Shown piece by piece: positions 1 through 64,000 of a stretch of DNA of 64,000 bases. Position 1 is the stretch's first letter. Each line of letters starts with the position of its first letter. A program made the translations under genes and the position numbers. This DNA comes from a virus: the IMG/VR virus record IMGVR_UViG_3300035670_000083, positions 1 through 64,000 of that record. The stretch is one strand, 5' to 3'. The notes under the pieces were generated by a model that saw only the letters and a list, made by a program, of their open reading frames with translations, was not told the DNA's origin and searched no databases.

Positions 1-1
1 G

Positions 2-988
2 GATAAAAAAGTTGGTGATGAATGGCAACCAGTTGATGTATCTACTTCTGATTTTGCAGAAGTTAGAAATGATAAAGAGAATTATCGTTTAAGAAATAAT
101 AATCCAAGTGAATCTTTTTCTGAGTTCCGTGATGAGGGTCCAAGGGGTGGAGATGCTTTTCTTTTAGATACTAAAAAGGCATTATCACAAAATCAAATTG
201 GTCCTTCTTGGGATGCTTTTATTGAGTGTTTAAGAGAAGGTTCTTTATTTGCTATAATAACAGCAAGAGGACACGAACCCGAAACAATAAGAAAATCTGT
301 CGAGTATATAATAGATAATGTTTTATCTGAAGAAGATAGGTTTTTATTATACTCAAATTGTTTGAAACATGCTTATATTTTTGCACACGAAGAAGAATTT
401 GATAGAATACCTAAAGGAACTTTAACACAAACTCCACTTATTAAAACTTATTTGGATGAATGTTCTTATTATGGTGTTTCTTCAAATTCATTTGCAAGTG
501 AGTTTGGAGGTGGTAGTGCTTCTAATCCAGAGAAAGCAAAGGAATTGGCTCTTCAAAAATTTATAGACAAGTGTAATCAATTGGGTAAAAAAGTTGGTGC
601 TAAATCGGTTTCAATTGGTTTTTCTGATGATGATCCTAAGAATGTCGAGCATGTTAGAACATATTTCAAGGAAAGATCGGCTTTAGAAAATGAATTAATG
701 CCACATGATGTTAAGTTCAATTTATACAAAACCACGGATAGAAAATTAAAAGGTGGTGAAAGAACTAAATTTCATCCGGTAGAAGAAGCAGCAGATTCAT
801 CGATTGCTCCTGGAATGCAAACTTCAGTTATGGCATTTTCACAATTCAATAACATGAAAGATAGAATGTTTACTGATCCTAATGAGTATGATAAATCAAT
901 GGAATTAGGAACAAAACAATTGGCTAAGATGTCAAAGGAAAATACTAAATCTATTTCAAATAGAAGAAAAAAAAAGATTAAGAAATGA
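2..988 (+). CDS. HAD-like phosphatase-type protein, 5' end outside window
   Basis: The reading frame is open from the first bases of the window, so the start lies upstream; TTG at 362 is only an internal codon. Visible segments are AIITARGHEPETIRKSVEYI, which looks like the second conserved motif region of HAD enzymes, and SIGFSDDDPKNVEHV, which looks like the acidic metal-binding region. The first catalytic DxD motif would lie outside the window or near its edge. The last 40 residues are basic (RRKKKIKK) and the stop overlaps the next start (ATGA). Substrate unknown. Phage HAD proteins act as nucleic-acid end phosphatases or nucleotidases, but the sequence does not decide between them. Confidence 0.6.
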   Translation, partial: DKKVGDEWQPVDVSTSDFAEVRNDKENYRLRNNNPSESFSEFRDEGPRGGDAFLLDTKKALSQNQIGPSWDAFIECLREGSLFAIITARGHEPETIRKSVEYIIDNVLSEEDRFLLYSNCLKHAYIFAHEEEFDRIPKGTLTQTPLIKTYLDECSYYGVSSNSFASEFGGGSASNPEKAKELALQKFIDKCNQLGKKVGAKSVSIGFSDDDPKNVEHVRTYFKERSALENELMPHDVKFNLYKTTDRKLKGGERTKFHPVEEAADSSIAPGMQTSVMAFSQFNNMKDRMFTDPNEYDKSMELGTKQLAKMSKENTKSISNRRKKKIKK

Positions 989-1641
989 AACACTTAAAAA
1001 GATTTGAAAATATGGAATCCAGAGATTCAATGTGTGATTATTTAAGCAAAAAATGTGGTTATGATATGACTGAATTAGAATCAATGTCAGACTCGGAATT
1101 GAAAGTTTGTTATGATAAAGAATGTGGAATGAATGAAAAAAAGAAAGAAAAATGGATTCAAGACGCAATAAAAAGTCCAGGTTCTTTAAGAAAGGAATTA
1201 AAGAAAAAAGAAGGTGAAAAAATCACTAAAGCTGAAATCAATCAAGAGTTGAATAAATTGAAAAAGAAAGACAAAGATCCAGATAAAAAAGGCGTTCAAG
1301 GTCTATCAAAGAGTGATTTAAAAAGATTCAAAAAATTAAATTTGGCTAAAACACTTAAAGGGATGAACGAAGGACATTCAGATACGAACAATTATATGTT
1401 CTTTGCAAATTTAGAGAATATTTGTAAAATGGCTCAAGAGATTTTAGAAATGGATAAAAGTAAAATTGACGAAATGTTAACACAAGGACACGATTGGGCG
1501 ACTGATCATATATCAGCTTCTAAAGAATCAATAGAACACGTTCACGATTGGTTAAATTCATCATCTGAAGATGTAGAATTTCACGAAGGTGATATAGAAA
1601 CAGAAAAAAATATAAAAGGATTCGATAATTTTGAAAATTAA
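985..1641 (+). CDS. Leader-bearing phage head-type protein, unknown function
   Basis: 218 aa beginning MKHLKRFENMES, the short leader shared by many proteins here and similar to the T4 capsid-targeting sequence. A lysine-rich middle (about 50-125) contains a WIQDAIKSPGSLRKELKKKE segment of the kind found in small basic phage head proteins; the C-terminal third is acidic and histidine-containing. The start overlaps the upstream stop (ATGA), so the two genes are probably translationally coupled. A bidirectional terminator follows directly. Packaging into the head is inferred from the leader only. Confidence 0.75.
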   Translation: MKHLKRFENMESRDSMCDYLSKKCGYDMTELESMSDSELKVCYDKECGMNEKKKEKWIQDAIKSPGSLRKELKKKEGEKITKAEINQELNKLKKKDKDPDKKGVQGLSKSDLKRFKKLNLAKTLKGMNEGHSDTNNYMFFANLENICKMAQEILEMDKSKIDEMLTQGHDWATDHISASKESIEHVHDWLNSSSEDVEFHEGDIETEKNIKGFDNFEN

Positions 1642-1673
1642 AAAAAACCCACTCATTTGAGTGGGTTTTTTTT
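1641..1673. terminator. Bidirectional intrinsic terminator
   Basis: Perfect stem AACCCACTC/GAGTGGGTT with a 4-nt loop, flanked by an A run on the left and a T run on the right. It lies between converging genes and can work on both strands. Confidence 0.85.
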
Positions 1674-2694
1674 ATGCAACTTCCATAACTTTTACAGACT
1701 CTACCGTATTAACTAATTTATTAACAATCTGATAAGGATCTGCATTTGAAGCAGGTCTTCTATCTTCTAAATATCCTTTCCAATTGTTTTGAGACATTGA
1801 AATTGGAATTCTGATTGAAGCTCCTCTGTCTGATACACCATATGAGAACATATCAATATGTTGCGTTTCGTGTAATCCAGTTAATCTTTGCTCGTTTGAT
1901 GATCCATATACTGCAATGTGATCCTTATGATTTTTTCTTAAAGTTTCACATATTTCATTGACATAATCTTCACCTCCTTCTTCTCTTAATCTTTTATTAG
2001 AAAAATTAACATGAAGTCCAGATCCATTCCAATCTCCTTTAACAGGCTTTGGATGAAATTCAACTTTGACACCATATTTTTCAGTTATTCTAAAAAGAAG
2101 GTAACGGCTTAACCAAAGATCATCTCCTGCTTGTTTTGTTCCCTTTCCTAAAATCTGATATTCCCATTGTCCTAACATAACTTCTGCATTAATTCCAGTA
2201 ATATTAAGTCCTGATTTTAAACAGATATTAAAATGTTCTTCAACAATATCTCTACCAGCAACATTATCGATTCCAACTGAACAATAATACATTCCTTGTG
2301 GACTTGGATATCCTCTTTCCGGGAATCCTAAAGGTCTTTCATTAAAAGTCAAAGTATATTCTTGTTCAAACCCAAACCAATAATCATCGTTATCTTTAAT
2401 TTGATTCCTTTTATTAGTTAGATGTGGTGTTCCGTCTGGATTTAATACCTCACACATAACTAAATAAGAAGGAATACCACCTTGATTTGTTCTCTCAATA
2501 TCCATAATAATTCTAACAGGATTTAAGATACAATCAGATGATTTTCCTTCTGCTTGTTTAGTTGAAGATCCGTCAAATGACCATTGTGGGCAATCTTCTA
2601 ATCCATTGAAATCATCTGTGATTACTTTTGTTTTGCTTCTTAGGTTAGCTTCTGGTTGGTATCCATCTAACCAAATATATTCGAGTTTTACCAT
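1672..2694 (-). CDS. glnA: Glutamine synthetase, type II (GSII)
   Basis: 340 aa, full length for the short eukaryote-like GSII family, which makes glutamine from glutamate, ammonia and ATP. Family signatures are all present: SFDGSSTKQAEGKSSD near the N terminus, GINAEVMLGQWEYQI, KPVKGDWNGSGLHVNFS, LTGLHETQH, DRGASIRIP and EDRRPASNADPY. No truncation or lost active-site block is visible, so it is probably active. It is the first gene read leftwards from about 3.5 kb, after a phosphoesterase. In an infected cell it could raise glutamine for nucleotide synthesis or bypass adenylylation-type control of the host enzyme; this role is inferred. A complete GS is an unusual phage metabolic gene. Confidence 0.96.
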   Translation of the reverse strand: MVKLEYIWLDGYQPEANLRSKTKVITDDFNGLEDCPQWSFDGSSTKQAEGKSSDCILNPVRIIMDIERTNQGGIPSYLVMCEVLNPDGTPHLTNKRNQIKDNDDYWFGFEQEYTLTFNERPLGFPERGYPSPQGMYYCSVGIDNVAGRDIVEEHFNICLKSGLNITGINAEVMLGQWEYQILGKGTKQAGDDLWLSRYLLFRITEKYGVKVEFHPKPVKGDWNGSGLHVNFSNKRLREEGGEDYVNEICETLRKNHKDHIAVYGSSNEQRLTGLHETQHIDMFSYGVSDRGASIRIPISMSQNNWKGYLEDRRPASNADPYQIVNKLVNTVESVKVMEVA

Positions 2695-2737
2695 AAATTT
2701 TTGAGTTTTTTCTTTTTATTTGAAAAAAATCAAAAGT

Positions 2738-3481
2738 TTATATTTGTCTGAAAATATTTATTCCTAAAGCAACAAACTCACATCCTTCGTGATAAAAGTA
2801 ATGATCAGAGTGAAAGTGTCCATTATAAAATCCTTTTATATCATTCGACTTTTTTATCTCTGTATATAATTTAGTCATATTAGCTCTTTCTTCTCTAAGA
2901 TCTTGAAGTAAAGTAGGATCTCCTTGAGCATAAGAATAAACTAATCCATTAAATTTAATTGGTTGACAAAAATCTGGTGAAGTGTGACAAATTACTCTAT
3001 CAATTCCTCTGATATTTTTTGCGAACTCAAAATCAAAGTTTACTATTTCATCTTCCCAATAATATTTTGTAGAGTTTATAAGGTCTCTTTTTTTAGATTG
3101 TTCTCTATCAATAGATACTGCTCCTCCAATGAAAAGTATATTCTCACCATTTATATTTAAAACCGAATAATCTTCTACAAAAAGTATGTTTGTTAATTTA
3201 CTTTTAATTTCTTTGAAGTTCTCATTTTTAAACCAACTTGGATTATCGTGATTTCCTCTTATTACTAAAAGATGTGAATCAAATTCAACTAAACATTGAT
3301 TTAATATTAGTAAGTTCTTTTCATCAGTTTCTATAGAATCATATCCGATTCTAAAGTCTCCAACTTGAATATAACATATTTTATCCATTTGGATTTTAAG
3401 CAAGTGATTTACTATGACACGCCAAGCGCCATGTATATCACCCAAAAGGATTCTCATATTATATTCATTATAAAGTTTCAT
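2738..3481 (-). CDS. Calcineurin-like metallophosphoesterase
   Basis: 247 aa with the full set of metal-binding motifs in order: LLGDIHGAW (DxH), VGDFRIG (GDxxxxG), VIRGNHDNP (GNHD), VICHTSP and NGHFHSDH (GHxH). This superfamily hydrolyses phosphomonoesters or phosphodiesters with two metal ions; the substrate cannot be read from the sequence. ATG at 3481 gives MKLYNEYNMRILLGD; the inner ATG (MRILLGD) is a possible alternative start. Same strand as the glutamine synthetase and divergent from the gene at 3534. Confidence 0.9.
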   Translation of the reverse strand: MKLYNEYNMRILLGDIHGAWRVIVNHLLKIQMDKICYIQVGDFRIGYDSIETDEKNLLILNQCLVEFDSHLLVIRGNHDNPSWFKNENFKEIKSKLTNILFVEDYSVLNINGENILFIGGAVSIDREQSKKRDLINSTKYYWEDEIVNFDFEFAKNIRGIDRVICHTSPDFCQPIKFNGLVYSYAQGDPTLLQDLREERANMTKLYTEIKKSNDIKGFYNGHFHSDHYFYHEGCEFVALGINIFRQI

Positions 3482-3533
3482 AACTACAAATATACAGAAA
3501 AGTTTGATAAGTTTAAAATTTTATATATAGATT

Positions 3534-5357
3534 ATGTTATCTTATTTAGAATTTTTAATAGAGAATAAATTAACTTTAAGTTTGTATTTTTCTACTGAAC
3601 TAAAGAAATTACTTAACAATATTAGTAAATCAAGTCAACCTGGTTATGAAATTGCTAAGTATCTTTTAAGTTGCCATAATCTTCCTAATAAGAGGTATGA
3701 AATGACATTTGTTGATATAACAGATAAAAATGATAAGATTAGTTTTTTACAGGTAAATAGAGCAAAAAGATTTTTTGATGAAAATGGTGATAAAAAGAAG
3801 ATTGATGATTGGGCTTTTGATCAATGGTATAATAAAACTTTAAATATGCCTGGTAAAGTTTGGAAAGAACAAAGATCTGAGATTGGAATAGGTAAATTCA
3901 CCAATAAGATATATCAGAATGATAAGAAGTCGATAACTTCAAAGGAATTAGAGAATTTTGTTAACCTTTATAAATCATTTTATGATTTGGAAAATAAATC
4001 TTTATCTAGATTTGAAGTTGTTTCAGGAGAAGATATAAAAAAATGGTATCTGAATGAGAATTACGCTGAACAAAAAGGTCAATTAGGTTCTTCTTGTATG
4101 AGACATAAATCATGTCAAAATTATTTTGGAATTTATACTCAGAATCCAGAAGTTGTTTCTTTAGTAATTCTTAAAAGTCCTGAAGATGATACTAAAATAG
4201 TTGGAAGAGCTTTACTTTGGAAAAGTGTTAAAGGAAATAAAATTATGGATAGAGTGTATTTCATAAATGACTCAGATAAAATACTTTTTGAAAAATTTGC
4301 TGAAAAAAATGGTTGGATATCAAAAGAAGATATGACTTGGGAAGAACTTGAAAAAAATCAAATACAATTGAAAAAATGGAAATTTGATTACTATCCTTAT
4401 TTAGATACATTTTGTTTTTTAAATAAAAGTACTGGTTTATTATCTACTGATGAAGACCTTTGGCCTGGGCAAGGATATATTAGACTACAATCTACTGGAG
4501 GTTATTTTGACGATGATGATGTGGTATGGGATGATTACAATGAGGAATATATTCCAAGAGAAGATGCTGCTTATTGTCAAAGAAGTGGTGAGTGGGTAAA
4601 CTCAGAGAATGCTATTTGGTTAGAGTATAGAGACGAATATGCTCACCCTGGTCGTGATGAAACTTGTTACTCTAAATATGACGACTCTAATTATTACCTT
4701 GATGATTGTATTTTTTCAGAAATTTTGAATGATTATTTTTTAAGTGACGATGTTATTGAGATAGTTATTGATAAGCATGCCTATAATGATTATGTTCATG
4801 TTGATTTAAAGAATTCTTTAGTAGATATAGAAATTGGTGGTACAACCTATAAAACTCTTGATTTATTAACTATGATAAACCCTATTACCGGAGTTAGAGG
4901 ATTCAAGGAAAATGTGATAAAAGAGATTAAGAATGATTATGAGATTGTAAGTGATGATGAATTGAATAATTACATAAGAAATTTAGATATTGATTTAAAT
5001 TTAAATGATTTGAATATTATATCTAATTATATTGATGATTACCATATAATAAATCAATTTAAATCAGATAAAAATGAATTTGTAAATATAATTAAACTTC
5101 TATTGATAACTTCACCAAAAAAGGGAGAGAGAAGTATGGATAATATTAATAGAAATGCACAAAAAGATGAAATATATTCCAAACTTAAAGAAGACACGAA
5201 AAGGAGAATTAAATCATATTTCTCGAGCTTTTCTTTGAACTATCTCAAATTGTCAGAATCACTTTTAATTAAGATTTTGAAAGATCCGCAGATGCTTGTG
5301 TCTTACATTACAAAAAAGAAATTGACATATTCTGATTTGAGAAAATTGGTTATTTAA
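3534..5357 (+). CDS. Large conserved-type phage protein with leader, unknown function
   Basis: 607 aa. The N terminus MLSYLEFLIENK is one of the closest matches in the window to the T4 capsid-targeting sequence MKTYQEFI. Residues about 170-270 hold GSSCMRHKSCQNYFGIY and VGRALLWKS, an arrangement I associate with uncharacterised phage proteins. The middle (about 310-400) is rich in Asp, Tyr and spaced Cys (AYCQRSGEWVNSEN, ETCYSKYDDSNYYLDDC) and may bind metal. The C-terminal 200 residues look helical. Function not recognised. A 29-nt gap separates it from the primase gene, so they are probably co-transcribed. Confidence 0.75.
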   Translation: MLSYLEFLIENKLTLSLYFSTELKKLLNNISKSSQPGYEIAKYLLSCHNLPNKRYEMTFVDITDKNDKISFLQVNRAKRFFDENGDKKKIDDWAFDQWYNKTLNMPGKVWKEQRSEIGIGKFTNKIYQNDKKSITSKELENFVNLYKSFYDLENKSLSRFEVVSGEDIKKWYLNENYAEQKGQLGSSCMRHKSCQNYFGIYTQNPEVVSLVILKSPEDDTKIVGRALLWKSVKGNKIMDRVYFINDSDKILFEKFAEKNGWISKEDMTWEELEKNQIQLKKWKFDYYPYLDTFCFLNKSTGLLSTDEDLWPGQGYIRLQSTGGYFDDDDVVWDDYNEEYIPREDAAYCQRSGEWVNSENAIWLEYRDEYAHPGRDETCYSKYDDSNYYLDDCIFSEILNDYFLSDDVIEIVIDKHAYNDYVHVDLKNSLVDIEIGGTTYKTLDLLTMINPITGVRGFKENVIKEIKNDYEIVSDDELNNYIRNLDIDLNLNDLNIISNYIDDYHIINQFKSDKNEFVNIIKLLLITSPKKGERSMDNINRNAQKDEIYSKLKEDTKRRIKSYFSSFSLNYLKLSESLLIKILKDPQMLVSYITKKKLTYSDLRKLVI

Positions 5358-5389
5358 ACTTAGATAATTAATTATTATATCATGTTTTG

Positions 5390-6574
5390 ATGGATATTAA
5401 TTATATAAAATCAGTTGTACAAAAAATTCTTAATAAAGAGTTTGCTAACTCCTATAAAAGACAGATTAAACCTTATGAGGATAGGATAAATTTCGCTTGT
5501 CCATATTGTGGAGATTCTCATAGTAATGTAAGATCCAAAAGAGGTAATATTTGGTTCAATAAATTGATTTATGTTTGTTTCAATTGTGATAAAAGAACTT
5601 CCTTTGATAGATTAGCAAAGGACTTTAATGAGATTTTAGATCCTGATAAAAAATTAGAAATAATCCATCATTTAGAATCTAATATAGATTATTCTGATTA
5701 TGAGAATGATTTTGTAGAAACTAGATTGGATGATTTGATAAGTTTGAAAGATCTTGAAGATGTTTTCAATGTTAAGAAATTGTCTCCAATATTTGATTTC
5801 AAACCTGTTCAATATAACAGCGGTATTTATAAATATCTAATAGGAAGAGGAATACCTCCTAATTTACATAAGGACATTTATCAGGCTAAATATTCTAAAG
5901 GTGATGAAGGATATGAACATATTATTGTTTTCTTAAATAGAAGAGAAGACAAAGTATTAGGTCTTCAGGTTAGAAATTTAAAAGGAGGAAAACGGAGATT
6001 TTTTGTTATTTATAACTGGGAGCATCTTTATCGATGGGTTAATGGAGAAGATGTTGAAATTGATTTAACAAAAAGTGTTATTTATAATAAATTGTCATAT
6101 TTTTTTAATATTCTTAATGTTAATTTTGAAAAAAAGATAACTCTATTTGAGGGATTCTTGGATTCTTTATTTTATCCTAATTCAATTGGTATGATTGGTG
6201 TTAATACTGATGATAGATTTTTAAGAAAAAATAATTTAGATTTACAATATTTCTATGATAATGATAGTACTGGTCATAAAAATTCTGCTTTTAAGATAAA
6301 GTCCGGTGATTCTGTTTTTCTCTGGAAAAAATTATTCAATGATATAGTTGAAAGAAAAAAGACTGATGATCCACATAAGTTACTTTATCGTATATCAAAA
6401 GTTAAAGACTTAAACAAATTGGCTGAGTTAATTCCCGATCCATATAAAAAGTTAAATCTCTCGAACTACTTTTCAGAAGATGAAACTGATATAAGATGGA
6501 TTCCAAAAATAGTTTGGGTTAAACGTGATGATGAGAAAGATTACAATAAGGAGTTTAAATTTAAAGATTGGTAA
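5390..6574 (+). CDS. DNA primase (zinc finger plus TOPRIM)
   Basis: 394 aa from ATG 5390 (a TTG one codon earlier is less likely). A zinc-binding domain lies at about 37-66 (CPYCGDSH, then CFNC), as in the CHC2-type fingers of bacterial and T4/T7 primases. ITLFEGFLDSLF (about 255-267) gives the TOPRIM glutamate, and DLQYFYDNDSTGH (about 292-305) fits the acidic second motif. It would make RNA primers for lagging-strand synthesis and act with a helicase encoded elsewhere. No helicase domain is fused. Confidence 0.85.
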   Translation: MDINYIKSVVQKILNKEFANSYKRQIKPYEDRINFACPYCGDSHSNVRSKRGNIWFNKLIYVCFNCDKRTSFDRLAKDFNEILDPDKKLEIIHHLESNIDYSDYENDFVETRLDDLISLKDLEDVFNVKKLSPIFDFKPVQYNSGIYKYLIGRGIPPNLHKDIYQAKYSKGDEGYEHIIVFLNRREDKVLGLQVRNLKGGKRRFFVIYNWEHLYRWVNGEDVEIDLTKSVIYNKLSYFFNILNVNFEKKITLFEGFLDSLFYPNSIGMIGVNTDDRFLRKNNLDLQYFYDNDSTGHKNSAFKIKSGDSVFLWKKLFNDIVERKKTDDPHKLLYRISKVKDLNKLAELIPDPYKKLNLSNYFSEDETDIRWIPKIVWVKRDDEKDYNKEFKFKDW

Positions 6575-6578
6575 TAAG

Positions 6579-7052
6579 TTAAACAAAAGGTATTTTTTGA
6601 CTTTTATACTTTGGATTTTTCTGTTTTAAGTACTCAGTGAATTCTATATTTCCTCGTTCATTGTTACAATCAAAGCAACATACCATTAGATTAACTTGTG
6701 AATTATTTCCTCCTTCTGATATTGGTATGATATGATCAGTTGTAGCATTTTCTTCATTCAGTTCGCATTCACAATAGATACATTTAGCATTTCTATGTTT
6801 TTTAAGAAAATCTTTTGCGAATCCAGAGGTTCTTCTTTTAACATTTTTACCATTCCATTTTAATCCAATTACAATGAAATTTTTAAGATGTTTGTATTTT
6901 TTACGGTAAATTGTACAAGATCTATAATTTGGATTTCTCCAAATAAAAAATCTTAGAATCCATTTCCATTTTTTGAAATCATCTTCAGATACTGAAATAA
7001 AGTGCTGATGATTTGATTTATTTATAAGTTTTATTAACTTGACTATATTCAT
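6579..7052 (-). CDS. HNH endonuclease, probable homing type
   Basis: 157 aa. The C-terminal half carries a complete HNH core: CIYCECEL zinc knuckle, TTDHIIPISEGGNN with the catalytic His, and CCFDCNNERGN with the second zinc pair and the Asn. The N-terminal 80 residues are basic and aromatic and could bind DNA. It lies 4 nt after the primase stop on the opposite strand. Free-standing HNH genes next to replication genes are typical homing endonucleases of T4-like phages; the target here is not known. Confidence 0.85.
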   Translation of the reverse strand: MNIVKLIKLINKSNHQHFISVSEDDFKKWKWILRFFIWRNPNYRSCTIYRKKYKHLKNFIVIGLKWNGKNVKRRTSGFAKDFLKKHRNAKCIYCECELNEENATTDHIIPISEGGNNSQVNLMVCCFDCNNERGNIEFTEYLKQKNPKYKSQKIPFV

Positions 7053-7111
7053 TTAATTGATAACATTTGTGTTATCTTCTTCTCTCTTTATATTAAACTA
7101 AATATTTAAGT

Positions 7112-7459
7112 TTATTTATTAGATTTTGTTAAAAAATCAATAACTTCGTCTATAGTCTTAAATTTCTTTTTATCAACATGGAACATTTCAGTTTCTGAAT
7201 AGAAATTGATTTTCTTACCATCATAATTAATTTGATTATTAACTACTTCGGTTCCTAATTTTTTTGCTAATTCATCAAGTAATTTATTTCCGATATATTC
7301 ATCTTCTTCCTCTAACATATCTGAGTCTTCTTCCATTTCTTGTAGCTCATCATATTTATCTGATGCTGCTTCTAAATCTTCTGTTGATATTTCATCTGCC
7401 TCTGGATTGATGTCCAGATCTTCTTTTATATAATTTTCAAACTTTTTTAAAATTTTCAT
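7112..7459 (-). CDS. Small acidic leader-bearing protein
   Basis: 115 aa beginning MKILKKFENYIKEDLD, a capsid-targeting-like leader. An acidic stretch (about 20-55, EELEAASDKYDELQEMEEDS-like) is followed by a compact C-terminal part with alternating hydrophobics (INYDGKKINFYSE). A TTAATATATA promoter-like element ends 21 nt before the start. No enzyme motif. Confidence 0.7.
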   Translation of the reverse strand: MKILKKFENYIKEDLDINPEADEISTEDLEAASDKYDELQEMEEDSDMLEEEDEYIGNKLLDELAKKLGTEVVNNQINYDGKKINFYSETEMFHVDKKKFKTIDEVIDFLTKSNK

Positions 7460-7480
7460 AATTGGTTAAATATTTTTTAT

Positions 7481-7490
7481 TATATATTAA
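7481..7490 (-). promoter_or_regulatory. TTAATATATA promoter-like element
   Basis: The consensus TTAATATATA appears as its complement here, 21 nt from the ATG at 7459. The same word sits 20-24 nt before many starts in the window. It resembles T4 late promoters (TATAAATA) in being a single AT-only box; promoter activity is inferred from the fixed spacing. Confidence 0.55.
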
Positions 7491-7491
7491 A

Positions 7492-7989
7492 TTATTTTTC
7501 TGTGTTTTTTATCTCATCAACTATATAATCTATAAATGAATCAAATTCATATTCTAATCCTTCTATAAAATCAAATATGTCATAAACTAATTCTCTATTT
7601 TTTTGTTTAATATTTTTATAGAATTCTACCGATATATTATTGTTTGAATAAACAATTATTTTACCCTGTAGTCTGCCTTCTATCTTGGATCCATTTTCAA
7701 AATTGATGTCTGGTGTATATAATATTCCTGAAATGTGAATTTCATCACCATAGTTTTTTATATCACTTAACTCAAATCTGAATCTATTGTAGTCGTCTTC
7801 AAAGATTATTTCACTTTCTCTGTATTTTAATTTCTTGTGTAACTCTTCTTGATTATTTTCTTTGTGAGAATCTAGAAAATCTTTTTCATCACTGGAGATT
7901 GAGTCTATACCATACTTAGATATTTTATCTAGTATTTCATCCAATCTCTCTTGTGATGAGAATCCTTCGTATCTCATTAGATGTTTCAT
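7492..7989 (-). CDS. Leader-bearing protein with ILDKISKYG motif
   Basis: 165 aa. MKHLMRYEGFSSQER is the common leader. It is followed at about 17-43 by ILDKISKYGIDSISSDEKDF, a short helix-turn motif that I know from the tails of Bacteroidota proteins (rhomboid-associated, DUF6576-like). Related motifs recur in the genes ending at 31376 and 53812. The rest (about 60-165) alternates strands and ends with an acidic helix. Function unknown. Confidence 0.7.
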   Translation of the reverse strand: MKHLMRYEGFSSQERLDEILDKISKYGIDSISSDEKDFLDSHKENNQEELHKKLKYRESEIIFEDDYNRFRFELSDIKNYGDEIHISGILYTPDINFENGSKIEGRLQGKIIVYSNNNISVEFYKNIKQKNRELVYDIFDFIEGLEYEFDSFIDYIVDEIKNTEK

Positions 7990-8007
7990 AATATCTATAT
8001 ATTTTAG

Positions 8008-8355
8008 TTATTTGTGTAGGAGATCAAAATAATTAATATCTTTTATGTTTTCTATTTTATTTTTTATTGATTTGAAAACAACATCTGTAAATCCGTGTGT
8101 TTGATAAAGCATAAGATAATTATTATTCAATTTATCAATAATATCTGAAAAATCTTTGATTTTTTTAGACTCTAATAAAGATTTGATTTTTTCATTTCTA
8201 TTGTGTTTTATTTCTTCCTCTTTCAATGAATCGAAGAAAACTACCATTATTCCATCTCTTCCATCATGTGGGTGATTCAAAATTCTTTTTAAATCAAATC
8301 CATCGTAATAATTTATTTTAAAATCTTTAATCTCAGAAGAAGTTATCAGTTTCAT
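8008..8355 (-). CDS. Hypothetical protein
   Basis: 115 aa, not recognised. MKLITSSEIKDFKINYYDGF start, mixed charge, no transmembrane or catalytic motif. It overlaps the end of the upstream gene by 23 nt and precedes the leader-bearing gene ending at 7492, all on the minus strand. Confidence 0.6.
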   Translation of the reverse strand: MKLITSSEIKDFKINYYDGFDLKRILNHPHDGRDGIMVVFFDSLKEEEIKHNRNEKIKSLLESKKIKDFSDIIDKLNNNYLMLYQTHGFTDVVFKSIKNKIENIKDINYFDLLHK

Positions 8356-8575
8356 CCAATATTTGATTTATTTTTTCATCTCTGAATTGACTTTTTATTA
8401 TTTTATCAATAAATGATTTGAATTCCTCCTTTTCTTCATATTTTGTTTTGAATTCGTTAAAGTAAGATTCAGATATTTTAAGTAGTTTTAATTCTCCTTC
8501 ACTCAAAGAGGATTTAAACTTTTTATATTCTAAGTATTTGGTGAAAATGTTATATAACCTATGATTTTTCATCAT
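8333..8575 (-). CDS. Small helical hypothetical protein
   Basis: 80 aa (MMKNHRLYNIFTKYLEYKKF), lysine/glutamate-rich and apparently all-helical. Its start codons lie inside the right arm of a perfect 14-bp hairpin (8552-8584), so translation may be controlled by mRNA folding. Function unknown. Confidence 0.55.
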   Translation of the reverse strand: MMKNHRLYNIFTKYLEYKKFKSSLSEGELKLLKISESYFNEFKTKYEEKEEFKSFIDKIIKSQFRDEKINQILDETDNFF

Positions 8576-8584
8576 AGGTTATAT
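8552..8584 (-). promoter_or_regulatory. 14-bp perfect hairpin over a start codon
   Basis: ATATAACCTATGAT and its exact reverse complement, separated by a 5-nt loop. On the minus-strand transcript it begins 9 nt after the polymerase stop and covers the ATG of the 80-aa gene. It lacks the long U tract of the window's clear terminators, so a start-site hairpin or mRNA processing element is as likely as a terminator. Confidence 0.6.
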
Positions 8585-8592
8585 ATCATTCT

Positions 8593-10011
8593 TTAGAATC
8601 CCCCGAAAATATCAAGAACCACTGATAGTCTTTTAGTAATTTCTGGTAATCCCAATGGTTCTATAATAGAATTTATAGGTGAAAGAATTGATTTAGAAAA
8701 TTGTTCATCATAATCTATCTCAGGAGAAAATTCCATAGGATAAGATCCTCTTATGTAAGCAAAAGTGCTGTTAATTCTACTATTTTTAGTATAATAGTAT
8801 TTAATCTTTGTTCCTGATCTAATGAATTCATATTTTGCTTGTAATGATGGATTTTTTCTTAAAAGATAATTATGATAAGCTGATGCTTTTACCGCAAAAT
8901 GAGCACCACTTACAAAACTAAGTTTGTTTGTATCATCTAAAACCTTTGTTTCATAGTTTGATACAGATGATTGCATACTTATATCATCAATATCTGCTAG
9001 TTCAAATTCTTTTCTAAGGTCTTTAACTAACTTTAAGAGATCCTTTATGTTAAAAGTGTCTGGATGTGAGAAAAGATATTTTACAATGTGAACAATTTTT
9101 TCTCTTGCAAAAGCTGGTGTTGATGATCTTACAAGTTCTACTCCTTTAGGGAAAATATATGTTAATCTGTCAAATGGAATACCGTCTTCATAAACAATAT
9201 GTTGTATATACTTCTTCTTAGCTATATTGATTATAGATTCTGAGATTCTTTCGAGTTCGAAGTTTTCTCTGTTTTTAACTCCAAAACTTTCAGCATATTC
9301 TTCTAAACTTTTTCTAAAAAACTCTTCATATCTGAAGTAATCCATTCCTTGTATAAAGTCTAGTTCAGATGCCCAGTTCCAATCTACTCTGAAATTTGAA
9401 AGTATTTCCTTATTATCTTTCGAATTAAGTTCATAATCTTTAACAAAGAACCCATCAATTATAATTATTTCTGGTTTATTTTCTTTAAGAAATTCCATTA
9501 GATCTGAAACTTGTCTGAATTGTCCTAAACAATTTAAATTTGTTGTTCTAGTTTCCTGTCTTCTTTCTAAGATAACAAATGATTGATTTATCTCGTCAAC
9601 TTTTGATAAAGGAATGTTTCTCCATTCAGAATGTTGTATAGCAGGTTCAAAAGATACAAATAAAGAATCTGTATCAGCATAAATACTGACATTTTCATTT
9701 GTGGGAATCTCTGTTACGTTTTTTATTCCAAGTTTATTATGTAACTCAAAGTCTAAATGCCATTGGTTATGCCAATAGTCTTTATTTACTTTATCCATCT
9801 GTTTTGTTAAATCTCTTCCTTGTGCTGTGATGGTTCCAGCAACGTGTTCATTGAACAGGATGAAATATTGTGTGGCGAATGCGCCGTAACTTCCGTTCAG
9901 GATGAGTTTCAAAGCCAATTGAAGAGCGTTGTAATAATCCGCTTCTCTTTTTAGTTGTTCTGCTTTATTTCTAAGAAAGCTTAACTTATTTAATTTTTCT
10001 TCTTTAGTCAC
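8593..10011 (-). CDS. DNA polymerase family B, C-terminal half of a split polymerase
   Basis: 472 aa. Motif B (LILNGSYGAF, about 37-45) and motif C (YADTDSLF, 111-118, with the two catalytic aspartates) are intact, followed by a thumb-like region. The 3'-5' exonuclease domain and motif A (DxxSLYPS) are absent. The protein begins in the fingers helix just before motif B, at a GTG (10009-10011) with an in-frame stop 9 nt upstream. The gene read before it is the endolysin, so the N-terminal half must lie outside the window. Split gp43 genes are known in some T4 relatives. The two chains probably assemble non-covalently because no intein sequence is visible at the break. Confidence 0.88.
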   Translation of the reverse strand: MTKEEKLNKLSFLRNKAEQLKREADYYNALQLALKLILNGSYGAFATQYFILFNEHVAGTITAQGRDLTKQMDKVNKDYWHNQWHLDFELHNKLGIKNVTEIPTNENVSIYADTDSLFVSFEPAIQHSEWRNIPLSKVDEINQSFVILERRQETRTTNLNCLGQFRQVSDLMEFLKENKPEIIIIDGFFVKDYELNSKDNKEILSNFRVDWNWASELDFIQGMDYFRYEEFFRKSLEEYAESFGVKNRENFELERISESIINIAKKKYIQHIVYEDGIPFDRLTYIFPKGVELVRSSTPAFAREKIVHIVKYLFSHPDTFNIKDLLKLVKDLRKEFELADIDDISMQSSVSNYETKVLDDTNKLSFVSGAHFAVKASAYHNYLLRKNPSLQAKYEFIRSGTKIKYYYTKNSRINSTFAYIRGSYPMEFSPEIDYDEQFSKSILSPINSIIEPLGLPEITKRLSVVLDIFGGF

Positions 10012-10067
10012 GTATTTAAACTATTTTTTCATTATATCATGATTTTTTTTATTTGTTCATGATTATA

Positions 10068-10862
10068 TTAGTTTAAAAGACTCCAATACTTATTAAATTT
10101 ATTCAACCTATCTTCGAGTCCGTGTGTTCCACCATTTACTCTTTTAGTTAATTTTGTTACTACATCTTCTGATGATCCCATATCACATATTTTCCATAGG
10201 TTATTTTTCTCAAAGAAAAAAGCTGCTGATGCAAGTGGATATTTATCACTTACAAGATCTGGATTTTCAACACAATCTTCTCCAATGAATTTTGAGAATT
10301 CTGAATAATTATCTTTACCTGTTAATTGTATATAACCTCTTCCTCTGAATTTCCATCCTTCTTTTGATTCTTCTGATCCATTTCCCATTCTGTTTGCGTA
10401 AACTCTTGATGCTATTTTTTCTGGATTTCTTGCATATTCAGAGGCTGGCGTATCTTTAAAATATTTACCAAAAATTGAAATTAGACCTGATTCAGAATAA
10501 TTAAGATTTTCTTTTATTAATTCAAAATTACCAGATTCGTGAGCACATTGTGATAAAAAATGAGCGAGTCTTAGCTTATTTGTTATAGAGAATTTTCCCA
10601 TAACTTCTGGTAGTTGTTTCAAAACTGATTCTTTGATTATTCCTTTCAAGGGGTTTAAATCTATATCTTGTTTTTTAATAGGAGGAAATAATTTATTCCA
10701 TGTTGAATCTCCTATGATACCATCTGGATTCAATCCATTTTCTATTTGCCATTTTTTAACTGATTTTTCGGTATTTGGTCCGAAATCACCATCAGCAGTT
10801 ATTCCTAATTTTTCTTGAATTAGTTTTACTTTTTCTCCTTTACTTCCTAATTTTATTACCAT
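10068..10862 (-). CDS. Endolysin: peptidoglycan-binding domain plus GH19-type lysozyme
   Basis: 264 aa. Residues 1-60 form a PG_binding_1 repeat (LGSKGEKVKLIQEKLGI, GDFGPNTEKSVKKWQ, LNPDGIIGDSTWNKL). Residues about 75-264 are a glycoside hydrolase 19/chitinase-type lysozyme with AHFLSQCAHESGNFE (putative catalytic Glu109), LNYSESGL (second acidic position) and GRGYIQLTGKDNY. It would cut the glycan backbone of peptidoglycan at lysis. There is no signal peptide, so it would need a holin. The binding domain is at the N terminus, as in several Gram-negative phage lysins. Confidence 0.92.
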   Translation of the reverse strand: MVIKLGSKGEKVKLIQEKLGITADGDFGPNTEKSVKKWQIENGLNPDGIIGDSTWNKLFPPIKKQDIDLNPLKGIIKESVLKQLPEVMGKFSITNKLRLAHFLSQCAHESGNFELIKENLNYSESGLISIFGKYFKDTPASEYARNPEKIASRVYANRMGNGSEESKEGWKFRGRGYIQLTGKDNYSEFSKFIGEDCVENPDLVSDKYPLASAAFFFEKNNLWKICDMGSSEDVVTKLTKRVNGGTHGLEDRLNKFNKYWSLLN

Positions 10863-10894
10863 TTTCCATTATTATTTTTTTTTATATATAAAAA

Positions 10895-11326
10895 ATGAAA
10901 CACATTAAAATCTTCGAGTCAAAGACTTTAGTTGAGCAGAAAATGAATTTATTGGATAGTATTTTTTTAGAATTGTATGATGATGGTTTTGATTATAACA
11001 TCATAAAAGGAAGTAACAATTGGATGTCAATTCCAATTTTCAAAGATTCAAGTTTGGATAGAAATCTTTATCCATCATCTACCTCAGTAGGTGATGATCC
11101 AAAATATCGTAGGTATCATAATCTACCTTCTAAATTGATTTATGTAGTTGTGACTAAAGAAGTAAGAAGATTCTCTGATTCCGATGAAAAGAAATTAGAG
11201 GATTTTACTAAGTATTTAAGGCAAATGGGTATGCCTCCAAGAGGAGGAGTTGGAGGACACAATTTCAGAATATTTTATTTTGATAAGTGGGGAAAAATGA
11301 CGGATTCTAACCTTTTATCTCCTTGA
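10895..11326 (+). CDS. Leader-bearing hypothetical protein
   Basis: 143 aa with the leader MKHIKIFESKTLVEQK. The body has a conserved-looking glycine/proline stretch near the end (QMGMPPRGGVGGHNFRIF) and an aromatic core. TTATATATAA lies about 8 nt before the start. Function unknown; packaging is suggested only by the leader. Its 3' end overlaps the converging 64-aa gene by 20 nt. Confidence 0.7.
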   Translation: MKHIKIFESKTLVEQKMNLLDSIFLELYDDGFDYNIIKGSNNWMSIPIFKDSSLDRNLYPSSTSVGDDPKYRRYHNLPSKLIYVVVTKEVRRFSDSDEKKLEDFTKYLRQMGMPPRGGVGGHNFRIFYFDKWGKMTDSNLLSP

Positions 11327-11501
11327 CTTTGTATTTCCATCCGGAGTCTGAATTTTTTTCGAAAGCAAGTGCAATTCTGTTTGCTTCTTCTTCATCCTGA
11401 AATTCCCAGACATCTTCAGCTCCATTTAGTAAAACAATTGATTGCTTTCTATTATTTGGTAGAATAATTTCTTTAATGATTATAAAGGTTGTTTTTTTCA
11501 T
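11307..11501 (-). CDS. Small hypothetical protein
   Basis: 64 aa (MKKTTFIIIKEIILPN...), likely a compact alpha/beta fold: a first strand pair, then WEFQDEEEANRIALAFE helix and WKYKVKEI strand. It is directly downstream of the clamp-like gene (11 nt gap) and probably in the same transcript. Confidence 0.6.
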   Translation of the reverse strand: MKKTTFIIIKEIILPNNRKQSIVLLNGAEDVWEFQDEEEANRIALAFEKNSDSGWKYKVKEIKG

Positions 11502-11512
11502 TTATTTTAGAT

Positions 11513-12292
11513 TTAGTTATTAAAGTCTTGTTCAAATGATATCATAAGTTGACTTATATTATCTTTTAAAAGTATGAAAGTTTCAAAAACATGAAAATTA
11601 ATATCTCCTCCGTTATCATTAATTGATGATAAGAATTTTTTATTTATCATTAGGTGTTTATCATCTTCGGCTGTTTCATCAACTTCTAATTCCCATAGTT
11701 GTGATTCAGATATCATAACTTTAAAGTCTTCTACATTTATATGTAGTATTCTTCTTGTATCATCAGAATTTATTGAGGATAAGTTTTTTATATCAGAAAA
11801 GTCTGAATTTTTAACTCTGAAAGACCAATTTTTATTTTTTAAATTTAGTCTTTGTGCCAATTGTTCTTTTTCAATATTTCTTATTTCAGATGTTTCTCCT
11901 GTTTCTATTTGTAATTTCAATTTTCCATTATTTATTTTTACGTTTCTAGCTTCGGAATTTTGACTATCTTCTTCTTTATGTTGTATTAACATTTCTATCT
12001 TCTCATCTTTTTTAATGAATCCTAAATTCTTAACGAATTTTTTTGCATTTGTGATGATTATGTTTATACGATGTGTCAATTCTTGATTGATTATCATATA
12101 TTCTGAAGTATTTATCTCGTAGTTTTTAAAAGCTAATACCATAGTCTCACTTCCGAGCATTGAGTAAATAAAAATTGATTCATTGTCAATTTTCATTTTG
12201 ATAACATCTGAGATTTTAGTAAGATCTTTCAACTTTGATATAAAGTCATCAAATGTTGATTGGTTAAATTGAATTTTAAGCTTTTGGTTCAT
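11513..12292 (-). CDS. Sliding-clamp-like DNA polymerase processivity factor
   Basis: 259 aa, close to T4 gp45 (228 aa) and PCNA in size. The N-terminal pattern FDDFISKLKDLTKISDVIKM then IDNESIFIYSMLGSETMVLA matches the first helix and strands of a PCNA-type fold, and a second similar half begins about residue 130. It ends in an acidic tail. A clamp would encircle DNA, tether the polymerase and, in T4, also activate late transcription. The assignment rests on fold pattern and neighbourhood (polymerase half 1.5 kb away), not on a strict motif. Confidence 0.6.
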   Translation of the reverse strand: MNQKLKIQFNQSTFDDFISKLKDLTKISDVIKMKIDNESIFIYSMLGSETMVLAFKNYEINTSEYMIINQELTHRINIIITNAKKFVKNLGFIKKDEKIEMLIQHKEEDSQNSEARNVKINNGKLKLQIETGETSEIRNIEKEQLAQRLNLKNKNWSFRVKNSDFSDIKNLSSINSDDTRRILHINVEDFKVMISESQLWELEVDETAEDDKHLMINKKFLSSINDNGGDINFHVFETFILLKDNISQLMISFEQDFNN

Positions 12293-12309
12293 TTTTAAGA
12301 ATTTATTAA

Positions 12310-12320
12310 TTAATATATAA
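12310..12320 (+). promoter_or_regulatory. TTAATATATAA promoter-like element
   Basis: Ends 22 nt before the ATG at 12343, in the gap between divergent genes. Confidence 0.55.
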
Positions 12321-12342
12321 CTTAAAATAGAATTTGTTTTTT

Positions 12343-13524
12343 ATGAAAGAACTTAAAGGAAAAAGAATAAGATTAGTAAGAATGGAAGATCCTTATACTA
12401 ATTTGAAAAAAGGTGATTTAGGAACTATAACTGGAATTGATGGTTTGAACCAAATATTAGTAAAATGGGATAATGGATCTACATTAAGCTTGATTCCAGA
12501 TGTTGATGAATATGAAATACTAGAAGTTGAAAGAAGAATTTATTCTTTCCAAAAGTTTTTAGAATTTGTTCAAGAAGAATCATATATTGATGCAAAATTA
12601 GAGGAATTGGAAGATCTTGTTTCTTCCTTCACCGAAGGAAAGGATTTGATGTATGAATGGGAAAATAAAAATGATCATCAAGTTATTATCACCTATCAAA
12701 TAAATGGAGATTCAACAAAATTTGAAATGGATTTAGATTCTAATTTAATAATCAAAACACACAATGATAAGATTGTTTTACAAGAGGAAATAGATTCTGT
12801 AGAATCTGGATTGGATATGATAGAAAAAGAAATACAATCTGATTTAGGAATATATGAAGGATATTCATCGCAATGGGATTCTTCAATAGAAGAAGATGAG
12901 GCTAATAGAATTGTTTATCAAATGAAAAAGTTTCAATCTAATTATAATCAAAGTGAAGAAATGGATGAGCAATTGGTTGAAGTTTTAAAAAGGAAACTTA
13001 AACATTATGATGAGATAAATATGGATTTTGTTATAGATGCTCTTTTATTTGATGATGCTTCAGATGAGACTGCTGAAAATATTATTAGAACTGGTGATAT
13101 CATAATGAATAAATTTGGAACAGAGCCTCAGATGGTTGTAAATGCTTTTGAAGATGCTTTCTCTGTTTTATCAAGTTATGTCAATATGTGGGATGATGAG
13201 AATGAAGATGATGAGGATGAAGATGATGAGGATGAAGTAGATAATAGGATAAGACATTCTGCATTTGAAAGAATCGAAGAAAAAAAGAAAGGAGGTCGTC
13301 CTAAGTCAGGAAGAACTGAAAGTGGTAGAAAGGTACCAGGTAAATACTTAACTAAAAATAGAAAAGCTATGAAAAAGGAAATAGAAAAGTATAGTGGTAC
13401 TGATACTTATAAGAAAGATTGGGATGCTGATTATAAGTCTGGAAAAGGTGGTGAAGGAAAAAGATATAAAACCAAAAAGTCGGCAGCTACGAAAGCTTAT
13501 CAAAAAAAATATGGAAAAAAATGA
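12343..13524 (+). CDS. Protein with DUF4314-like N terminus and basic C-terminal head-protein tail
   Basis: 393 aa from ATG 12343. The in-frame TTG at 12334 is rejected because the promoter-like element is spaced for the ATG. Residues about 3-55 (GKRIRLVRMEDPYTNLKKGD, VKWDNGSTLSLIPDVDEYE) match the SH3-like DUF4314 domain. A long acidic, helical middle ends in a D/E-rich run at about 285-305. The last 80 residues are strongly basic (GGRPKSGRTESGRKVPGKYL, KKSAATKAYQKKYGKK), a tail type seen in phage head-associated proteins. Probable DNA or capsid contact; exact role unknown. The stop overlaps the next start. Confidence 0.7.
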   Translation: MKELKGKRIRLVRMEDPYTNLKKGDLGTITGIDGLNQILVKWDNGSTLSLIPDVDEYEILEVERRIYSFQKFLEFVQEESYIDAKLEELEDLVSSFTEGKDLMYEWENKNDHQVIITYQINGDSTKFEMDLDSNLIIKTHNDKIVLQEEIDSVESGLDMIEKEIQSDLGIYEGYSSQWDSSIEEDEANRIVYQMKKFQSNYNQSEEMDEQLVEVLKRKLKHYDEINMDFVIDALLFDDASDETAENIIRTGDIIMNKFGTEPQMVVNAFEDAFSVLSSYVNMWDDENEDDEDEDDEDEVDNRIRHSAFERIEEKKKGGRPKSGRTESGRKVPGKYLTKNRKAMKKEIEKYSGTDTYKKDWDADYKSGKGGEGKRYKTKKSAATKAYQKKYGKK

Positions 13525-13808
13525 AACACCTAAGAAAATTTAAATTATTTGAAGAATTTGATAAAGATGGATATGAATCACACTGGAAAAAATTTGTTGA
13601 TTGGTTAACCGGTGAAAAGGATTTTGATCTTTATGCAGGAGAAGAAGATTTAAAAAAGAACTTTTTAAAAATTGTAAATAATGATTCATATTCGGCTGAT
13701 GAAAAAGCTCAGAAGGTTGCAGCTTATTTAGATATGAAATGGGGTTTGCATGATGGATATTCAGAAGTGGTTGATTATTTGGAAAGTTTATTGATGGATG
13801 AGATTTAA
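13521..13808 (+). CDS. Small leader-bearing protein
   Basis: 95 aa with the leader MKHLRKFKLFEEFDKDG. The remainder is acidic and helical (DEKAQKVAAYLDMKWGLHDG, then YLESLLMDEI). The start overlaps the upstream stop (ATGA), so the two are coupled. Candidate packaged protein; no catalytic motif. Confidence 0.7.
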   Translation: MKHLRKFKLFEEFDKDGYESHWKKFVDWLTGEKDFDLYAGEEDLKKNFLKIVNNDSYSADEKAQKVAAYLDMKWGLHDGYSEVVDYLESLLMDEI

Positions 13809-13837
13809 ATCCTTATTTTTGTGAAAAATTAAAATAC

Positions 13838-14257
13838 ATGAATCTAAAAAGGTTAAAAATAAAAATTCTAAGATTTATAAAGTATTTAGATGCTAATAAT
13901 ATTAGATACAGACTTCCTAAAAATTTAAATCAGTCTCAAAAATTTTCAATTGGAATTTTTTTTAAAGTTCTTAAAAATCAAAGTACAGAACTTTATTATG
14001 ATCTTATTACCGGTGAATGTTATCTTTCAAATAATGAAATAAATGTTCATATTTTTATAGAAGATAACAATATAAAAGTTATAAATTCTATTTATAGTTA
14101 TGATATATCAATTGATCAACAAACAGAAAGATATCTAATTAGAAGATTTGAACTTGTGTTAAATAAAAGAAGAATAGATTTCAAAAATAGTATTATCTCA
14201 AAAACTGAACATCACTTACTACAAACGTATCAGAAAATATTGGATTATCGTCCTTGA
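13838..14257 (+). CDS. Hypothetical protein
   Basis: 139 aa, basic at both ends, with a strand-rich centre (FFKVLKNQSTELYYDLITGE). Not recognised. Its last 13 nt overlap the converging 46-aa gene. Confidence 0.6.
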   Translation: MNLKRLKIKILRFIKYLDANNIRYRLPKNLNQSQKFSIGIFFKVLKNQSTELYYDLITGECYLSNNEINVHIFIEDNNIKVINSIYSYDISIDQQTERYLIRRFELVLNKRRIDFKNSIISKTEHHLLQTYQKILDYRP

Positions 14258-14385
14258 CCTTTATACTTTTTCTTGTAATTTTTGGATGATTTCAAACTTG
14301 AATGGTTCTTTTTTGAGTGAACTCCAGGTCTTTTAGTTTTGGTTTTATTAATTTTCCCGATAGAAGATTCTTTTTTACTTGCCAT
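14245..14385 (-). CDS. Very small basic protein (46 aa)
   Basis: Begins MASKKESSIGKINKTKTKRP and ends KNYKKKYKGQGR; about one third Lys/Arg and no acidic cluster. It looks like the small basic proteins encoded by several Bacteroidota phages and could bind nucleic acid. A TATATATTAA element lies 10 nt upstream (14396-14405). Found by reading the otherwise empty gap. Confidence 0.65.
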   Translation of the reverse strand: MASKKESSIGKINKTKTKRPGVHSKKNHSSLKSSKNYKKKYKGQGR

Positions 14386-14428
14386 TTTTTCTTTTTATAT
14401 ATTAATCATAAAAATTGATTTTTTCAAA

Positions 14429-14438
14429 TTAATATATA
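14429..14438 (+). promoter_or_regulatory. TTAATATATA promoter-like element
   Basis: Ends 22 nt before the ATG at 14461 and heads the two-gene unit with the cysteine-rich protein. Confidence 0.55.
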
Positions 14439-14460
14439 CAATAAAGAAAAATAAATTAAT

Positions 14461-14838
14461 ATGGATAAATTAATGACTTTTGAATCCTTTTCAAATGAAT
14501 TGGATTATGAGAAATACTATCATTTAGTAGAAGATATAATTTTACTCGAAGAAGCAACTGCTGGATCGGTTGATAACCCTAATTCAAAGGCTGCGAAAAT
14601 GATCAAAAAGAAGTCTAAAGATAGTGGAATATCACAAGGTATTCTTAAACAGGTATATAAGCGTGGAAACGCGGCTTGGAATGCTGGACATCGCCCAGGA
14701 ACTCCACAAACAGCTTGGGCAACTGGTCGTGTAAATTCATTCATTACCGGTGCAGGAGGTGCAAGAAAAGCTGATGCGGATCTTTGGAAAAAAGCTAAAG
14801 AACAAAAAGCTAAAAAAAATAAGAAAAAGAAAAAATGA
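14461..14838 (+). CDS. Leader-bearing head-type protein with DUF5824-like core
   Basis: 125 aa starting MDKLMTFESFSNELD (leader variant). The middle, SGISQGILKQVYKRGNAAWN then GHRPGTPQTAWATGRVNSF, is a conserved block found in myovirus proteins next to structural genes; I associate it with DUF5824. The tail is nearly pure lysine (KAKKNKKKKK), suggesting DNA contact inside the head. The stop overlaps the next start. Confidence 0.72.
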   Translation: MDKLMTFESFSNELDYEKYYHLVEDIILLEEATAGSVDNPNSKAAKMIKKKSKDSGISQGILKQVYKRGNAAWNAGHRPGTPQTAWATGRVNSFITGAGGARKADADLWKKAKEQKAKKNKKKKK

Positions 14839-15275
14839 AACATTTAAAAAGTTTTTTTGAAGCAGTAGAAGAAAAATTAGAAGAATCATCTTCAATTGAA
14901 GAGTGTATTGAAGCATGTAAAGAATGTATTGAAAAATGTGAAGAGTGTGCTGAATCCTGTGAAAAGGAAGGACATGATGAGTGTGCTAAGAGATGTAGAG
15001 AATGTGTAGAGGTTTGTAAACTATGTGTTTGGTCTATGGAAAATGATTCTCCTAATATGGATGAGATATGTGAGTTATGTGCAGAAGTTTGTGAATCTTG
15101 TGCTGATTGTTGTGAAGAAGATGGAATGGGTATTTGTGTTGAAGCTTGTAGAAAATGTTCTGAGCTTTGTCAGGAAGTTGAAGATTCTGTTGAAGAAATG
15201 GAAGATGAAATGGAGGATAGAGAGGAAGAGAGAGAAGATTTAGAAGAATCGGAAGATGAAGATTTAGAGGACTAA
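14835..15275 (+). CDS. Cysteine-rich four-helix protein, copper-storage (Csp/DUF326)-like, with leader
   Basis: 146 aa: leader MKHLKSFFEAVEEKLEES, then 21 cysteines from Cys24 to about residue 114, repeatedly spaced C-x3-C and C-x2-C on predicted helices (CIEACKECIEKCEECAESC, CADCCEEDGMGICVEAC). This is the pattern of Csp copper-storage proteins and the DUF326 family, where Cys side chains line a four-helix bundle and bind many Cu(I) ions. The last 30 residues are almost all Glu/Asp. Translationally coupled to the basic head-type protein. Metal binding is inferred; the leader suggests the protein could travel in the capsid. Confidence 0.75.
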   Translation: MKHLKSFFEAVEEKLEESSSIEECIEACKECIEKCEECAESCEKEGHDECAKRCRECVEVCKLCVWSMENDSPNMDEICELCAEVCESCADCCEEDGMGICVEACRKCSELCQEVEDSVEEMEDEMEDREEEREDLEESEDEDLED

Positions 15276-15988
15276 TCTAAAATTTGTCCTAATTTATAAT
15301 CTCTATTCTGAGTTATCAATGATTCGTTAAAGTATCCAACATTTTCTAAAATAAATACTTCTTTTGTTTCAGATGGAAATACGATCTTTGAAAGTTTGTA
15401 AGTTAGATTGATGAAATCAATTTTCTGAACGATAAAATCATTAGTTTCATCTCCTTTTATTGAAACTACTGTACCAACTGGAAATTTTATTTTTGATAAT
15501 TCATTATTTTCATCATCATATGAAAATAATTTAGAAATTATTTCTATTGTTTTTTCAATTAAAGAAACTATTAATATAATTTCTGTCAGTGTTTTATTTT
15601 TAAATACTAATTTTCGATTTATATAATCGGTTTTGTAGATTTTTAAATCACTTTCTTCAAAAATAGGCAAAGAAATATCTTCTTTTTTTAATTTATATCT
15701 AATGTCTTTACTATCAATTATAAAAAAATATTCATTTTCTAATAATTGTTCGCATATATTGTCAAATCTTTTGAGTGTTCTTTTAGCGACTGAATAAGTA
15801 AAAATAAAATCAATTCTTATATTACCAATTTTTTCAAAATTGGTAAATTGATTGAACTCAGTTTGTTTACGAAATATACTTAGTTTTATTCCATTACTTG
15901 TTGATAAAGGAATACTGGAAATTGACAGACCTGATTTATCAAGTCTGTCATTCCATTTTTCATTCCATTTTTCATTCACTTCAAACAT
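15272..15988 (-). CDS. Hypothetical protein
   Basis: 238 aa, strand-rich, not recognised. Near the C terminus, KFPVGTVVSIKGDETNDFIV followed by a second strand pair could be a small SH3/Tudor-like barrel. A repeated start (NEKWNEKWND) opens the protein. It overlaps the end of the NAMPT gene by 8 nt and so belongs to the NAD salvage transcript. Confidence 0.6.
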   Translation of the reverse strand: MFEVNEKWNEKWNDRLDKSGLSISSIPLSTSNGIKLSIFRKQTEFNQFTNFEKIGNIRIDFIFTYSVAKRTLKRFDNICEQLLENEYFFIIDSKDIRYKLKKEDISLPIFEESDLKIYKTDYINRKLVFKNKTLTEIILIVSLIEKTIEIISKLFSYDDENNELSKIKFPVGTVVSIKGDETNDFIVQKIDFINLTYKLSKIVFPSETKEVFILENVGYFNESLITQNRDYKLGQILD

Positions 15989-17567
15989 AAAGCAATTCCT
16001 TTTTTTCTTTTGTTACTTTGGCTCTTTCTCTAATTTCCTCAAAAGTCCATTCTTTTGTGATAACACCATTGTTAAATACTTCAACCAATTCGTCTTGGTA
16101 TTTATCAAAATCTTCCTCAACTGATGTTACTGTTTTGTAACCACCTTCAGTTCTTACAAGTTTTGGAATTCCTCTTTTTGATTTTTTGAAGGATTTAACT
16201 TGGTTGAAGTTTTCATCAATCTCTGTTGGTGATTTAACAACATTTCTTTCCTCACCATCAATGATTGCATAACAAGCTTTGGTTGCAAAGTTCTGAGTAT
16301 CACGATCGATGTCAGCTTGAAGAAGTTTACCACCCATTCCAAAAACGATATTCTCTGCTGAAATTTTTTCTTTGATCAAAAAGTCATAGATTTCTTTGAT
16401 AGAGTTGATATTTACTCCATCGCCTTGGATAACTCTGATCTGTGGCGGTAGAACTTTGTATCCTTTTGAATTTGTTCTATATCCGAAGTTCTCAAAAAGT
16501 GAGTTAAATATCATTTTCAAAGTGTTAAGAACGTGTCCAGAGTCAGGTCTAATTACAAGTTGGTTTCCCGGTGTACCAGGTCTGCTAAGGATTTCAGCCT
16601 TTAGTTGTTTTCCCCAGTAGTTATTAACTGCGTTCATAATATCATAAGTATCAGAAACACATGCAACGATTCCATTTGGATACTTTTCCAAAACTCTTCT
16701 CATCATTTCTACTTCTCCTTCTACACCTTCTAAACACATGATAGAGTGTTCTGTTGCAGGAACGCTTTGTCCGAATACTTGAGTTGTATTGTAATTATCT
16801 CTGATGAGTTTGGATGCAGCTGTCGTATCAGATCCTCTGAAATTGACCAAGTGAGCAGATCCACCGATTTCTGCAGACTGAACAGAAGAAACTCCTCTGA
16901 AACCAAAGTCATTCAAAACATATTCCATAAGGAAATCTTTTGTTGCATCATCATAATCGGTAGTTGTATCAAATGCTGATTTTACCACCTTTTTAACTTC
17001 TCTTGATAGTGTAGCAACTGTGATTGGATACCAAATTTGAAGTATCAAAGTTTCAAGAAAGTTTGTAATCCAAGCACATTTTTCATCAGTATTCTCAATA
17101 TAAAGAAGTACATTCTTGGTACCTACCACTGTTCCTTCGGGAACTGCTTTGATTCTTACTGGAAGTCTTCCACCATGTTCTTCTACGATATAATCGAATT
17201 TAGTTCTATCGAACACATCTTCTCTTCCGAATACTCCGAATTTTGTTCCAAGGTATTCGTAGGCTTCGTCAACATCTTGTTTTGTAATGGCAACTCCTTT
17301 AAGGTATTTTTTCAGGAAAACTTGAAGTCCATAGAAAACGGTTTCTGAAAATCTTCCACCTCTTGATTCAAGGTAAGATCCCATCTTTGTCATTCCATCA
17401 AGATAGAATTTGTGGTGTGAATATTTATAAGCATCTCCGAGTAGAACCAGGTTGTTTGGTTTATCGAGTGCTTTTTCAATTAGTACTTCGATTTCTTTCA
17501 AAAGCGTGAAGTCTTGATTTTCAATTGCTTTTCTTAGTTGTCTTTTAATGTGTCTTTGTAAACTCAT
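15981..17567 (-). CDS. nadV: Nicotinamide phosphoribosyltransferase (NAMPT)
   Basis: 528 aa, full length for NAMPT, which makes NMN from nicotinamide and PRPP. Recognisable blocks are GDAYKYSHHKFYLDGMT, SYLESRGGRFSETVFYG, FRGVSSVQSAEIGGSAHLVN, VPATEHSIMC (catalytic-loop His), CVSDTYDIMN, VIRPDSGH, IQGDGVNINS and FGMGGKLLQ. It is adjacent to the NMN adenylyltransferase gene, giving the complete two-step nicotinamide-to-NAD route. Such pairs are functional in Vibrio phage KVP40, and NAMPT-based NAD restoration has been reported as a way phages overcome NAD-depleting defences. Confidence 0.97.
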   Translation of the reverse strand: MSLQRHIKRQLRKAIENQDFTLLKEIEVLIEKALDKPNNLVLLGDAYKYSHHKFYLDGMTKMGSYLESRGGRFSETVFYGLQVFLKKYLKGVAITKQDVDEAYEYLGTKFGVFGREDVFDRTKFDYIVEEHGGRLPVRIKAVPEGTVVGTKNVLLYIENTDEKCAWITNFLETLILQIWYPITVATLSREVKKVVKSAFDTTTDYDDATKDFLMEYVLNDFGFRGVSSVQSAEIGGSAHLVNFRGSDTTAASKLIRDNYNTTQVFGQSVPATEHSIMCLEGVEGEVEMMRRVLEKYPNGIVACVSDTYDIMNAVNNYWGKQLKAEILSRPGTPGNQLVIRPDSGHVLNTLKMIFNSLFENFGYRTNSKGYKVLPPQIRVIQGDGVNINSIKEIYDFLIKEKISAENIVFGMGGKLLQADIDRDTQNFATKACYAIIDGEERNVVKSPTEIDENFNQVKSFKKSKRGIPKLVRTEGGYKTVTSVEEDFDKYQDELVEVFNNGVITKEWTFEEIRERAKVTKEKKELLYV

Positions 17568-17585
17568 GATTTCTGTTATTTATTG

Positions 17586-18509
17586 TTAATCACCAAAATT
17601 ATTATTCTTATCGTAAGATTTAAATTTGTTTAAAATGTCATGATGGTCGGGCATTATATCTGTTTCTTTGATTTTATCAATTTCAAACCACTTTAATTCC
17701 ATAATATCATCTGAGGCTTGTATTGCTCCCCATAGGTATTTAGAGGTAAAAAAGTTTGTCATTATTTTATCATTTTCTCCTCTGAATCTCCAATCATTTA
17801 CCTTAGTTGAAAATATCATTTTTATCTCACCACAGCTAATATTAATTCCTGCTTCTTTATGAATTACTCTTTTAACTGCAGATTCTAAGTTTTCATCTTC
17901 TACTTTCACAAATCCTCCGATGAATCTAAATTTTGATTCGTCATATTTTTTTGCTAATAGTACTTTATTATCATCAATTATTGCAACATCCACTGCTGGA
18001 ATAACTCTTGGATAAAGGTTGTAAGCATGGTATATGACACCACTTCTAAAATCCTGTGAATTTCTTACTTCTTCTGAAAGAATTTTTCTTACATCCGTTC
18101 CAGTAAACGTACCCAATGGTTTTAGTTCTTTAGTTTTAAATTTTCCTAAACCATCTATGTAATGTGGTATGAAAGAGTCTCGACTACCATACATAAGAAC
18201 TTCTCCATGTTGGTAAACTTCTCTGATTCTTCTATCTATCTCGTTTGCCCATCTGATATTATCAGATTGATCTGGGATTGCTAAAATAACTGTATTTGGA
18301 TAGTCACTTTGTATCATTCTTTTTCTTGTGTCAAAATCCAGTGGATTTCTTTTTGTTCCTACAAATTTAGGAACTCCCAAGAAAATAATTGTTTTTTTAT
18401 GTTTATCAGTTACTTGTTTGATAATGTGATGATGTCCTTCATGTAGTTCATGAACTTGGAATCTTGCTACAATTACACCGATTGAATACTCTTTTATTTT
18501 TTCGTCCAT
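17586..18509 (-). CDS. nadM: Bifunctional NMN adenylyltransferase/Nudix protein
   Basis: 307 aa. The N-terminal nucleotidyltransferase has VIVARFQVHELHEGHHHII (HxGH motif at HEGH) and FTGTDVRKIL (ISSTxxR-like) and would join NMN and ATP to NAD. The C-terminal Nudix domain (about 170-300) shows GGFVKVEDENLESAVKRVIH then KEAG; the usual REUxEE core is degenerate (RVIHKE), so hydrolase activity may be weak or lost. Located 18 nt upstream of nadV in the same direction. Confidence 0.93.
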   Translation of the reverse strand: MDEKIKEYSIGVIVARFQVHELHEGHHHIIKQVTDKHKKTIIFLGVPKFVGTKRNPLDFDTRKRMIQSDYPNTVILAIPDQSDNIRWANEIDRRIREVYQHGEVLMYGSRDSFIPHYIDGLGKFKTKELKPLGTFTGTDVRKILSEEVRNSQDFRSGVIYHAYNLYPRVIPAVDVAIIDDNKVLLAKKYDESKFRFIGGFVKVEDENLESAVKRVIHKEAGINISCGEIKMIFSTKVNDWRFRGENDKIMTNFFTSKYLWGAIQASDDIMELKWFEIDKIKETDIMPDHHDILNKFKSYDKNNNFGD

Positions 18510-18544
18510 TTTGACGGAGTTTTAAGTTTATACAAATATAAAAA

Positions 18545-18850
18545 TTAAATATGGTTTACCAAAGTTTCTCTCAATAAATTTTCTATTATTTTAGCTTTCT
18601 TTCTTGTTGTCTTGACATCTATTTGTAGTCTCCACATTTTTTCTTCATCTTCGTCCTCATCTAAGGATTTTACTCTTATCTCAAATTTATCATCAATAGG
18701 TTCAATGAACTTCTCCAATAAAATGTGTGGAACTTTTATTTCCCCTGATTCTGTTTGTATATCGTATATTTCTTTCTGCTCGATTATACTTCCTTTTTTG
18801 AAAACTATTTGATTTAATATTTCAACATCTTTTATAATTTTATAAGTCAT
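18545..18850 (-). CDS. Hypothetical protein
   Basis: 101 aa. An N-terminal SH3-like strand set (IIKDVEILNQIVFKKGSIIE) is followed by an acidic linker and a C-terminal helix. First gene of the NAD salvage transcript, 35 nt before nadM. Function unknown. Confidence 0.6.
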   Translation of the reverse strand: MTYKIIKDVEILNQIVFKKGSIIEQKEIYDIQTESGEIKVPHILLEKFIEPIDDKFEIRVKSLDEDEDEEKMWRLQIDVKTTRKKAKIIENLLRETLVNHI

Positions 18851-18892
18851 ACTAATAATATGACATTAATTATGAAAAGTTATGTTAATTTT

Positions 18893-18902
18893 TTAATATA
18901 TA
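18893..18902 (+). promoter_or_regulatory. TTAATATATA promoter-like element
   Basis: Ends 23 nt before the ATG at 18926; the divergent gene at 18850 lies on its other side. Confidence 0.55.
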
Positions 18903-18925
18903 CTATTGAAAAAATAAATTAAATT

Positions 18926-19162
18926 ATGGTAAACATTAAAAAATTCAATGAGGAATGGCAAAGTAAAATTGATTCTTTGTTTCTTCAAGAAATTTCAGAT
19001 CGTTTGTATGGTCCAGATTCAGAATCTTACATAAAAGCAATAGAGGACTTGAACAAAACTCATAGAAAACGTGTTGGACGTGTTGGAAGTGAGTTCTATG
19101 ATGATTCTTTGGAACAGAAAAGAAAACAACGCGAGAGAGATATAATAAGTCAGTTTAAGTAA
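18926..19162 (+). CDS. Small leader-bearing protein
   Basis: 78 aa, MVNIKKFNEEWQSKID leader variant, then a highly charged helical body ending EQKRKQRERDIISQFK. Followed after 8 nt by a membrane protein gene. Function unknown. Confidence 0.6.
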   Translation: MVNIKKFNEEWQSKIDSLFLQEISDRLYGPDSESYIKAIEDLNKTHRKRVGRVGSEFYDDSLEQKRKQRERDIISQFK

Positions 19163-19170
19163 TTTTAAAA

Positions 19171-19434
19171 ATGATTGAATATTTAGCAATTTTTATTCTT
19201 CAGCTTTTCTTTAACATTTTAAAAGTTTATGAGATAAAGCACTCCTATGAGAAAAACACTTTACAATTGATAATAAACTCTATTTTAATGAATGGAATTG
19301 CTCTGATAAGCGTTTATTACTCACTTCAGATGATGTTTGATGGTGATTGGTTAGTTGTTGTAATATACATTATTGGAGCTGCGATTGGTAAATGGATAGC
19401 AACTACAAACTTTTTCAAAAAATCATCTTCCTAA
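19171..19434 (+). CDS. Small integral membrane protein
   Basis: 87 aa with three hydrophobic segments (about 3-16, 32-52, 58-75) ending GAAIGKWIATTNFFKKSSS. It resembles the DUF5698/DUF2179-type small membrane proteins in size and layout. Holin or superinfection exclusion are possible roles, but no feature decides. Confidence 0.65.
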   Translation: MIEYLAIFILQLFFNILKVYEIKHSYEKNTLQLIINSILMNGIALISVYYSLQMMFDGDWLVVVIYIIGAAIGKWIATTNFFKKSSS

Positions 19435-19914
19435 ATAGTTAAATAATTCAATTATGTGTTTAATCGTAAATTGAAGACTCTCTAAATTTTTAGAGGTTGA
19501 TCTCAAGAATTCAATATAATTATCAATTATTTCGATATTTCTACTTTCTTCTGCAATATGAGCTTCTACCATGATTCCTTTTTCGGTAGTATTCGTTTTA
19601 ACTCCGAAAGAAGTTGCATAATAAAGGAATTTATCTTGTCTTAATTTTTTTAATTTAACTTCTTGTTTACTTCTTTTATCCAAGAAAACTGATATCTCAT
19701 CACTTATTTTTTGTCTATATGTAAGTGCTAAAGATTGAGTTTGCATTATTTTTTTAGCAGACTCATTATTAAGATCTAATTTGAAAATTTCATTCAATGG
19801 TTCGATATTTGATCCCCATTCTTCTCTTCTACCTTTAAAAAATTCTTCTAATCTTTCATTGGTTTCCTTAACTTTATTAATTCTTTCGATTTCTTCTTTT
19901 GAATAGATTTGCAT
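19423..19914 (-). CDS. UvsY-like recombination mediator candidate
   Basis: 163 aa, all-helical and highly charged. The size and the ending (KNLESLQFTIKHIIELFNYL) resemble T4 UvsY, which ends with a similar IKHI helix, and the central EVKLKKLRQDKFLYYATSFG fits the DNA-binding middle. UvsY loads UvsX on SSB-coated ssDNA; a UvsX gene lies at 26604. The match is by pattern only. Confidence 0.45.
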   Translation of the reverse strand: MQIYSKEEIERINKVKETNERLEEFFKGRREEWGSNIEPLNEIFKLDLNNESAKKIMQTQSLALTYRQKISDEISVFLDKRSKQEVKLKKLRQDKFLYYATSFGVKTNTTEKGIMVEAHIAEESRNIEIIDNYIEFLRSTSKNLESLQFTIKHIIELFNYLGR

Positions 19915-19950
19915 ATAGTATCTATTAAAGAATACTTAGTTTGTTTAAGG

Positions 19951-20190
19951 TTATTTTATTGATTTTAAAAAATTTTGTATCTTTCTTAAATCTTCTAAGT
20001 CTAAATTGGATTCTGCTATTTCTAAACAGATTTCTTCTTTTAAATTGTTTATTCTACCTGTTATTTCTACAGGAGATGATGTTTGTTGAACATTCATATT
20101 TGTTCCTCCTTTGATTCCAGTGGAATTGAAGTTAGCTGAATCTGGACTTAATTCATTACCTGCAAAGAAATTTTCATACTTTTTTATCAT
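19951..20190 (-). CDS. Small leader-bearing protein
   Basis: 79 aa from the ATG at 20188-20190, which overlaps the PPK2 stop (ATGA). The longer frame from 20220 is rejected. The leader MIKKYENFFAGNELSPD is followed by a polar linker and a C-terminal helix (LDLEDLRKIQNFLKSIK). Coupled to the PPK2 gene. Confidence 0.6.
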   Translation of the reverse strand: MIKKYENFFAGNELSPDSANFNSTGIKGGTNMNVQQTSSPVEITGRINNLKEEICLEIAESNLDLEDLRKIQNFLKSIK

Positions 20191-21752
20191 ACTAGAACAT
20201 TTATTACTTCTGGATACCAATTGGTTTGTGATTCATCTTTTCCTTCATAATCTACTTTATCAAGTACATATCTGATGGCATTCAATCTTCCTATCTTTTT
20301 ATCATTTGAGTTAACAATAACCCAAGGTGTCATTCGAGATGATGTTTTTTGAAACATCTCATTTTTGAAGTCCCCTATCATTTCAAATTTGTCTATTACT
20401 TTAGCATCATTTGGTGAGAATTTCCAATATTTAAGTGGGGATTCTTGTCTGATGTTAAACCTTTGTAATTGTTTTTCTTTTGTTATAGAAAACCAAAATT
20501 TTATAAGTATTGTTCCATTTCTGATAAGGTTTTGTTCCCAAGGAACTACTTTATTCATAAAGTCTTTATATTGTTCTTCAGTACAATAACCCATTGCTGG
20601 TTCAACTACTGCTCTATTATACCAACTTCTATCAAAGAAAACAATTTCACCTTCTTTAGGAAGTTCTTTTTCATATCTTTGAAACCAATTATTTTTCTCT
20701 TCTTCTGTTGGAATTCCCATTACAACAACTCTGAAATGTTTTGGATTCAAGTATTCAACAAATCTTTTAATTGTCGATCCTTTTCCTGCGGCATCTCTTC
20801 CTTCAAAAACTATAGCAACTTTCTTATTGTTTTTAACAACCCATTCTTGTAATTTTAATAGTTCAACCTGGAGGTTATATTTCTCTTTTTCGTATTTCTT
20901 CCTTGTGAGTAAAGAATATTCTTTATCGTATTCGTCAAAGTGATCATCATCACCGAATACTTCTTTTTGTTTTCTTATTCTTTTTTCTAAAGTATTGATA
21001 TAATTATCAATTTCTATTCTTATTGTTTTTCTAGCTGTTCTTTTTTTGAGAACTATTATTTGAAATATTTTTCTTAATAAAGCTTCAACATTCAATTCTC
21101 TGATAATATCTTCACCGAATTCTTCTTTTAAAAGATCCAATTCATCTTTTACATTGATATTTTCAAATCCTTCTTCAAATTCAAGTTTATTTGTTCTTAG
21201 ATTATATTTTATCAATTCCATTAACTTACTTTTAAATCTATTTAAATTCTCAACTATTTCTTCAACTACTTTATCTAGTTCATCGTCAGTTAATTTATTA
21301 AAATCATATGATTCGTTTCTTGAATCTGATGTGATAATTTGGAATTCTATTGACTTCGAATCAATAATTTTTTTATCAAGATATTTTATATCATTAATAC
21401 TTGTTTTATATAATTGTGTTCTATTCGGGAAAGTTCCCATCAGATTAAATTTGTACTGAAATCTCAGACCAATTGAATTTATATAATTCTCTAATTGTGT
21501 GAGTACTTCTATAAGTGCTTTTAATTTATCTTTATTAACTTCAATACCAACAGATAGAAAATCTGAATTTGTAAAACATTCTGTTGGTATATCTATATTA
21601 TAGTCTTTTTCATACTTTTTAAATTCGAAAGAAATTCCATAATCCGATATCTCATCGATTATTGATTCTATAATAGAAATATCATTATGATCAATATAAT
21701 TTTTTATAGATTCATTGGTTTTTAAAAAATTATTATAATATTTAATTCTCAT
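20187..21752 (-). CDS. Polyphosphate kinase 2 (PPK2) fused to a phage N-terminal domain
   Basis: 521 aa. Residues about 270-515 are a PPK2 catalytic domain: Walker A FEGRDAAGKGSTIKR, lid/Walker B region VFFDRSWYNRAVVEP, SITKEKQLQRFNIRQ and SPLKYWKFSPND. PPK2 transfers phosphate between polyphosphate and nucleotides. The first about 190 residues are extra: a leader-like start (MRIKYYNNFLKTNESI) and a domain that resembles the whole next protein (21763-22266), with matching segments YGISFEFKKYE / DGIEFEIYPN and LENYINSIGLRFQYKF / LENYANQIDIEFQYDY. The leader suggests capsid targeting. Substrate direction (NDP or NMP phosphorylation) is not determined. Confidence 0.9.
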   Translation of the reverse strand: MRIKYYNNFLKTNESIKNYIDHNDISIIESIIDEISDYGISFEFKKYEKDYNIDIPTECFTNSDFLSVGIEVNKDKLKALIEVLTQLENYINSIGLRFQYKFNLMGTFPNRTQLYKTSINDIKYLDKKIIDSKSIEFQIITSDSRNESYDFNKLTDDELDKVVEEIVENLNRFKSKLMELIKYNLRTNKLEFEEGFENINVKDELDLLKEEFGEDIIRELNVEALLRKIFQIIVLKKRTARKTIRIEIDNYINTLEKRIRKQKEVFGDDDHFDEYDKEYSLLTRKKYEKEKYNLQVELLKLQEWVVKNNKKVAIVFEGRDAAGKGSTIKRFVEYLNPKHFRVVVMGIPTEEEKNNWFQRYEKELPKEGEIVFFDRSWYNRAVVEPAMGYCTEEQYKDFMNKVVPWEQNLIRNGTILIKFWFSITKEKQLQRFNIRQESPLKYWKFSPNDAKVIDKFEMIGDFKNEMFQKTSSRMTPWVIVNSNDKKIGRLNAIRYVLDKVDYEGKDESQTNWYPEVINVLV

Positions 21753-21762
21753 ATTCTATATA

Positions 21763-22266
21763 TTATATTTTAAATGTAAAAGTAACTTCTTTACACCCAT
21801 TTAATCTTGAAAAATATCTGTCAAAAACTGTTTCATCAAATCCTGATGTACTTCCTTTATAGTATCCTGAAACATCTTCATAATCATATTGAAATTCAAT
21901 ATCAATTTGATTTGCATAATTTTCTAAATGTTTGAATACTTTTATTATAGTTTGCTTTTGTCTTTCATTCAATGTATTCATTTTATCATTTGGATTTGTT
22001 ATTAACATAACTCTTACGTATAGTTCAATGGGAATTCTTAATTTCCTTATTAATCTATGACCTAATAATTCAAGGTATGAAGAATCTCCCCAGTATTGAT
22101 CGCCACCAGGATTTGGATATATTTCAAATTCAATTCCATCATCTTTTAAATCCTCACATATAGACTCAATATCTCTTACAATTGATGATGCTTCATCATA
22201 TGCTTCCTGATCTTTTATTGATTCGTTAAATTGTTTATATTTTTTTATCAAATATGTAGAGATCAT
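21763..22266 (-). CDS. Stand-alone paralogue of the PPK2 N-terminal domain, leader-bearing
   Basis: 167 aa, MISTYLIKKYKQFNESIKDQ leader. The same order of motifs as the PPK2 N-terminal extension (I..IxDDGIEFE, a central helix, LENYANQIDIEFQYDY, a final strand KEVTFTFKI) indicates a duplicated domain. Located 10 nt upstream of the fusion gene. The domain itself is not recognised. Confidence 0.65.
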   Translation of the reverse strand: MISTYLIKKYKQFNESIKDQEAYDEASSIVRDIESICEDLKDDGIEFEIYPNPGGDQYWGDSSYLELLGHRLIRKLRIPIELYVRVMLITNPNDKMNTLNERQKQTIIKVFKHLENYANQIDIEFQYDYEDVSGYYKGSTSGFDETVFDRYFSRLNGCKEVTFTFKI

Positions 22267-23140
22267 AGATGTTATTGCCTTTAACTTTTTTTATGCTTTT
22301 TAAAACTTTACCAGTTGTAGAATCCAATACTTTAAAAACTCCTAAATTATTACCTTTTTCAGTTATCACCTTAACTGTATTACCAGGCTCTCCTAAAGCT
22401 CCTAAAATAGCTATGTATTGATTACCATAAATACTTTTCAAGAATGATATTCTAACATTTTCGGAGTCTTTTACATTATTTATATAAGCATTGTCTTTGA
22501 CATTAAGTAAATCTAATTTAGTATCAGTTGGTTTTACTCTAACGGTTGCAAATTTTCTTTCTTTAGTTCCTAAACTTATTTCTTCTCTGTTTTGTAGTAC
22601 ATTTTGTTGAACTAATTTTTGTTGATTTCTTCTGATTTGATTGAAATCCGCTCTCGCTATTATACCACCTCTCATACCTTTATCGTTCATATTATAACCC
22701 GCTGGTGGTAACCTATAAAATGATCCTGTAAATGTCATAGAAAGTATTCTATCTCCTCTGAAAAGTCTCCATATTTTATTAATATGTCTATTATTTGATA
22801 CTGACCATCCGTTTAAGTGCCAACCTCTTATTAATGTCTTGCCTTTAGAGGATCTACCAATTACCATAGGGTATATGACCCTTTCATGTCCGGCAAAGTT
22901 TTTATCTTTTTCTCCTTTATAATTGATAAGGAATATCAATCCATACTGAATAGCCATTATCATAATCTTTTCATCATATTTTATTGGCTCATTTACTGGA
23001 ATTTTTTCAAATCCTTTGAAGTTCTTTAAAGAAAATCTGGGAATGAATTCCTGATCTTCTTTCAAGTCGTTATATGATTCTCTTATAACATATTCTACGG
23101 GCTTATTATTGTAGTAAGATTTAGTTTGTGTGAAATTCAT
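22235..23140 (-). CDS. WYL-like domain protein
   Basis: 301 aa from the ATG at 23138-23140; 14 codons of open frame upstream run into a terminator and are rejected. Residues about 60-140 (FLINYKGEKDKNFAGHERVI, GWHLNGWSVSNNRHINKIWR, LFRGDRI) resemble WYL-type ligand- or nucleic-acid-binding domains found in defence regulators and phage proteins. The C-terminal third (about 225-300) looks like a separate strand-rich domain. The assignment is tentative. Confidence 0.5.
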   Translation of the reverse strand: MNFTQTKSYYNNKPVEYVIRESYNDLKEDQEFIPRFSLKNFKGFEKIPVNEPIKYDEKIMIMAIQYGLIFLINYKGEKDKNFAGHERVIYPMVIGRSSKGKTLIRGWHLNGWSVSNNRHINKIWRLFRGDRILSMTFTGSFYRLPPAGYNMNDKGMRGGIIARADFNQIRRNQQKLVQQNVLQNREEISLGTKERKFATVRVKPTDTKLDLLNVKDNAYINNVKDSENVRISFLKSIYGNQYIAILGALGEPGNTVKVITEKGNNLGVFKVLDSTTGKVLKSIKKVKGNNIYDLYIFDKKI

Positions 23141-23167
23141 ATTGTATATATAAAAAACAATTGTGCA

Positions 23168-23196
23168 TAAAAAAACCTCCATAAAGGAGGTTTTTT
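23168..23196. terminator. Bidirectional intrinsic terminator
   Basis: AAAAAACCTCC/GGAGGTTTTTT stem with ATAAA loop. It lies between the lipoprotein gene and the WYL-like gene, both leftward, so it ends the lipoprotein transcript. Confidence 0.8.
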
Positions 23197-23216
23197 AATT
23201 TCAATGTTTGCTAAAC

Positions 23217-23384
23217 TTATTCAGCTACAGTAGTATCAACTGCAGTTGTATCAACAACTTCAACTTCAACTTCAACTGGAAGCTCTACAGTTGTAGAATC
23301 GGTTTCTACTACGGCTTCTTCAGTTTGAGTTGTTCCACAAGAAGCTAAAAGTGTAACAAACAAGATTGTGAAAAGATTTTTCAT
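23217..23384 (-). CDS. Small lipoprotein (55 aa)
   Basis: Signal peptide MKNLFTILFVTLLASC with a lipobox (LLASC, lipid-modified Cys16), then a short Thr/Val/Glu-rich mature part with a VEVEVEV run and repeated DTT. It is a monocistronic unit bounded by a terminator. It could be an outer-membrane spanin component or a superinfection-exclusion lipoprotein; the sequence does not decide. Found in an otherwise empty gap. Confidence 0.75.
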   Translation of the reverse strand: MKNLFTILFVTLLASCGTTQTEEAVVETDSTTVELPVEVEVEVVDTTAVDTTVAE

Positions 23385-23493
23385 AATTAAATTGTTTTAA
23401 AAGGTTTTATCGGAATATTCCGTATTACTATATATAATTAAATAATTACTTTGTTTTGATTTTTTTAAATATTTTAAAAATAATATATAGTAT

Positions 23494-24207
23494 ATGATTA
23501 AAAGTAGTGAAGATGCAAATAAGTATTATCAATTGGTAAACCAATTCATTGATGAATATGTTGAAAACCATAAAATACAACCTTCTAGATTAAGTAGGTA
23601 TCTTAAAAATAATGATAAACTTAAAAGATTTTTAGAAAGAAAGGGGTTGAATGACATTAAGAATATTAATAGAGTAATTGATGATGTGTTAGAGGATAGA
23701 GAAGGTATGGAAAAGGATGGGGTTATGACATTTGAGAATTTTCAAATTTTTGAATCTGATTTTTTTAAAATACTTAATATTAGAGAATGTTTATGGAAAG
23801 GAATAGAAAAGGCTAATATTCATCATGAAAAGATGTTAGCTAATCAATTTGGTGTTTCTTTAAGTAATATAAATGTAAGTAACTCTGATAAACACGAATT
23901 TGATGTTGATGATATCAATGATAAATTTGAATGTTTAGTATTTACTGAGTCAGAAGTAAGTATAATTACTGAAAATATAAAACAATATGCTTTTGATCAG
24001 GTTTTCAATAAGTCAATAAAATTAGAGGGTGTTGGAATCGGAATTGATGTCAATATTAAAGACTTTATAGATAAGGAAAAATTTGAAAAACATATTTCAG
24101 AAAAGATTGATGAAGAAAAAGTTAAACAAATAATTGGTTGGTTAACTAGTTGTGAGGAAATAATTACAAAAGAAGGATTCATAGGAATAAATCCTTCTAA
24201 TTCCTAG
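23494..24207 (+). CDS. Hypothetical protein with internal leader-like segment
   Basis: 237 aa, helical. A segment VMTFENFQIFESDFFKILNI at about 77-96 resembles the capsid-targeting leader but is internal; a start at that Met is possible. The C-terminal half is acidic and lysine-rich. Function unknown. Its stop overlaps the converging nucleotidyltransferase gene by 4 nt. Confidence 0.6.
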   Translation: MIKSSEDANKYYQLVNQFIDEYVENHKIQPSRLSRYLKNNDKLKRFLERKGLNDIKNINRVIDDVLEDREGMEKDGVMTFENFQIFESDFFKILNIRECLWKGIEKANIHHEKMLANQFGVSLSNINVSNSDKHEFDVDDINDKFECLVFTESEVSIITENIKQYAFDQVFNKSIKLEGVGIGIDVNIKDFIDKEKFEKHISEKIDEEKVKQIIGWLTSCEEIITKEGFIGINPSNS

Positions 24208-24944
24208 ACTTTGGGAAAAAATTTAAATACCGATTCATAAATTTCATCTGGATGTTTTTGTATTTCGTTTTTGAAATCTATTGTTTCTTTACATTCTAAA
24301 AGATTGTTTATCTTTTCATCGCGTTCAATTTGTTTATTATTTTCTATTTCCTCCCATCCTCTATCCATTAATTTATATTTTCTGTGTAAAGCTCTTTTAT
24401 CTGAATACATTAAAGCTTTCATATTTGTTATGAAAACTTTATTTTGACAATGTAGGATAGAATTAGGAAAATTTTGATATAGGTATGTACCGTCATAAGA
24501 AACCGCGCAACAAGAATAATCTACATTTTGTATTAAATTAACAAAATTATTTTTATATTCTCTTTGTTTATCGAAAAAAGAACCTTTTTTATTAGTCAAA
24601 AGCCTAGGTCTTATTAGTTGAACCACTTTATCATTTTTAGTGAAAGTGTGTGGTTCACTTATTACTTTTAATTCTTCATATGCTACTTGAATATCTTTTC
24701 CTGATAATTTTTTTTGAAAAAAGTATCCATTTTCTTTTAGGACTTTTTTAGCCCAATGAAAGGTATCGCTACCAACCAATATATCTATATCATTTATTTT
24801 ATCGCCTGATATAATATCTCTAATAGCTCCACCAAAAACTCTAATTAATAAATTATTGGGAGTGTCATAAGAAGGTATAGGTGTGAGTAAAAGGCTCGAA
24901 TCGAATTCTAAATACTCATCTAGTTTGTTTTTGATTAATTCCAT
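24204..24944 (-). CDS. Nucleotidyltransferase of the poly(A)/CCA-adding type
   Basis: 246 aa. The head domain signature VFGGAIRDIISGDKINDIDI (about 35-54) contains the GG, RD and DxD elements of class II tRNA nucleotidyltransferases and poly(A) polymerases. The usual C-terminal RNA-binding domains of about 200 residues are missing or reduced. Possible roles are tRNA 3'-end repair or RNA tailing. It overlaps the upstream gene by 29 nt. Confidence 0.75.
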   Translation of the reverse strand: MELIKNKLDEYLEFDSSLLLTPIPSYDTPNNLLIRVFGGAIRDIISGDKINDIDILVGSDTFHWAKKVLKENGYFFQKKLSGKDIQVAYEELKVISEPHTFTKNDKVVQLIRPRLLTNKKGSFFDKQREYKNNFVNLIQNVDYSCCAVSYDGTYLYQNFPNSILHCQNKVFITNMKALMYSDKRALHRKYKLMDRGWEEIENNKQIERDEKINNLLECKETIDFKNEIQKHPDEIYESVFKFFPKV

Positions 24945-25179
24945 TTAATTCTTGTTTATAAAAATCTTTAATATTCTTTCTACTAACATCAGGTGTTTTC
25001 TTTATCATTAGTTTTATGATTTCGTCCTCCGTGAGTGTTCGTGTATCAATAGTTGCATTACTTCTTTTGGATTTTTGTATGAATATTTTATTATCGTAAA
25101 TGTGATAATTTTTAAGTTCTTTGTTGAGAACTTTTTTGGTTAATATACTTTCTATTGTGGCTTTTGTGAATAAATTCAT
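24916..25179 (-). CDS. Hypothetical protein
   Basis: 87 aa, basic, helical, no recognised motif. Its 3' end overlaps the nucleotidyltransferase start by 29 nt, implying coupled translation. Confidence 0.55.
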   Translation of the reverse strand: MNLFTKATIESILTKKVLNKELKNYHIYDNKIFIQKSKRSNATIDTRTLTEDEIIKLMIKKTPDVSRKNIKDFYKQELNGINQKQTR

Positions 25180-25209
25180 GTAACATCATGATATACTATT
25201 AATTAATTT

Positions 25210-25431
25210 CTAAATCCCTAAAGACTTTAATTTTTCATTTCTTTTCCATTGTAAATCCCTATCCAGTTGATTTACTGGTACGCTCATTGTCCTTCCTGTC
25301 AAAATGTCATTAACTCTTGTGTAATAATCATTTTCTAAGGTGTCATTTACTATTTCGCATTGTATATGTAGTCCGTCTCCTATACAATTAACGATTTCTC
25401 CTTTTTTGAATTTTATTTTTCCTAAGTTCAT
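25210..25431 (-). CDS. Small SH3-like hypothetical protein
   Basis: 73 aa. KIKFKKGEIVNCIGDGLHIQ and alternating strands suggest a small SH3-like barrel. The start overlaps the stop of the phosphoesterase by 4 nt. Confidence 0.6.
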   Translation of the reverse strand: MNLGKIKFKKGEIVNCIGDGLHIQCEIVNDTLENDYYTRVNDILTGRTMSVPVNQLDRDLQWKRNEKLKSLGI

Positions 25432-26042
25432 CCTTCGTGGTGATCTACGGGTTTAATAACTTTCTTGTTCATAATCTCTTTGATTGTTTGATAAGATACT
25501 GGTGTGTAATCCCAACCGTTACAACCCATGTCTAAGACTTTTCTCTCGTAAAACCAAGCCATTTCAGGGTTTTGTTTTAGTGATTGGTGAGAATGTCCGT
25601 GTAGATGCCAACTTCCGTAATGTCCTTTGTTCCAAGAAAGTATAGCATAGTGACAAAGGATTATATCTTGATAACCTCTGTTTGCGTCCTTGTCTTTGAT
25701 TTGGATTGTAGCACCTCCTAATGATGTTTCATTCCCGTGAATTTTTTCAAAACGATCAAGTTTTTTAATGTCTCGGTATCTATCGTGGTTTCCCATTATG
25801 AAGTGTATTTTACCATTGAGACTATCTACGAATTCTTTTGCCATTTCAAATGGACAGCGGTAGAATAAATCACCTAAGTAGAATACTGTATCATCATCAG
25901 AAACTACTGAGTTCCATCTTTTGATTAGTTCTTGATTCATTTCTTCAACTGAAGAAAAGGGTCTTTTATCAAATTTAATCACATTAGCGTGTCCAACGTG
26001 ATAATCTGATGTGAAGTGTATGTTTTGTGTTTCTATTTTCAT
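25428..26042 (-). CDS. Metallophosphoesterase (second of the window)
   Basis: 204 aa with TSDYHVGH (DxH), VFYLGDLFYR (GD), FIMGNHDRY (GNHD), LCHYAI and WHLHGHSHQ (GHxH). It belongs to the small phage/bacterial calcineurin-like group and is distinct from the protein at 2738, with no close sequence relation beyond the motifs. Substrate unknown. Confidence 0.88.
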   Translation of the reverse strand: MKIETQNIHFTSDYHVGHANVIKFDKRPFSSVEEMNQELIKRWNSVVSDDDTVFYLGDLFYRCPFEMAKEFVDSLNGKIHFIMGNHDRYRDIKKLDRFEKIHGNETSLGGATIQIKDKDANRGYQDIILCHYAILSWNKGHYGSWHLHGHSHQSLKQNPEMAWFYERKVLDMGCNGWDYTPVSYQTIKEIMNKKVIKPVDHHEG

Positions 26043-26093
26043 ATCACAAAGATAATATTATTTTCTTAAATAAAAAAATTAATATATAAATTC

Positions 26094-26363
26094 ATGGATA
26101 ATATACAAGGGTTTTCTGAATTCAACCCAAAATATAAATTAACAGCACAATCTTATGTGGAGAATAATATACGCCAATTGATACAACTTATGAATATTGA
26201 AGAAGATGAGTTTGAATCTTTAGATGAGGTAAAAGATGTTTTGATTACTTATTTCACAAAATACCCAGATCAGAAAACAAATTACCAATTAAAGACTACA
26301 GGTTATCCTAAACATATGAATTTATCTACAAATAATATAGGAGGTGTTATAAAATATAGGTAA
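26094..26363 (+). CDS. Hypothetical protein
   Basis: 89 aa starting MDNIQGFSEFNPKYKL. A TTAATATATA box ends only 5 nt before this ATG, which is too close for the spacing seen elsewhere, so translation may start at the Met in QLMNIEEDEF instead. A terminator follows immediately. Confidence 0.5.
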   Translation: MDNIQGFSEFNPKYKLTAQSYVENNIRQLIQLMNIEEDEFESLDEVKDVLITYFTKYPDQKTNYQLKTTGYPKHMNLSTNNIGGVIKYR

Positions 26364-26400
26364 TAAAAAAACCCAGTTAATTTCTCAACTGGGTTTCTTT
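26364..26400. terminator. Intrinsic terminator between converging genes
   Basis: AAAAAAACCCAGTT / AACTGGGTTTCTTT stem with an 8-nt loop. The right part overlaps the end of the 69-aa gene. Confidence 0.75.
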
Positions 26401-26586
26401 CATTTTTTTTATTACTCCTCTTTCAAATAATTCTTTTATTACAGATTGACAAGTATAGGGCTTATCATGATAATATTCAATGTTATCCATTATATTTTCC
26501 ATTCCTGCTTTATATAATAAATCGATATTATAATTTTTCTTTTCGAAATTATATTGATTTATTAGATTAAAAATTAGATGTTTCAT
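26377..26586 (-). CDS. Small hypothetical protein downstream of uvsX
   Basis: 69 aa, MKHLIFNLINQYNFEKKN start (only partly leader-like), then a helical body. Its last codons lie within the terminator. Located 17 nt after the UvsX-like gene and probably co-transcribed. Confidence 0.55.
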   Translation of the reverse strand: MKHLIFNLINQYNFEKKNYNIDLLYKAGMENIMDNIEYYHDKPYTCQSVIKELFERGVIKKMKETQLRN

Positions 26587-26603
26587 AGTTTTTAATATAA
26601 TTT

Positions 26604-27821
26604 TTACTCAAAAAGATCACCTGCATCAAATTCTTCACTTTCTATTACGTCATCTTCATCAGATTCAGTCAATTCATTGAATTTTTTCTCAACTTCTTCA
26701 ACTTCATCTATTGATTTGAATCTAAAATAGTCATTTACTATCGGCTCCATTGATTTTAGAACATCTATGTTAAAAATCTCTTGAGTGAATAATTGTTTTG
26801 TTGTTACAGATTTATTCAAATGTCTTATATACCATCTATTTCCACCAGGTTTAAAGGTAATTTCACCTGTTTCTTTATCAACTTCTTCTTTTCCTTTGGC
26901 TATTCCTATCTGTTCAAAGAATTCTGGACGACAGAAAGCATCTAATCCAGTGAATGGATTCATACCATGAATGAATGAAATATCAAATCTTATTTTCTTT
27001 GGTTTAGCTAATCTATTTTTCATGGTTTTGAATAGTACAGTAATACCTGATTGTCCTAAGTCCATATCATCTTCTTCACCACTTTTCAATTTTGATTTTG
27101 ACATAAATCCAATTACTGAAGCTGAATAAAGAAGTGCGTTACCACCTTTTAGTTTTTCTTGAGAGAAAAGATCTAGTGTTTGGTATGTATGGTTACAAAC
27201 AATCATTGGTATCTCTAAATAACCTAAATCTGTATTAATTGATCTGAACATTGATCCTAAAGCTTTTGCTTTTGTCATATCTGTTTTGATATCACCTTTC
27301 AAAAGATCTGCTTTTTCTTTGTTAGATGCCATTTGTCCTAAAGAATCGAGTACTATCATTAATTTTGGTATTTCACCTCCATTCAGTTTTTCTTCTTTCA
27401 ATTCATCAATCAATTGTGTTAAAAGTATATTTACATCTTCTACTTTATTAGAAGATATTAATCTTAATTTATCTAATGAATTATCTACTCCAAATTTAGG
27501 GAAATCTTCTAAATCTATTGCTTCTTCTGTATCAATATAAATTATTGAGTATCCTTCTTTTTGAGCATTTCTTGCACAAGAGTAAGCTAAGAATGATTTA
27601 CCACTTCCAGATTCACCAGCGAATGCAGTTATTCTATTGTTAGCAACTCCTCCATTCAACAATTTCCCTGATAGTGCTGCATCTAATAGATAAACACCAG
27701 TTGAGATAAATACTTTTTCTTTAATTTCTTTTTTTATTTGAATTGGAACTGTTTTAGCTATATTATCTAAAATGGATCCTATTTTAGTGAATTCAAACTT
27801 TTTTTCTGTTTTCTTTGCCAT
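26604..27821 (-). CDS. uvsX: UvsX/RecA-family recombinase
   Basis: 405 aa. Walker A is GESGSGKSFLAY (69-80), followed by YIDTEEAID and Walker B LMIVLDSLGQMAS; MIVCNHTYQT resembles the L1/NTP-sensing region. The C-terminal 35 residues are very acidic (TESDEDDVIESEEFDAGD), as in other single-strand DNA binding recombinases. It forms filaments on ssDNA for strand exchange and recombination-dependent replication. A promoter-like box sits 20 nt before the start. Confidence 0.92.
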   Translation of the reverse strand: MAKKTEKKFEFTKIGSILDNIAKTVPIQIKKEIKEKVFISTGVYLLDAALSGKLLNGGVANNRITAFAGESGSGKSFLAYSCARNAQKEGYSIIYIDTEEAIDLEDFPKFGVDNSLDKLRLISSNKVEDVNILLTQLIDELKEEKLNGGEIPKLMIVLDSLGQMASNKEKADLLKGDIKTDMTKAKALGSMFRSINTDLGYLEIPMIVCNHTYQTLDLFSQEKLKGGNALLYSASVIGFMSKSKLKSGEEDDMDLGQSGITVLFKTMKNRLAKPKKIRFDISFIHGMNPFTGLDAFCRPEFFEQIGIAKGKEEVDKETGEITFKPGGNRWYIRHLNKSVTTKQLFTQEIFNIDVLKSMEPIVNDYFRFKSIDEVEEVEKKFNELTESDEDDVIESEEFDAGDLFE

Positions 27822-27841
27822 ATTTTAATTCTTTTTTTTAT

Positions 27842-27851
27842 TATATATTAA
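27842..27851 (-). promoter_or_regulatory. TTAATATATA promoter-like element
   Basis: Complement TATATATTAA, 20 nt before the uvsX ATG. Confidence 0.6.
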
Positions 27852-27924
27852 AGTATTTTCTCCCCCTTTCAATTTTATTTTAAATGATTTTGAAAGGGGG
27901 AGAAAATTAGTCTATATATAGACT

Positions 27925-28611
27925 ATGAAAAAGAAGGAATTTTTAGAAAAAAGTAGAAATATACATGGTTATAAATATGATTATCTTGATTTGAAAGATA
28001 ATTTCAGTGTAAAAGATAAAATTATAATTTTATTTGAGGGAGAAAAGTACTTACAAACAGTTGAAAAACATTTGATGGGTAGGTGTCCTGAGAAGAATTT
28101 TGACAAATTGACTACAAAAGATTTCATAGAAAGATCCAAAAAAATATTTGGAGATAAATATGATTATTCTGAGACTGAATATAAAGGATCTTTGAATGAA
28201 GTTAAAATTATTTTGGATGGGTTTGTTTATTATCAGAGAGCTCAATCACACTTAGAGGGAATTAGTCCAGAATATAACAAAAATGATTTAAGATCAAAAG
28301 TTAAGAAGGTTGAGTTTAATCCGAAAAAAGAAATAGAAGAATTTTTAGATGAGTATGAGTTTCTATATGAAAAAAATCAACGTATATCAGGATTTAACTT
28401 TTCTTTTTATTTATTGGATTTTAGATTGGTTATTGAATATTATTCAGAGCCTTATTTCAATGATTCTTATTTGATTAAGGAAAGAATAAACAAACGAGAT
28501 TATTGTGAGGATGATTTTATTGATTATATAGAATTCACTTATAAAGATAAGAATATTCTTTGGGAGTTACTTTTTCAAAATCTTATACATTTGTCTGATA
28601 ATAAGCGTTGA
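27925..28611 (+). CDS. Nuclease-like protein with homing-endonuclease-associated repeats
   Basis: 228 aa. Two copies of a repeat (residues about 5-40 and 65-100: FLEKSRNIHGYKYDYLDL and FIERSKKIFGDKYDYSETEY) match the KYDYS-type repeat common in phage and viral homing endonucleases. The C-terminal region (IEYYSEPYFNDSYLIKERIN) resembles the core of Vsr-like nucleases, but the catalytic histidine is not obvious, so the nuclease may be degenerate. Placed between uvsX and a fibre gene. Confidence 0.6.
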   Translation: MKKKEFLEKSRNIHGYKYDYLDLKDNFSVKDKIIILFEGEKYLQTVEKHLMGRCPEKNFDKLTTKDFIERSKKIFGDKYDYSETEYKGSLNEVKIILDGFVYYQRAQSHLEGISPEYNKNDLRSKVKKVEFNPKKEIEEFLDEYEFLYEKNQRISGFNFSFYLLDFRLVIEYYSEPYFNDSYLIKERINKRDYCEDDFIDYIEFTYKDKNILWELLFQNLIHLSDNKR

Positions 28612-28617
28612 TATAAT

Positions 28618-28627
28618 TTAATATATA
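28618..28627 (+). promoter_or_regulatory. TTAATATATA promoter-like element
   Basis: Ends 21 nt before the ATG at 28649. Confidence 0.6.
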
Positions 28628-28648
28628 AAACAAATTTTATTTTCCATA

Positions 28649-31120
28649 ATGTCAAAAAATAAAGGAACCTTAGTATCATCACCAATAAGACCACTCTCAA
28701 GTGGAATGCAAATACCTACAGCATTTTCAAATGAACTGTTAGGAGGATATCATACAGTTGTAGATATAACTGAAAGAAACAATATATCTTTAGAGAGAAG
28801 ACAATTCGGTATGCTAGTTTATGTGGTAAATGATAATGATTTTTATCAATTATTACAAGTTAGTAGTGTTAATTTATCAGATAATTCCAATTGGCAACAG
28901 ATAAACATTTCTGGTGTGCCTACAACTACAGAATGGTTAGATTCGGTAATTGCCCGTTCTACTACACCTCCTTTACTACCTTCGATTTCTGATAGGTATT
29001 TAGTTACAGTTGGTACAGGATCTTGGTCAGGTTTGGATGATTTGATTGTGGAATGGGATGGGTCAAATTGGAATCCAACTATACCGTCAGAAGGAACCAC
29101 TTTGAGGGTGGATAACGAAATTAAGGGTATTTACTCTTATTTAGATATAGGTACTATATCACCACAATGGATATTTCAGGAGTTTGTTTCCGATCCTTTT
29201 TTTGTTAAGCATAGTGTCACTGCTAGTGAAACTATAAATGTTGGTACTAATTCACATTATTTAGTATATGGTAATTTAAATGTAGATGGACAGATTAACA
29301 ATTGGGGTAAAGTAGTAGTTTTGAATGGTACTGTTAGTGGTACTGGAACTGTAAGTAATTTTGGAAGTGGAATTTTACAACAAGCTGAACTTTTAACTGA
29401 TGTTACTTCTGGTATAGGAATAACAATTTCTTCTCCAACTTTAGGAACAAGAGTAGTTTCGACTAATTTATCTGCTGGTAGTGGAATAACTTTTTCTACC
29501 GGAACTGGATCTGAATTGATAATTTCACAAATTCCTCCTACTTTTCCAGGTGGAAGACCTAAATACTTAATACAGGCGGGTGAGACTGTTTCTGTTCCAA
29601 ATTATGAAGAATATTATATTTATGGTGATTTAGAAGTACAAGGTGTTTTAGATATAGCAACATTTGGAAAAGTGGTTGTTACAAATGGTAATTTGATTTC
29701 AGCTTCTGGATCAATTATAAATAATATTGGCAATGTTGAGATTTATGATCTTTTGACAGTAGCTGATGATAATTTAAAGGTTGATATATCTGAAATAAAG
29801 TATGGTAAAGAGGGAAGAATTCTTTTTGAAAGCGAATTGAAATATATTCCGATCATTGGCACTTCAGCCAGAGTTGTAACTGAATCTGATGATTTAGTTT
29901 ATGCTACTTCATCGGCTTATACTACATCAACTACATCAACTACATTTGATAGATATTTAGGATTATCAACTGATGATCCACAAAAGAAATTACATATTGT
30001 GAATTCTGGTATCTTGATAGATGGTATTGAATCAGAGCAAGATGAGAGTTTAGGAGATTCTAATTGGGCGAGATTTGTTATTGATACATCTACTTCTAAT
30101 ACTAATACTTTAATGGATTTAAGAAATGATCAAGGAAGGGTACTTTATGTAGATGGTGATATTATTGGTGGATTAAGGCATCCATCAGTTTCAATTGGAA
30201 GAACTGCATCTGGTACAATATTTAATGTTTCTGATTATTATGGAAATGATTATTTCTCAATAGGAGCAACTGGCAGTTTAAGTATAGGTACTATATCAAA
30301 TGATAATACAGTTGATAAAATAATAGGTTGGGATTCATCTACATCAGAAGTGAAATATATTTCTGCTTCATTAGAAGATACTGGATGGGTTGATTTAGAA
30401 GGATTTGATTTCTATACAGGAACTGTAGCCAAGCCACAAGTAAGAAGAATAGGTAAAGTTTTACATTTTAGAGGAAAATTATATGTACCGATTGCTGATT
30501 CTGTAACTGGAGAGCCTATTAGCTTGGTCAATTCTAATTCCTATTTATCAGTAGCCAGTGCTACTCCTTCTCAAACGGGAACAGGTTCAGTGTCAGTAAA
30601 TAATTTTGGAAGCTTGACATTTAACCAAGGATCGTCAGTAATACCATCTTCTGTTTTTAGTGGTTCTTTAGATAATGATTATTTTATACAGAATATTGGA
30701 TTGAGACCTATTAATGTTTCTACAGGATCAACTTGTTTGTCAACTTTTGTTCGTATAATAATTTTGACAAATGGAAGGCTTCTTATACAAACTATTTTTG
30801 ATAGTGAGGATACTACTGGTACTCCTGCATTATATATCGGAAGTTCACATTTGAGGTTAATCATTTCTAGAGTTAGATCTGGTGAATATTTACCTGCTTA
30901 TGGTGGTACTCAACCTGGTTCTGGTCTTGCAAATAGAGGAGAGGGAGTAGGTGGATCTAATACTTCTTATATTCACAGTTTTACTCAATCAAATACTTTA
31001 ACAAATTTACAGGCTGATACTTGGAATGTTACCTATCCTTTTGACTGTGACGCTGGAGATCCTAATTTCTTAGGAGGTTTCTTGTTTGATTTGGACAGTT
31101 TAAAGGCATTTATTAATTAA
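28649..31120 (+). CDS. Fibre-like virion structural protein
   Basis: 823 aa, rich in Ser, Thr, Gly, Ile and Val with few charged residues, typical of beta-structured phage fibres or baseplate appendages. The N terminus (MSKNKGTLVSSPIRPLSS) is polar. Two similar segments (about 190-225 and 320-355: INVGTNSHYLVYGNLNVDGQ and VSVPNYEEYYIYGDLEVQGV) are internal repeats of a beta-helix type. The region around 440-560 resembles trimeric fibre shafts. It could contact the host surface; receptor unknown. Confidence 0.7.
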   Translation: MSKNKGTLVSSPIRPLSSGMQIPTAFSNELLGGYHTVVDITERNNISLERRQFGMLVYVVNDNDFYQLLQVSSVNLSDNSNWQQINISGVPTTTEWLDSVIARSTTPPLLPSISDRYLVTVGTGSWSGLDDLIVEWDGSNWNPTIPSEGTTLRVDNEIKGIYSYLDIGTISPQWIFQEFVSDPFFVKHSVTASETINVGTNSHYLVYGNLNVDGQINNWGKVVVLNGTVSGTGTVSNFGSGILQQAELLTDVTSGIGITISSPTLGTRVVSTNLSAGSGITFSTGTGSELIISQIPPTFPGGRPKYLIQAGETVSVPNYEEYYIYGDLEVQGVLDIATFGKVVVTNGNLISASGSIINNIGNVEIYDLLTVADDNLKVDISEIKYGKEGRILFESELKYIPIIGTSARVVTESDDLVYATSSAYTTSTTSTTFDRYLGLSTDDPQKKLHIVNSGILIDGIESEQDESLGDSNWARFVIDTSTSNTNTLMDLRNDQGRVLYVDGDIIGGLRHPSVSIGRTASGTIFNVSDYYGNDYFSIGATGSLSIGTISNDNTVDKIIGWDSSTSEVKYISASLEDTGWVDLEGFDFYTGTVAKPQVRRIGKVLHFRGKLYVPIADSVTGEPISLVNSNSYLSVASATPSQTGTGSVSVNNFGSLTFNQGSSVIPSSVFSGSLDNDYFIQNIGLRPINVSTGSTCLSTFVRIIILTNGRLLIQTIFDSEDTTGTPALYIGSSHLRLIISRVRSGEYLPAYGGTQPGSGLANRGEGVGGSNTSYIHSFTQSNTLTNLQADTWNVTYPFDCDAGDPNFLGGFLFDLDSLKAFIN

Positions 31121-31379
31121 GTGAATTCAATAAATTTTCCAAGTTATCTTTATTGAATCCATGTAGTGGTTTTCCTCCTAGTTTAAGGTATTCTTGATAT
31201 AATTGGTTGTAATCATCCCAAGTATATAATTGTCCAGTTATTTCTGAATAAATAACTCCTGTATCATTTTGAGTTATGGTTTTATTTTGTAATTTAGTAT
31301 TACCATAATTTGGACCGACTTGTCCTATAAGTTCTGTACCAGATATTGATTCTTTGAATTGTTTGAAATTTTTAATCAT
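31113..31379 (-). CDS. Small leader-bearing protein
   Basis: 88 aa, MIKNFKQFKESISGTELIGQ leader, then a segment GVIYSEITGQLYTWDDYNQL. Overlaps the end of the fibre-like gene by 8 nt and the upstream stop by 4 nt. Unknown function. Confidence 0.6.
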   Translation of the reverse strand: MIKNFKQFKESISGTELIGQVGPNYGNTKLQNKTITQNDTGVIYSEITGQLYTWDDYNQLYQEYLKLGGKPLHGFNKDNLENLLNSLN

Positions 31380-31852
31380 TTTTCAACTGGTATTTTTTCA
31401 TAGAATTCATCTACTTCTTCTAATGAATAAAAATCTTTATCAAAGTTATAATTTAGTTCATAAAAGAAATTATCCTTTAGCTCTATTTCTTCTCCATTTG
31501 ATAGTTCAATAAAAGTTTTGTCCAATTCGTAATTATTGTAAATAGATTTAATAGGTAAACTAATTTTACCATTTCTATCTATCAGATTACAAATTATTTT
31601 AATATTAGATTCAATTAGTTCTAATATTTTAGTGAAGGTTGAATCTTTTGTCATCATTTTGTAATCTTTGAAATCTTCATCACTTGTTTTATCAAATTCA
31701 CTTAAAAAACTTTGTTCTCTTTTAGAGATTCTTAGTCCTTTGTTCATTTTATCCAATATTTGATTCAGTCTAGTTTCTTTGAAACTGGACTCATTTATGT
31801 TCAAATATTTTAGGAATTTCTTAAATGACATAATATTAGTTTTATTTTCCAT
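31376..31852 (-). CDS. Leader-bearing protein with ILDKM motif
   Basis: 158 aa from ATG 31850-31852; a second ATG at 31831 gives MSFKKFLKYLNINESSFKET, which itself looks like the leader and may be the true start. The motif LNQILDKMNKGLRISKREQS follows, as in the gene at 7492, and the two proteins share overall layout. A 28-codon upstream extension is rejected because it would run into the tape-measure gene. Confidence 0.6.
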   Translation of the reverse strand: MENKTNIMSFKKFLKYLNINESSFKETRLNQILDKMNKGLRISKREQSFLSEFDKTSDEDFKDYKMMTKDSTFTKILELIESNIKIICNLIDRNGKISLPIKSIYNNYELDKTFIELSNGEEIELKDNFFYELNYNFDKDFYSLEEVDEFYEKIPVEK

Positions 31853-31911
31853 TAAGTATATATTAAGGATTGGATTTAAATTTATATATAGAATATAATT
31901 AAAAGTTAGAA

Positions 31912-34900
31912 ATGGATCAAAGACTCTTAGACGCACTTAATAATTTATCATTAGCCTTAGAGGAACTTAATGAATCACTCGATAAAACAAAATCAGGTGA
32001 GGCAAAAAGTGATGTGGGAACTACTTTACAATCTGGAGATTTTGGTAACACTTTGAAAGAAATAAGTGTTGGTATTAAATCTATCAAAGATGATACTAAA
32101 AAGATTTTAGATAATCAACAAACTTTGATTAAAATGCAAAAAGAACAATCATCTTCTGAAACAAAAGTATTTGAAGAATCAGGAGGTGGGAAAACCAAAC
32201 AAATGATTAAAGACGGAGTAGCAGTTATCGGTTTAATTGCTGGAGCTGTTCTTGCCATTGGGTTGGCTTTTAAAATAATAGGAAATGTTGATTTTGTTTC
32301 AGTTATCGCTTTATCCTTATCATTACCTCTCATAGCAAAGGCTTTTGCTATGGTTAGTGAGATAGAAAATTTAGATATTGGAACGATTGGTTTAGTTAGT
32401 TTTGCTTTGGTAACAATGTCTTTAGGATTGATGTTATCTTCTCATATTTTATCTGCTGTTGCTCCTGTTGGATTCTTACAATTGATTACTGTTATAGGTA
32501 TTTCAGCCGCATTTGGAGCAGCTTCTTTAGGTTTAGGTAAATTAATAAATTCTATCGGAAAAATGAATCCTGCTATGGCGATTGCTGCTTCTTTCTTGAT
32601 GCCGATAGTTTTAGTGGCTTTCAGTTATGCAGTAATGTTATCATCTAATATATTGAATCAAGTTCAGCCTATTGGATTAGCACAGGCTTTCACTACTATA
32701 CTTATTTCGGTTGCTTTTGGAGCGGCGGCTTTTGGGCTTGGAAAATTAGTAGAGGGTCTTGGTAAGTTGAACCCTGCTATGGCGATAAATGCTGCTTTGA
32801 TAATGCCAATTGTTTTGGTGGCTTTAAGTGCTGCTATAGTAGCTTCTTCTTATTTATTAAGTGCTGTTCAACCAATTGGGTTTACACAGGCTTTAACAGC
32901 AATATTCATTTCAGCTATGTTTGTTGTTTTATCTTATTCTGTTAAGCCTCTTTTAGAGGGAGTTAATGGTGTAAATTATGTAGATATAGAGAAGGGTGTT
33001 TTAGTTATTTTGGCATTAGTTACTGCTGTTTCTTTAGCATCTGGAATAATAAATAGTTTATATTCACCAGTTTCTATTGGAACTACTTTTAATATGGCTA
33101 TATTTTCAATCGGTGTTATGATAAGTACATTGACTTTAGGTTTGGCCGTAAAAGGACTTACTATGTTAGGGATTACTAATCCTGCTACTTTACTCAAAGG
33201 TGCTTTTGCGATAGTTGTTTTAGCTGGAGTTATTGCATTGAGCTCTCATGTATTGGGAATGGGTAGTTATGGAAATTATCCCAGTTTAGATTGGGCATTG
33301 GGTGTTTCTTTGAGTTTACTTTCATTTGGTATTGGAGTTGCGGCTTTGGGGTTGATTGTAATGTCGGGTATTGGTGCAGTTGCTTTAGTTGCTGGTGCGG
33401 CAGCAATAGTTGGCGTTGCTGGAACTATTGTTTTAGTTTCGGGAATATTATCTAAAGGAGTTTATGAAAATTTTCCAAGTTTAGAATGGGCTAAAGGAGT
33501 TGGGACTTCCTTACTTATGTTTGCTTCTGCTATAGTAGTTTTGGGTGTTATAAATAGTGTTGGTGGTATTGCTGAAACATTGACTTTTGGAGTAGTAGAT
33601 AATCCAATCGAATCAGGAATATCGGCTATATTAATGATTGCATCATCTATGGTTTTGGTTGCTAATATATTATCCTCAGGTGATTATTCTAATTATCCAG
33701 ATTTGTCTTGGTCTTTAGGAGTCGGAACTTCATTGATGGTATTTGCTTCTCAAATGATGTTATTTTCTATGATATCACCTTTTGTTGTACCAGGAATTTT
33801 TGTTGTAAATATGTTAGTATCTACAATTTCTCATATTGACAATATTTTTTCAACTGGTGATTTTAATACTTATCCTGGTGAAGATTGGATAGATTCTTCT
33901 GTATCGATTTTGGGTAAATTTGCAAATTTATCATATAGATTGAGTGATATGTTACTTCCAATAATACTTGGTAATATTGTATTATTAGACATATCTAGAT
34001 TAGTTTCTAATGTAGATATATTATTTTCTAAAGGAAACTGGGAAATATTCCCTAAAGATGAATGGACTGAATCTACAATACTTTTATTTGGTGAATATGC
34101 TAAACTATCTGTTATGTTAGGAATATTTGCTATTCCTATAAGTATTGGTAATATTATTACCTTGGGTATGGCATCTATGATATCAATTATTGATTTTATT
34201 TTCAGTAAAGGAAACTGGGAAACTTATCCAAATAACGAGTGGGTAGATTCTACAATATTTGGTTTAGTCAGTTATGCTAAACTTTCTACTTTTTTAACTA
34301 TGTCAGCTGGATCAATTATATTCGGTTCATTTATTGGAAATTTATTAGCCTATTCTATATTGAATATAGATAAGATATTTTCACAAGGAAATTGGGATTC
34401 TTTACCTGAAAGAAAATGGATAGAAGATTTGGAATATGTTTTTGTTCGTTTTTCTAATTTGATGAATACAGATTTTGATTTAGGATTTTTAGGTTTTGGA
34501 TTATTCACAGGTACTTATAAATTAGAAAAAATGGCTAATACTATATTAGATATCGATAAGATATTTTCACAAGGTAATTTCAATAATTTCCCTACTAAGA
34601 ATTGGATCGATGGTATATTCGAATCATTGTTAAGTTTAAATAAATGGTTATCTAAGATGTCAGATGATGATTTAGATATGAAATCTGGTATTCTTGATAA
34701 AAGTTCGGTTAGTTTGATGGTTGGTAATATAACTAGTTTGGCTATGGGTTTTGATATGTTATCTAATTCAATATCCAAGTTCTCTCAGTCAGTTAATGGT
34801 ATAAACTTAGAAAATATTGAAGCTATTAAGTCTATGACATCAAATGTTATTCTACTTTCTTTGATGGATCCTGATATGTTTGAAGAAGTCATGGAAAAAT

Positions 34901-35397
34901 TAGAAGAAAAGGGTGGAGTTTTTCGTGACCTGGTAAATAATTTTGAAGAACAGAAAAAAGGAGGAGGAATCAGTATAGGTTCTGCTGTTTCTGGTGGTTC
35001 ACCGAAAGCTGATCCAAATTTAACTCAATTACAAGAAATGAACAAAAAATTAGACACAATGACTGCTGTTCTTTCTAATATATCAAATGTTGTTTCTGGT
35101 GATTTAAGAACTTATCTTTTGGAAAATCAAAATAACTCACAGAATATACAAACAACCTCAAGGTCTGATAAAAGATTAAAGAATATAATCAGAAAAGTAG
35201 GTGTATCAGAATTAGGAATTAATATTTATGAGTTCACATATAAGTTCAATAGTCATCAAATTTATCAAGGTGTAATAGCTCAAGAGTTGATAGGAACTGA
35301 ATTTGAATCAGCTCTTGTTACAGATAAGAATGGTTACTATTCTGTTGATTACACTAAATTAGATGTTGACTTTAAAAAATTAAACAAACTTAAATAA
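31912..35397 (+). CDS. Tape-measure-like repeat protein with C-terminal S74 chaperone-like domain
   Basis: 1161 aa. Residues about 1-100 are charged and coiled-coil-like. Residues about 110-600 are very hydrophobic with three repeats of about 70 aa around GLGKLxNxIGKMNPAMAI then ASFLMPIVLVA. From about 440 to 920 a second repeat recurs at least seven times, with cores such as SKGNWEIFPKDEWTESTILL and SKGNWETYPNNEWVDSTIFG. The last 85 residues match an intramolecular chaperone (Peptidase_S74) with RSDKRLKNIIRKV, NIYEFTYKF, QGVIAQELIG and GYYSVDYTKLDV. Length and hydrophobic repeats suggest a tail tape-measure or channel-forming protein; S74 domains normally sit on fibres and spikes. Confidence 0.65.
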   Translation: MDQRLLDALNNLSLALEELNESLDKTKSGEAKSDVGTTLQSGDFGNTLKEISVGIKSIKDDTKKILDNQQTLIKMQKEQSSSETKVFEESGGGKTKQMIKDGVAVIGLIAGAVLAIGLAFKIIGNVDFVSVIALSLSLPLIAKAFAMVSEIENLDIGTIGLVSFALVTMSLGLMLSSHILSAVAPVGFLQLITVIGISAAFGAASLGLGKLINSIGKMNPAMAIAASFLMPIVLVAFSYAVMLSSNILNQVQPIGLAQAFTTILISVAFGAAAFGLGKLVEGLGKLNPAMAINAALIMPIVLVALSAAIVASSYLLSAVQPIGFTQALTAIFISAMFVVLSYSVKPLLEGVNGVNYVDIEKGVLVILALVTAVSLASGIINSLYSPVSIGTTFNMAIFSIGVMISTLTLGLAVKGLTMLGITNPATLLKGAFAIVVLAGVIALSSHVLGMGSYGNYPSLDWALGVSLSLLSFGIGVAALGLIVMSGIGAVALVAGAAAIVGVAGTIVLVSGILSKGVYENFPSLEWAKGVGTSLLMFASAIVVLGVINSVGGIAETLTFGVVDNPIESGISAILMIASSMVLVANILSSGDYSNYPDLSWSLGVGTSLMVFASQMMLFSMISPFVVPGIFVVNMLVSTISHIDNIFSTGDFNTYPGEDWIDSSVSILGKFANLSYRLSDMLLPIILGNIVLLDISRLVSNVDILFSKGNWEIFPKDEWTESTILLFGEYAKLSVMLGIFAIPISIGNIITLGMASMISIIDFIFSKGNWETYPNNEWVDSTIFGLVSYAKLSTFLTMSAGSIIFGSFIGNLLAYSILNIDKIFSQGNWDSLPERKWIEDLEYVFVRFSNLMNTDFDLGFLGFGLFTGTYKLEKMANTILDIDKIFSQGNFNNFPTKNWIDGIFESLLSLNKWLSKMSDDDLDMKSGILDKSSVSLMVGNITSLAMGFDMLSNSISKFSQSVNGINLENIEAIKSMTSNVILLSLMDPDMFEEVMEKLEEKGGVFRDLVNNFEEQKKGGGISIGSAVSGGSPKADPNLTQLQEMNKKLDTMTAVLSNISNVVSGDLRTYLLENQNNSQNIQTTSRSDKRLKNIIRKVGVSELGINIYEFTYKFNSHQIYQGVIAQELIGTEFESALVTDKNGYYSVDYTKLDVDFKKLNKLK

Positions 35398-35412
35398 TTT
35401 CATATATATTTT

Positions 35413-35835
35413 ATGAGCATAGTTAAAGATTTGCGATTATATTTTTCGTATAAAAGTATCATAAAGAAAAATCGAGTTAGGTTAGAATCCGATTTCAATA
35501 TAAGGATTGATGGTGCTGATAGATTATATACGGTTATTAATGTTCCACCTGATTTAATTGGTGAAGCTTATGATTTGAAAAAATCAGATATTGATCGAAT
35601 ATCTGAATCGTATATAAAGGATTATCTTTCTAAAATTGGAAGATATCTGAATAGTATTGGTTTGGCTGAATTATATGATTTTTATGAGCCTATAAAAAAA
35701 GTCGATAAATTATCTTATCTTATTGTTTTAGGATTTAAACCATTGAATTCTGTTGAGATAAATACGATTATTTATAGAATATTATTACCAATAATTGGAA
35801 TTTCTATTATAATAGGATTATTTGTATTTCTGTAA
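35413..35835 (+). CDS. Hypothetical protein with C-terminal membrane anchor
   Basis: 140 aa, basic N terminus, one predicted transmembrane segment at the very end (YRILLPIIGISIIIGLFVFL). Located 15 nt after the tape-measure-like gene. Could be tail- or membrane-associated. Confidence 0.65.
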   Translation: MSIVKDLRLYFSYKSIIKKNRVRLESDFNIRIDGADRLYTVINVPPDLIGEAYDLKKSDIDRISESYIKDYLSKIGRYLNSIGLAELYDFYEPIKKVDKLSYLIVLGFKPLNSVEINTIIYRILLPIIGISIIIGLFVFL

Positions 35836-35882
35836 TAAACAAATATACATTTTTATTTTATAATAAAAAAATAATTTTAATT

Positions 35883-36308
35883 ATGAGTAAATTTTATGAA
35901 ATTTCCGAGGATACCATTGAGACGTTCAATGAAGTATTTCTAACAAAATCATTTCCTATTAAAGTAGATTTTCAATTTATAGGAGCCGAAAAACAAAAAC
36001 AATTAATCAAGATTGCGAAGTTACCAGATCAGTATTCTTTTCTTTTGAATAAGGAACTTTTAGTAACTATTAATGAAGATTTATTGAATGTTTTTGATGA
36101 AGAGTCTATCAAGATATTGATAGAACAAGAATTAGATAAGGTTTCTATTGATATAGATAGTGGTAAAATTAAAATGATAAGACCAGATTTAACAACTTTT
36201 GCTTCTATCATAAACAAATATGGAATTGAAAAAGTGAGTAGAGCTAATCAAGTTGAAGAATTGTATCATCAGCAGAAATCTGACGGAGCTGAAGAATTAA
36301 TTTTCTAA
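35883..36308 (+). CDS. Hypothetical protein, conserved phage type
   Basis: 141 aa. AEKQKQLIKIAKLPDQYSFL then KELLVTINEDLLNVFDEESI, then KILIEQELDKVSIDI. The order (strand, NEDxF-like segment, helix) recalls the minimal metallopeptidase fold of some phage proteins, but the expected HExxH is replaced by EQELD, so a catalytic role is unlikely. First of four short genes in one direction. Confidence 0.55.
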   Translation: MSKFYEISEDTIETFNEVFLTKSFPIKVDFQFIGAEKQKQLIKIAKLPDQYSFLLNKELLVTINEDLLNVFDEESIKILIEQELDKVSIDIDSGKIKMIRPDLTTFASIINKYGIEKVSRANQVEELYHQQKSDGAEELIF

Positions 36309-36330
36309 AATAAAAAATAAAAAAAAAGAT

Positions 36331-36543
36331 ATGAATCAAAAATACTATGAAGCTTTGAAATTAAGATTTGAAGCTAAAATGAAAGAAGCCGAGGCTAATC
36401 TAAGCATTTATCTATCTACCGATAATTTGGCTGCTATCGGAGAACATTCAGATTTAATGGAAGAACAAGAGAAATGGATTGAAGTTTGGGTAGATTCCAA
36501 AGATAAACTCGAATCTTTAAAAGAGTTAAAAAAAATAATATAA
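36331..36543 (+). CDS. Small coiled-coil protein
   Basis: 70 aa, one or two long helices (KLRFEAKMKEAEANLSIYLS, EEQEKWIEVWVDSKDKLESL). No other feature. Confidence 0.6.
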   Translation: MNQKYYEALKLRFEAKMKEAEANLSIYLSTDNLAAIGEHSDLMEEQEKWIEVWVDSKDKLESLKELKKII

Positions 36544-36547
36544 TAAT

Positions 36548-37210
36548 ATGAGTAATGATAAAAAATTCGAAAGTTTAACTGTAAAACCAGATGTAAATTT
36601 CTTTGAAAATGAAGAAATGTTTAGAGTCTTAGACTTTGATGTTGAAGCTAACTTGGATTCTAAGGTAGAATCTGTTGAAAATTACATGATGGAAAATACA
36701 GGTGAAGGAAAAACTGAGCAAGAGAAAGATTCTCTTTATGCAAATGCTCAACAACTATATCTTGAATATAAAAATGAATTAAGAGAAGCTAAATTCAATT
36801 TTTTCTTTAATCGACCACAATATAACTTATTGACTGATTTACTATTGAAAAAATTGGAGTATGATGTTAATACCTTATTCATAGCTTTGGAACTTAATGA
36901 AATGTTAAATTCAATTCATGGAACTAAATTTAAAAATGATAACGATTTAGCTGAAATTAAACTAACAGCAACTGAATTAACTTATGTTTATCATTTGATA
37001 CAAACACATAAAGTTAAAGGTTTGACTCAACAAGCTTTTACTTTCGCTTCTCTTTTGACTAGAATTGGAGACGCATCAAAAATCATAAACTATTATGATG
37101 CGAAGGCAAAAACTTTAGTTGAAGAGATTCAAAAATGGGCTTTGTCATTAGATGGTGGTCAACTATTGATGTCAGAAGTTTTACCAAGTCAAGAAACCAA
37201 TGAAGGATAA
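36548..37210 (+). CDS. Helical hypothetical protein
   Basis: 220 aa, almost entirely helical, acidic N terminus, with a conserved-looking FNFFFNRPQYNLLTDLLLKK segment. Spacing of 4 nt to the gene before and an 11-nt overlap with the gene after indicate an operon. Function unknown. Confidence 0.6.
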   Translation: MSNDKKFESLTVKPDVNFFENEEMFRVLDFDVEANLDSKVESVENYMMENTGEGKTEQEKDSLYANAQQLYLEYKNELREAKFNFFFNRPQYNLLTDLLLKKLEYDVNTLFIALELNEMLNSIHGTKFKNDNDLAEIKLTATELTYVYHLIQTHKVKGLTQQAFTFASLLTRIGDASKIINYYDAKAKTLVEEIQKWALSLDGGQLLMSEVLPSQETNEG

Positions 37211-37412
37211 CATAAAAGACTTAGTTAGTAGAATTAAAGGATTGAGGCGATTGAGAAATGCCTCAATCCGATATTCTGAATATATTTCGGGATCCTTGGA
37301 TAAAAGCATTTCTTACTCTGATTATTTATCAGATTTGAGTGATTCTTATGGTCCTGATGCAATATCCTATTCAAGTTATTTATCAGAAAATGTTGAAAAA
37401 TCAACTAAGTGA
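37200..37412 (+). CDS. Small protein with SYSDYLS repeats
   Basis: 70 aa. A basic N terminus (KDLVSRIKGLRRLRNA) is followed by three imperfect repeats: SIRYSEYIS, SISYSDYLS and AISYSSYLSENV. Similar Tyr/Ser repeats occur in small phage structural proteins. It overlaps the converging basic gene by 37 nt. Confidence 0.55.
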   Translation: MKDNIKDLVSRIKGLRRLRNASIRYSEYISGSLDKSISYSDYLSDLSDSYGPDAISYSSYLSENVEKSTK

Positions 37413-37618
37413 TTAAAATTTTCTTTTATTTTCTGAGGTAGGTTTTTGTGTTTTGTTTTTGCAAAATCTCTTAAAGCTTTTTTACCTTTCTTTTTTCCTT
37501 TTTTCATAAAGGATTTAGCTACTTTTTTTATTTCTTCTGGAACATCTTTAGTTTGTCCTGTTGCGTAAGCATAGGCTGCTCCCATAAGTCTTTGTTGTGA
37601 TTTAGATTTAGAAGGCAT
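37376..37618 (-). CDS. DUF3008-type small basic protein
   Basis: 80 aa. MPSKSKSQQRLMGAAYAYAT and PEEIKKVAKSFMKKGKKKG match the DUF3008 family of small phage/bacterial proteins (MPAKSKAQQRFM signature). Strongly basic, likely nucleic-acid binding. A promoter-like element is 21 nt upstream. Confidence 0.75.
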   Translation of the reverse strand: MPSKSKSQQRLMGAAYAYATGQTKDVPEEIKKVAKSFMKKGKKKGKKALRDFAKTKHKNLPQKIKENFNHLVDFSTFSDK

Positions 37619-37639
37619 ATAATTTGAGATATTTTTTAT

Positions 37640-37649
37640 TATATATTAA
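37640..37649 (-). promoter_or_regulatory. TTAATATATA promoter-like element
   Basis: Complement TATATATTAA, 21 nt before the ATG at 37618. It lies within the end of the isochorismatase-like gene region. Confidence 0.5.
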
Positions 37650-38260
37650 ATTGGACAATGTGATGCGGAGTAAATGAATTTCCAATTTCTTTTAATATTC
37701 AATCCTAATGATTCTGCTGTTGTTATAATATCCTCTAAACACTCAGAATCTGATCCTCCAACGATTTCAATATTTTCACCTTTTAATTTTTGAAAAATTT
37801 CATAAAGTTTTTTTGGTAAATGGAACCATTTATGATTATTGCCAATATAAACTATTATAGTTCCTTCTTTTGTTGGAAAGAATTCACCTTTTTTCAATAA
37901 ATTTTTATTTTCTTTTTCTTTTATGTTGTTATAAACTTTTTTATCCAGTATTTTTTTATAGAAATCGGCATTAACATCATAATTGTATCTTTTTTCAATT
38001 AGTTCTTTTTGATTTGTAAAGTGATATAGATCATCATGGATAGGTATTTCGGGTTCTTCGTGATAAAGGTAATCTTTATCTACATTCTTACCTTCTACGT
38101 GGTTGTCCCAAATTTGATAAACATTTTCAAAGTTATTACAATGCTTCTTTAATTCGTTTAAATAAAGTTCTGTAAAGAATTTAGAGAATGACTTTTGTAC
38201 ATCAACAATTATAAGTGAAGTTTTAATATTGTGACTTTCAAATGTTTTAAGATATTTCAT
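37646..38260 (-). CDS. Isochorismatase/nicotinamidase-like cysteine hydrolase with leader
   Basis: 204 aa: leader MKYLKTFESHNIKTS, then SLIIVDVQKSFSKFF with the first acidic residue of the family, and near the end EIVGGSDSECLEDIITTAES, which places the nucleophilic Cys before a helix as in isochorismatase-like hydrolases. The central region is longer and more charged than usual. The family hydrolyses small amides or ethers (nicotinamidase is a member); the substrate is unknown. A leader on an enzyme suggests packaging. Confidence 0.65.
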   Translation of the reverse strand: MKYLKTFESHNIKTSLIIVDVQKSFSKFFTELYLNELKKHCNNFENVYQIWDNHVEGKNVDKDYLYHEEPEIPIHDDLYHFTNQKELIEKRYNYDVNADFYKKILDKKVYNNIKEKENKNLLKKGEFFPTKEGTIIVYIGNNHKWFHLPKKLYEIFQKLKGENIEIVGGSDSECLEDIITTAESLGLNIKRNWKFIYSASHCPI

Positions 38261-38274
38261 ACTATTATATATTT

Positions 38275-38303
38275 AAAAACCCACTAAAAATTAGTGGGTT
38301 TTT
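38275..38303. terminator. Bidirectional intrinsic terminator
   Basis: AAAAACCCACTA/TAGTGGGTTTTT stem with a 5-nt loop, ending the leftward Gln/Gly-rich gene. Confidence 0.8.
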
Positions 38304-38327
38304 AAATAATTTAAAATTTTGTTTTGA

Positions 38328-38975
38328 TTAAAGTGGAAGTTCTTCTTCTCCTTCTTCACCTTCTGTTTCTTCTCCTTCTATTTCCTCGAATTCTCCTTGT
38401 CCCTGAGCTTGTCCTTGCATCTGAGTTTGTCCCTGAGCTTGTCCTTGCATCTGAGCTTGTCCCTGAGCTTGTCCTTGCATCTGAGCTTGTCCCTGAGCTT
38501 GTCCTTGTCCTTGAGCTTGTCCTTGCATCTGAGATTGTCCTTGCATCTGAGTTTGTCCTTGAGATTGTCCTTGCATTTGAGGTTCTTCTTGCATCTGTCC
38601 CTGTCCTTGCATTTGACCTTGTGGTTGTGCTTCCACTTGAATCTGTGCTTGTTGACCTTGAGGTTGAGTCTGTACTTCTCCTTGTCCTTGTGCATCACCA
38701 GTTAAAGCTCCTGCTGGAATTTGATCAACATTTAAGAAGTTCTGTGTTATATATTTTACAACTTCTTCAGCTATATCAACATCACCAAAGAATTGTCTTA
38801 GGTTTTTACCAGTGTTGTCTTTCACTTTCTTAACATAAGCGTTAATCATTGATTGTGGTATGTCAATCATTGTTCTCACCTTATAGATGTCGTTAACTTG
38901 TAGAACAGATTCTTTAATGATCTCTTCTTTTCTTTTTTTGGTTTGATAGTTTCCAAATTTTCTAATATGTTTCAT
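38328..38975 (-). CDS. Leader-bearing protein with Gln/Gly-rich repeats
   Basis: 215 aa: leader MKHIRKFGNYQTKKRKEE, a folded-looking part to about residue 95, then a low-complexity tract (about 95-190) of QGQAQ and QMQG units encoded by CTTGxCCTTG-type DNA repeats, and an acidic end (EEIEGEETEGEEGEEELPL). The repeat tract is probably disordered and may vary in length by slippage. Role unknown; the leader hints at a virion location. Confidence 0.7.
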   Translation of the reverse strand: MKHIRKFGNYQTKKRKEEIIKESVLQVNDIYKVRTMIDIPQSMINAYVKKVKDNTGKNLRQFFGDVDIAEEVVKYITQNFLNVDQIPAGALTGDAQGQGEVQTQPQGQQAQIQVEAQPQGQMQGQGQMQEEPQMQGQSQGQTQMQGQSQMQGQAQGQGQAQGQAQMQGQAQGQAQMQGQAQGQTQMQGQAQGQGEFEEIEGEETEGEEGEEELPL

Positions 38976-39026
38976 ATTAATAGATAATTTTTTATATACT
39001 ATATATTAGTTAAAAAAACTCACTTT

Positions 39027-39584
39027 TTACCGAGTTCCGAAGAATATTCCAAGAACAATTGCTGCTGCTGTGGCAACTCCTGTTGTTGTCCATCCTATTA
39101 TTTTTTGGGTATTTGATTTATTGAGATCTTTTTTTAATCCTTCGATAATCTCATCTTTATTTTCTATTTGTTGATTTGTTAAATCTAATTCTAAAATCTT
39201 TGAGGCAACTTGTTGTTTAAGATTGTTTATCTGTGACTTTTGATTATTTAGTTGTTGATTCAAATTTTCAATTTTTACTTCCTGTATATGTATTTTTCTA
39301 TCTTGTTCATCAATAACAGCGACAAAATATGAATCTAAAGAATCACATTTCATGCCTTTTTTCTCAAAAAGTTCTAATAGATCAGTGTTGTTATCTAATA
39401 TTTGAAGTTGTTTTACTGTTATTATTACTCCTATTGTATCACCATTTTGTACAAAGTATTCTGGTAAATTTTCTTTATTGAAAACAACTGATTCTGTATT
39501 TGTTTCAGTAGATATTGTATCTATTTCTTGTGAGAAAACATTTATTGTGATAAAGAGTGATAAGATTAAAAAAATTGTTCTCAT
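39027..39584 (-). CDS. Exported coiled-coil protein with C-terminal membrane segment
   Basis: 185 aa. Signal peptide MRTIFLILSLFITINVFSQ (flavobacterial style, cut near FSQ-E), a periplasmic domain, a long coiled coil (about 95-150) and a C-terminal hydrophobic helix (IIGWTTTGVATAAAIVLGIF). With the next gene it could form an envelope-spanning complex such as a spanin; this is inferred from topology only. Confidence 0.6.
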   Translation of the reverse strand: MRTIFLILSLFITINVFSQEIDTISTETNTESVVFNKENLPEYFVQNGDTIGVIITVKQLQILDNNTDLLELFEKKGMKCDSLDSYFVAVIDEQDRKIHIQEVKIENLNQQLNNQKSQINNLKQQVASKILELDLTNQQIENKDEIIEGLKKDLNKSNTQKIIGWTTTGVATAAAIVLGIFFGTR

Positions 39585-39588
39585 TTTG

Positions 39589-40038
39589 TTATTTTGTTTT
39601 TTCTTTGATTGAATCTAATAAAGATTTTCCAGTTCTATTTGGTGGATTTTTTTTAAATTCTTCAATATCTTTATTTAATTTTTCTTTTTCTGATAAGGCA
39701 TCTTTCAATTCTTTGTTTTTTCTCATCAGGTTTTTATCAACTTGTATCAATCTAAGGTTCAATTCTTCGTATTCTGATTCAAGTTTTACTAGTTTGATAG
39801 AATCTTTTTCAAATTTCATAAGAAGTGTTTCATATTCTTTTCTTATCTTGTTTTTCTCTTTTTCAATTAATCTATTTTCTTTTTCAAGTTCTTTTCTTTG
39901 TTCTTTGTGAGTATTTCCATCTAACATTGCTTTTGTATAGAAAACTCCACATACTATAAATAGTATAATAATAATAACTGATTTTAGATCTAATCTAGCG
40001 ACGAATGTTGTTCCGAACTCTTTTAGGTTTTCTTTCAT
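39589..40038 (-). CDS. Membrane-anchored coiled-coil protein
   Basis: 149 aa. One transmembrane helix at about 19-40 (VIIIILFIVCGVFYTKAML), then a continuous coiled coil of about 80 residues. Layout of an inner-membrane spanin or other lysis/structural anchor. It is 4 nt upstream of the exported coiled-coil gene, and the two are surely one operon. Confidence 0.65.
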   Translation of the reverse strand: MKENLKEFGTTFVARLDLKSVIIIILFIVCGVFYTKAMLDGNTHKEQRKELEKENRLIEKEKNKIRKEYETLLMKFEKDSIKLVKLESEYEELNLRLIQVDKNLMRKNKELKDALSEKEKLNKDIEEFKKNPPNRTGKSLLDSIKEKTK

Positions 40039-40116
40039 GATTTTTAATAATTTTTTGATTTAGTATTCAAAAAAATAACTATATTTGTAAATATATATCA
40101 AAAATAAAACTCCCTA

Positions 40117-40644
40117 ATGATTAAAAGAATTGTATCATATGACTTTGATGGAACTTTATGTTTCACACCTGAACCTATTGAAGGTGAAAAAGTTTGGAAA
40201 AAAGAAACTGGAACCGATTGGCCTTATACTGGTTGGTGGTCAAAAAAAGAAACATTGGATTTGAATATTTTTGATATTCCTGTTAATCAATTTGTTTATA
40301 GGAAATATCTTGATGATATGGCTCGTAAAGAGGAAAAGAATGATACTTTTGTATTGTTGGCAACTGGTAGACTTGAAAGATTAAGAAAAGAAGTTGAAAA
40401 AGTTCTGAATCATCATAACTTATCATTTGATAAGGTTTCTCTTAATACAGGTGGAGATACTTATACATTCAAGAAAAGACTTTTTGAGGATTTGATTAAA
40501 GAATATAATCCTGAGGTTTTTGTTATGTATGATGATAGGCATGAGCATTTGGTAAAATTTGAAGAATGGGCGAAAACACAACCTTGTCGTGTAGAAATCA
40601 TAGATGTTACTAAGAGTAATAAAACACCAAAAATTATAAATTAA
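40117..40644 (+). CDS. HAD-family phosphatase, Swiss-army-knife RNA repair type
   Basis: 175 aa. SYDFDGTLCFTP (motif I with the catalytic Asp pair), FVLLATGRLERLRKEVEKVL (motif II region) and VFVMYDDRHEHLVKFEEW (motif III/IV acids) are arranged as in the HAD_SAK_1 family, linked to nucleic-acid end repair. Followed after 4 nt by clpS. Confidence 0.8.
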   Translation: MIKRIVSYDFDGTLCFTPEPIEGEKVWKKETGTDWPYTGWWSKKETLDLNIFDIPVNQFVYRKYLDDMARKEEKNDTFVLLATGRLERLRKEVEKVLNHHNLSFDKVSLNTGGDTYTFKKRLFEDLIKEYNPEVFVMYDDRHEHLVKFEEWAKTQPCRVEIIDVTKSNKTPKIIN

Positions 40645-40648
40645 AAAT

Positions 40649-40930
40649 ATGAGTACAATAACAGAAAAAAAATCAAAATCAAAAGTAGATGAAATACTTT
40701 CAAAGCCATTTAAGTTGATTCTTCACAACGATGATTATAATTCCTTCGAATGGGTAATAACTTGTTTGATTAAAGTTTGTGGACATGATCATCAACAAGC
40801 TGAGCAGTGTGCTCATATAGTTCATTTTAACGGTGAATGTGATGTTAAAAGAGGTGATTATGAGAAACTATCTGTGATGAAGGAGAAATTACAGAATGCT
40901 GGTTTGTCAGTTACTATAGAATCAAATTAG
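40649..40930 (+). CDS. clpS: ClpS-like adaptor
   Basis: 93 aa, full length. FKLILHNDDYNSFEWVITCL carries the NDD motif that starts the N-degron pocket; AEQCAHIVHFNGECDVKRGD and KLQNAGLSVTIE complete the family pattern. Bacterial ClpS delivers N-degron substrates to ClpAP and inhibits other ClpA substrates. A phage copy could redirect host proteolysis. It is the last gene before the cassette array. Confidence 0.92.
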   Translation: MSTITEKKSKSKVDEILSKPFKLILHNDDYNSFEWVITCLIKVCGHDHQQAEQCAHIVHFNGECDVKRGDYEKLSVMKEKLQNAGLSVTIESN

Positions 40931-40954
40931 TAAAGTATATCAAGAAATAGACTG

Positions 40955-40990
40955 AACCTCACATTACATATACATCTTGTTATATTCAGT
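40955..40990 (+). repeat. Half attC-like site at the array start
   Basis: CTCACATTACATATACATCT followed by TTGTTATATTCAG. It matches the right arm of the sites ending at 43378 and 46049, but no left arm precedes it, so it may be the fixed end of the array. Confidence 0.5.
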
Positions 40991-41030
40991 AATTTTTAAA
41001 TTATTTTCAAAAAATCGTTTTTTTTTTTTA

Positions 41031-41040
41031 TTAATATATA
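41031..41040 (+). promoter_or_regulatory. TTAATATATA promoter-like element in cassette 1
   Basis: Ends 23 nt before the ATG of the 12-codon stub at 41064. The upstream 50 nt resemble the start of the cassette at 42063. Confidence 0.5.
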
Positions 41041-41063
41041 GAATATAAATATTATCAGAAGAA

Positions 41064-41102
41064 ATGAAAAATGTAAAACTATATAAAGTGGATACGTATT
41101 AA
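41064..41102 (+). pseudogene. 12-codon leader stub
   Basis: ATG to TAA encoding MKNVKLYKVDTY, a leader-like start preceded by a normally spaced promoter-like box but with no body. It could be the remnant of a cassette whose body was lost, or a tiny leader peptide. Confidence 0.35.
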
Positions 41103-41113
41103 TTTTTTTATTA

Positions 41114-41156
41114 CACATAACGTTCCGATTATTTGCGTTCGGTGGGGCGTTACACC
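41114..41156 (+). repeat. attC-like palindrome 1
   Basis: CACATAACG at the left and GGGCGTTACACC at the right, AAC at 41119 and GTT at 41149, inner arms TCCGA/TTCGG. Short (about 33 nt between the outer triplets). Confidence 0.55.
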
Positions 41157-41172
41157 ACCAATGATTATTATA

Positions 41173-42004
41173 TGAGTAAAGAAATGAGAAGGTTAATAGT
41201 TACTTTTAATAAGTTTGTTATTAAAGAAAAGTCTAATAATATTAAAAAATAGTTTCAAAATATGATGCTCCGTATGGAATTATTTTTGATGGGGAAAACA
41301 AAATATTAGTTGGTGATATGCACCAAACACCAGTTGAATTATCTAAAAAACTTGAAAATAAAGTAGTTAATGTTGCAAACAAATATGGTTATTATGGTGA
41401 AGGTATTGGTTTGGAACATAACGAAGCAATCACCAAATCATCTTTTTATGAAAGATTAGACCCCAAAAAACATTATGGTTCTTGGGATAGAAAATTAATT
41501 GAAAGTGGTGAAGTACCTGAAGATAAAAAATATTTTTTTTTGTATGCTTTGTTTTCAAATCCAAAAGAAAATCATAGATTAGAAAAATTATTGGAAAATA
41601 CGGAAGAAGAAGATACAATTTTTTATGTCTTACTAAAAACTATACCCGATTGGTCAGCAGATATGGGTAAATTTAGTTTAGGACAAAAAGAACTAAATAA
41701 ATTTCTTAAAGAAATAAGTGAAAATGGAATTGATTTTATTCAAATGTCACAACAAAAAGCAGATGAAAAATCATTATCAGAATTTTTAGATTTAGGAGAA
41801 AAATTACAATGGCCTGAAAAAAATTGGCAAGATTATCCAAATATGGCAGGTAAATTTGCAAGAGTGGCGACAACCATTAGAGACCAATTTTTAATTAATG
41901 CTGGACCTGGGGTTTATTTTGTCGGTGCGGGACATCTTAAAGATATTGTAAAAATGGGCAAAGAAAAAAAATTATCTTTAATAGGGGGCGAAAAAATCAT
42001 GTAA
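41173..42004 (+). pseudogene. TraB/ChaN-like cassette gene with a -1 frameshift
   Basis: The frame from ATG 41173 (MSKEMRRLIVTFNKFVIKEK, leader-like) ends at TAG 41251-41253 after an A6 run. One extra A would join it to the next frame, which reads IVSKYDAPYGIIFDGENKIL, VGDMHQTPVELSKK and on to the stop at 42004; the intact part from ATG 41318 is 228 aa. VGDMHQTP near the front and VYFVGAGHLKDIV near the end recall the GxxH and GAGH motifs of TraB/GumN or ChaN-like proteins. The break may be real decay, a homopolymer sequencing error or slippage. Confidence 0.55.
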
Positions 42005-42015
42005 AAAATATTGTG

Positions 42016-42068
42016 TATAACGTCCGATGATAAACAATCGCTTTAATGTTGTTTATCATTTGTTATAT
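42016..42068 (+). repeat. attC-like palindrome 2
   Basis: AAC 42019 and GTT 42062 enclose GATGATAAACAA and TTGTTTATCATT (11 of 12 paired) around a short loop. The core differs by one base from the site at 45301, while the sequences outside the triplets differ. Confidence 0.65.
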
Positions 42069-42111
42069 TCAGTTAAATTTTTTCAATTATTTCAAAAAAC
42101 CGTTTTCTTTA

Positions 42112-42121
42112 TTAATATATA
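42112..42121 (+). promoter_or_regulatory. TTAATATATA promoter-like element in cassette 3
   Basis: Ends 22 nt before the ATG at 42144; the cassette therefore brings its own promoter. Confidence 0.55.
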
Positions 42122-42143
42122 AAAGAAAAATAATATTAAAACT

Positions 42144-42818
42144 ATGAAACATATAAAAAAATATGAAACTTTTCTAGAAAAAAAATGGATACTAGGAATA
42201 AATGAAAACATTTTTGATAAAATTGAATCACTAGTTAAGGGAAAATCAGACTCTGGTAAAATTATATCCGAATTCTTAACTAAGAACGGAATTAAAGAAA
42301 CTGGGACTGCATATTCAATTCTCTATTTGGGCGGTGCTAATCCAGGCAAATCCGAATTAAGTCACCCATTTGATTATTTACATTATACACCAGGTATCGC
42401 TAAGATTACAGAAGATGGTGTTTTAGTATTAAATGATGAAAAATCTAAATCATTAAAAACACCAGATACATTATCATTTCTAGCAATTATTGAAAAAGAT
42501 GATATTGTTAAAAATTGGACATTTGGATTAAAACAAGGGTGTAGTGTAAATAAAAATGATTATACTTTTGATTTAACAAAGGATATTTCAACTCTAACTT
42601 TTAAAAAATCTATGTGGTCAATGTTGAAACAAACTTGGATTAAAGGAGAAGATGAAGTTGTAGAACTTGATAATGATATTACTGAACTTAAAGAGGAAGA
42701 TACTATATCCTTCAAAACCCCTATGAATATGATAACTCTACAACAATGGGTTGATAAGTTGAATGAGACAGGATGGGTTAAAGAAAATAGTAAATATTTT
42801 AAAGAATATATAAAGTAG
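42144..42818 (+). CDS. Cassette protein with leader, unknown function
   Basis: 224 aa, MKHIKKYETFLEKKWILGIN leader. The body has a glycine-rich turn (YSILYLGGANPGKSELSHPF) and a C-terminal helix with two Trp. No recognised family. Sole gene of its cassette, bounded by the palindromes at 42016 and 42900. Confidence 0.65.
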   Translation: MKHIKKYETFLEKKWILGINENIFDKIESLVKGKSDSGKIISEFLTKNGIKETGTAYSILYLGGANPGKSELSHPFDYLHYTPGIAKITEDGVLVLNDEKSKSLKTPDTLSFLAIIEKDDIVKNWTFGLKQGCSVNKNDYTFDLTKDISTLTFKKSMWSMLKQTWIKGEDEVVELDNDITELKEEDTISFKTPMNMITLQQWVDKLNETGWVKENSKYFKEYIK

Positions 42819-42899
42819 GCAATAATCCACAAATAAAAAACACCAATTCGTTAAGTGAAATTGATTATTTTATATCCACAATTGGAAAACGAAACAGAA

Positions 42900-42952
42900 C
42901 TTAACGGTTGAGAATATGTGTTCGTTTTAATGACACATATTCTTTGTTATAT
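42900..42952 (+). repeat. attC-like palindrome 3
   Basis: AAC 42903 and GTT 42946, with perfect 10-bp arms GAATATGTGT/ACACATATTC and an 11-nt loop. The spacing between AAC and GTT is the same as in the sites at 42016 and 45301. Confidence 0.6.
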
Positions 42953-42975
42953 TTAGTATCAAAAATTTTATACAA

Positions 42976-43218
42976 ATGAAAAAATGTAAATGTATTAAAG
43001 AATCTTCTTGGTTTTTAATTGATGATTCCTTCGATAAGAATTCTAAATTAAATGGTGGTGGATTTTCTTTTCAAGTAGGTAGTGAATATGATTATTTTGA
43101 AGAAGATACACCATTTGGAAATGGTATGTCGGTTATCCATCCTAAACATGGGAAAGAAAATCCTACTGGTTTTGATGAAAGAAGATTCTACGAACACTTT
43201 GAAATAATAAACTCATAA
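42976..43218 (+). CDS. Small cassette protein
   Basis: 80 aa, MKKCKCIKESSWFLIDDSFD. Cys pair near the start, then a compact strand-rich fold with a GFSFQVGSEYDYFEED segment. No leader. Function unknown. Confidence 0.6.
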   Translation: MKKCKCIKESSWFLIDDSFDKNSKLNGGGFSFQVGSEYDYFEEDTPFGNGMSVIHPKHGKENPTGFDERRFYEHFEIINS

Positions 43219-43234
43219 AATTTTTGATATTGAA

Positions 43235-43386
43235 CCTAACGATACTCAGATATATTTAGGTTTTCTTTTTAATGTAGTGTGAGATTTGAAACACTACCTG
43301 TCAATATACCAACAAACTCTATTAGAAGCACTTACCTTCAATTAACCACCGAATCTCACATTACATATACACCTTGTTATGTGTAG
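43235..43386 (+). repeat. Long attC-like site 4 (composite)
   Basis: AAC at 43238 starts a 28-nt block that recurs exactly at 44953 and 46416. Further in, GTAGTGTGAGATT (43274-43286) pairs with AATCTCACATTAC (43352-43364), 12 of 13. GTT is at 43376. The length (about 140 nt) is within the known attC size range. It could also be two sites with a lost cassette between them. No gene is seen in this 270-nt stretch. Confidence 0.5.
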
Positions 43387-43488
43387 GTGTGATTATTTAC
43401 CACCAAACTCTATTCGGAGAACTGAAAGAAAATTTTAGAAAAAAGAAGGGAGGGAAATTTAATTCAGAATATTTTATATATATCATCT

Positions 43489-44304
43489 ATGATACTCAAA
43501 TTTAATCAGTTTATAACTGAAAGACTTTCCTATTCTGAAGATGTTGAGATGATCTCAAAGATTATAATTGAATACTTATATGGTAAAGAAAACTGGGAAT
43601 CAGAAGAAGTGATAAAAATAGATAATTCGGTTATAAATGAAGTAAGAATACAATTCATAGATAATTTAAGTAAGTTAGGAAAAAAATCATCATTTAATCC
43701 AAATAAATCAGATTATAATAATCGTATGATATTTTTAGAATTTGATCCAGATGAAATCACCGAAGGATTGTTAAATCATGAAGTATTTCATGGGTGGGAA
43801 TGGATTCGAAATGAAGGAAAACATTTAACTAATTCTTTTCAATTCGCAATTATTCAATTAAATAATTACTTTGAAGAAGATGAAAACATATCTGAAATTA
43901 TTCAACTATTTTATTTAATGTCAGATGCTGAAATTAGATCTCATTTAAATAGTGATATATTTGAATTTAAAAGATGGAAAGAGGATAAAAATACCACTTC
44001 GATGGAAGAAATAGATTTATTAATAGAGGAAACAGATACATTTCAAAATTATCAATTTGTGAAAAAATTTAATCTAAACGAATATTTAAATAAATTGAGT
44101 ACTGAGAAATTAGATGAATTTATATCAGCAGTTGAACAAATGAAGTATATGAAAGATGGTGAAGAGTCTGAAATTATGGTGAAGAGATTTTCTGATTTAG
44201 AGAGAAGTAAATTTATACAAAAGTTAAATATTATACACAAACAACAAAGTGAAAAAATTACTAAATATTTAGGAAAATTAATATTATATTTCAGAAACTC
44301 TTAA
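43489..44304 (+). CDS. Cassette-encoded HExxH metalloprotease-like protein with leader
   Basis: 271 aa, leader MILKFNQFITERLSYSED. The zinc-protease motif HEVFH is at 97-101 (LLNHEVFHGWEWIRNE). A downstream Glu in YLMSDAEIRSHLN (E148) is placed to be the third ligand, as in ExxH-E metallopeptidases. The last 120 residues are helical and charged. The best-supported enzyme of the array; a packaged or injected protease is possible. Target unknown. Confidence 0.65.
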   Translation: MILKFNQFITERLSYSEDVEMISKIIIEYLYGKENWESEEVIKIDNSVINEVRIQFIDNLSKLGKKSSFNPNKSDYNNRMIFLEFDPDEITEGLLNHEVFHGWEWIRNEGKHLTNSFQFAIIQLNNYFEEDENISEIIQLFYLMSDAEIRSHLNSDIFEFKRWKEDKNTTSMEEIDLLIEETDTFQNYQFVKKFNLNEYLNKLSTEKLDEFISAVEQMKYMKDGEESEIMVKRFSDLERSKFIQKLNIIHKQQSEKITKYLGKLILYFRNS

Positions 44305-44372
44305 ATTTTTTTTAGAAAAAATTTATTTGATACATTTTTAATTACTATATTTGCGTATATAATAAAAATAAA

Positions 44373-44626
44373 ATGGAAAATCTCAAACAAGAAAATAACT
44401 ACGAAAAATTTGTTATCAGACAGAAGGTGGTTGGGTATTAAAAGAAGGCGTGGCTAAAAAGGAAGAGATAAGTTTTTTTGTTGTTAGTCCTGATGGTAAA
44501 GAACTTACTTGTTTAGATGGTTCAAATATATTCTCTTCTGTTGATAAATCTGATTTGTTAGAATCGTTTAATATGAGGTTTAAAACAAACTGTGTTAGTG
44601 TAGAAAGACCAAATGTTTTTGAATAA
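44373..44626 (+). pseudogene. Small cassette gene broken by a -1 frameshift
   Basis: ATG 44373 begins MENLKQENNYEKF but meets TAA after 22 codons. Adding one A in the AAAAA run near 44404 would continue as CYQTEGGWVLKEGVAKKEE and on to NVFE at 44626, about 84 aa in total. It is the second A-run frameshift in the array. Protein family not recognised. Confidence 0.5.
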
Positions 44627-44649
44627 GAAAATAATTGAAAAATAATTCA

Positions 44650-44736
44650 ATATAACGGTTGCAAATATGAGAAGTAAATTTTTTCCATAAAAAAATAGAA
44701 AAATCAAAATTTATTTCTTATATTTGTTGTTATATT
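44650..44736 (+). repeat. attC-like palindrome 5
   Basis: AAC 44654 and GTT 44729. Long arms: TTGCAAATAT...AAATTTT pairs with AAAATTTA...TATTTGTTG with a few bulges, around an A-rich loop. Confidence 0.55.
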
Positions 44737-44758
44737 TAGTAAAAATTAATTTATACAT

Positions 44759-44938
44759 ATGAAATACGAAGCACTTAAAAAAGAATATTATGCAGTTTAT
44801 GAAAAAGAACCAAGACACCAGAATGAAAAGAATGGTGTGATACTTGCACCATATAACACGAAAGAAGAAGCTGAACAAGCGAGAATTAAATATGGTTATA
44901 GTGATGATAACTACTATGTTGATAAACTCATAAATTAA
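44759..44938 (+). CDS. Small cassette protein (59 aa)
   Basis: MKYEALKKEYYAVYEKEPRH..., a small alpha/beta protein with a helix NTKEEAEQARIKYGY before the end. The leader region TTATATTTAGT...TATACAT is nearly the same as that of the cassette at 42976. Too short to be sure of a fold; function unknown. Confidence 0.6.
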   Translation: MKYEALKKEYYAVYEKEPRHQNEKNGVILAPYNTKEEAEQARIKYGYSDDNYYVDKLIN

Positions 44939-44952
44939 TTTTTATTGAATAT

Positions 44953-44980
44953 AACGATACTCAGATATATTTAGGTTTTC
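44953..44980 (+). repeat. Array repeat block, copy 2 of 3
   Basis: A 28-nt block starting AACGATACTCAG, identical to 43238-43265 and 46416-46443 and followed by the same T-rich stretch and promoter-like box. It has only a weak internal palindrome, so it may be a truncated attC-like site. Confidence 0.6.
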
Positions 44981-44983
44981 TTT

Positions 44984-44993
44984 TTAATATATA
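44984..44993 (+). promoter_or_regulatory. TTAATATATA promoter-like element
   Basis: 13 nt before the ATG at 45007, closer than the usual 20-24. Confidence 0.4.
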
Positions 44994-45006
44994 CTAAAAA
45001 CAATTT

Positions 45007-45288
45007 ATGAAAGATAATAAACACATAAAAAGTTTCAACGATCATCAAGAAAACTTGAATATATCTGATGTTAGTGGTAGTGAAATATTAAAATATCTTG
45101 ATGATAAATATCATGTAAAAGATAATCTAATGATTGTTGGTAGATTTGATAAGAACAAAAAATATAATTATATTCAATTGTCTAATGAAATATCAAAGGT
45201 ATTTGGTTTGTCAACACAACAATCATTAGATTTAGTAGAAAAGTGGAAAGATATTAGATTTGAGAAAATTATGAAAAATAGATTTTAA
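45007..45288 (+). CDS. Cassette protein with KSF...ENLNISDVS leader
   Basis: 93 aa. The start MKDNKHIKSFNDHQENLNIS, then DVSGSEIL, shares the segment ENLNISDVS with the cassette protein at 46478, while the bodies differ. The C-terminal part (STQQSLDLVEKWKDIRFEKI) is helical. Function unknown. Confidence 0.6.
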   Translation: MKDNKHIKSFNDHQENLNISDVSGSEILKYLDDKYHVKDNLMIVGRFDKNKKYNYIQLSNEISKVFGLSTQQSLDLVEKWKDIRFEKIMKNRF

Positions 45289-45300
45289 TATTTAATTATC

Positions 45301-45353
45301 ACTAACGTCCGATGATAAACAATCGTTTTAATGTTGTTTATCATTTGTTATGT
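45301..45353 (+). repeat. attC-like palindrome 6
   Basis: AAC 45304 and GTT 45347; core as in the site at 42016 with one base changed in the loop. The bases after GTT (ATGTGTAGG) belong to a different cassette start, matching that at 43379. Confidence 0.65.
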
Positions 45354-45461
45354 GTAGGTGTGGATTATTTACTACTAAACTTCAATCGGAGAACTGAACA
45401 AAAATTTTAAAACAAAAAGAAGGGTGGGTTTTTTAATCTTACTATTTATATATAAAAGAAA

Positions 45462-45890
45462 ATGATGAAAGATTTGAGACAGTTTATTAAAACAACCATA
45501 CGTGAGTTTTTGAATGAAGCATACATTGATGAGGATGGTAATTTAAAAGACTTTAATGATAAAATATTCTATGATTTTGATAAAATTAAAAAGTTTGTAG
45601 ATTGGTTTCAAAGTGAATATAGTGATTATACTCATAAACAGGGTTGGTCTATATTCGATTCTGATACAGAAGCACCTAATGAAAAATATCATAGTGAAAG
45701 AACTTTTAATGGTAAAAAATTGAATGGATATTATTGGCAAGTTCAAAGATTAGATTCACCAAGTGATGACGAAGCATTATTTGGGAAATTACCAAATGAT
45801 TATAAGGCTGATGATTTAGCAAGAAAGTTAGGTTTAATGGTTGATGAATACGGTGTGGTTTATGGTTGGGATGGACAATCTTTTTTATAG
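45462..45890 (+). CDS. Cassette protein with leader, unknown function
   Basis: 142 aa, MMKDLRQFIKTTIREFLNEA leader of a type widespread in phage proteins (xFIKxTIREFLNE). The body is acidic and aromatic (WFQSEYSDYTHKQGWSIFDS, GYYWQVQRLDSPSDDEALFG). Its cassette starts with the same about 50 nt as the metalloprotease cassette. Confidence 0.65.
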   Translation: MMKDLRQFIKTTIREFLNEAYIDEDGNLKDFNDKIFYDFDKIKKFVDWFQSEYSDYTHKQGWSIFDSDTEAPNEKYHSERTFNGKKLNGYYWQVQRLDSPSDDEALFGKLPNDYKADDLARKLGLMVDEYGVVYGWDGQSFL

Positions 45891-45959
45891 TGTGTGGGAT
45901 TTTTCTTTTAAAATTTTCAACCGAAATATTGATTAGAACGATGAATGGAACACTTACAC

Positions 45960-46053
45960 ATAACGGATGGGTGTATATGTAGGTTTTTTAACTTTAAAAT
46001 TTAATATATACTTATGAACTGAATAAAAAACTTACATATACACCTTGTTATGT
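45960..46053 (+). repeat. attC-like palindrome 7
   Basis: AAC 45962 and GTT 46047; arms GTGTATATGTAGG (45971-45983) and CTTACATATACAC (46031-46043) pair at 12 of 13 positions. Outer CACATAAC/GTTATGTG also pair. The loop contains a TTAATATATA box. Confidence 0.65.
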
Positions 46054-46081
46054 GTTAGTAAAAAATAAAAGGAAAAAGAAT

Positions 46082-46387
46082 ATGAAAAGATTAAAATACA
46101 TTAAAAGATTCAATGAATCAAATGAAATGGATATTGAAATTGAATTAATTGGTCCTGATATAGATGATATTTTAGATGCAATTAACTTCATAAACAATAA
46201 CTATGATGTGAGTGTAAATCCAACAGATTTTCAAGAAGGTTCTGATATGCCTTATGCTCATAAAAGAAATCAAAATTATTCAATTTTTGTTAAGTTAAAT
46301 CCTAGTGGTGATGAAAAAAGTCATATCAGATTTATTAATGATTTGTTGGATGAAAACGGATTCTCTTGTAGGTTGTATATGATTTAA
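46082..46387 (+). CDS. Small cassette protein with leader
   Basis: 101 aa from ATG 46082. Ten open codons upstream lie within the palindrome flank and are rejected. MKRLKYIKRFNESNEMDIEI leader, then a ferredoxin-like alpha/beta pattern (IELIGPDIDDILDAINFINN, YSIFVKLNPSGDE). Function unknown. Confidence 0.65.
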   Translation: MKRLKYIKRFNESNEMDIEIELIGPDIDDILDAINFINNNYDVSVNPTDFQEGSDMPYAHKRNQNYSIFVKLNPSGDEKSHIRFINDLLDENGFSCRLYMI

Positions 46388-46415
46388 TGATATTATTTAT
46401 TTTCTTATTACACAT

Positions 46416-46443
46416 AACGATACTCAGATATATTTAGGTTTTC
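46416..46443 (+). repeat. Array repeat block, copy 3 of 3
   Basis: 28 nt identical to the blocks at 43238 and 44953, preceded here by CACAT and followed by TTTTTAATATATA. Confidence 0.6.
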
Positions 46444-46447
46444 ATTT

Positions 46448-46457
46448 TTAATATATA
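46448..46457 (+). promoter_or_regulatory. TTAATATATA promoter-like element
   Basis: Ends 20 nt before the ATG at 46478. Confidence 0.55.
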
Positions 46458-46477
46458 AACAAAAATAATTTAACAAC

Positions 46478-46708
46478 ATGAAAAGTTCAAATAATGTAAA
46501 AAGTTTCAAAGAGTTCAATGAAAACTTGAATATATCTGATGTTAGTGATAGTTTTTTGTCACCCGAAGAATTTTTAATTGATTGGGAAGGTAAAGATGAT
46601 TCAACACACCCCAATCAAGATATTAGAGACGAATGGACTAAAAGAATTAATCAATTAAAAATTTATTCAAAAATGGTTCTTGATAACACTTTAAAAAATT
46701 ATCACTAA
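46478..46708 (+). CDS. Small cassette protein with KSF...ENLNISDVS leader
   Basis: 76 aa, MKSSNNVKSFKEFNENLNIS then DVSDSFLSPEEFLIDWEGK. It shares its first about 25 residues with the protein at 45007 and then diverges. Last cassette gene before the recombinase; no palindrome separates them. Confidence 0.6.
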   Translation: MKSSNNVKSFKEFNENLNISDVSDSFLSPEEFLIDWEGKDDSTHPNQDIRDEWTKRINQLKIYSKMVLDNTLKNYH

Positions 46709-46745
46709 CTATATTATATATGTAATGACCTATAAATAATTGATT

Positions 46746-47549
46746 ATGAATGAAAAGGGTAAGTCAACTTTAAAGATTTGTGAACAAAAACTTAATTATC
46801 TAAATTATTCTAAAAGAACGATTGATAATTATTTATCACATATTAATAGATTTTTAAAATCACAAAATAAATCATGTTTGCATTTATCATCTAATGATTT
46901 TCAGTCATATTTAGATAATTACAAATTTACTTCTATATCGCAACAAAACCAAGTTATTAATTCTATTCGATTTCTTTATAAAGAAGTTCTCGGTAAAAAG
47001 TATGATAAAGTCTCTTTCAAAAGACCTAAATCTGAAAAGAAACTTCCACAGGTTATAGATGGTGATTATATAAAATCACAATTATCTAAAATTGATAATC
47101 TTAAACATAAGGCAATCCTCACACTAACATACTCGGTTGGATTAAGGGTTTCTGAAATAACCAATCTTAAAATTGAAGACATTGATTCAAAAAGAATGAT
47201 CATTCATATAAAAAATGCAAAAGGAAAGAAAGATAGGATTGTTCCACTTTCTGAAAATGTTTTAAATTTGCTTAGATATTATTGGAAACAATATAAACCA
47301 AAAGAATACCTTTTCAATGGATTATCCGGTAGATATTCAATTCAATCCTGTCAGAAAATATACAAAAAATATATTGATGAAAAATCATCATTTCATACAT
47401 TAAGACATTCTTCATTTACTAATTTACTTGAGTCAGGAACAGATTTGCGGATAATACAGAAAATAGCAGGTCATTCAAGCTCAAAAACAACCGAAATATA
47501 TACTCACGTTTCAAATCAAATTTTAAGGAAAGTTAAATTACCCATCTAA
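46746..47549 (+). CDS. Tyrosine recombinase, XerC/D-like
   Basis: 267 aa from ATG 46746. The N-terminal SAM-like core-binding domain (about 1-95) is followed by the catalytic domain with all active residues visible: Arg in SVGLRVSEITNL, Lys in AKGKKDRIVPL, HxxR in FHTLRHSSF, His in IAGHSSSKTT and the nucleophile Tyr in TEIYTHVS. The length is that of Xer/short integrases; the extra helix that distinguishes integron IntI proteins is not seen. It lies directly after the cassette array and is the obvious candidate to recombine the AAC...GTT sites. It ends 12 nt inside the converging terminase gene. Confidence 0.9.
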   Translation: MNEKGKSTLKICEQKLNYLNYSKRTIDNYLSHINRFLKSQNKSCLHLSSNDFQSYLDNYKFTSISQQNQVINSIRFLYKEVLGKKYDKVSFKRPKSEKKLPQVIDGDYIKSQLSKIDNLKHKAILTLTYSVGLRVSEITNLKIEDIDSKRMIIHIKNAKGKKDRIVPLSENVLNLLRYYWKQYKPKEYLFNGLSGRYSIQSCQKIYKKYIDEKSSFHTLRHSSFTNLLESGTDLRIIQKIAGHSSSKTTEIYTHVSNQILRKVKLPI

Positions 47550-49748
47550 TCCCCAAGATTTTCTAGCTTCTACCATCCTTCTATTATAAGAGATTTTATT
47601 TCTTCTTATATCCAGTAATTGTTTATAATCAACTCCTTCTTCATATGATATTTTATTTAAAATATCATCAACTTTATTTCTTATCTGTATATCTTCTAAA
47701 TTATCAAAATAATCATCTACCATCCCTCTGAAATCATTCTTACCAAAAATAGATGTTAGGTTAACCAAAGTCATAACCGTATCATCATTTTTATTACCAT
47801 CAGCTTTATAAGTAATATTTCCAGTTCTTGTTGTATGTTTTATAAATGTTGTCATTTCATCTATATTTTCGTTATTATAAATAATAATTGATCTATCTTG
47901 CATTTTTTCTTGGTAATCTTTCACCATTAGGTTTTTATTCTCACCAACTTTTAATCCTATTTTTTCATCTAACGCATCTACTCTGTGTTTAAATCTAAAG
48001 AATATAGATGATCCATAGTTGTTATTTCCTTCAAATACATTCGGTAAGTGAGCAAGTAACTCATATCCGTATGTATTGACTTCTAATACAGCTTTTAAAT
48101 TATCTGTATCAAAATGATCAAAAGCTAAAACATAAAGTAATTCTGATAATTCATTGACGGATATAAGATTGCTTCTATACATTCCTATTTGTTCAAGTTG
48201 AATAAAGTCAAGTATGTTTCTATAATTCTTATTTTGTCTTTCTATTAGATCTATCGGCTTTGATTTTAATTTGAAAATATTTATCACCGTATAGTCCTGT
48301 CCTAATCCTTCAGATACATCTATACTTAATAGTATCCGATAATTTTTTCTTATTTGTGGATTATAAATTTCTTTATTCGGATGCCATTTTAGATCTTTGT
48401 AAGAGAATTTAAGTTTTTCTTCTATTTCAGGAATTTCCTGCCATTCAAATAATGTTTTTCTATCAGTTAATTCTTTTATTAATCCATCATCTAATAATGA
48501 TCTAGATGAGTTAATAAACTTCAAGTCAAATTCTTGGTTAAAAGCTTCTTCACCACCAATATCTTTGATTGTTTGTTTTTTCCAAGTTGTTATTTCAGCA
48601 ATTTCTGGTAATTTAATATCATTTATTGTTTCTTTAATGATATCTTCTTCCTGACAATCATCAGAATTAAAAACATGAACAACCCACTTATTTAACTCGT
48701 CATCAAATCTCAGCTCTGATTTATTTTTTGGAAAAGATTCTTTAATCCTACTTAAAACATCTTCTGGTTTGACATTGTAGTGATCTAATTTCTTTTGATT
48801 CAATCTTATGTATGTCACGAATCTTTTCGGAACTTGCCACCAATAAACTCTTTTTGCCACATAAGATGATTTTTCGCCTTCAGGCTTTTCAGCTTCTATT
48901 AAAAGTTTGTGAAATAAATTAAATCCGTTTGGAGTAGAGGTTATTATAATTTTAGAATTATCGATGTTGGCAATAGTAGGAAACACCGATTTGTAGAATT
49001 TATCTGCAATATTATCTGGTAGATAAGCAAACTCATCTAAATATAAAAAGTCAGCAGATTGACCGATAGAAGCGGTTTTTGTTGTTGCAAATCCTTTTAT
49101 ACGACTTTTATTTTCAAATGACATGAATTTCTCATTCCACTTTTTAATACCTTGTTGTAAGAAAAATGGAAGTCTTTGGTATATTTCTTTCATTTTATCA
49201 AGGATCTCAGTTGCTGTATCCAACTTATTTGCTGTTACAAGAACGTTTTTGTTATTATTAAAAAGAACAAAATGTAATATGGTTATTGCTGATGTGATAG
49301 TATTATGTGATAAAATACCATTTGTATAATATCTATGATTTGGATGATCAATAGATAAATCAAACATAGATAGTTTATGATTTGTTTTTTCTATCATTTT
49401 AACTTTTGATATTCCTTGATCAGTTTGTATGTAATCGCCTATTTTTAAATCTTTTATGTATATTTGATTAAAGTCCACATCAAATAAAATGTGATTATCA
49501 GCACCGTTAAGAAATAGTCCATTTTCTAGTTTTAAATTATATTCACTATAAGGTTGTGTTATATGTATTTGCGGAGCTATTTCATAACCAGTGTCTGTTT
49601 TCACTGATAAGTTGCAACTTATTGTATTCAATATCTTTTTGGATATATCATGTTCATTCAAATCTAAATTTCTGTATTCGAAAACTTCTATATACTCAAT
49701 TAATTTTTTTATTAAATATATTATGATAAGAGTAAAAAATCTAAACAT
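47538..49748 (-). CDS. Large terminase C-terminal part with C-intein (split TerL)
   Basis: 736 aa. Residues 1-149 are a C-intein: block B-like GLFLNGADNHILFD, then DLKIGDYIQ, and the terminal splice motif RYYTNGILSHN, followed by the +1 residue Thr150. The remainder is T4 gp17-like terminase: TITSAITILHF (continues Walker A), Walker B FLYLDEFAYLP, ITSTPNGFNLFHKL, then an RNase H-type nuclease with LSIDVSEGLG, AVLEVNTYGYE and KNDDTVMTLV acidic residues. It packages DNA into the head by ATP hydrolysis. Alone it lacks the Walker A lysine. Its start overlaps the homing endonuclease gene by 28 nt. Confidence 0.92.
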   Translation of the reverse strand: MFRFFTLIIIYLIKKLIEYIEVFEYRNLDLNEHDISKKILNTISCNLSVKTDTGYEIAPQIHITQPYSEYNLKLENGLFLNGADNHILFDVDFNQIYIKDLKIGDYIQTDQGISKVKMIEKTNHKLSMFDLSIDHPNHRYYTNGILSHNTITSAITILHFVLFNNNKNVLVTANKLDTATEILDKMKEIYQRLPFFLQQGIKKWNEKFMSFENKSRIKGFATTKTASIGQSADFLYLDEFAYLPDNIADKFYKSVFPTIANIDNSKIIITSTPNGFNLFHKLLIEAEKPEGEKSSYVAKRVYWWQVPKRFVTYIRLNQKKLDHYNVKPEDVLSRIKESFPKNKSELRFDDELNKWVVHVFNSDDCQEEDIIKETINDIKLPEIAEITTWKKQTIKDIGGEEAFNQEFDLKFINSSRSLLDDGLIKELTDRKTLFEWQEIPEIEEKLKFSYKDLKWHPNKEIYNPQIRKNYRILLSIDVSEGLGQDYTVINIFKLKSKPIDLIERQNKNYRNILDFIQLEQIGMYRSNLISVNELSELLYVLAFDHFDTDNLKAVLEVNTYGYELLAHLPNVFEGNNNYGSSIFFRFKHRVDALDEKIGLKVGENKNLMVKDYQEKMQDRSIIIYNNENIDEMTTFIKHTTRTGNITYKADGNKNDDTVMTLVNLTSIFGKNDFRGMVDDYFDNLEDIQIRNKVDDILNKISYEEGVDYKQLLDIRRNKISYNRRMVEARKSWGLDG

Positions 49749-50677
49749 TTTTGTATTGTTTCTTTTTTATTCTTACGATATTCAGAATCCCATATTACTA
49801 GAACTTCAAATCCGTGAGATTTTGCTACATCTAACTTTATTTTATCTTTTTCCCAAATTTCTTCCGATTTTCTTCCCTTTCTGAAAGGATGTGGATAATC
49901 ATCACTTTTAAAAATATTTGGATTGGCATGATACTGATCACCATTATATTCAATTATCTTTTTATTTTTAAGATAAACAAAATCATACATCCAGATACCA
50001 CCACCATTCTTAGGTAGTCTAAATTCACCACCATTTGTAGCATATAGAGAATCTTTTTTGTTTATACTAATGGAATCAAATAGTTGCTGGCTACTTTTTG
50101 AGTATCCTTGTTTAAGATTTCCATTTTTAAGTAAAGAATTTTGCCATTTAATCTGCCTTTCTGTAAAAATTCTTTCACCATCCTCAGTTCCATATTTTTC
50201 TATACACTTATCTAAGTTAAATGTAGTTTGTCTTTCTCTTCTTTTTTCAATTGATTCATCTTCTGTAAATCCTTTATCTATCCAATATTCTAATTTTGTA
50301 GGATTTGGTTTTTCTTCGTTAACTGATTTTATAAAATTTAATCTTTCTTCATCAGATTCATAATTTTTGAATTCTTTTGAAAACGGACTTCTACTTTTTC
50401 TTTCTTCAGATGTAGTATTTGACTTGTGATTAGGATTTTTTTCACCAGAGAACATATCAGAGAACATCTTTTTATATTTTTCTTCTTTCATGTGTTTTCC
50501 GGAGTTTTTAGTAGTTTGTTTTAAATCTGATTTACACATTAATGGTGATCCCGGAAAAAGTTTTTTATATTCTTTTGATGACATTCCATTGTGCTTATGT
50601 TTTAAGTGTTTACCATATATCCTTTTGCATTTTTCACCACAAATTCTACAAGTTATTAAGTTATCTATTTCTTCCAT
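49721..50677 (-). CDS. Vsr/EDxHD-type homing endonuclease inside the split terminase locus
   Basis: 318 aa. N-terminal zinc finger CRICGEKC...HLKHKHN (10-30) with the MSSKEYKKLFPG segment common in phage homing nucleases. A helical middle has a CIEKYGTEDGERIFTERQIK then WQNSLLK pattern. The C-terminal nuclease domain (about 205-318) reads GGEFRLPKN, YDFVYLKNKKIIEYNGDQYH, IWEKDKIKLDVAKSHGFEVL and VIWDSEYR, the Vsr-like fold of homing enzymes such as I-Bth0305I. Its position between the two intein-containing halves is the fractured-gene arrangement known from phage split inteins. Confidence 0.85.
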   Translation of the reverse strand: MEEIDNLITCRICGEKCKRIYGKHLKHKHNGMSSKEYKKLFPGSPLMCKSDLKQTTKNSGKHMKEEKYKKMFSDMFSGEKNPNHKSNTTSEERKSRSPFSKEFKNYESDEERLNFIKSVNEEKPNPTKLEYWIDKGFTEDESIEKRRERQTTFNLDKCIEKYGTEDGERIFTERQIKWQNSLLKNGNLKQGYSKSSQQLFDSISINKKDSLYATNGGEFRLPKNGGGIWMYDFVYLKNKKIIEYNGDQYHANPNIFKSDDYPHPFRKGRKSEEIWEKDKIKLDVAKSHGFEVLVIWDSEYRKNKKETIQKCLDFLLLS

Positions 50678-50691
50678 ATTTTATATATTAT

Positions 50692-51198
50692 TTATGGCTT
50701 CTCACCAATTAGGTAAAGTATATCATATAGTTTTATTTTTATTCTTTCTAATAAAGTTAGATCTCTTTCCAATGATGTTAGAAAATAGTATAATCTACCA
50801 ATACGAGTGTGTATTTCTATATCATTATCCTTCAGAATAATTTCCGTATTAAATGATATACATTTTCCGGTCTGACGGCTGGCCATTAGTATATTGAATC
50901 TGTTGTTAAAAAAATTATCTAAAATTTCTTCTTGATAATCTCTTAATTTAATTTTTACTGGAGATCCTTTTTCTCCCTTTACCCAACAATAATTCTCAGC
51001 GAAATAATGAATATCCATTTTACATTTAATGTATTCATCGATTTCATGTGGAGTCATTTTAAATGAAAGTCCAGATTTTCTCAATCCTATTACCTTTTCA
51101 TGAAAGGGATTTTCGACATTTTTCAATATCTCACCCATGTTCAACATTTCTATCTTTTCATTTACTAATTTAGTTGTCCATATTATTTGTTTCGACAT
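50692..51198 (-). CDS. Large terminase N-terminal part with N-intein (split TerL)
   Basis: 168 aa. Residues 1-112 are the terminase N-terminal region, with the adenine-binding-type LRDYQEEILDNF and Walker A start NILMASRQTGK. At Cys113 an intein begins: CISFNTEIILKDNDIEIHTR, then a charged helix ending LIGEKP and a stop (nt 50862-50695). The 56-aa N-intein lacks the block B histidine, which is on the other fragment, so the split lies earlier than in most split inteins. Trans-splicing would join Lys112 to the Thr of the other half and restore SRQTGKT. Confidence 0.9.
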   Translation of the reverse strand: MSKQIIWTTKLVNEKIEMLNMGEILKNVENPFHEKVIGLRKSGLSFKMTPHEIDEYIKCKMDIHYFAENYCWVKGEKGSPVKIKLRDYQEEILDNFFNNRFNILMASRQTGKCISFNTEIILKDNDIEIHTRIGRLYYFLTSLERDLTLLERIKIKLYDILYLIGEKP

Positions 51199-51355
51199 AA
51201 ACTTTGATTATTTTTCTTGATTCTTTCAAGTGTTTCTTTATTAACTTGTTGACCAAGTGAGATCTATTGATAGAATTTTCTTCACAGAACTTTTTCAAAT
51301 CATTTGAAACTTCTTTATCCAGCGAGAATCCTATATTTTCTTTGTTTAATCCCAT
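51170..51355 (-). CDS. Ribbon-helix-helix protein
   Basis: 61 aa. IGFSLDKEVSNDLKKFCEEN then INRSHLVNKLIKKHLKES is a typical RHH/CopG DNA-binding fold. It is immediately upstream of and overlaps the terminase N-terminal gene by 29 nt, so it may regulate the packaging operon. No toxin gene is next to it. Confidence 0.7.
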   Translation of the reverse strand: MGLNKENIGFSLDKEVSNDLKKFCEENSINRSHLVNKLIKKHLKESRKIIKVYVETNNMDN

Positions 51356-51394
51356 AATGTATATATAATTAAGTAAAAATGGTATTTTTCAGTT

Positions 51395-51404
51395 TAATAT
51401 ATAT
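51395..51404 (+). promoter_or_regulatory. TTAATATATA promoter-like element
   Basis: Ends 20 nt before the ATG at 51425, divergent from the terminase operon. Confidence 0.55.
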
Positions 51405-51424
51405 AAGTAAATAAATTTAATCTT

Positions 51425-52024
51425 ATGACTAAAAAAGAAAAAGAAATGAATAGATTGACAGATGAGTTTGATCTTATACAAGAAGACACCTCTGATTTTG
51501 ATATAAGCCAGCACTTAGCAACAATGGATGATCTTCCCGACTTAGGACAGATAGAGTTATATGATTATGATGCGGATATTAAAACAGCTTCTAAAAAAGG
51601 TAATGAGGTATTAGAATCATTAGTTGATCTTTACTTGGGAGAGTTTCCGGAGTTGAAAAATAATCAATATATTAGAAATAAGATGAAGGAAGATGCTTTG
51701 GTTTATGCTGAAACACTTTTCTTACAGAAAATGACAAGAAAAAACTTTTTATCACAATTAAGACAAGTTGATAATGGTGATAATTCAGCAAGAATGCACG
51801 AAGTTATAAATCAAACTATTAAGGAAGTAAGAGAAAACTCTAAATTTGCTTCAACAATGAGAAGTGATCTTGAGAAATTCTATAAAGAGTTGAGAACAGA
51901 TATAACTGAAGGAATTGTTTCAAAAGGAGATAAAACAAAAGAAGATGATTTTGATGGTGAGATAGTAAATACTTCTCAATTGAATGATCTTATTAATGAA
52001 GCAATAATGAAGAAAAGGGATTAA
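51425..52024 (+). CDS. Small terminase candidate
   Basis: 199 aa, acidic and helical. ESLVDLYLGEFPELKNNQYI then YAETLFLQKMTRKNFLSQLR could form the central oligomerising helices of a T4 gp16-like small terminase. It is divergent from and adjacent to the split large terminase. The N-terminal region is very acidic (DEFDLIQEDTSDFDISQHL). The identification rests on position, size and helical content only. Confidence 0.4.
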   Translation: MTKKEKEMNRLTDEFDLIQEDTSDFDISQHLATMDDLPDLGQIELYDYDADIKTASKKGNEVLESLVDLYLGEFPELKNNQYIRNKMKEDALVYAETLFLQKMTRKNFLSQLRQVDNGDNSARMHEVINQTIKEVRENSKFASTMRSDLEKFYKELRTDITEGIVSKGDKTKEDDFDGEIVNTSQLNDLINEAIMKKRD

Positions 52025-52872
52025 TCTAAAAATTTGAAATTTTCAAAAGTTTTTATAACATTTGAAAACTCTAAAGGAATCAAAGTTTCTTCAAATTTAT
52101 TTGACTTATTGTGTGTGTAAAATTTACATACAACTAAATTTTCTGCATTTCTTATTTTATCTTTAACGATCATTTTAACCTCTTTTTCACTTTTTAAAAG
52201 TAAGTTTTCCAATAATGTGTTTATGTTCTTAGTTAATTCTATTGATTTCTTATCATCGTCATAAAAATAAACCTTTTCATAATCAGTTATTTCCTCTGAT
52301 GTTATTTTATCATTTTGGGTTTTAAGTCCTATTAGGTGTTGTAATAGTAATTTAACTTTCTTGTAAGCAATATCATCTTTATCCTTATTATAAAATGTTT
52401 CAGATAGAAAATAATAATCTTTAACTTTTAATCCTATTGATATAAGTTCCTCTTCAATTTTATCTAAGTGTTTTTGATAGTATTTCTTTTTATTCTTACC
52501 GCATATTATGTAAATATCATCATCGGTATTTATTATGTTATTAAACACTTCCATATCAATCTCAGAATCAATCTTTTCAATTATTGATGGATTCAAATAT
52601 TCTTGCATTGAAATAGCAAGATTTGATATGTCTTGTTTATATTTTTTTGATTTTATTTTTAGTTTATTCATAAAATCATTTGGTAGCCAAAAATTTTCAC
52701 CATTAAATGATATTTTATTATTATGGCTTCTGAATATTCCTGACTTGAATGATTTAAATTGATATGGTTCAATTTTCATTATAGGAATGTTTGGATTATC
52801 TTTTGATACAATCCAAGGTTTAGTTTTCATATCCAATATTATATCTAAATCTATAAAATGTGCAGATCTCAT
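52021..52872 (-). CDS. HAD-like phage protein, tentative
   Basis: 283 aa from ATG 52870-52872; an 8-codon upstream extension overlaps a terminator and is rejected. The start MRSAHFIDLDIILDMKTKPW has an acidic DxD-like cluster. IYIICGKNKKKYYQKHLDKI and EKVYFYDDDKKSIELTKNIN could be HAD motifs II and IV. It fits an uncharacterised phage family. Overlaps the small-terminase candidate by 4 nt. Confidence 0.5.
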   Translation of the reverse strand: MRSAHFIDLDIILDMKTKPWIVSKDNPNIPIMKIEPYQFKSFKSGIFRSHNNKISFNGENFWLPNDFMNKLKIKSKKYKQDISNLAISMQEYLNPSIIEKIDSEIDMEVFNNIINTDDDIYIICGKNKKKYYQKHLDKIEEELISIGLKVKDYYFLSETFYNKDKDDIAYKKVKLLLQHLIGLKTQNDKITSEEITDYEKVYFYDDDKKSIELTKNINTLLENLLLKSEKEVKMIVKDKIRNAENLVVCKFYTHNKSNKFEETLIPLEFSNVIKTFENFKFLD

Positions 52873-52884
52873 ACTACTATATAT

Positions 52885-52914
52885 AAAAAAACCCACTTAA
52901 TTAAGTGGGTTTTT
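52885..52914. terminator. Bidirectional intrinsic terminator
   Basis: Continuous palindrome around CCCACTTAATTAAGTGGG flanked by A and T runs. It follows the leftward gene at 52920. Confidence 0.8.
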
Positions 52915-52919
52915 AGTTT

Positions 52920-53366
52920 TTAAGCTATTTCTTTTTCTAAGGCAAAATTATAAAGTGTTGCCAAGTTAAGATATTTGATAAATCCTTCTCTTATGTCTTT
53001 GAATGTTTTTGATTTTTTTATAATAGAATAAACTAATATTCCAAATTCTTCTTGGAATTTCAAATAACATTCTCCCCAGTTACATTTATATTCCTCACCA
53101 AATCTCCATTCTTTATCACCACCAGAAAGCCAGTATAACGATTTTGAGGGTTCTATATCATAATAATTTATTTCATCGATTTTAATGTTCCATACTGGAT
53201 CGTTCCAATTTTTCATTTGTAACATTATAGCTATTGCCTCGCCAATATCAGATGTCATTTCATTGCCAATTTCAAAATGATAACTATTATATTCTTTACT
53301 TATCTTAATCAATTCTGAGTTCCAAACGTTGTTGGGTCTCATCACAGTCACTTTTTTTCTTCTCAT
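52920..53366 (-). CDS. Hypothetical protein
   Basis: 148 aa, mixed alpha/beta, Trp-rich (NDPVWNIKIDEINYYDIEPS, SLYWLSGGDKEWRFGEEY). Not recognised. In one direction with the MORN-like gene (11 nt gap). Confidence 0.6.
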   Translation of the reverse strand: MRRKKVTVMRPNNVWNSELIKISKEYNSYHFEIGNEMTSDIGEAIAIMLQMKNWNDPVWNIKIDEINYYDIEPSKSLYWLSGGDKEWRFGEEYKCNWGECYLKFQEEFGILVYSIIKKSKTFKDIREGFIKYLNLATLYNFALEKEIA

Positions 53367-53377
53367 TTTTGTTTTGA

Positions 53378-53683
53378 TTAATTTTTATATCCTTCAGATT
53401 GTAGATTTATACCGGAGTACCATTTACCCTTGAAAACTCCGTTTTCAAATATTCCATTTATAAAATTTCCGTAAAATGATCCACCTTTAAATATTCCATA
53501 GTGCCAGTCTCCGGTGAAATAATTACCAGAGTGCCAAATTAAAGTATTATTCTTAATCTCGATATTGGCTTCTTCAAATTCTGAATCTATAAGCCAGTAG
53601 AGCTTAAACTCTTTTAAAATAGAGTTTATTTGTTTTTCCGATTTGATTGATTTATTATCAATTATTAGTTGAGTGAATCTCAT
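53378..53683 (-). CDS. MORN-like repeat protein
   Basis: 101 aa. The C-terminal half repeats a GxFxxGxFxxG pattern (WHYGIFKGGSFYGNFINGIF, ENGVFKGKWYSG), a MORN-like beta-hairpin stack. N-terminal 45 residues helical. MORN-type repeats usually mediate binding; partner unknown. Promoter-like box 24 nt upstream. Confidence 0.65.
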   Translation of the reverse strand: MRFTQLIIDNKSIKSEKQINSILKEFKLYWLIDSEFEEANIEIKNNTLIWHSGNYFTGDWHYGIFKGGSFYGNFINGIFENGVFKGKWYSGINLQSEGYKN

Positions 53684-53707
53684 AGTTAGAACATAAATTC
53701 TTGTTTT

Positions 53708-53717
53708 TATATATTAA
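53708..53717 (-). promoter_or_regulatory. TTAATATATA promoter-like element
   Basis: Complement TATATATTAA, 24 nt before the ATG at 53683. Confidence 0.55.
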
Positions 53718-53762
53718 AACATGATTTTCAGAATACTTCTGATATGGATTTTTTAGGAAAAT

Positions 53763-53793
53763 AAAAAAACCCGACTAAATTTAGTCGGGTTTG
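53763..53793. terminator. Bidirectional intrinsic terminator
   Basis: Continuous palindrome AACCCGACTAAATTTAGTCG followed by GGTTTGT, downstream of the leftward gene at 53812. Confidence 0.75.
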
Positions 53794-53811
53794 TATTTAC
53801 TTTAATCTACA

Positions 53812-54186
53812 TTAGAATTTGTGAAGGTATTCAAACTCTTCCATGGTAAGTGAGTTTCTACCGTATTTTGAAACTTTTTCTAAGATTGAATCAAGTTCTA
53901 AAACAACTGGAAGTTCCAATTCTTCCATACCTTCTATCATCTCAAAGAAACTTGGATCATCGCCAATTCTGAATTCGCCTTCAATCTCAATATCATCAAT
54001 AAATACTTTATCATTTTTATTGATTCTCAAAAACTCAATAAGATTTTTATCATCACCTTCGGCAAAAACTACAACTTTATCTCCATTCATTTTACAATCA
54101 TTTAAGAGACTTAGTGGTATTTTATATTCAGAGAAAATAAATTCAAGTTGAATGAGTGGTTTAGTCAAGTCTATTTTGAATCGCAT
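53812..54186 (-). CDS. Hypothetical protein ending in the ILEKVSKYG motif
   Basis: 124 aa. The C terminus LDSILEKVSKYGRNSLTMEE then FEYLHKF is the same helix-turn motif as in the genes at 7492 and 31376, here at the very end as in Bacteroidota rhomboid-associated proteins. The N-terminal 90 residues are strand-rich. Monocistronic, ends at a terminator. Confidence 0.65.
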   Translation of the reverse strand: MRFKIDLTKPLIQLEFIFSEYKIPLSLLNDCKMNGDKVVVFAEGDDKNLIEFLRINKNDKVFIDDIEIEGEFRIGDDPSFFEMIEGMEELELPVVLELDSILEKVSKYGRNSLTMEEFEYLHKF

Positions 54187-54246
54187 TGTCTTAGTTTGTT
54201 TGTTTTACAAATATAATAATTTTTTATCAAAAAAAGAAATTTAATT

Positions 54247-54256
54247 TTAATATATA
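54247..54256 (+). promoter_or_regulatory. TTAATATATA promoter-like element
   Basis: Ends 22 nt before the ATG at 54279 and heads a run of structural genes. Confidence 0.55.
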
Positions 54257-54278
54257 AAAAAAATTAAATTGTTTCCTA

Positions 54279-56741
54279 ATGCGAAAAATACTAACAAGAA
54301 ATCAGTTTTTAGATACTGTAAGAACGCAATCATATACAAAATATACTGGAATTGGTAAAACAAATGAAGCTTTTGCTAATGATGTGAATTGGGGAGATTC
54401 TTGGGTTGGTATATTAATCAGTTCTTTGAATAGAAAAGTTAAAACCAAAAGAAATCTTAAAAAGATGGATGGTGTTATAAAATTGATAAAAGAGAAATTT
54501 GATGAATTGGTAGATTTGTGTAAGATAGAAGTTGACGAGATTACTGAAGCAGTTACAATAACAGCATATTATCTAGATGAACTTGAAAGATCTATCATTA
54601 ATAAGATGGAGGTTTCTGAGATTATTATAATTTGTAATCGTCTTATCACATTTATTAATGATTCTGATATTTTTACTGATAAGGATTATCTTTTGAAGCC
54701 AATAAATAATTTCCTTAATTTTTTGAAGACTATCAAAGTTTCTGACTCTGATGACTCTAATGATGACTCTGATGTTGCTTCTGATGATGACTCAGAAAAA
54801 TCTACAGTCAACCCAGAAGATGATAAATTGATCAATGAGATACTTGCTCTTGATGTTGCTAAGAAAAATCCTTTACAATTAAAGCCTTATGTTGAAAAGG
54901 TAAAAAACTCGATTCAGATAGTTGAAGATCGATTAAAATCACCATCAAAGGTTAAAAGTGGTGTCGATGAAAAAGAGATATCAAAGATTTTTAATGAGAT
55001 TATTAAATTAGTTCATCCAGATACTAAACATCCTTTATTTCCAGAAGAAAAATCAACAGATTTTAAAGTAAAGGCTGATGAATTTAAGAAAAAATATGAC
55101 TTAGAAAACTTGAAAAATCTTCTTATACAAGTTAAATTGATAATCAAACAAATTGAGATTTATAATAAATTAAAAGAAGGTGATAAAAAAGCAATCCAAA
55201 GTGAGTTTGATAAAAAAGTTGAATCTATTTACCAAGAATTAGTTAAAAAAGAGAAAGAAAAACAAAAAAAGGCAGGTAAAAATACCAATCTAGGTGAGGG
55301 AACAAGAAAAAGATTACGTAGAGATGCTGAAGAAATGGCTAGAAAGAAAGAATTAGTTAGCTCTAATGAATCTAAAATATCAAATTACTTAGATTTTATT
55401 ATTGAAAAAGACTTGGTTCCTTATAAGAAGTCAGAAATTGTTAAATCCGAAGGATCTGATAAATCAGACGATTCAAGTGATAAATCAGGAAAAGCAGAAA
55501 AGAATAAAACCGAAAAAACAGATATTTATGTAGAAATTGATGCTAAATTTAATGAATTTTTCACAGATGAAATAAGATCCAAATTTGAAGTTGACGAGGA
55601 AACTGGCGAATATATTAAGAAGCAAGGTAAAGTAACTGAAAGTTTCACACTTACTAATGAGAATCAGATAATTGAATTGGTGAGGTTATTTATGAGAGCT
55701 TGGAGAATTCATACACCAGGTAGAATACCATCGGGTAGAACAGGTGGTAAGGTTGCTGGAAGAGTTTTCGACCAATATGAGTATGTGGGTAAAGGTAATG
55801 AGGGTACTCCAGATGCTCCAGGTCCGGGACCATATAGGAATATTGAAATATATCAAAAATTTGAAACAGCTATGTTTGATATAATGGCTGATACAAAATA
55901 TACATCAACAATTTTTAGTGATGATGCTAAGTTTTATTTCAGTGAAGACAAAAAATCTCCAATAAAATTGTCAGAAGTTACTGTTGAGAAATTAGGAAGT
56001 CGTGGATATAATTCAGAGGATTATATGAAGGCGGCTAAACCTCTAGGTAAGATATTATTAAGGTTTATTAGAAATATGATTGACAATCCACAAATGTATA
56101 GGGAAGGTTCCATTGGTAAGTTTTTGAATGAGTATTTTGGCATTGGTGGTGATATGAAGGAATCTGAATTACAATTTAAAGGATTTGATGATGTTGATAA
56201 AAATGCTGAAACAACTGGAAATCAGAGAGATAAGATGAGAGCAAAGTTTGTCAAAATTAATGATCAAGAAGAATATAAATCAATAGAAGAAAAAGTCAGA
56301 AACGAAAAGGATAAGAATTTTTTATTGAAATTAAAATTCAAAGGAGAGAAAAAAAATACTTACTTGCTTTATTTAGGTTTTTTTAATAAGAACTATTACT
56401 TCTTTAAGACACAAAGTAACGAGATACTTGATAAAAATGGAAGTAGTATTGATATTGAAAAACTACCTTTTGAAAAATTAAATACTATTTATATTATCGA
56501 AACTGAAGATATTAAAGAATTGAAGAGTCGGGGTAATTTTAAATTTAAACAATCTGGTAATCTTAAAGATAAAGATTCTCTTGACAATTTCAAATTTGAA
56601 GATTATCAAATAGAAGGTAATAAACCATTCATAGAACAGGATATAGAGATATTAGTGGGATTTAAAGATGAAGAGCCGCTTAATGATATAAGTTTTGGTA
56701 AACAATACAATTCTATTTTTGAAAAAAAGGTTAAAAAATAA
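54279..56741 (+). CDS. Large virion-type protein with J-domain-like segment
   Basis: 820 aa. The N terminus MRKILTRNQFLDTVRTQSYT is leader-like. A D/S-rich linker (about 160-180) precedes a helical region with IFNEIIKLVHPDTKHPLFPE (about 245-262): the HPD tripeptide between helices, followed by ADEFKKKYDLENLKNLLIQV, resembles a DnaJ domain. Another charged linker lies near 400, and the C-terminal half is a mixed fold. First gene of the block that leads to the tail sheath. Virion location is inferred; a J domain would recruit Hsp70 (DnaK). Confidence 0.55.
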   Translation: MRKILTRNQFLDTVRTQSYTKYTGIGKTNEAFANDVNWGDSWVGILISSLNRKVKTKRNLKKMDGVIKLIKEKFDELVDLCKIEVDEITEAVTITAYYLDELERSIINKMEVSEIIIICNRLITFINDSDIFTDKDYLLKPINNFLNFLKTIKVSDSDDSNDDSDVASDDDSEKSTVNPEDDKLINEILALDVAKKNPLQLKPYVEKVKNSIQIVEDRLKSPSKVKSGVDEKEISKIFNEIIKLVHPDTKHPLFPEEKSTDFKVKADEFKKKYDLENLKNLLIQVKLIIKQIEIYNKLKEGDKKAIQSEFDKKVESIYQELVKKEKEKQKKAGKNTNLGEGTRKRLRRDAEEMARKKELVSSNESKISNYLDFIIEKDLVPYKKSEIVKSEGSDKSDDSSDKSGKAEKNKTEKTDIYVEIDAKFNEFFTDEIRSKFEVDEETGEYIKKQGKVTESFTLTNENQIIELVRLFMRAWRIHTPGRIPSGRTGGKVAGRVFDQYEYVGKGNEGTPDAPGPGPYRNIEIYQKFETAMFDIMADTKYTSTIFSDDAKFYFSEDKKSPIKLSEVTVEKLGSRGYNSEDYMKAAKPLGKILLRFIRNMIDNPQMYREGSIGKFLNEYFGIGGDMKESELQFKGFDDVDKNAETTGNQRDKMRAKFVKINDQEEYKSIEEKVRNEKDKNFLLKLKFKGEKKNTYLLYLGFFNKNYYFFKTQSNEILDKNGSSIDIEKLPFEKLNTIYIIETEDIKELKSRGNFKFKQSGNLKDKDSLDNFKFEDYQIEGNKPFIEQDIEILVGFKDEEPLNDISFGKQYNSIFEKKVKK

Positions 56742-56752
56742 TAATATATTAA

Positions 56753-58150
56753 ATGTCTGATATTAAAAAAATAAATGAATTTTTCAGCAAAAACTACGAA
56801 TTTGATAAGAGAGCTAAAGAAGTTTTTCAGAAATTGATAAAATCTATAGATTCTTTAGATGTTATTAAATATGGTGATCATAAAAGAGAAGTTTCTGTGA
56901 ATGGTTCTAATCCTAAATCAAAATCTGATCCAACTCCTAAGCCAAATCCTGATCCCGAACCAAATCCATTACCTGTATCTCCAAAGCCATTGCCACCTGG
57001 ACCTGTGACTCCAAAGCCATTGCCACCTGGACCTGTACCTCCAAAGCCATTGCCACCTGGACCTGTACCTCCAAAGCCATTGCCACCTGGACCTGTACCT
57101 CCAAAGCCATTGCCACCTGGACCTGTGCCTCCAAAGCCTTCACCATTTGAAGAGATAAAGAATTTCAATAGAAATGGGCAAATAGCTTATGTTCTATCAA
57201 AATTTGGTGATGATTGGGATATAACTAAATATACAAAAAAGAAAATTCCACCTCGTGGTAAGTTCAGTGATAATTATATTAAGAAAATAATTTCTGATAA
57301 AGAAACTAGTAAAGATTTAAGAGATTTATTGAAAATCATTTTATATTTTAGAAAAAGTGATTCTAAACAAGATAGATTTTTGAGATTCATTGAAAGTCAA
57401 TTTGAAGGAATCGAATTCGGAAAAAGAGTTAAGGCAATATCAACAAGACCTGCAGTTGATACTGCAGCACCTATAGGTGATAGTTTTAAATATAATGAAT
57501 ATGAACTTTTAAATGAAAATAATAAAGAGACGTTTAATAAATTTTTAGAAAATCATCCAATAAGTGAAAAGATTTTAAATAAAAACAAAATCTTAATTTT
57601 AGGACTTATTTCATCTATGTATAGATCAAAGAAAAATCCTAACTATTCTATAGAAATAAAAGGTTTGGATAAAGAAAGTCTTGATAAGGTTGAGCGTTTT
57701 GCTTTTTCTGATTTAAGTCGTAAAAATTATATCTTTCTTGATGAATCTAAAGTATTCAAATTCTCACAATTTAACGAAAAAATAGATAGTAAATTTAGAG
57801 ATAGGGTAGGGACTAAAAAAACAAAAATAGTAAATACCACAAAAAAGGTAATAGATAGCACTATTAAAGATAATGAAACTCAAGTAGTTGTTCATAAAAA
57901 CAAAGGTGGTGGAAGAGATTGGAGATTATTCAATGGATCAAGTGATAATTATGTTCTGGTAATAAATGGTGAGCACATGATTGACGGTGAAGGTAATCCG
58001 AAAGTAAATCCTAAAATAACTAAGGTTTTCTGGGAATTTTTAGATTCTTTAAAAGATATTCAATACTCTTATAAAAAGAAAAACTTGAGTGATAAAGAGT
58101 ATAAGGATAAACTAAATCAATTGAAAACCTCATTCCAGAACAAAATTTAG
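56753..58150 (+). CDS. Proline-rich repeat protein
   Basis: 465 aa. Residues about 60-130 contain a proline-rich tract with five near-identical 10-residue units (PKPLPPGPVP), encoded by 30-bp tandem repeats at about 56980-57135, which would form a stiff extended linker. The start MSDIKKINEFFSKNYEFDKR is weakly leader-like. The C-terminal 330 residues are basic and folded. Located 11 nt after the 820-aa gene. Probably structural. Confidence 0.65.
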   Translation: MSDIKKINEFFSKNYEFDKRAKEVFQKLIKSIDSLDVIKYGDHKREVSVNGSNPKSKSDPTPKPNPDPEPNPLPVSPKPLPPGPVTPKPLPPGPVPPKPLPPGPVPPKPLPPGPVPPKPLPPGPVPPKPSPFEEIKNFNRNGQIAYVLSKFGDDWDITKYTKKKIPPRGKFSDNYIKKIISDKETSKDLRDLLKIILYFRKSDSKQDRFLRFIESQFEGIEFGKRVKAISTRPAVDTAAPIGDSFKYNEYELLNENNKETFNKFLENHPISEKILNKNKILILGLISSMYRSKKNPNYSIEIKGLDKESLDKVERFAFSDLSRKNYIFLDESKVFKFSQFNEKIDSKFRDRVGTKKTKIVNTTKKVIDSTIKDNETQVVVHKNKGGGRDWRLFNGSSDNYVLVINGEHMIDGEGNPKVNPKITKVFWEFLDSLKDIQYSYKKKNLSDKEYKDKLNQLKTSFQNKI

Positions 58151-58174
58151 GATGTAAAATTTTATATATAGAGT

Positions 58175-58780
58175 ATGAAATGGTTAAAGAAATACTCTAT
58201 TTTCTTAGAACAAGATGAAACTTCTGATGATATCAATTCAACAGAAGAAACTTCTTTGATAGATGATAATGACAAAACAAATCAAGAATCGTTAGATCTC
58301 ATTCAAAAAGATTTATCAGAATTTGGATCAAAAAAAGGAGTTGTTGAGGATATTTTATCTGATATGGAGAAGAATGATTCTCAAATTGATTCTGAATTAC
58401 AACAAAAGGTTTTTAACAATCAAAGAGAAGATTCTAAAAGAAATAAGTATCTAAGAATGTTAGTATCTCTTCATAAATTAAAAAGAAGAACAGATAAACT
58501 TGCTTTAGCTATTGAAACTGATGTAGAAAAAAAGTCAGAAGTTCAAAAGCAAATCTCAGATCTTATAGAAAGATTCAATCAATTAGAAAATCCATCTCAG
58601 AAAGTCAAAGTTGATTCACAGAGAAAGAAATCAGAAGAATATCTGAAGGAATTGAATCTGAAAATCAATGATAATAAAAAGGAATTGGCTTTATCAGAAA
58701 AGAACTATGATAAGAAAAAAGAAGATTTTGAGAAACAAATGAAAATAGAAGAGGAAAAGATAAAATCATTACAAAAATAG
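58175..58780 (+). CDS. Leader-bearing coiled-coil protein
   Basis: 201 aa, leader MKWLKKYSIFLEQDETSDDI. An acidic N-terminal third and then a coiled coil over about 95-200 (KLKRRTDKLALAIETDVEKK, LKELNLKINDNKKELALSEK). Sits directly before the tail sheath gene; could be a scaffold or internal head protein. Confidence 0.65.
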   Translation: MKWLKKYSIFLEQDETSDDINSTEETSLIDDNDKTNQESLDLIQKDLSEFGSKKGVVEDILSDMEKNDSQIDSELQQKVFNNQREDSKRNKYLRMLVSLHKLKRRTDKLALAIETDVEKKSEVQKQISDLIERFNQLENPSQKVKVDSQRKKSEEYLKELNLKINDNKKELALSEKNYDKKKEDFEKQMKIEEEKIKSLQK

Positions 58781-58801
58781 AAAAATATGGTTTTTTTCTT
58801 T

Positions 58802-58810
58802 TTATATATA
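58802..58810 (+). promoter_or_regulatory. TTATATATA promoter-like element before the sheath gene
   Basis: One base shorter than the consensus, 28 nt before the ATG at 58839. Confidence 0.45.
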
Positions 58811-58838
58811 CCAATAAATAAAAAATAATTATAAGAAT

Positions 58839-61800
58839 ATGGCAATTCAAATCGGTAAATACAAAAGACCAGGCATCTTTATTGAAGAGTTTGATCAATC
58901 AGTGATTTCAAGCCCTACAGTTGAAGGAATAACAAATACTGTAATTGGTGTTTCGAGAAAAGGACCAGTTAATACTCCAATTCGTTTAACTAATGTTGCG
59001 GATTTAGAAAGAGTATTTGGACAACTTGATAGACAATTGGAAAGAAAGGGTTCTTTCTTCCATAGAACAATATCTAAAATGTTGGAAGCATCTCCAGTTT
59101 TCGCAATCAATTTACTTCTAACTGATGATACTTTGGATACTATTGAGTATCAATCATTATCTTGTGCTACTACAGAACAAAACGATATTGAAAGAGAAGG
59201 ACCTTATAGAAGATTTTTCGATACTACAGGTTTCTGGAGAAGAGATACTGAATCTTTTATAAATCTAACAAAAAATAACGTTGGTTATGAAAATAGACTA
59301 TTGAATTTTACAAACTTATCTGATAAGTATGTTACTATTTTTGTTTTCAAATCTGAAAGAACTGGATTCGATATCTCTTTATTGGATTGGTATGGTGCTC
59401 AAGAAAAAGTACCTCCATATGTAAATCCAAAGGATTTAGCATCTGATTATTTAGTTGATGTTGTTGTTATTGCCGGTGATTATTCTGATTATAGAAATCT
59501 TTCTGTAGATCCAAGATTTTCACAATATTTCTCACCAAGTGGTCTTAGAAAAGATCAAGTTAGAAATTTCTCTAATGATAGAAATGTTACAACATTGGCT
59601 TACGCTGAAGGACTCTCATTGATTCCTTATTTCAGAGATTTGAATGGTAATAATATTTTTATTGAAACTGTTATTAATAGAGGAACTGATCAACACGGTG
59701 TATTCTGTGCTTTCAACGTTGATTTATTTGAGACTGATTATCCAAATGGATTAGTTGATTTAATTGGTAATAACTTTGTTGGAGATGATTTGACAGCAAA
59801 TCCACCAACATCAGGATTTACTAACTACGGAGAACTTGATTCAAATGATGGTACTTCAGATGGTGAGGTTAAAATCAACTTCCTTTCTTATAATGAGACT
59901 ATTACTGAAAGTAATCCTTTCCAAACAACAGTATTGGATAGACCAGGTAATGTTATGGCTTTGTTTAGTGGTACTTCATCAAATCCAAGTTCTATAAGTA
60001 CACATACATTGAATCCAAACAGTGGTTCATTAGGTGGATATTTACAAGGTTATCCAAAAGATGTTGCTGGTAAATATGAAAGAACTTATTGGTTTAATGA
60101 AGATTATGTTAATGATGTTTATGTTTCTTCTACGGCATCTACTGGACAAACTATATCAGTAACTTATGATGTTGCTACTGATAATGGATACGTTGTTATA
60201 GGTGGTGAATATGTTTCTATAACTGACACATCTTCACAAGGAGGTTTGAATGGTCAGATTGATTTAGTTTCAACTTACTATTCATCTTCATTGACAGTTA
60301 CTCAATCTTATGTAGCTGCTTTTGTTGTTGATTCTAATGGACAGATTAAGTCTGTTCAGACAACTACACCAGGTGTAAATCCACTTGTAAACGCTACTGA
60401 TGTTGTTTTAGGATATGCTACATTCAGTTGTTTTGCTGGAACTTTCTCTGGTGTTAACTTCGTTCCAGTTTCTATTGATTTTGATACAACTTTGAGTAGT
60501 GGTGGTGATTCTGCTTATTTACCTTTGGTATATGGAGTAGGTGGTGACTACTATTACACTGTTAATGGTTCACAATCATTGACTGTAACCTTTGATGATA
60601 CAAATCAATCAATATCACCAAGAGATTATGAAAGATATAGAAGGTTAAAGACATTCAATCATATGGTAGATTATTTATCTTCTGATACAGGAGTTTTACT
60701 TTTAGATCCAAATGGTTTATTGGGAGGTGAACAAGAAAAATTAGATTTATCTTTTGTTGAGATAGATAACATAATTAATACTAATACACAAAATAGATCA
60801 TTTGATTTATTGGTTGATGTTCCAGTGACAAATCCATCTACAAATACAGTTGTTGAGGATAATTACGTTGATAATTATTTTGCAACAAACTCTGATGTAA
60901 TCACATTAGCGACTGCTTCTATACCACTTGTTATATATAAGGTAGATGATGAATTCATTCTTGGTAAAGAAAGTGCTATCACTAAATCTACTCCTGCTGG
61001 ATTAACTCAAGGAGTAGTTGCAAGGTACTCTACAATGTACCAAAGATACGAACAAGGTTTAATAAACAGCACTGATGTTATTTATCAAAAGGTTAATTAC
61101 TCACCAGTTCAAGTACAATTCATTGCTGGTGAATCTGTAACTGCTTCTCTATCAGGATATGATTATATCGTATTCGGTGTAAATCAAAACGAAGAAGATT
61201 ACTTAGGAAATCCTAGAACTGATATAATAAATCAGAATGATGCTTTCTTTACTGATGTAAATGATTTGTCTGGATATAAATTCTTATTATCAACTCCTGA
61301 TAATAGTGGTGTATTCACTTACAAATCAGATGAAGGTTTAAATACAACAATTAATACACTGTTGACTTTACCAGCACCATACAACGGATTTGGAAATAAC
61401 TATACATCAGAACAAAGAGCGGATTTATTAGACACTTTATCTGGACAAGCTTTTGGATTCAGTGCTTCAGCTACTTACTCTTATTACGCCTTTGAGGTGA
61501 ATGAGAATATCACAGAAGAATTTGTAAATGCTGTTAATAACATATTCTCTTATAATTCAAACTTAGCCGATGCTCCAATTTACTTGGATATGCACTTAGA
61601 TAATGAATTAAATATGGTTGTTACTTTTGAAGATAATCTTTTACAATCTTCAGTGCCATTTGATAGTGTAGTGACATCTACTACTCCAGAACCACTATGG
61701 GCAAACTCAACAATAGTAGTTAAATCTTTGGATTCTAATTACAGACAATCTGTTGAAGTTGAATACCCTGCAAACTGGACTCCAGAGCCTAATAAGATTC

Positions 61801-63092
61801 TTGTAAGAGCTAGTAGATATACAGAATTGAGTGTAGGTGATTATTTAGAAGCATTCTATGATGAGTCATCACTTCAACCAAATGAAATGCCAAGAAAGCT
61901 TACAAGAGTTCTTAGAAAAAGACTTTGGAGTGGAGATTCTACTCTAGCTGAAATAACTTGTGATGCAGAAATCAAAATATCTGACTTCGGATCAGGTGAT
62001 AAGCAAACATTTATGTACACTCAACTTGATGACTATGTTTCTACTTATAAAGCTATTAGTTTGAAAGGATTTAGAATAAGACAAGATTCTTTACCAGATG
62101 GTACAGAAACTAAACAATCACAGATTCTTGATTTAGTTGCTAAGGGAACTCCACTTTTCAAAGCAGCTACAAACAAAGAAGCTTTTGATTTCAGATACTT
62201 GATAGATTCATTCGGATTAGGATTGACTGAAAGAAGTAAGCAACAATTAGTTGATATTTGTGGAGAAAGATTGGATTGTTTCGGTATATTGAATATGCCA
62301 TCAATGAGATCATTCAAGAATTCTTCATCTCCATCATTTGTTAATAATGAAGGAGTTCTACAAACATCATTTATAGCATCAGGTGGTGATCCTAATTCAT
62401 CTCCAGCTTTCCTTTACTCTTTAGGTGATGGAAGAGGTGTTTCCTCAGTTGGTTATTTCACACCATACTTGACTGTAAATGACAATGGAAGACCTATTGA
62501 TGTTCCACCATCAGCTTATGTTGGATTGACTTATATGAGAAAACATAACTCAACAGTTACTAATATTGTTCCTTGGACAATTGCGGCTGGTGTTACAAAT
62601 GGTAGAATTACTAATATCGCAGGACTTGAACAGGATTTCAATCCTGAAGATATTGAGAACTTTAATCAGGCTCAAATGAATCCAATTGTATTCAAGAGAA
62701 ATAGAGGATTCACAATTGAAACTGAGAATACAGCTCAAACTCTATATTCATCAGCACTTTCTTTCATTCACGTTAGAGAAGTTCTTATTGAACTTGAAAG
62801 AGAGTTGTCTAGAATGTTACTTGATTTCCAATGGAGATTCAATACTCCTGAGGTTAGAGCAGAAATTAAGTTGAGAGCTGATGTTATCTGTGAGAGATAT
62901 GTATCAAGAAATGGACTTTATAACTACTTTAACAAGTGTGATGAAGAAAATAACACTAACGAGATAATAGATAATCAAATAGGTGTACTTGATACTTATG
63001 TGGAGCCAATAAAGGGTATGGGTATTATAGTTAACAATATCACTATTCTTAGAACTGGAGCTATTCAAGCAGGTGGATTTATCCAACAGTAA
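58839..63092 (+). CDS. Contractile tail sheath protein with large insertion
   Basis: 1417 aa, about twice the length of T4 gp18 (659 aa). The N terminus (YKRPGIFIEEFDQSVISSPT, VIGVSRKGPVNTPIRLTNVA, LERVFGQLD) and C-terminal about 350 residues (FDFRYLIDSFGLGLTERSKQ, PWTIAAGVTNGRITNIAGLE, NPIVFKRNRGFTIETENTAQ, LERELSRMLLDFQWRFNTPE) are clear sheath regions. The extra length is a Ser/Thr/Asn-rich beta-type region (about 330-1000) that probably forms surface domains. The sheath contracts to drive the tail tube through the envelope. Followed by a strong terminator. Confidence 0.93.
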   Translation: MAIQIGKYKRPGIFIEEFDQSVISSPTVEGITNTVIGVSRKGPVNTPIRLTNVADLERVFGQLDRQLERKGSFFHRTISKMLEASPVFAINLLLTDDTLDTIEYQSLSCATTEQNDIEREGPYRRFFDTTGFWRRDTESFINLTKNNVGYENRLLNFTNLSDKYVTIFVFKSERTGFDISLLDWYGAQEKVPPYVNPKDLASDYLVDVVVIAGDYSDYRNLSVDPRFSQYFSPSGLRKDQVRNFSNDRNVTTLAYAEGLSLIPYFRDLNGNNIFIETVINRGTDQHGVFCAFNVDLFETDYPNGLVDLIGNNFVGDDLTANPPTSGFTNYGELDSNDGTSDGEVKINFLSYNETITESNPFQTTVLDRPGNVMALFSGTSSNPSSISTHTLNPNSGSLGGYLQGYPKDVAGKYERTYWFNEDYVNDVYVSSTASTGQTISVTYDVATDNGYVVIGGEYVSITDTSSQGGLNGQIDLVSTYYSSSLTVTQSYVAAFVVDSNGQIKSVQTTTPGVNPLVNATDVVLGYATFSCFAGTFSGVNFVPVSIDFDTTLSSGGDSAYLPLVYGVGGDYYYTVNGSQSLTVTFDDTNQSISPRDYERYRRLKTFNHMVDYLSSDTGVLLLDPNGLLGGEQEKLDLSFVEIDNIINTNTQNRSFDLLVDVPVTNPSTNTVVEDNYVDNYFATNSDVITLATASIPLVIYKVDDEFILGKESAITKSTPAGLTQGVVARYSTMYQRYEQGLINSTDVIYQKVNYSPVQVQFIAGESVTASLSGYDYIVFGVNQNEEDYLGNPRTDIINQNDAFFTDVNDLSGYKFLLSTPDNSGVFTYKSDEGLNTTINTLLTLPAPYNGFGNNYTSEQRADLLDTLSGQAFGFSASATYSYYAFEVNENITEEFVNAVNNIFSYNSNLADAPIYLDMHLDNELNMVVTFEDNLLQSSVPFDSVVTSTTPEPLWANSTIVVKSLDSNYRQSVEVEYPANWTPEPNKILVRASRYTELSVGDYLEAFYDESSLQPNEMPRKLTRVLRKRLWSGDSTLAEITCDAEIKISDFGSGDKQTFMYTQLDDYVSTYKAISLKGFRIRQDSLPDGTETKQSQILDLVAKGTPLFKAATNKEAFDFRYLIDSFGLGLTERSKQQLVDICGERLDCFGILNMPSMRSFKNSSSPSFVNNEGVLQTSFIASGGDPNSSPAFLYSLGDGRGVSSVGYFTPYLTVNDNGRPIDVPPSAYVGLTYMRKHNSTVTNIVPWTIAAGVTNGRITNIAGLEQDFNPEDIENFNQAQMNPIVFKRNRGFTIETENTAQTLYSSALSFIHVREVLIELERELSRMLLDFQWRFNTPEVRAEIKLRADVICERYVSRNGLYNYFNKCDEENNTNEIIDNQIGVLDTYVEPIKGMGIIVNNITILRTGAIQAGGFIQQ

Positions 63093-63111
63093 TAAGTTAT
63101 TGAAATAAATT

Positions 63112-63148
63112 AAATCCCTTCAAATTTGATTTGAAGGGATTTTTTTTT
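63112..63148. terminator. Intrinsic terminator after the sheath gene
   Basis: AAATCCCTTCAAATT and its complement around a short loop, followed by nine T residues. Confidence 0.85.
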
Positions 63149-63206
63149 CAAACATATATCGGTATATTTAATATAGGGATCTGGTAATAAAAAAATGGTT
63201 TTTTTT

Positions 63207-63216
63207 TTAATATATA
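63207..63216 (+). promoter_or_regulatory. TTAATATATA promoter-like element
   Basis: Ends 21 nt before the ATG at 63238. Confidence 0.55.
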
Positions 63217-63237
63217 ACAAAAAGATAATTTAAAATT

Positions 63238-63618
63238 ATGAAACATTTAAGAAAATTCAATGAAGGTTTTATGGACATCTTTAAGAAAAAGAAAAAAGAA
63301 GAAGATCCTAAAGAAAATTTGGAAAAAATAAGAGTTACTGATTGTGATTTTTGGGCAGAAAAAGGTCGATCCGAAGATACCTACTATATCTATCATGGTT
63401 GGGGATTTGGTGCTAAGCCAATGGGATATGTTAAAGAAATTGATGGAAACTTAATTCTTAATATGAGAGATTATTTTGGAAATGGTATAAATAAAGTAAA
63501 AGTTAAAAGTGTGGAGCAAGCTCTTAAATACTTGGATAAATTAAACAAAGAGAAGAAACAAAAATATAGAGAGGAAGAAAAAAGATTTGATAAGGATATA
63601 TCAGATGAAGAACTTTAG
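63238..63618 (+). CDS. Leader-bearing small protein
   Basis: 126 aa, MKHLRKFNEGFMDIFKKKKK leader, then a compact alpha/beta part (DCDFWAEKGRSEDTYYIYHG, GNGINKVKVKSVEQALKYLD) and a charged tail. Own promoter-like box and terminator, so a single-gene unit. Unknown function. Confidence 0.7.
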   Translation: MKHLRKFNEGFMDIFKKKKKEEDPKENLEKIRVTDCDFWAEKGRSEDTYYIYHGWGFGAKPMGYVKEIDGNLILNMRDYFGNGINKVKVKSVEQALKYLDKLNKEKKQKYREEEKRFDKDISDEEL

Positions 63619-63648
63619 AAAAAACCTCCCTTTAAGGGAGGTTTTTTA
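63618..63648. terminator. Bidirectional intrinsic terminator
   Basis: AAAAAACCTCCC/GGGAGGTTTTTT stem between two converging genes. Confidence 0.85.
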
Positions 63649-63650
63649 TT

Positions 63651-64000
63651 TTAAAAACTTTCCATAAACACTGAATCAAACTTTTTAAATTCATAATGTT
63701 GATAAGCATCTTCCGCTAAGAATGGTGTCATTGGTGCTAATACTTTCATCATTTTTTCTGCACAATCTTTTAAAACATATTGACAATCCATTCTTTCATT
63801 TGAATCAAGTTCATATTCATAAAGGAATGATTTCGTAACATCATCTAAGTAAAAAGATGATACTTCTGATACCCATTTCATAACTTCTCTAAGAACAAAT
63901 TTGAAATCATAATCATCATAATATTTCATACAATTTTCATACATTTCTTGATTCATATCTAAACACTTTCTATCCCTCTCAGATAGTCTAGGTTCATATC
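63651..64000 (-). CDS. Aminoacyl-tRNA synthetase-like protein, C-terminal part (IleRS type), 5' end outside window
   Basis: The frame is open to the right edge (YEPRLSERDRKCLDMNQEMY upstream of the Met at 63956). DDYDFKFVLREVMKWVSEVS, SFYLDDVTKSFLYEYELDSN and KVLAPMTPFLAEDAYQHYEF are the helical anticodon-binding domain of class I Ile/Val/Leu synthetases, closest to IleRS. The protein stops shortly after PFLAED, without the further C-terminal domain of full IleRS. Whether the catalytic domain is present cannot be seen. Confidence 0.75.
   Translation of the reverse strand, partial: YEPRLSERDRKCLDMNQEMYENCMKYYDDYDFKFVLREVMKWVSEVSSFYLDDVTKSFLYEYELDSNERMDCQYVLKDCAEKMMKVLAPMTPFLAEDAYQHYEFKKFDSVFMESF

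Follow-up and report, generated by a model that had tools for sequence, protein, structure and literature searches.

What kind of genetic element is formed by a row of short, co-directional units and a tyrosine recombinase gene inside a phage genome? The array resides in a virus record of 100,284 bases (IMGVR_UViG_3300035670_000083), and the window analysed here is the 64,000-nt stretch comprising its positions 1-64,000. The record encodes a terminase, a contractile tail sheath, UvsX, a DNA polymerase and an endolysin, and the carrier is a large contractile-tailed phage, probably of Bacteroidota. An earlier note on this DNA had proposed a phage-carried, integron-like exchange system. This proposal is borne out by the complementarity of unit ends, the covariation within hairpins, an attI-like site and the exact borders of transferred units, all reported below, and we consider it very probable that the locus is an integron-like gene-capture system in which units are exchanged via hairpin sites by the adjacent recombinase.

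Hairpin sites and the units they bound

A stem scan permitting spacers identified seven hairpin sites with TAAC/GTTA ends at 42,019-46,543 of the window (Table 1), and the same scan returned none in 30 dinucleotide shuffles of the array. It replaced a strict, end-anchored palindrome scan, which misses the 46-nt sites because of their 5/2 spacer. Five of the seven palindromes listed in the earlier note were recovered (those starting at 42019, 42903, 44654, 45304 and 45962). The remaining two were not intact sites: the pair 41119/41149 matches L080 and represents no more than the left portion of a longer type of site, and 43238/43376 combines a left and a right half that come from different site types. 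Two real sites, at 44953 and 46416, had been overlooked, and in both cases the ORF that follows has its start codon inside the site. The single orientation ascribed to the units holds for all cassette ORFs of the window, and in relatives most ORFs likewise point the same way.

Table 1. Features of the array and recombinase gene, from the far end of the array to the recombinase (window coordinates)
Feature	Position	Strand	Remarks
Array far end	40951..42018	+	right-half site remnant near 40963-40983; incomplete site from 41119; ORF 41318-42004; no intact site called by stem scan
Site core, 46 nt	42019..42064	+	unit 42019-42902; ORF 42144-42818; stem scan; homologous cores in dozens of loci
Site core, 46 nt	42903..42948	+	unit 42903-43237; ORF 42976-43218; stem scan; fold z -5.0
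Composite or degenerate unit	43238..44653	+	ORF 43489-44304 with HEVFHGWEW motif; left half of 44953-type site and right half of 45962-type site, ending near 43376; no hairpin found by stem scan
Site core, 78 nt	44654..44731	+	unit 44654-44952; stem scan; fold z -5.7; unit ends complementary over 26 nt (I8, 92%)
Cassette ORF, 59 aa	44759..44938	+	ORF list
Site core, 120 nt	44953..45072	+	unit 44953-45303; includes start codon and leader MKDNKHIKSFNDHQENLNISDV; stem scan; 28-nt left-arm motif matched exactly in 15 viral contigs
Cassette ORF, 93 aa	45007..45288	+	start lies within own site (44953-45072)
Site core, 46 nt	45304..45349	+	unit 45304-45961; stem scan; fold z -6.2
Cassette ORF, 142 aa	45462..45890	+	leader MMKDLRQFIKTTIREFLNEA
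Site core, 88 nt	45962..46049	+	unit 45962-46415; stem scan; fold z -7.1; class shows covariation; right box GTTATGTGT complements unit end ACACATAAC
Cassette ORF, 101 aa	46082..46387	+	leader MKRLKYIKRFNE
Site core, 128 nt	46416..46543	+	unit extends to 46706; includes start codon and in-frame leader MKSSNNVKSFKEFNENLNISDV; stem scan; fold z -5.2
Cassette ORF, 76 aa	46478..46708	+	start lies within own site (46416-46543)
attI-like terminal junction TAAC|TATATTATATATGTAATGACC	46706..46730	+	adjoins recombinase start
Tyrosine recombinase, I2-less, 269 aa (267 aa from ATG 46746)	46740..47549	+	Pfam PF00589

With the window included, the first scan of the relatives gave 226 sites in 57 loci. The sequence of these sites varies and the fold is kept: 17 of 25 base pairs show double compensatory changes, and TAACG and GTTA are fixed. 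The predicted hairpin is near-perfect, with one bulge of 3-4 nt on the 5' arm (fold z -5 to -7), and the corresponding excess in 5' arm spacing was present in 218 of the 226 sites. Where the two strands differ, the plus strand folds better in 162 of 175 sites. In a recount, 232 sites lay in 473 kb upstream of the recombinase as against 14 in 702 kb downstream, six of the latter probably constituting a second array in one contig (L004). An Rfam search of the sites produced no attC-like match.

The two ends of a unit complement each other over a mean of 4.85 matching nucleotides, and 51% of units reach at least six, compared with 1.92 and 1.9%, respectively, in random pairs; two of the seven window units (42019 and 42903) show no end complementarity beyond GTTA. 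The cargo is very diverse and includes methyltransferases and a restriction-alleviation protein; a role against host defences may be envisaged. Integron cassettes lack promoters and are driven by a common one, Pc. A TAnnTTTG box, the Bacteroidota-type promoter, is only slightly more frequent at the starts of units than in shuffles (38 of 209 vs 24), and the idea of such a box within every unit was dropped because the enrichment is too weak.

Movement of units among related phages

Units have been gained, lost, duplicated and reordered among the relatives exactly at site borders. Identical units occur in differing contexts, with breaks precisely at TAAC on one or both sides (pairs L066/L093, L006/L044, L007/L022, L033/L055, L056/L078, L002/L068, L002/L094 and L002/L090), and one unit is duplicated inside a single contig (L053), again with breaks at TAAC. 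As judged from these comparisons, the cassettes are discrete mobile units bounded at the recombination point. In other phages no copy of a window unit reached 96% identity, and the evidence for exchange comes from the relatives.

The earlier note had suggested comparing related phages for gain, loss or shuffling of cassettes. Such changes were observed, but not at the right-hand G|TT where it had placed the exchange: the junctions lie at the left AA|C (G|TT when the minus strand is read), which puts each ORF downstream of its site. We also rejected an exchange at the right-hand GTT that would fuse leaders to new ORFs, since core and ORF travel together and the border is the left AAC.

Recombinase, attI-like junction and proposed route of exchange

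The recombinase matches PF00589 (E 6e-34) and carries a SAM-like N-domain. Its complete set of catalytic residues (R, H, R, H, Y), already recognised in the earlier note, is invariant in 15 relatives. The best NCBIfam model is NF040815, at 175.8 bits and thus below the cut-off of 220, and TIGR02249 matches in two stretches with 160 bits (cut-off 265). Alignment to IntI4 skips the I2 region, and the distance from the catalytic R to HxLRH is 85 aa here and 85-87 in the phage clade as opposed to 133 in 10 IntI. The phage recombinases form a clade of their own (support 100/100), separate from IntI, which together with the lack of I2 agrees with the suggestion of a new type. Of the label "XerD-like without the IntI insertion", the missing insertion stands, but the tree groups the phage clade with IntI and with I2-less bacterial array recombinases, to the exclusion of XerC/D (100/100). 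The predicted structure, a model of moderate confidence (pLDDT 80, pTM 0.74), has IntI4 (2a3v, E 1.4e-12) as best match and XerA (4a8e, 5hxy) among the best matches. Since uncertain placement of the domains may underlie the TM-scores, which are near 0.5, the structural match supports the superfamily only.

The same recombinase is present in ~85 related phage contigs, and in nearly all of them the array lies on its 5' side. It had been described as sitting at the far end of the array, but, as is usual in integrons, its 5' end faces the attI-like site, and it is the cassettes that are inverted. The conserved junction in relatives reads TAAC|TATTATATATA, and the strict motif occurs within 250 nt upstream of the recombinase in 57 of 73 related loci vs 1 of 45 control windows, most of the remaining loci having variants of it. 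Temperate-phage integrases join phage DNA to a host attB; no host junction was seen for the recombinase, and the motif abuts the cassettes instead.

Unit borders, complementary ends, covarying folds, the attI-like junction, its recombinase neighbour and the gain, loss and duplication of units can be read from the sequences themselves. In the route that we propose, the mobile unit consists of C - hairpin core - GTTA - ORF - TAA and would close into a circle, its two ends forming one continuous palindromic box; for unit 45962-46415 the circle junction would be ...TTACACATAAC|GGATGGGTG.... The plus strand of the core would fold into the bulged hairpin, the adjacent tyrosine recombinase probably cutting at TAA|C beside the bulge, and units would be inserted at the attI-like junction at the 5' end of the recombinase gene or, alternatively, be excised and reinserted beside other units. 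We infer that this recombinase is the agent and catalyses recombination on these sites, that it acts on DNA folded from one strand or extruded as a cruciform, and that circles are formed; in integrons, the integrase recombines folded single-stranded attC with attI.

Part of the pattern could also arise if promoter or 5'UTR RNA hairpin repeats served as homology for UvsX-type recombination, the tyrosine recombinase being unrelated. The phage does encode UvsX, and the cores are repeats of 46-130 nt located 5' of ORFs, with conserved G-U pairs. Moreover, in L006, L007 and L022 the bulge bases go along with the unit to their left, a sign that part of the shuffling arises where identical cores recombine by homology, and certain cores are common at 96% or more to units whose bodies differ, so that GTT-side exchange or homologous recombination may also occur. 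As an account of the array we nevertheless find it unlikely, insofar as breaks remain exact at TAAC where unlike right-hand cores or attI follow and only ~4 nt are shared, the complementary ends of one unit lie hundreds of nucleotides apart, and the array adjoins both this recombinase and its attI-like motif.

It is very improbable that the gene encodes an ordinary phage integrase with TAAC-TATTATATATA as attP and that the array is a CALIN derived from host integrons and moved by host IntI. Such a view can point to CALINs in virulent phages (PMC9892861), to true IntI in 37 of 99 sampled Bacteroidota genomes and to the integrases of temperate Cellulophaga and Polaribacter phages, which are ~40% identical to the recombinase; the isolated phages in the collection contain no close relative, the best being ~40% identical. 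Yet the motif has TAAC in common with every unit end and always ends the last unit, ORF polarity is opposite to that of all bacterial arrays checked, and the tie to one recombinase clade holds over ~73 loci. Co-directional small phage genes with intervening hairpins are common, and a fixed block of them with terminator-like hairpins, lacking site-specific exchange, may be considered; the precise borders at which units have been gained, lost, duplicated and reordered contradict this, as do the covarying sites with fixed ends, and we give it hardly any credence.

Comparison with known systems

Integrons are defined by an IntI-type integrase with an extra I2 domain near patch III (PMC9668308, PMC7790495). 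The prevailing view is that recombination of single-stranded hairpins arose with I2, a helix that only IntI possesses and that it needs for this reaction (PMC7790495). The phage recombinase is not of this type, and the absence of I2 counts against single-strand recombination by it. Nor do the cassettes have the ORF-then-attC layout. The locus does have attC-like sites in an array, well above the minimum of two (seven in the window, 226 with relatives), and, as judged from sequence, an attI site adjoining the recombinase gene. Array and recombinase resemble an integron in working, yet they are not a canonical integron.

Like integrons, including the chromosomal ones of Bacteroidota, the phage locus combines an attI-like site at the 5' end of the recombinase gene with tandem units of mostly one ORF each, folded AAC/GTT-ended sites with extrahelical bases on one arm, complementary unit ends and diverse cargo. 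True IntI arrays of Bacteroidota show the same 5/1-2 spacer asymmetry, in few sites and with a relaxed stem threshold. The differences are that IntI has I2, whereas the phage recombinases lack it and form a separate clade, and that an integron cassette is an ORF with attC at its 3' end, whereas the arrangement is opposite in 183 of 194 phage units (classical in 21 of 21 bacterial units checked), long sites usually carrying the start codon and in-frame leader peptide of the next ORF. With XerA, XerC and XerD the phage recombinase has fold and catalytic residues in common. Xer proteins resolve dif sites and, to our knowledge, keep no cassette arrays of their own.

Qi et al. 2023 reported attC sites and cassettes in phages, including virulent ones, some of them substrates of IntI1, and with standard integron tools recovered canonical integrons or integrase-less attC clusters in 21 of 10,705 phages (PMC9892861). 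Here, in contrast, a phage-specific recombinase clade and an attI-like site are kept across the related contigs, and our scan of Polaribacter phage P12002L, from their set, found no array of this architecture. The open literature searched (without preprints and most subscription papers) held no description of such a system.

We lean towards a broader interpretation, in which phages and separate bacterial branches would represent a second, I2-less integron-like lineage that recombines folded hairpins without I2, the phage cassettes being reversed in polarity, with the site as a leader that often supplies start codon and N-terminal peptide, and the array stocking small genes for host takeover or counter-defence that can be exchanged. 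An I2-less clade with covarying hairpins, an attI-like junction and cassette turnover would either break the I2 rule or preserve an alternative or ancestral route, and the phage system makes the I2 requirement directly testable. If this holds, large phages maintain their own dedicated gene-capture platform, whose sites encode the starts of the carried proteins. Several I2-less NF040815 recombinases of bacteria (L112 Flavobacterium terrisoli, L142, L121) also adjoin such arrays, and the lineage may consequently explain some bacterial arrays filed as integrase-less. These bacterial systems share with the phage one the lack of I2, the neighbouring array of hairpin sites and the complementary unit ends, but many of the proteins have N-terminal extensions and they occupy separate tree branches, and their arrays lie at the 3' end of the gene with classically oriented ORFs, whereas the phage array lies at the 5' end and is reversed.

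Hairpin sites and the borders of shared units

A scan for TAAC-spacer-stem...stem-spacer-GTTA gave seven matches in the window, all within the array, and none in 30 dinucleotide shuffles of the array scanned identically. Five of the seven AAC/GTT pairs proposed in the earlier note are among these sites, whereas the other two are incomplete or chimeric, and two of the scanned sites were absent from that list (table). The scan found 226 sites across 57 recombinase loci, window included, and a recount with loci added placed 232 sites in 473 kb upstream of the recombinase vs 14 in 702 kb downstream. Two related loci, L004 (about 18.2-20.6 kb) and L083, carry a second site group ~8 kb downstream of the recombinase. 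A 462-kb uncultured huge phage (LR756500) has a run of same-type sites, including a near copy of 44654-44731, and only a recombinase remnant elsewhere in the record.

Site spacers are near-constant: in most sites AAC is followed by a spacer of 5 nt and GTT preceded by one of 1-2 nt, and the 5' arm is longer by 3-4 bases in 218/226 sites. Of six sites folded as in an excised circle, most are near-perfect hairpins with this single bulge, and all six have z of -5 to -7. A comparison of 34 diverse sites from one length class shows TAACG and GTTA invariant or almost invariant, with double compensatory changes at 17 of 25 base pairs and with G-T pairs kept. The two strands differ in 175 distinct sites, and in 162 of these the + strand forms the stabler hairpin.

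The right box of a site is complementary to the left box of the next site, at the other end of the same unit, and not to its own left box. This complementarity averages 4.85 matching nt vs 1.92 in random pairs, reaching at least 6 nt in 51% vs about 2%, as expected if every unit formerly circularised; it is absent in two window units. The evidence for exchange comes from sequence comparison of relatives rather than from the window's own units. Where a unit is present in two contexts, the core travels with the ORF on its right, and identity stops directly after the far-end TAAC, before either another core or the attI-like sequence. The unit shared by L066 and L093, for example, ends in TTGCCACTAAC and is followed by TATTATATATA in one context and GTTTTGCGTATATAC in the other. 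Further units are common to L006/L044, L007/L022, L033/L055, L056/L078, L002/L068 and L002/L094, and a 394-nt unit is present twice inside L053. Cassette turnover in related phages, a comparison the earlier note had proposed, was found as loss, repositioning and duplication with borders exactly at TAAC; L006, L007 and L022 have units in common, with some lost, one repositioned and one repeated. Since the core moves with its right-hand ORF and identity ends after TAAC, these borders place the predicted exchange point at AA|C on the + strand, i.e. G|TT on the - strand, which inverts the polarity first suggested (exchange at the right G|TT). AA|C adjoins the bulged arm of the site, and in classical attC the exchange point likewise lies beside the bulged arm. 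Part of the shuffling between identical cores is nevertheless likely to be homologous recombination, because at the L006, L007 and L022 junctions the bulge bases (TCC/TCT/TAT) go with the left neighbour and not with the expected own unit.

In one unit type the start (site and leader) and the end are kept while the middle is unrelated between phages, resembling a chassis with swapped cargo (window, L007 6313-7397, L089, L032).

Features of the array and its surroundings in the window
Feature	Position	Strand	Remark
Gln/Gly-rich ORF	38328-38975	minus	long repeats (MQGQAQGQ...)
ClpS-like gene	40649-40930		flanks array on one side
AAC/GTT pair	41119/41149		incomplete or chimeric
AAC/GTT pair	43238/43376		incomplete or chimeric
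Added site	44953-45072		from scan
Chassis-like unit	45304-45518, 45887-45965
Added site	46416-46543		from scan
Tyrosine recombinase	46740-47549	+	flanks array on other side; convergent with terminase
Terminase large subunit (TerL)	47538-51198	minus	apparently split
Endonuclease-like ORF	49721-50677		free-standing, within TerL region

The recombinase and its bacterial relatives

All catalytic residues are present in the recombinase, as the earlier note had stated. It scores below all curated NCBIfam cut-offs (NF040815, 175.8 of 220 bits), and the integron integrase model TIGR02249 reaches 160 of 265 bits in two stretches. HxLRH lies 85-87 aa from the catalytic Arg in the phage family, compared with 91-92 for related bacterial proteins, 96-98 for XerC/D and 133 for IntI; the I2 insertion of IntI is therefore absent. 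The description "XerD-like without the IntI insertion" thus holds for the insertion, but a maximum-likelihood tree, to be read with caution for long branches, sets XerC/D apart (100/100) from a group of the phage clade, IntI and I2-less bacterial recombinases. The phage recombinases form one clade (100/100) with L096-L099, contigs filed as bacterial, some of which have the same attI-like sequence and are probably phage. The predicted structure best matches IntI4 (2a3v) and archaeal XerA.

At the attI-like site the last unit nearly always closes with TAAC, followed by TAT(N)ATATATA immediately before the recombinase start. The strict motif occurs in 57/73 loci vs 1/45 control windows, and loci without it mostly have obvious variants such as AACTAGATTATAT.

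Mirror-image sites accompany a number of I2-less bacterial recombinases, among them those of L142, L121 and Flavobacterium terrisoli (L112, where ten copies of the repeat occur). Over 34 loci these sites gave 46 matches downstream of the gene vs 2 upstream, with complementary unit ends as in phage units. Integron-like arrays adjoin such recombinases, downstream, in L112, L142, L121, L100, L102, L110 and L134, in several of these genomes with no detectable IntI. Among the bacterial genomes checked, IntI over cut-off is present in G102 and was not found in G001, G103, G104 or G105. These arrays widen the finding beyond phages.

Leaders, cargo and the phage

An internal ATG whose frame stays open for >25 codons beyond the site is present in 57 of the 78 long sites, against 25.5 expected from random body swaps, and 48 of the 57 read the terminal GTT in frame as a Val codon. 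Leaders recur before unrelated cargo, e.g. MKDLKHIKRFNESEENLNISDV. The cargo itself is diverse (304 ORFs in 263 clusters, 230 of them singletons), and Pfam matches are rare among 100 scanned representatives. Among the matches are two DNA methyltransferases, an ADP-ribosyltransferase, an exoribonuclease, an RNA ligase, a phosphatase-like domain, a GNAT acetyltransferase and a Lar-type restriction-alleviation protein, and the cargo could plausibly serve in counter-defence. An N-terminal motif, MKhLKxFExxxxE, recurs on many phage proteins (e.g. ORFs at 985, 7112, 7492, 10895, 14835, 37646, 38328 and 63238) and on cassette ORFs, there as MKDLRQFIKTTIREFLNE followed by A. It recalls T4 capsid-targeting sequences; packaging of cassette products into the phage head is a possibility.

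The window belongs to an uncultivated virus record of 100,284 bases. Its genes for a terminase large subunit, contractile tail sheath, UvsX-like recombinase, DNA polymerase, NAMPT and endolysin mark it as part of a large contractile-tailed phage. Relatives and composition suggest a Bacteroidota host. In the TerL region, an N-half with an intein-like start (...RQTGKCISFNTE), the endonuclease-like ORF, an intein-like C-end (...YTNGILSHNT) and the remainder of TerL follow one another, an arrangement that may represent an intein into which a homing gene has inserted.

Comparison with known integrons

Integrons and CALINs (attC clusters without integrase) have been reported in phages with standard integron tools, the finds being one or the other (Qi et al. 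2023, PMC9892861). I2 is reported to occur only in IntI and to underlie single-strand recombination (PMC7790495), and the IntI-specific domain serves as a defining feature (PMC9668308). Assignment of the phage array as an integron proper fails on the missing I2 and on cassette polarity. We found no description of a phage-borne system of this kind in the open literature searched. The data argue strongly that the array would work like an integron. Its sites behave like attC in that ends and fold are kept rather than sequence and one strand is preferred. The phage units differ from known integrons in polarity: in 183/194 of them the longest ORF is co-directional with the recombinase and has the site on its 5' side, whereas all 21 bacterial units examined, drawn from one true IntI array and from I2-less arrays, have it on the 3' side.
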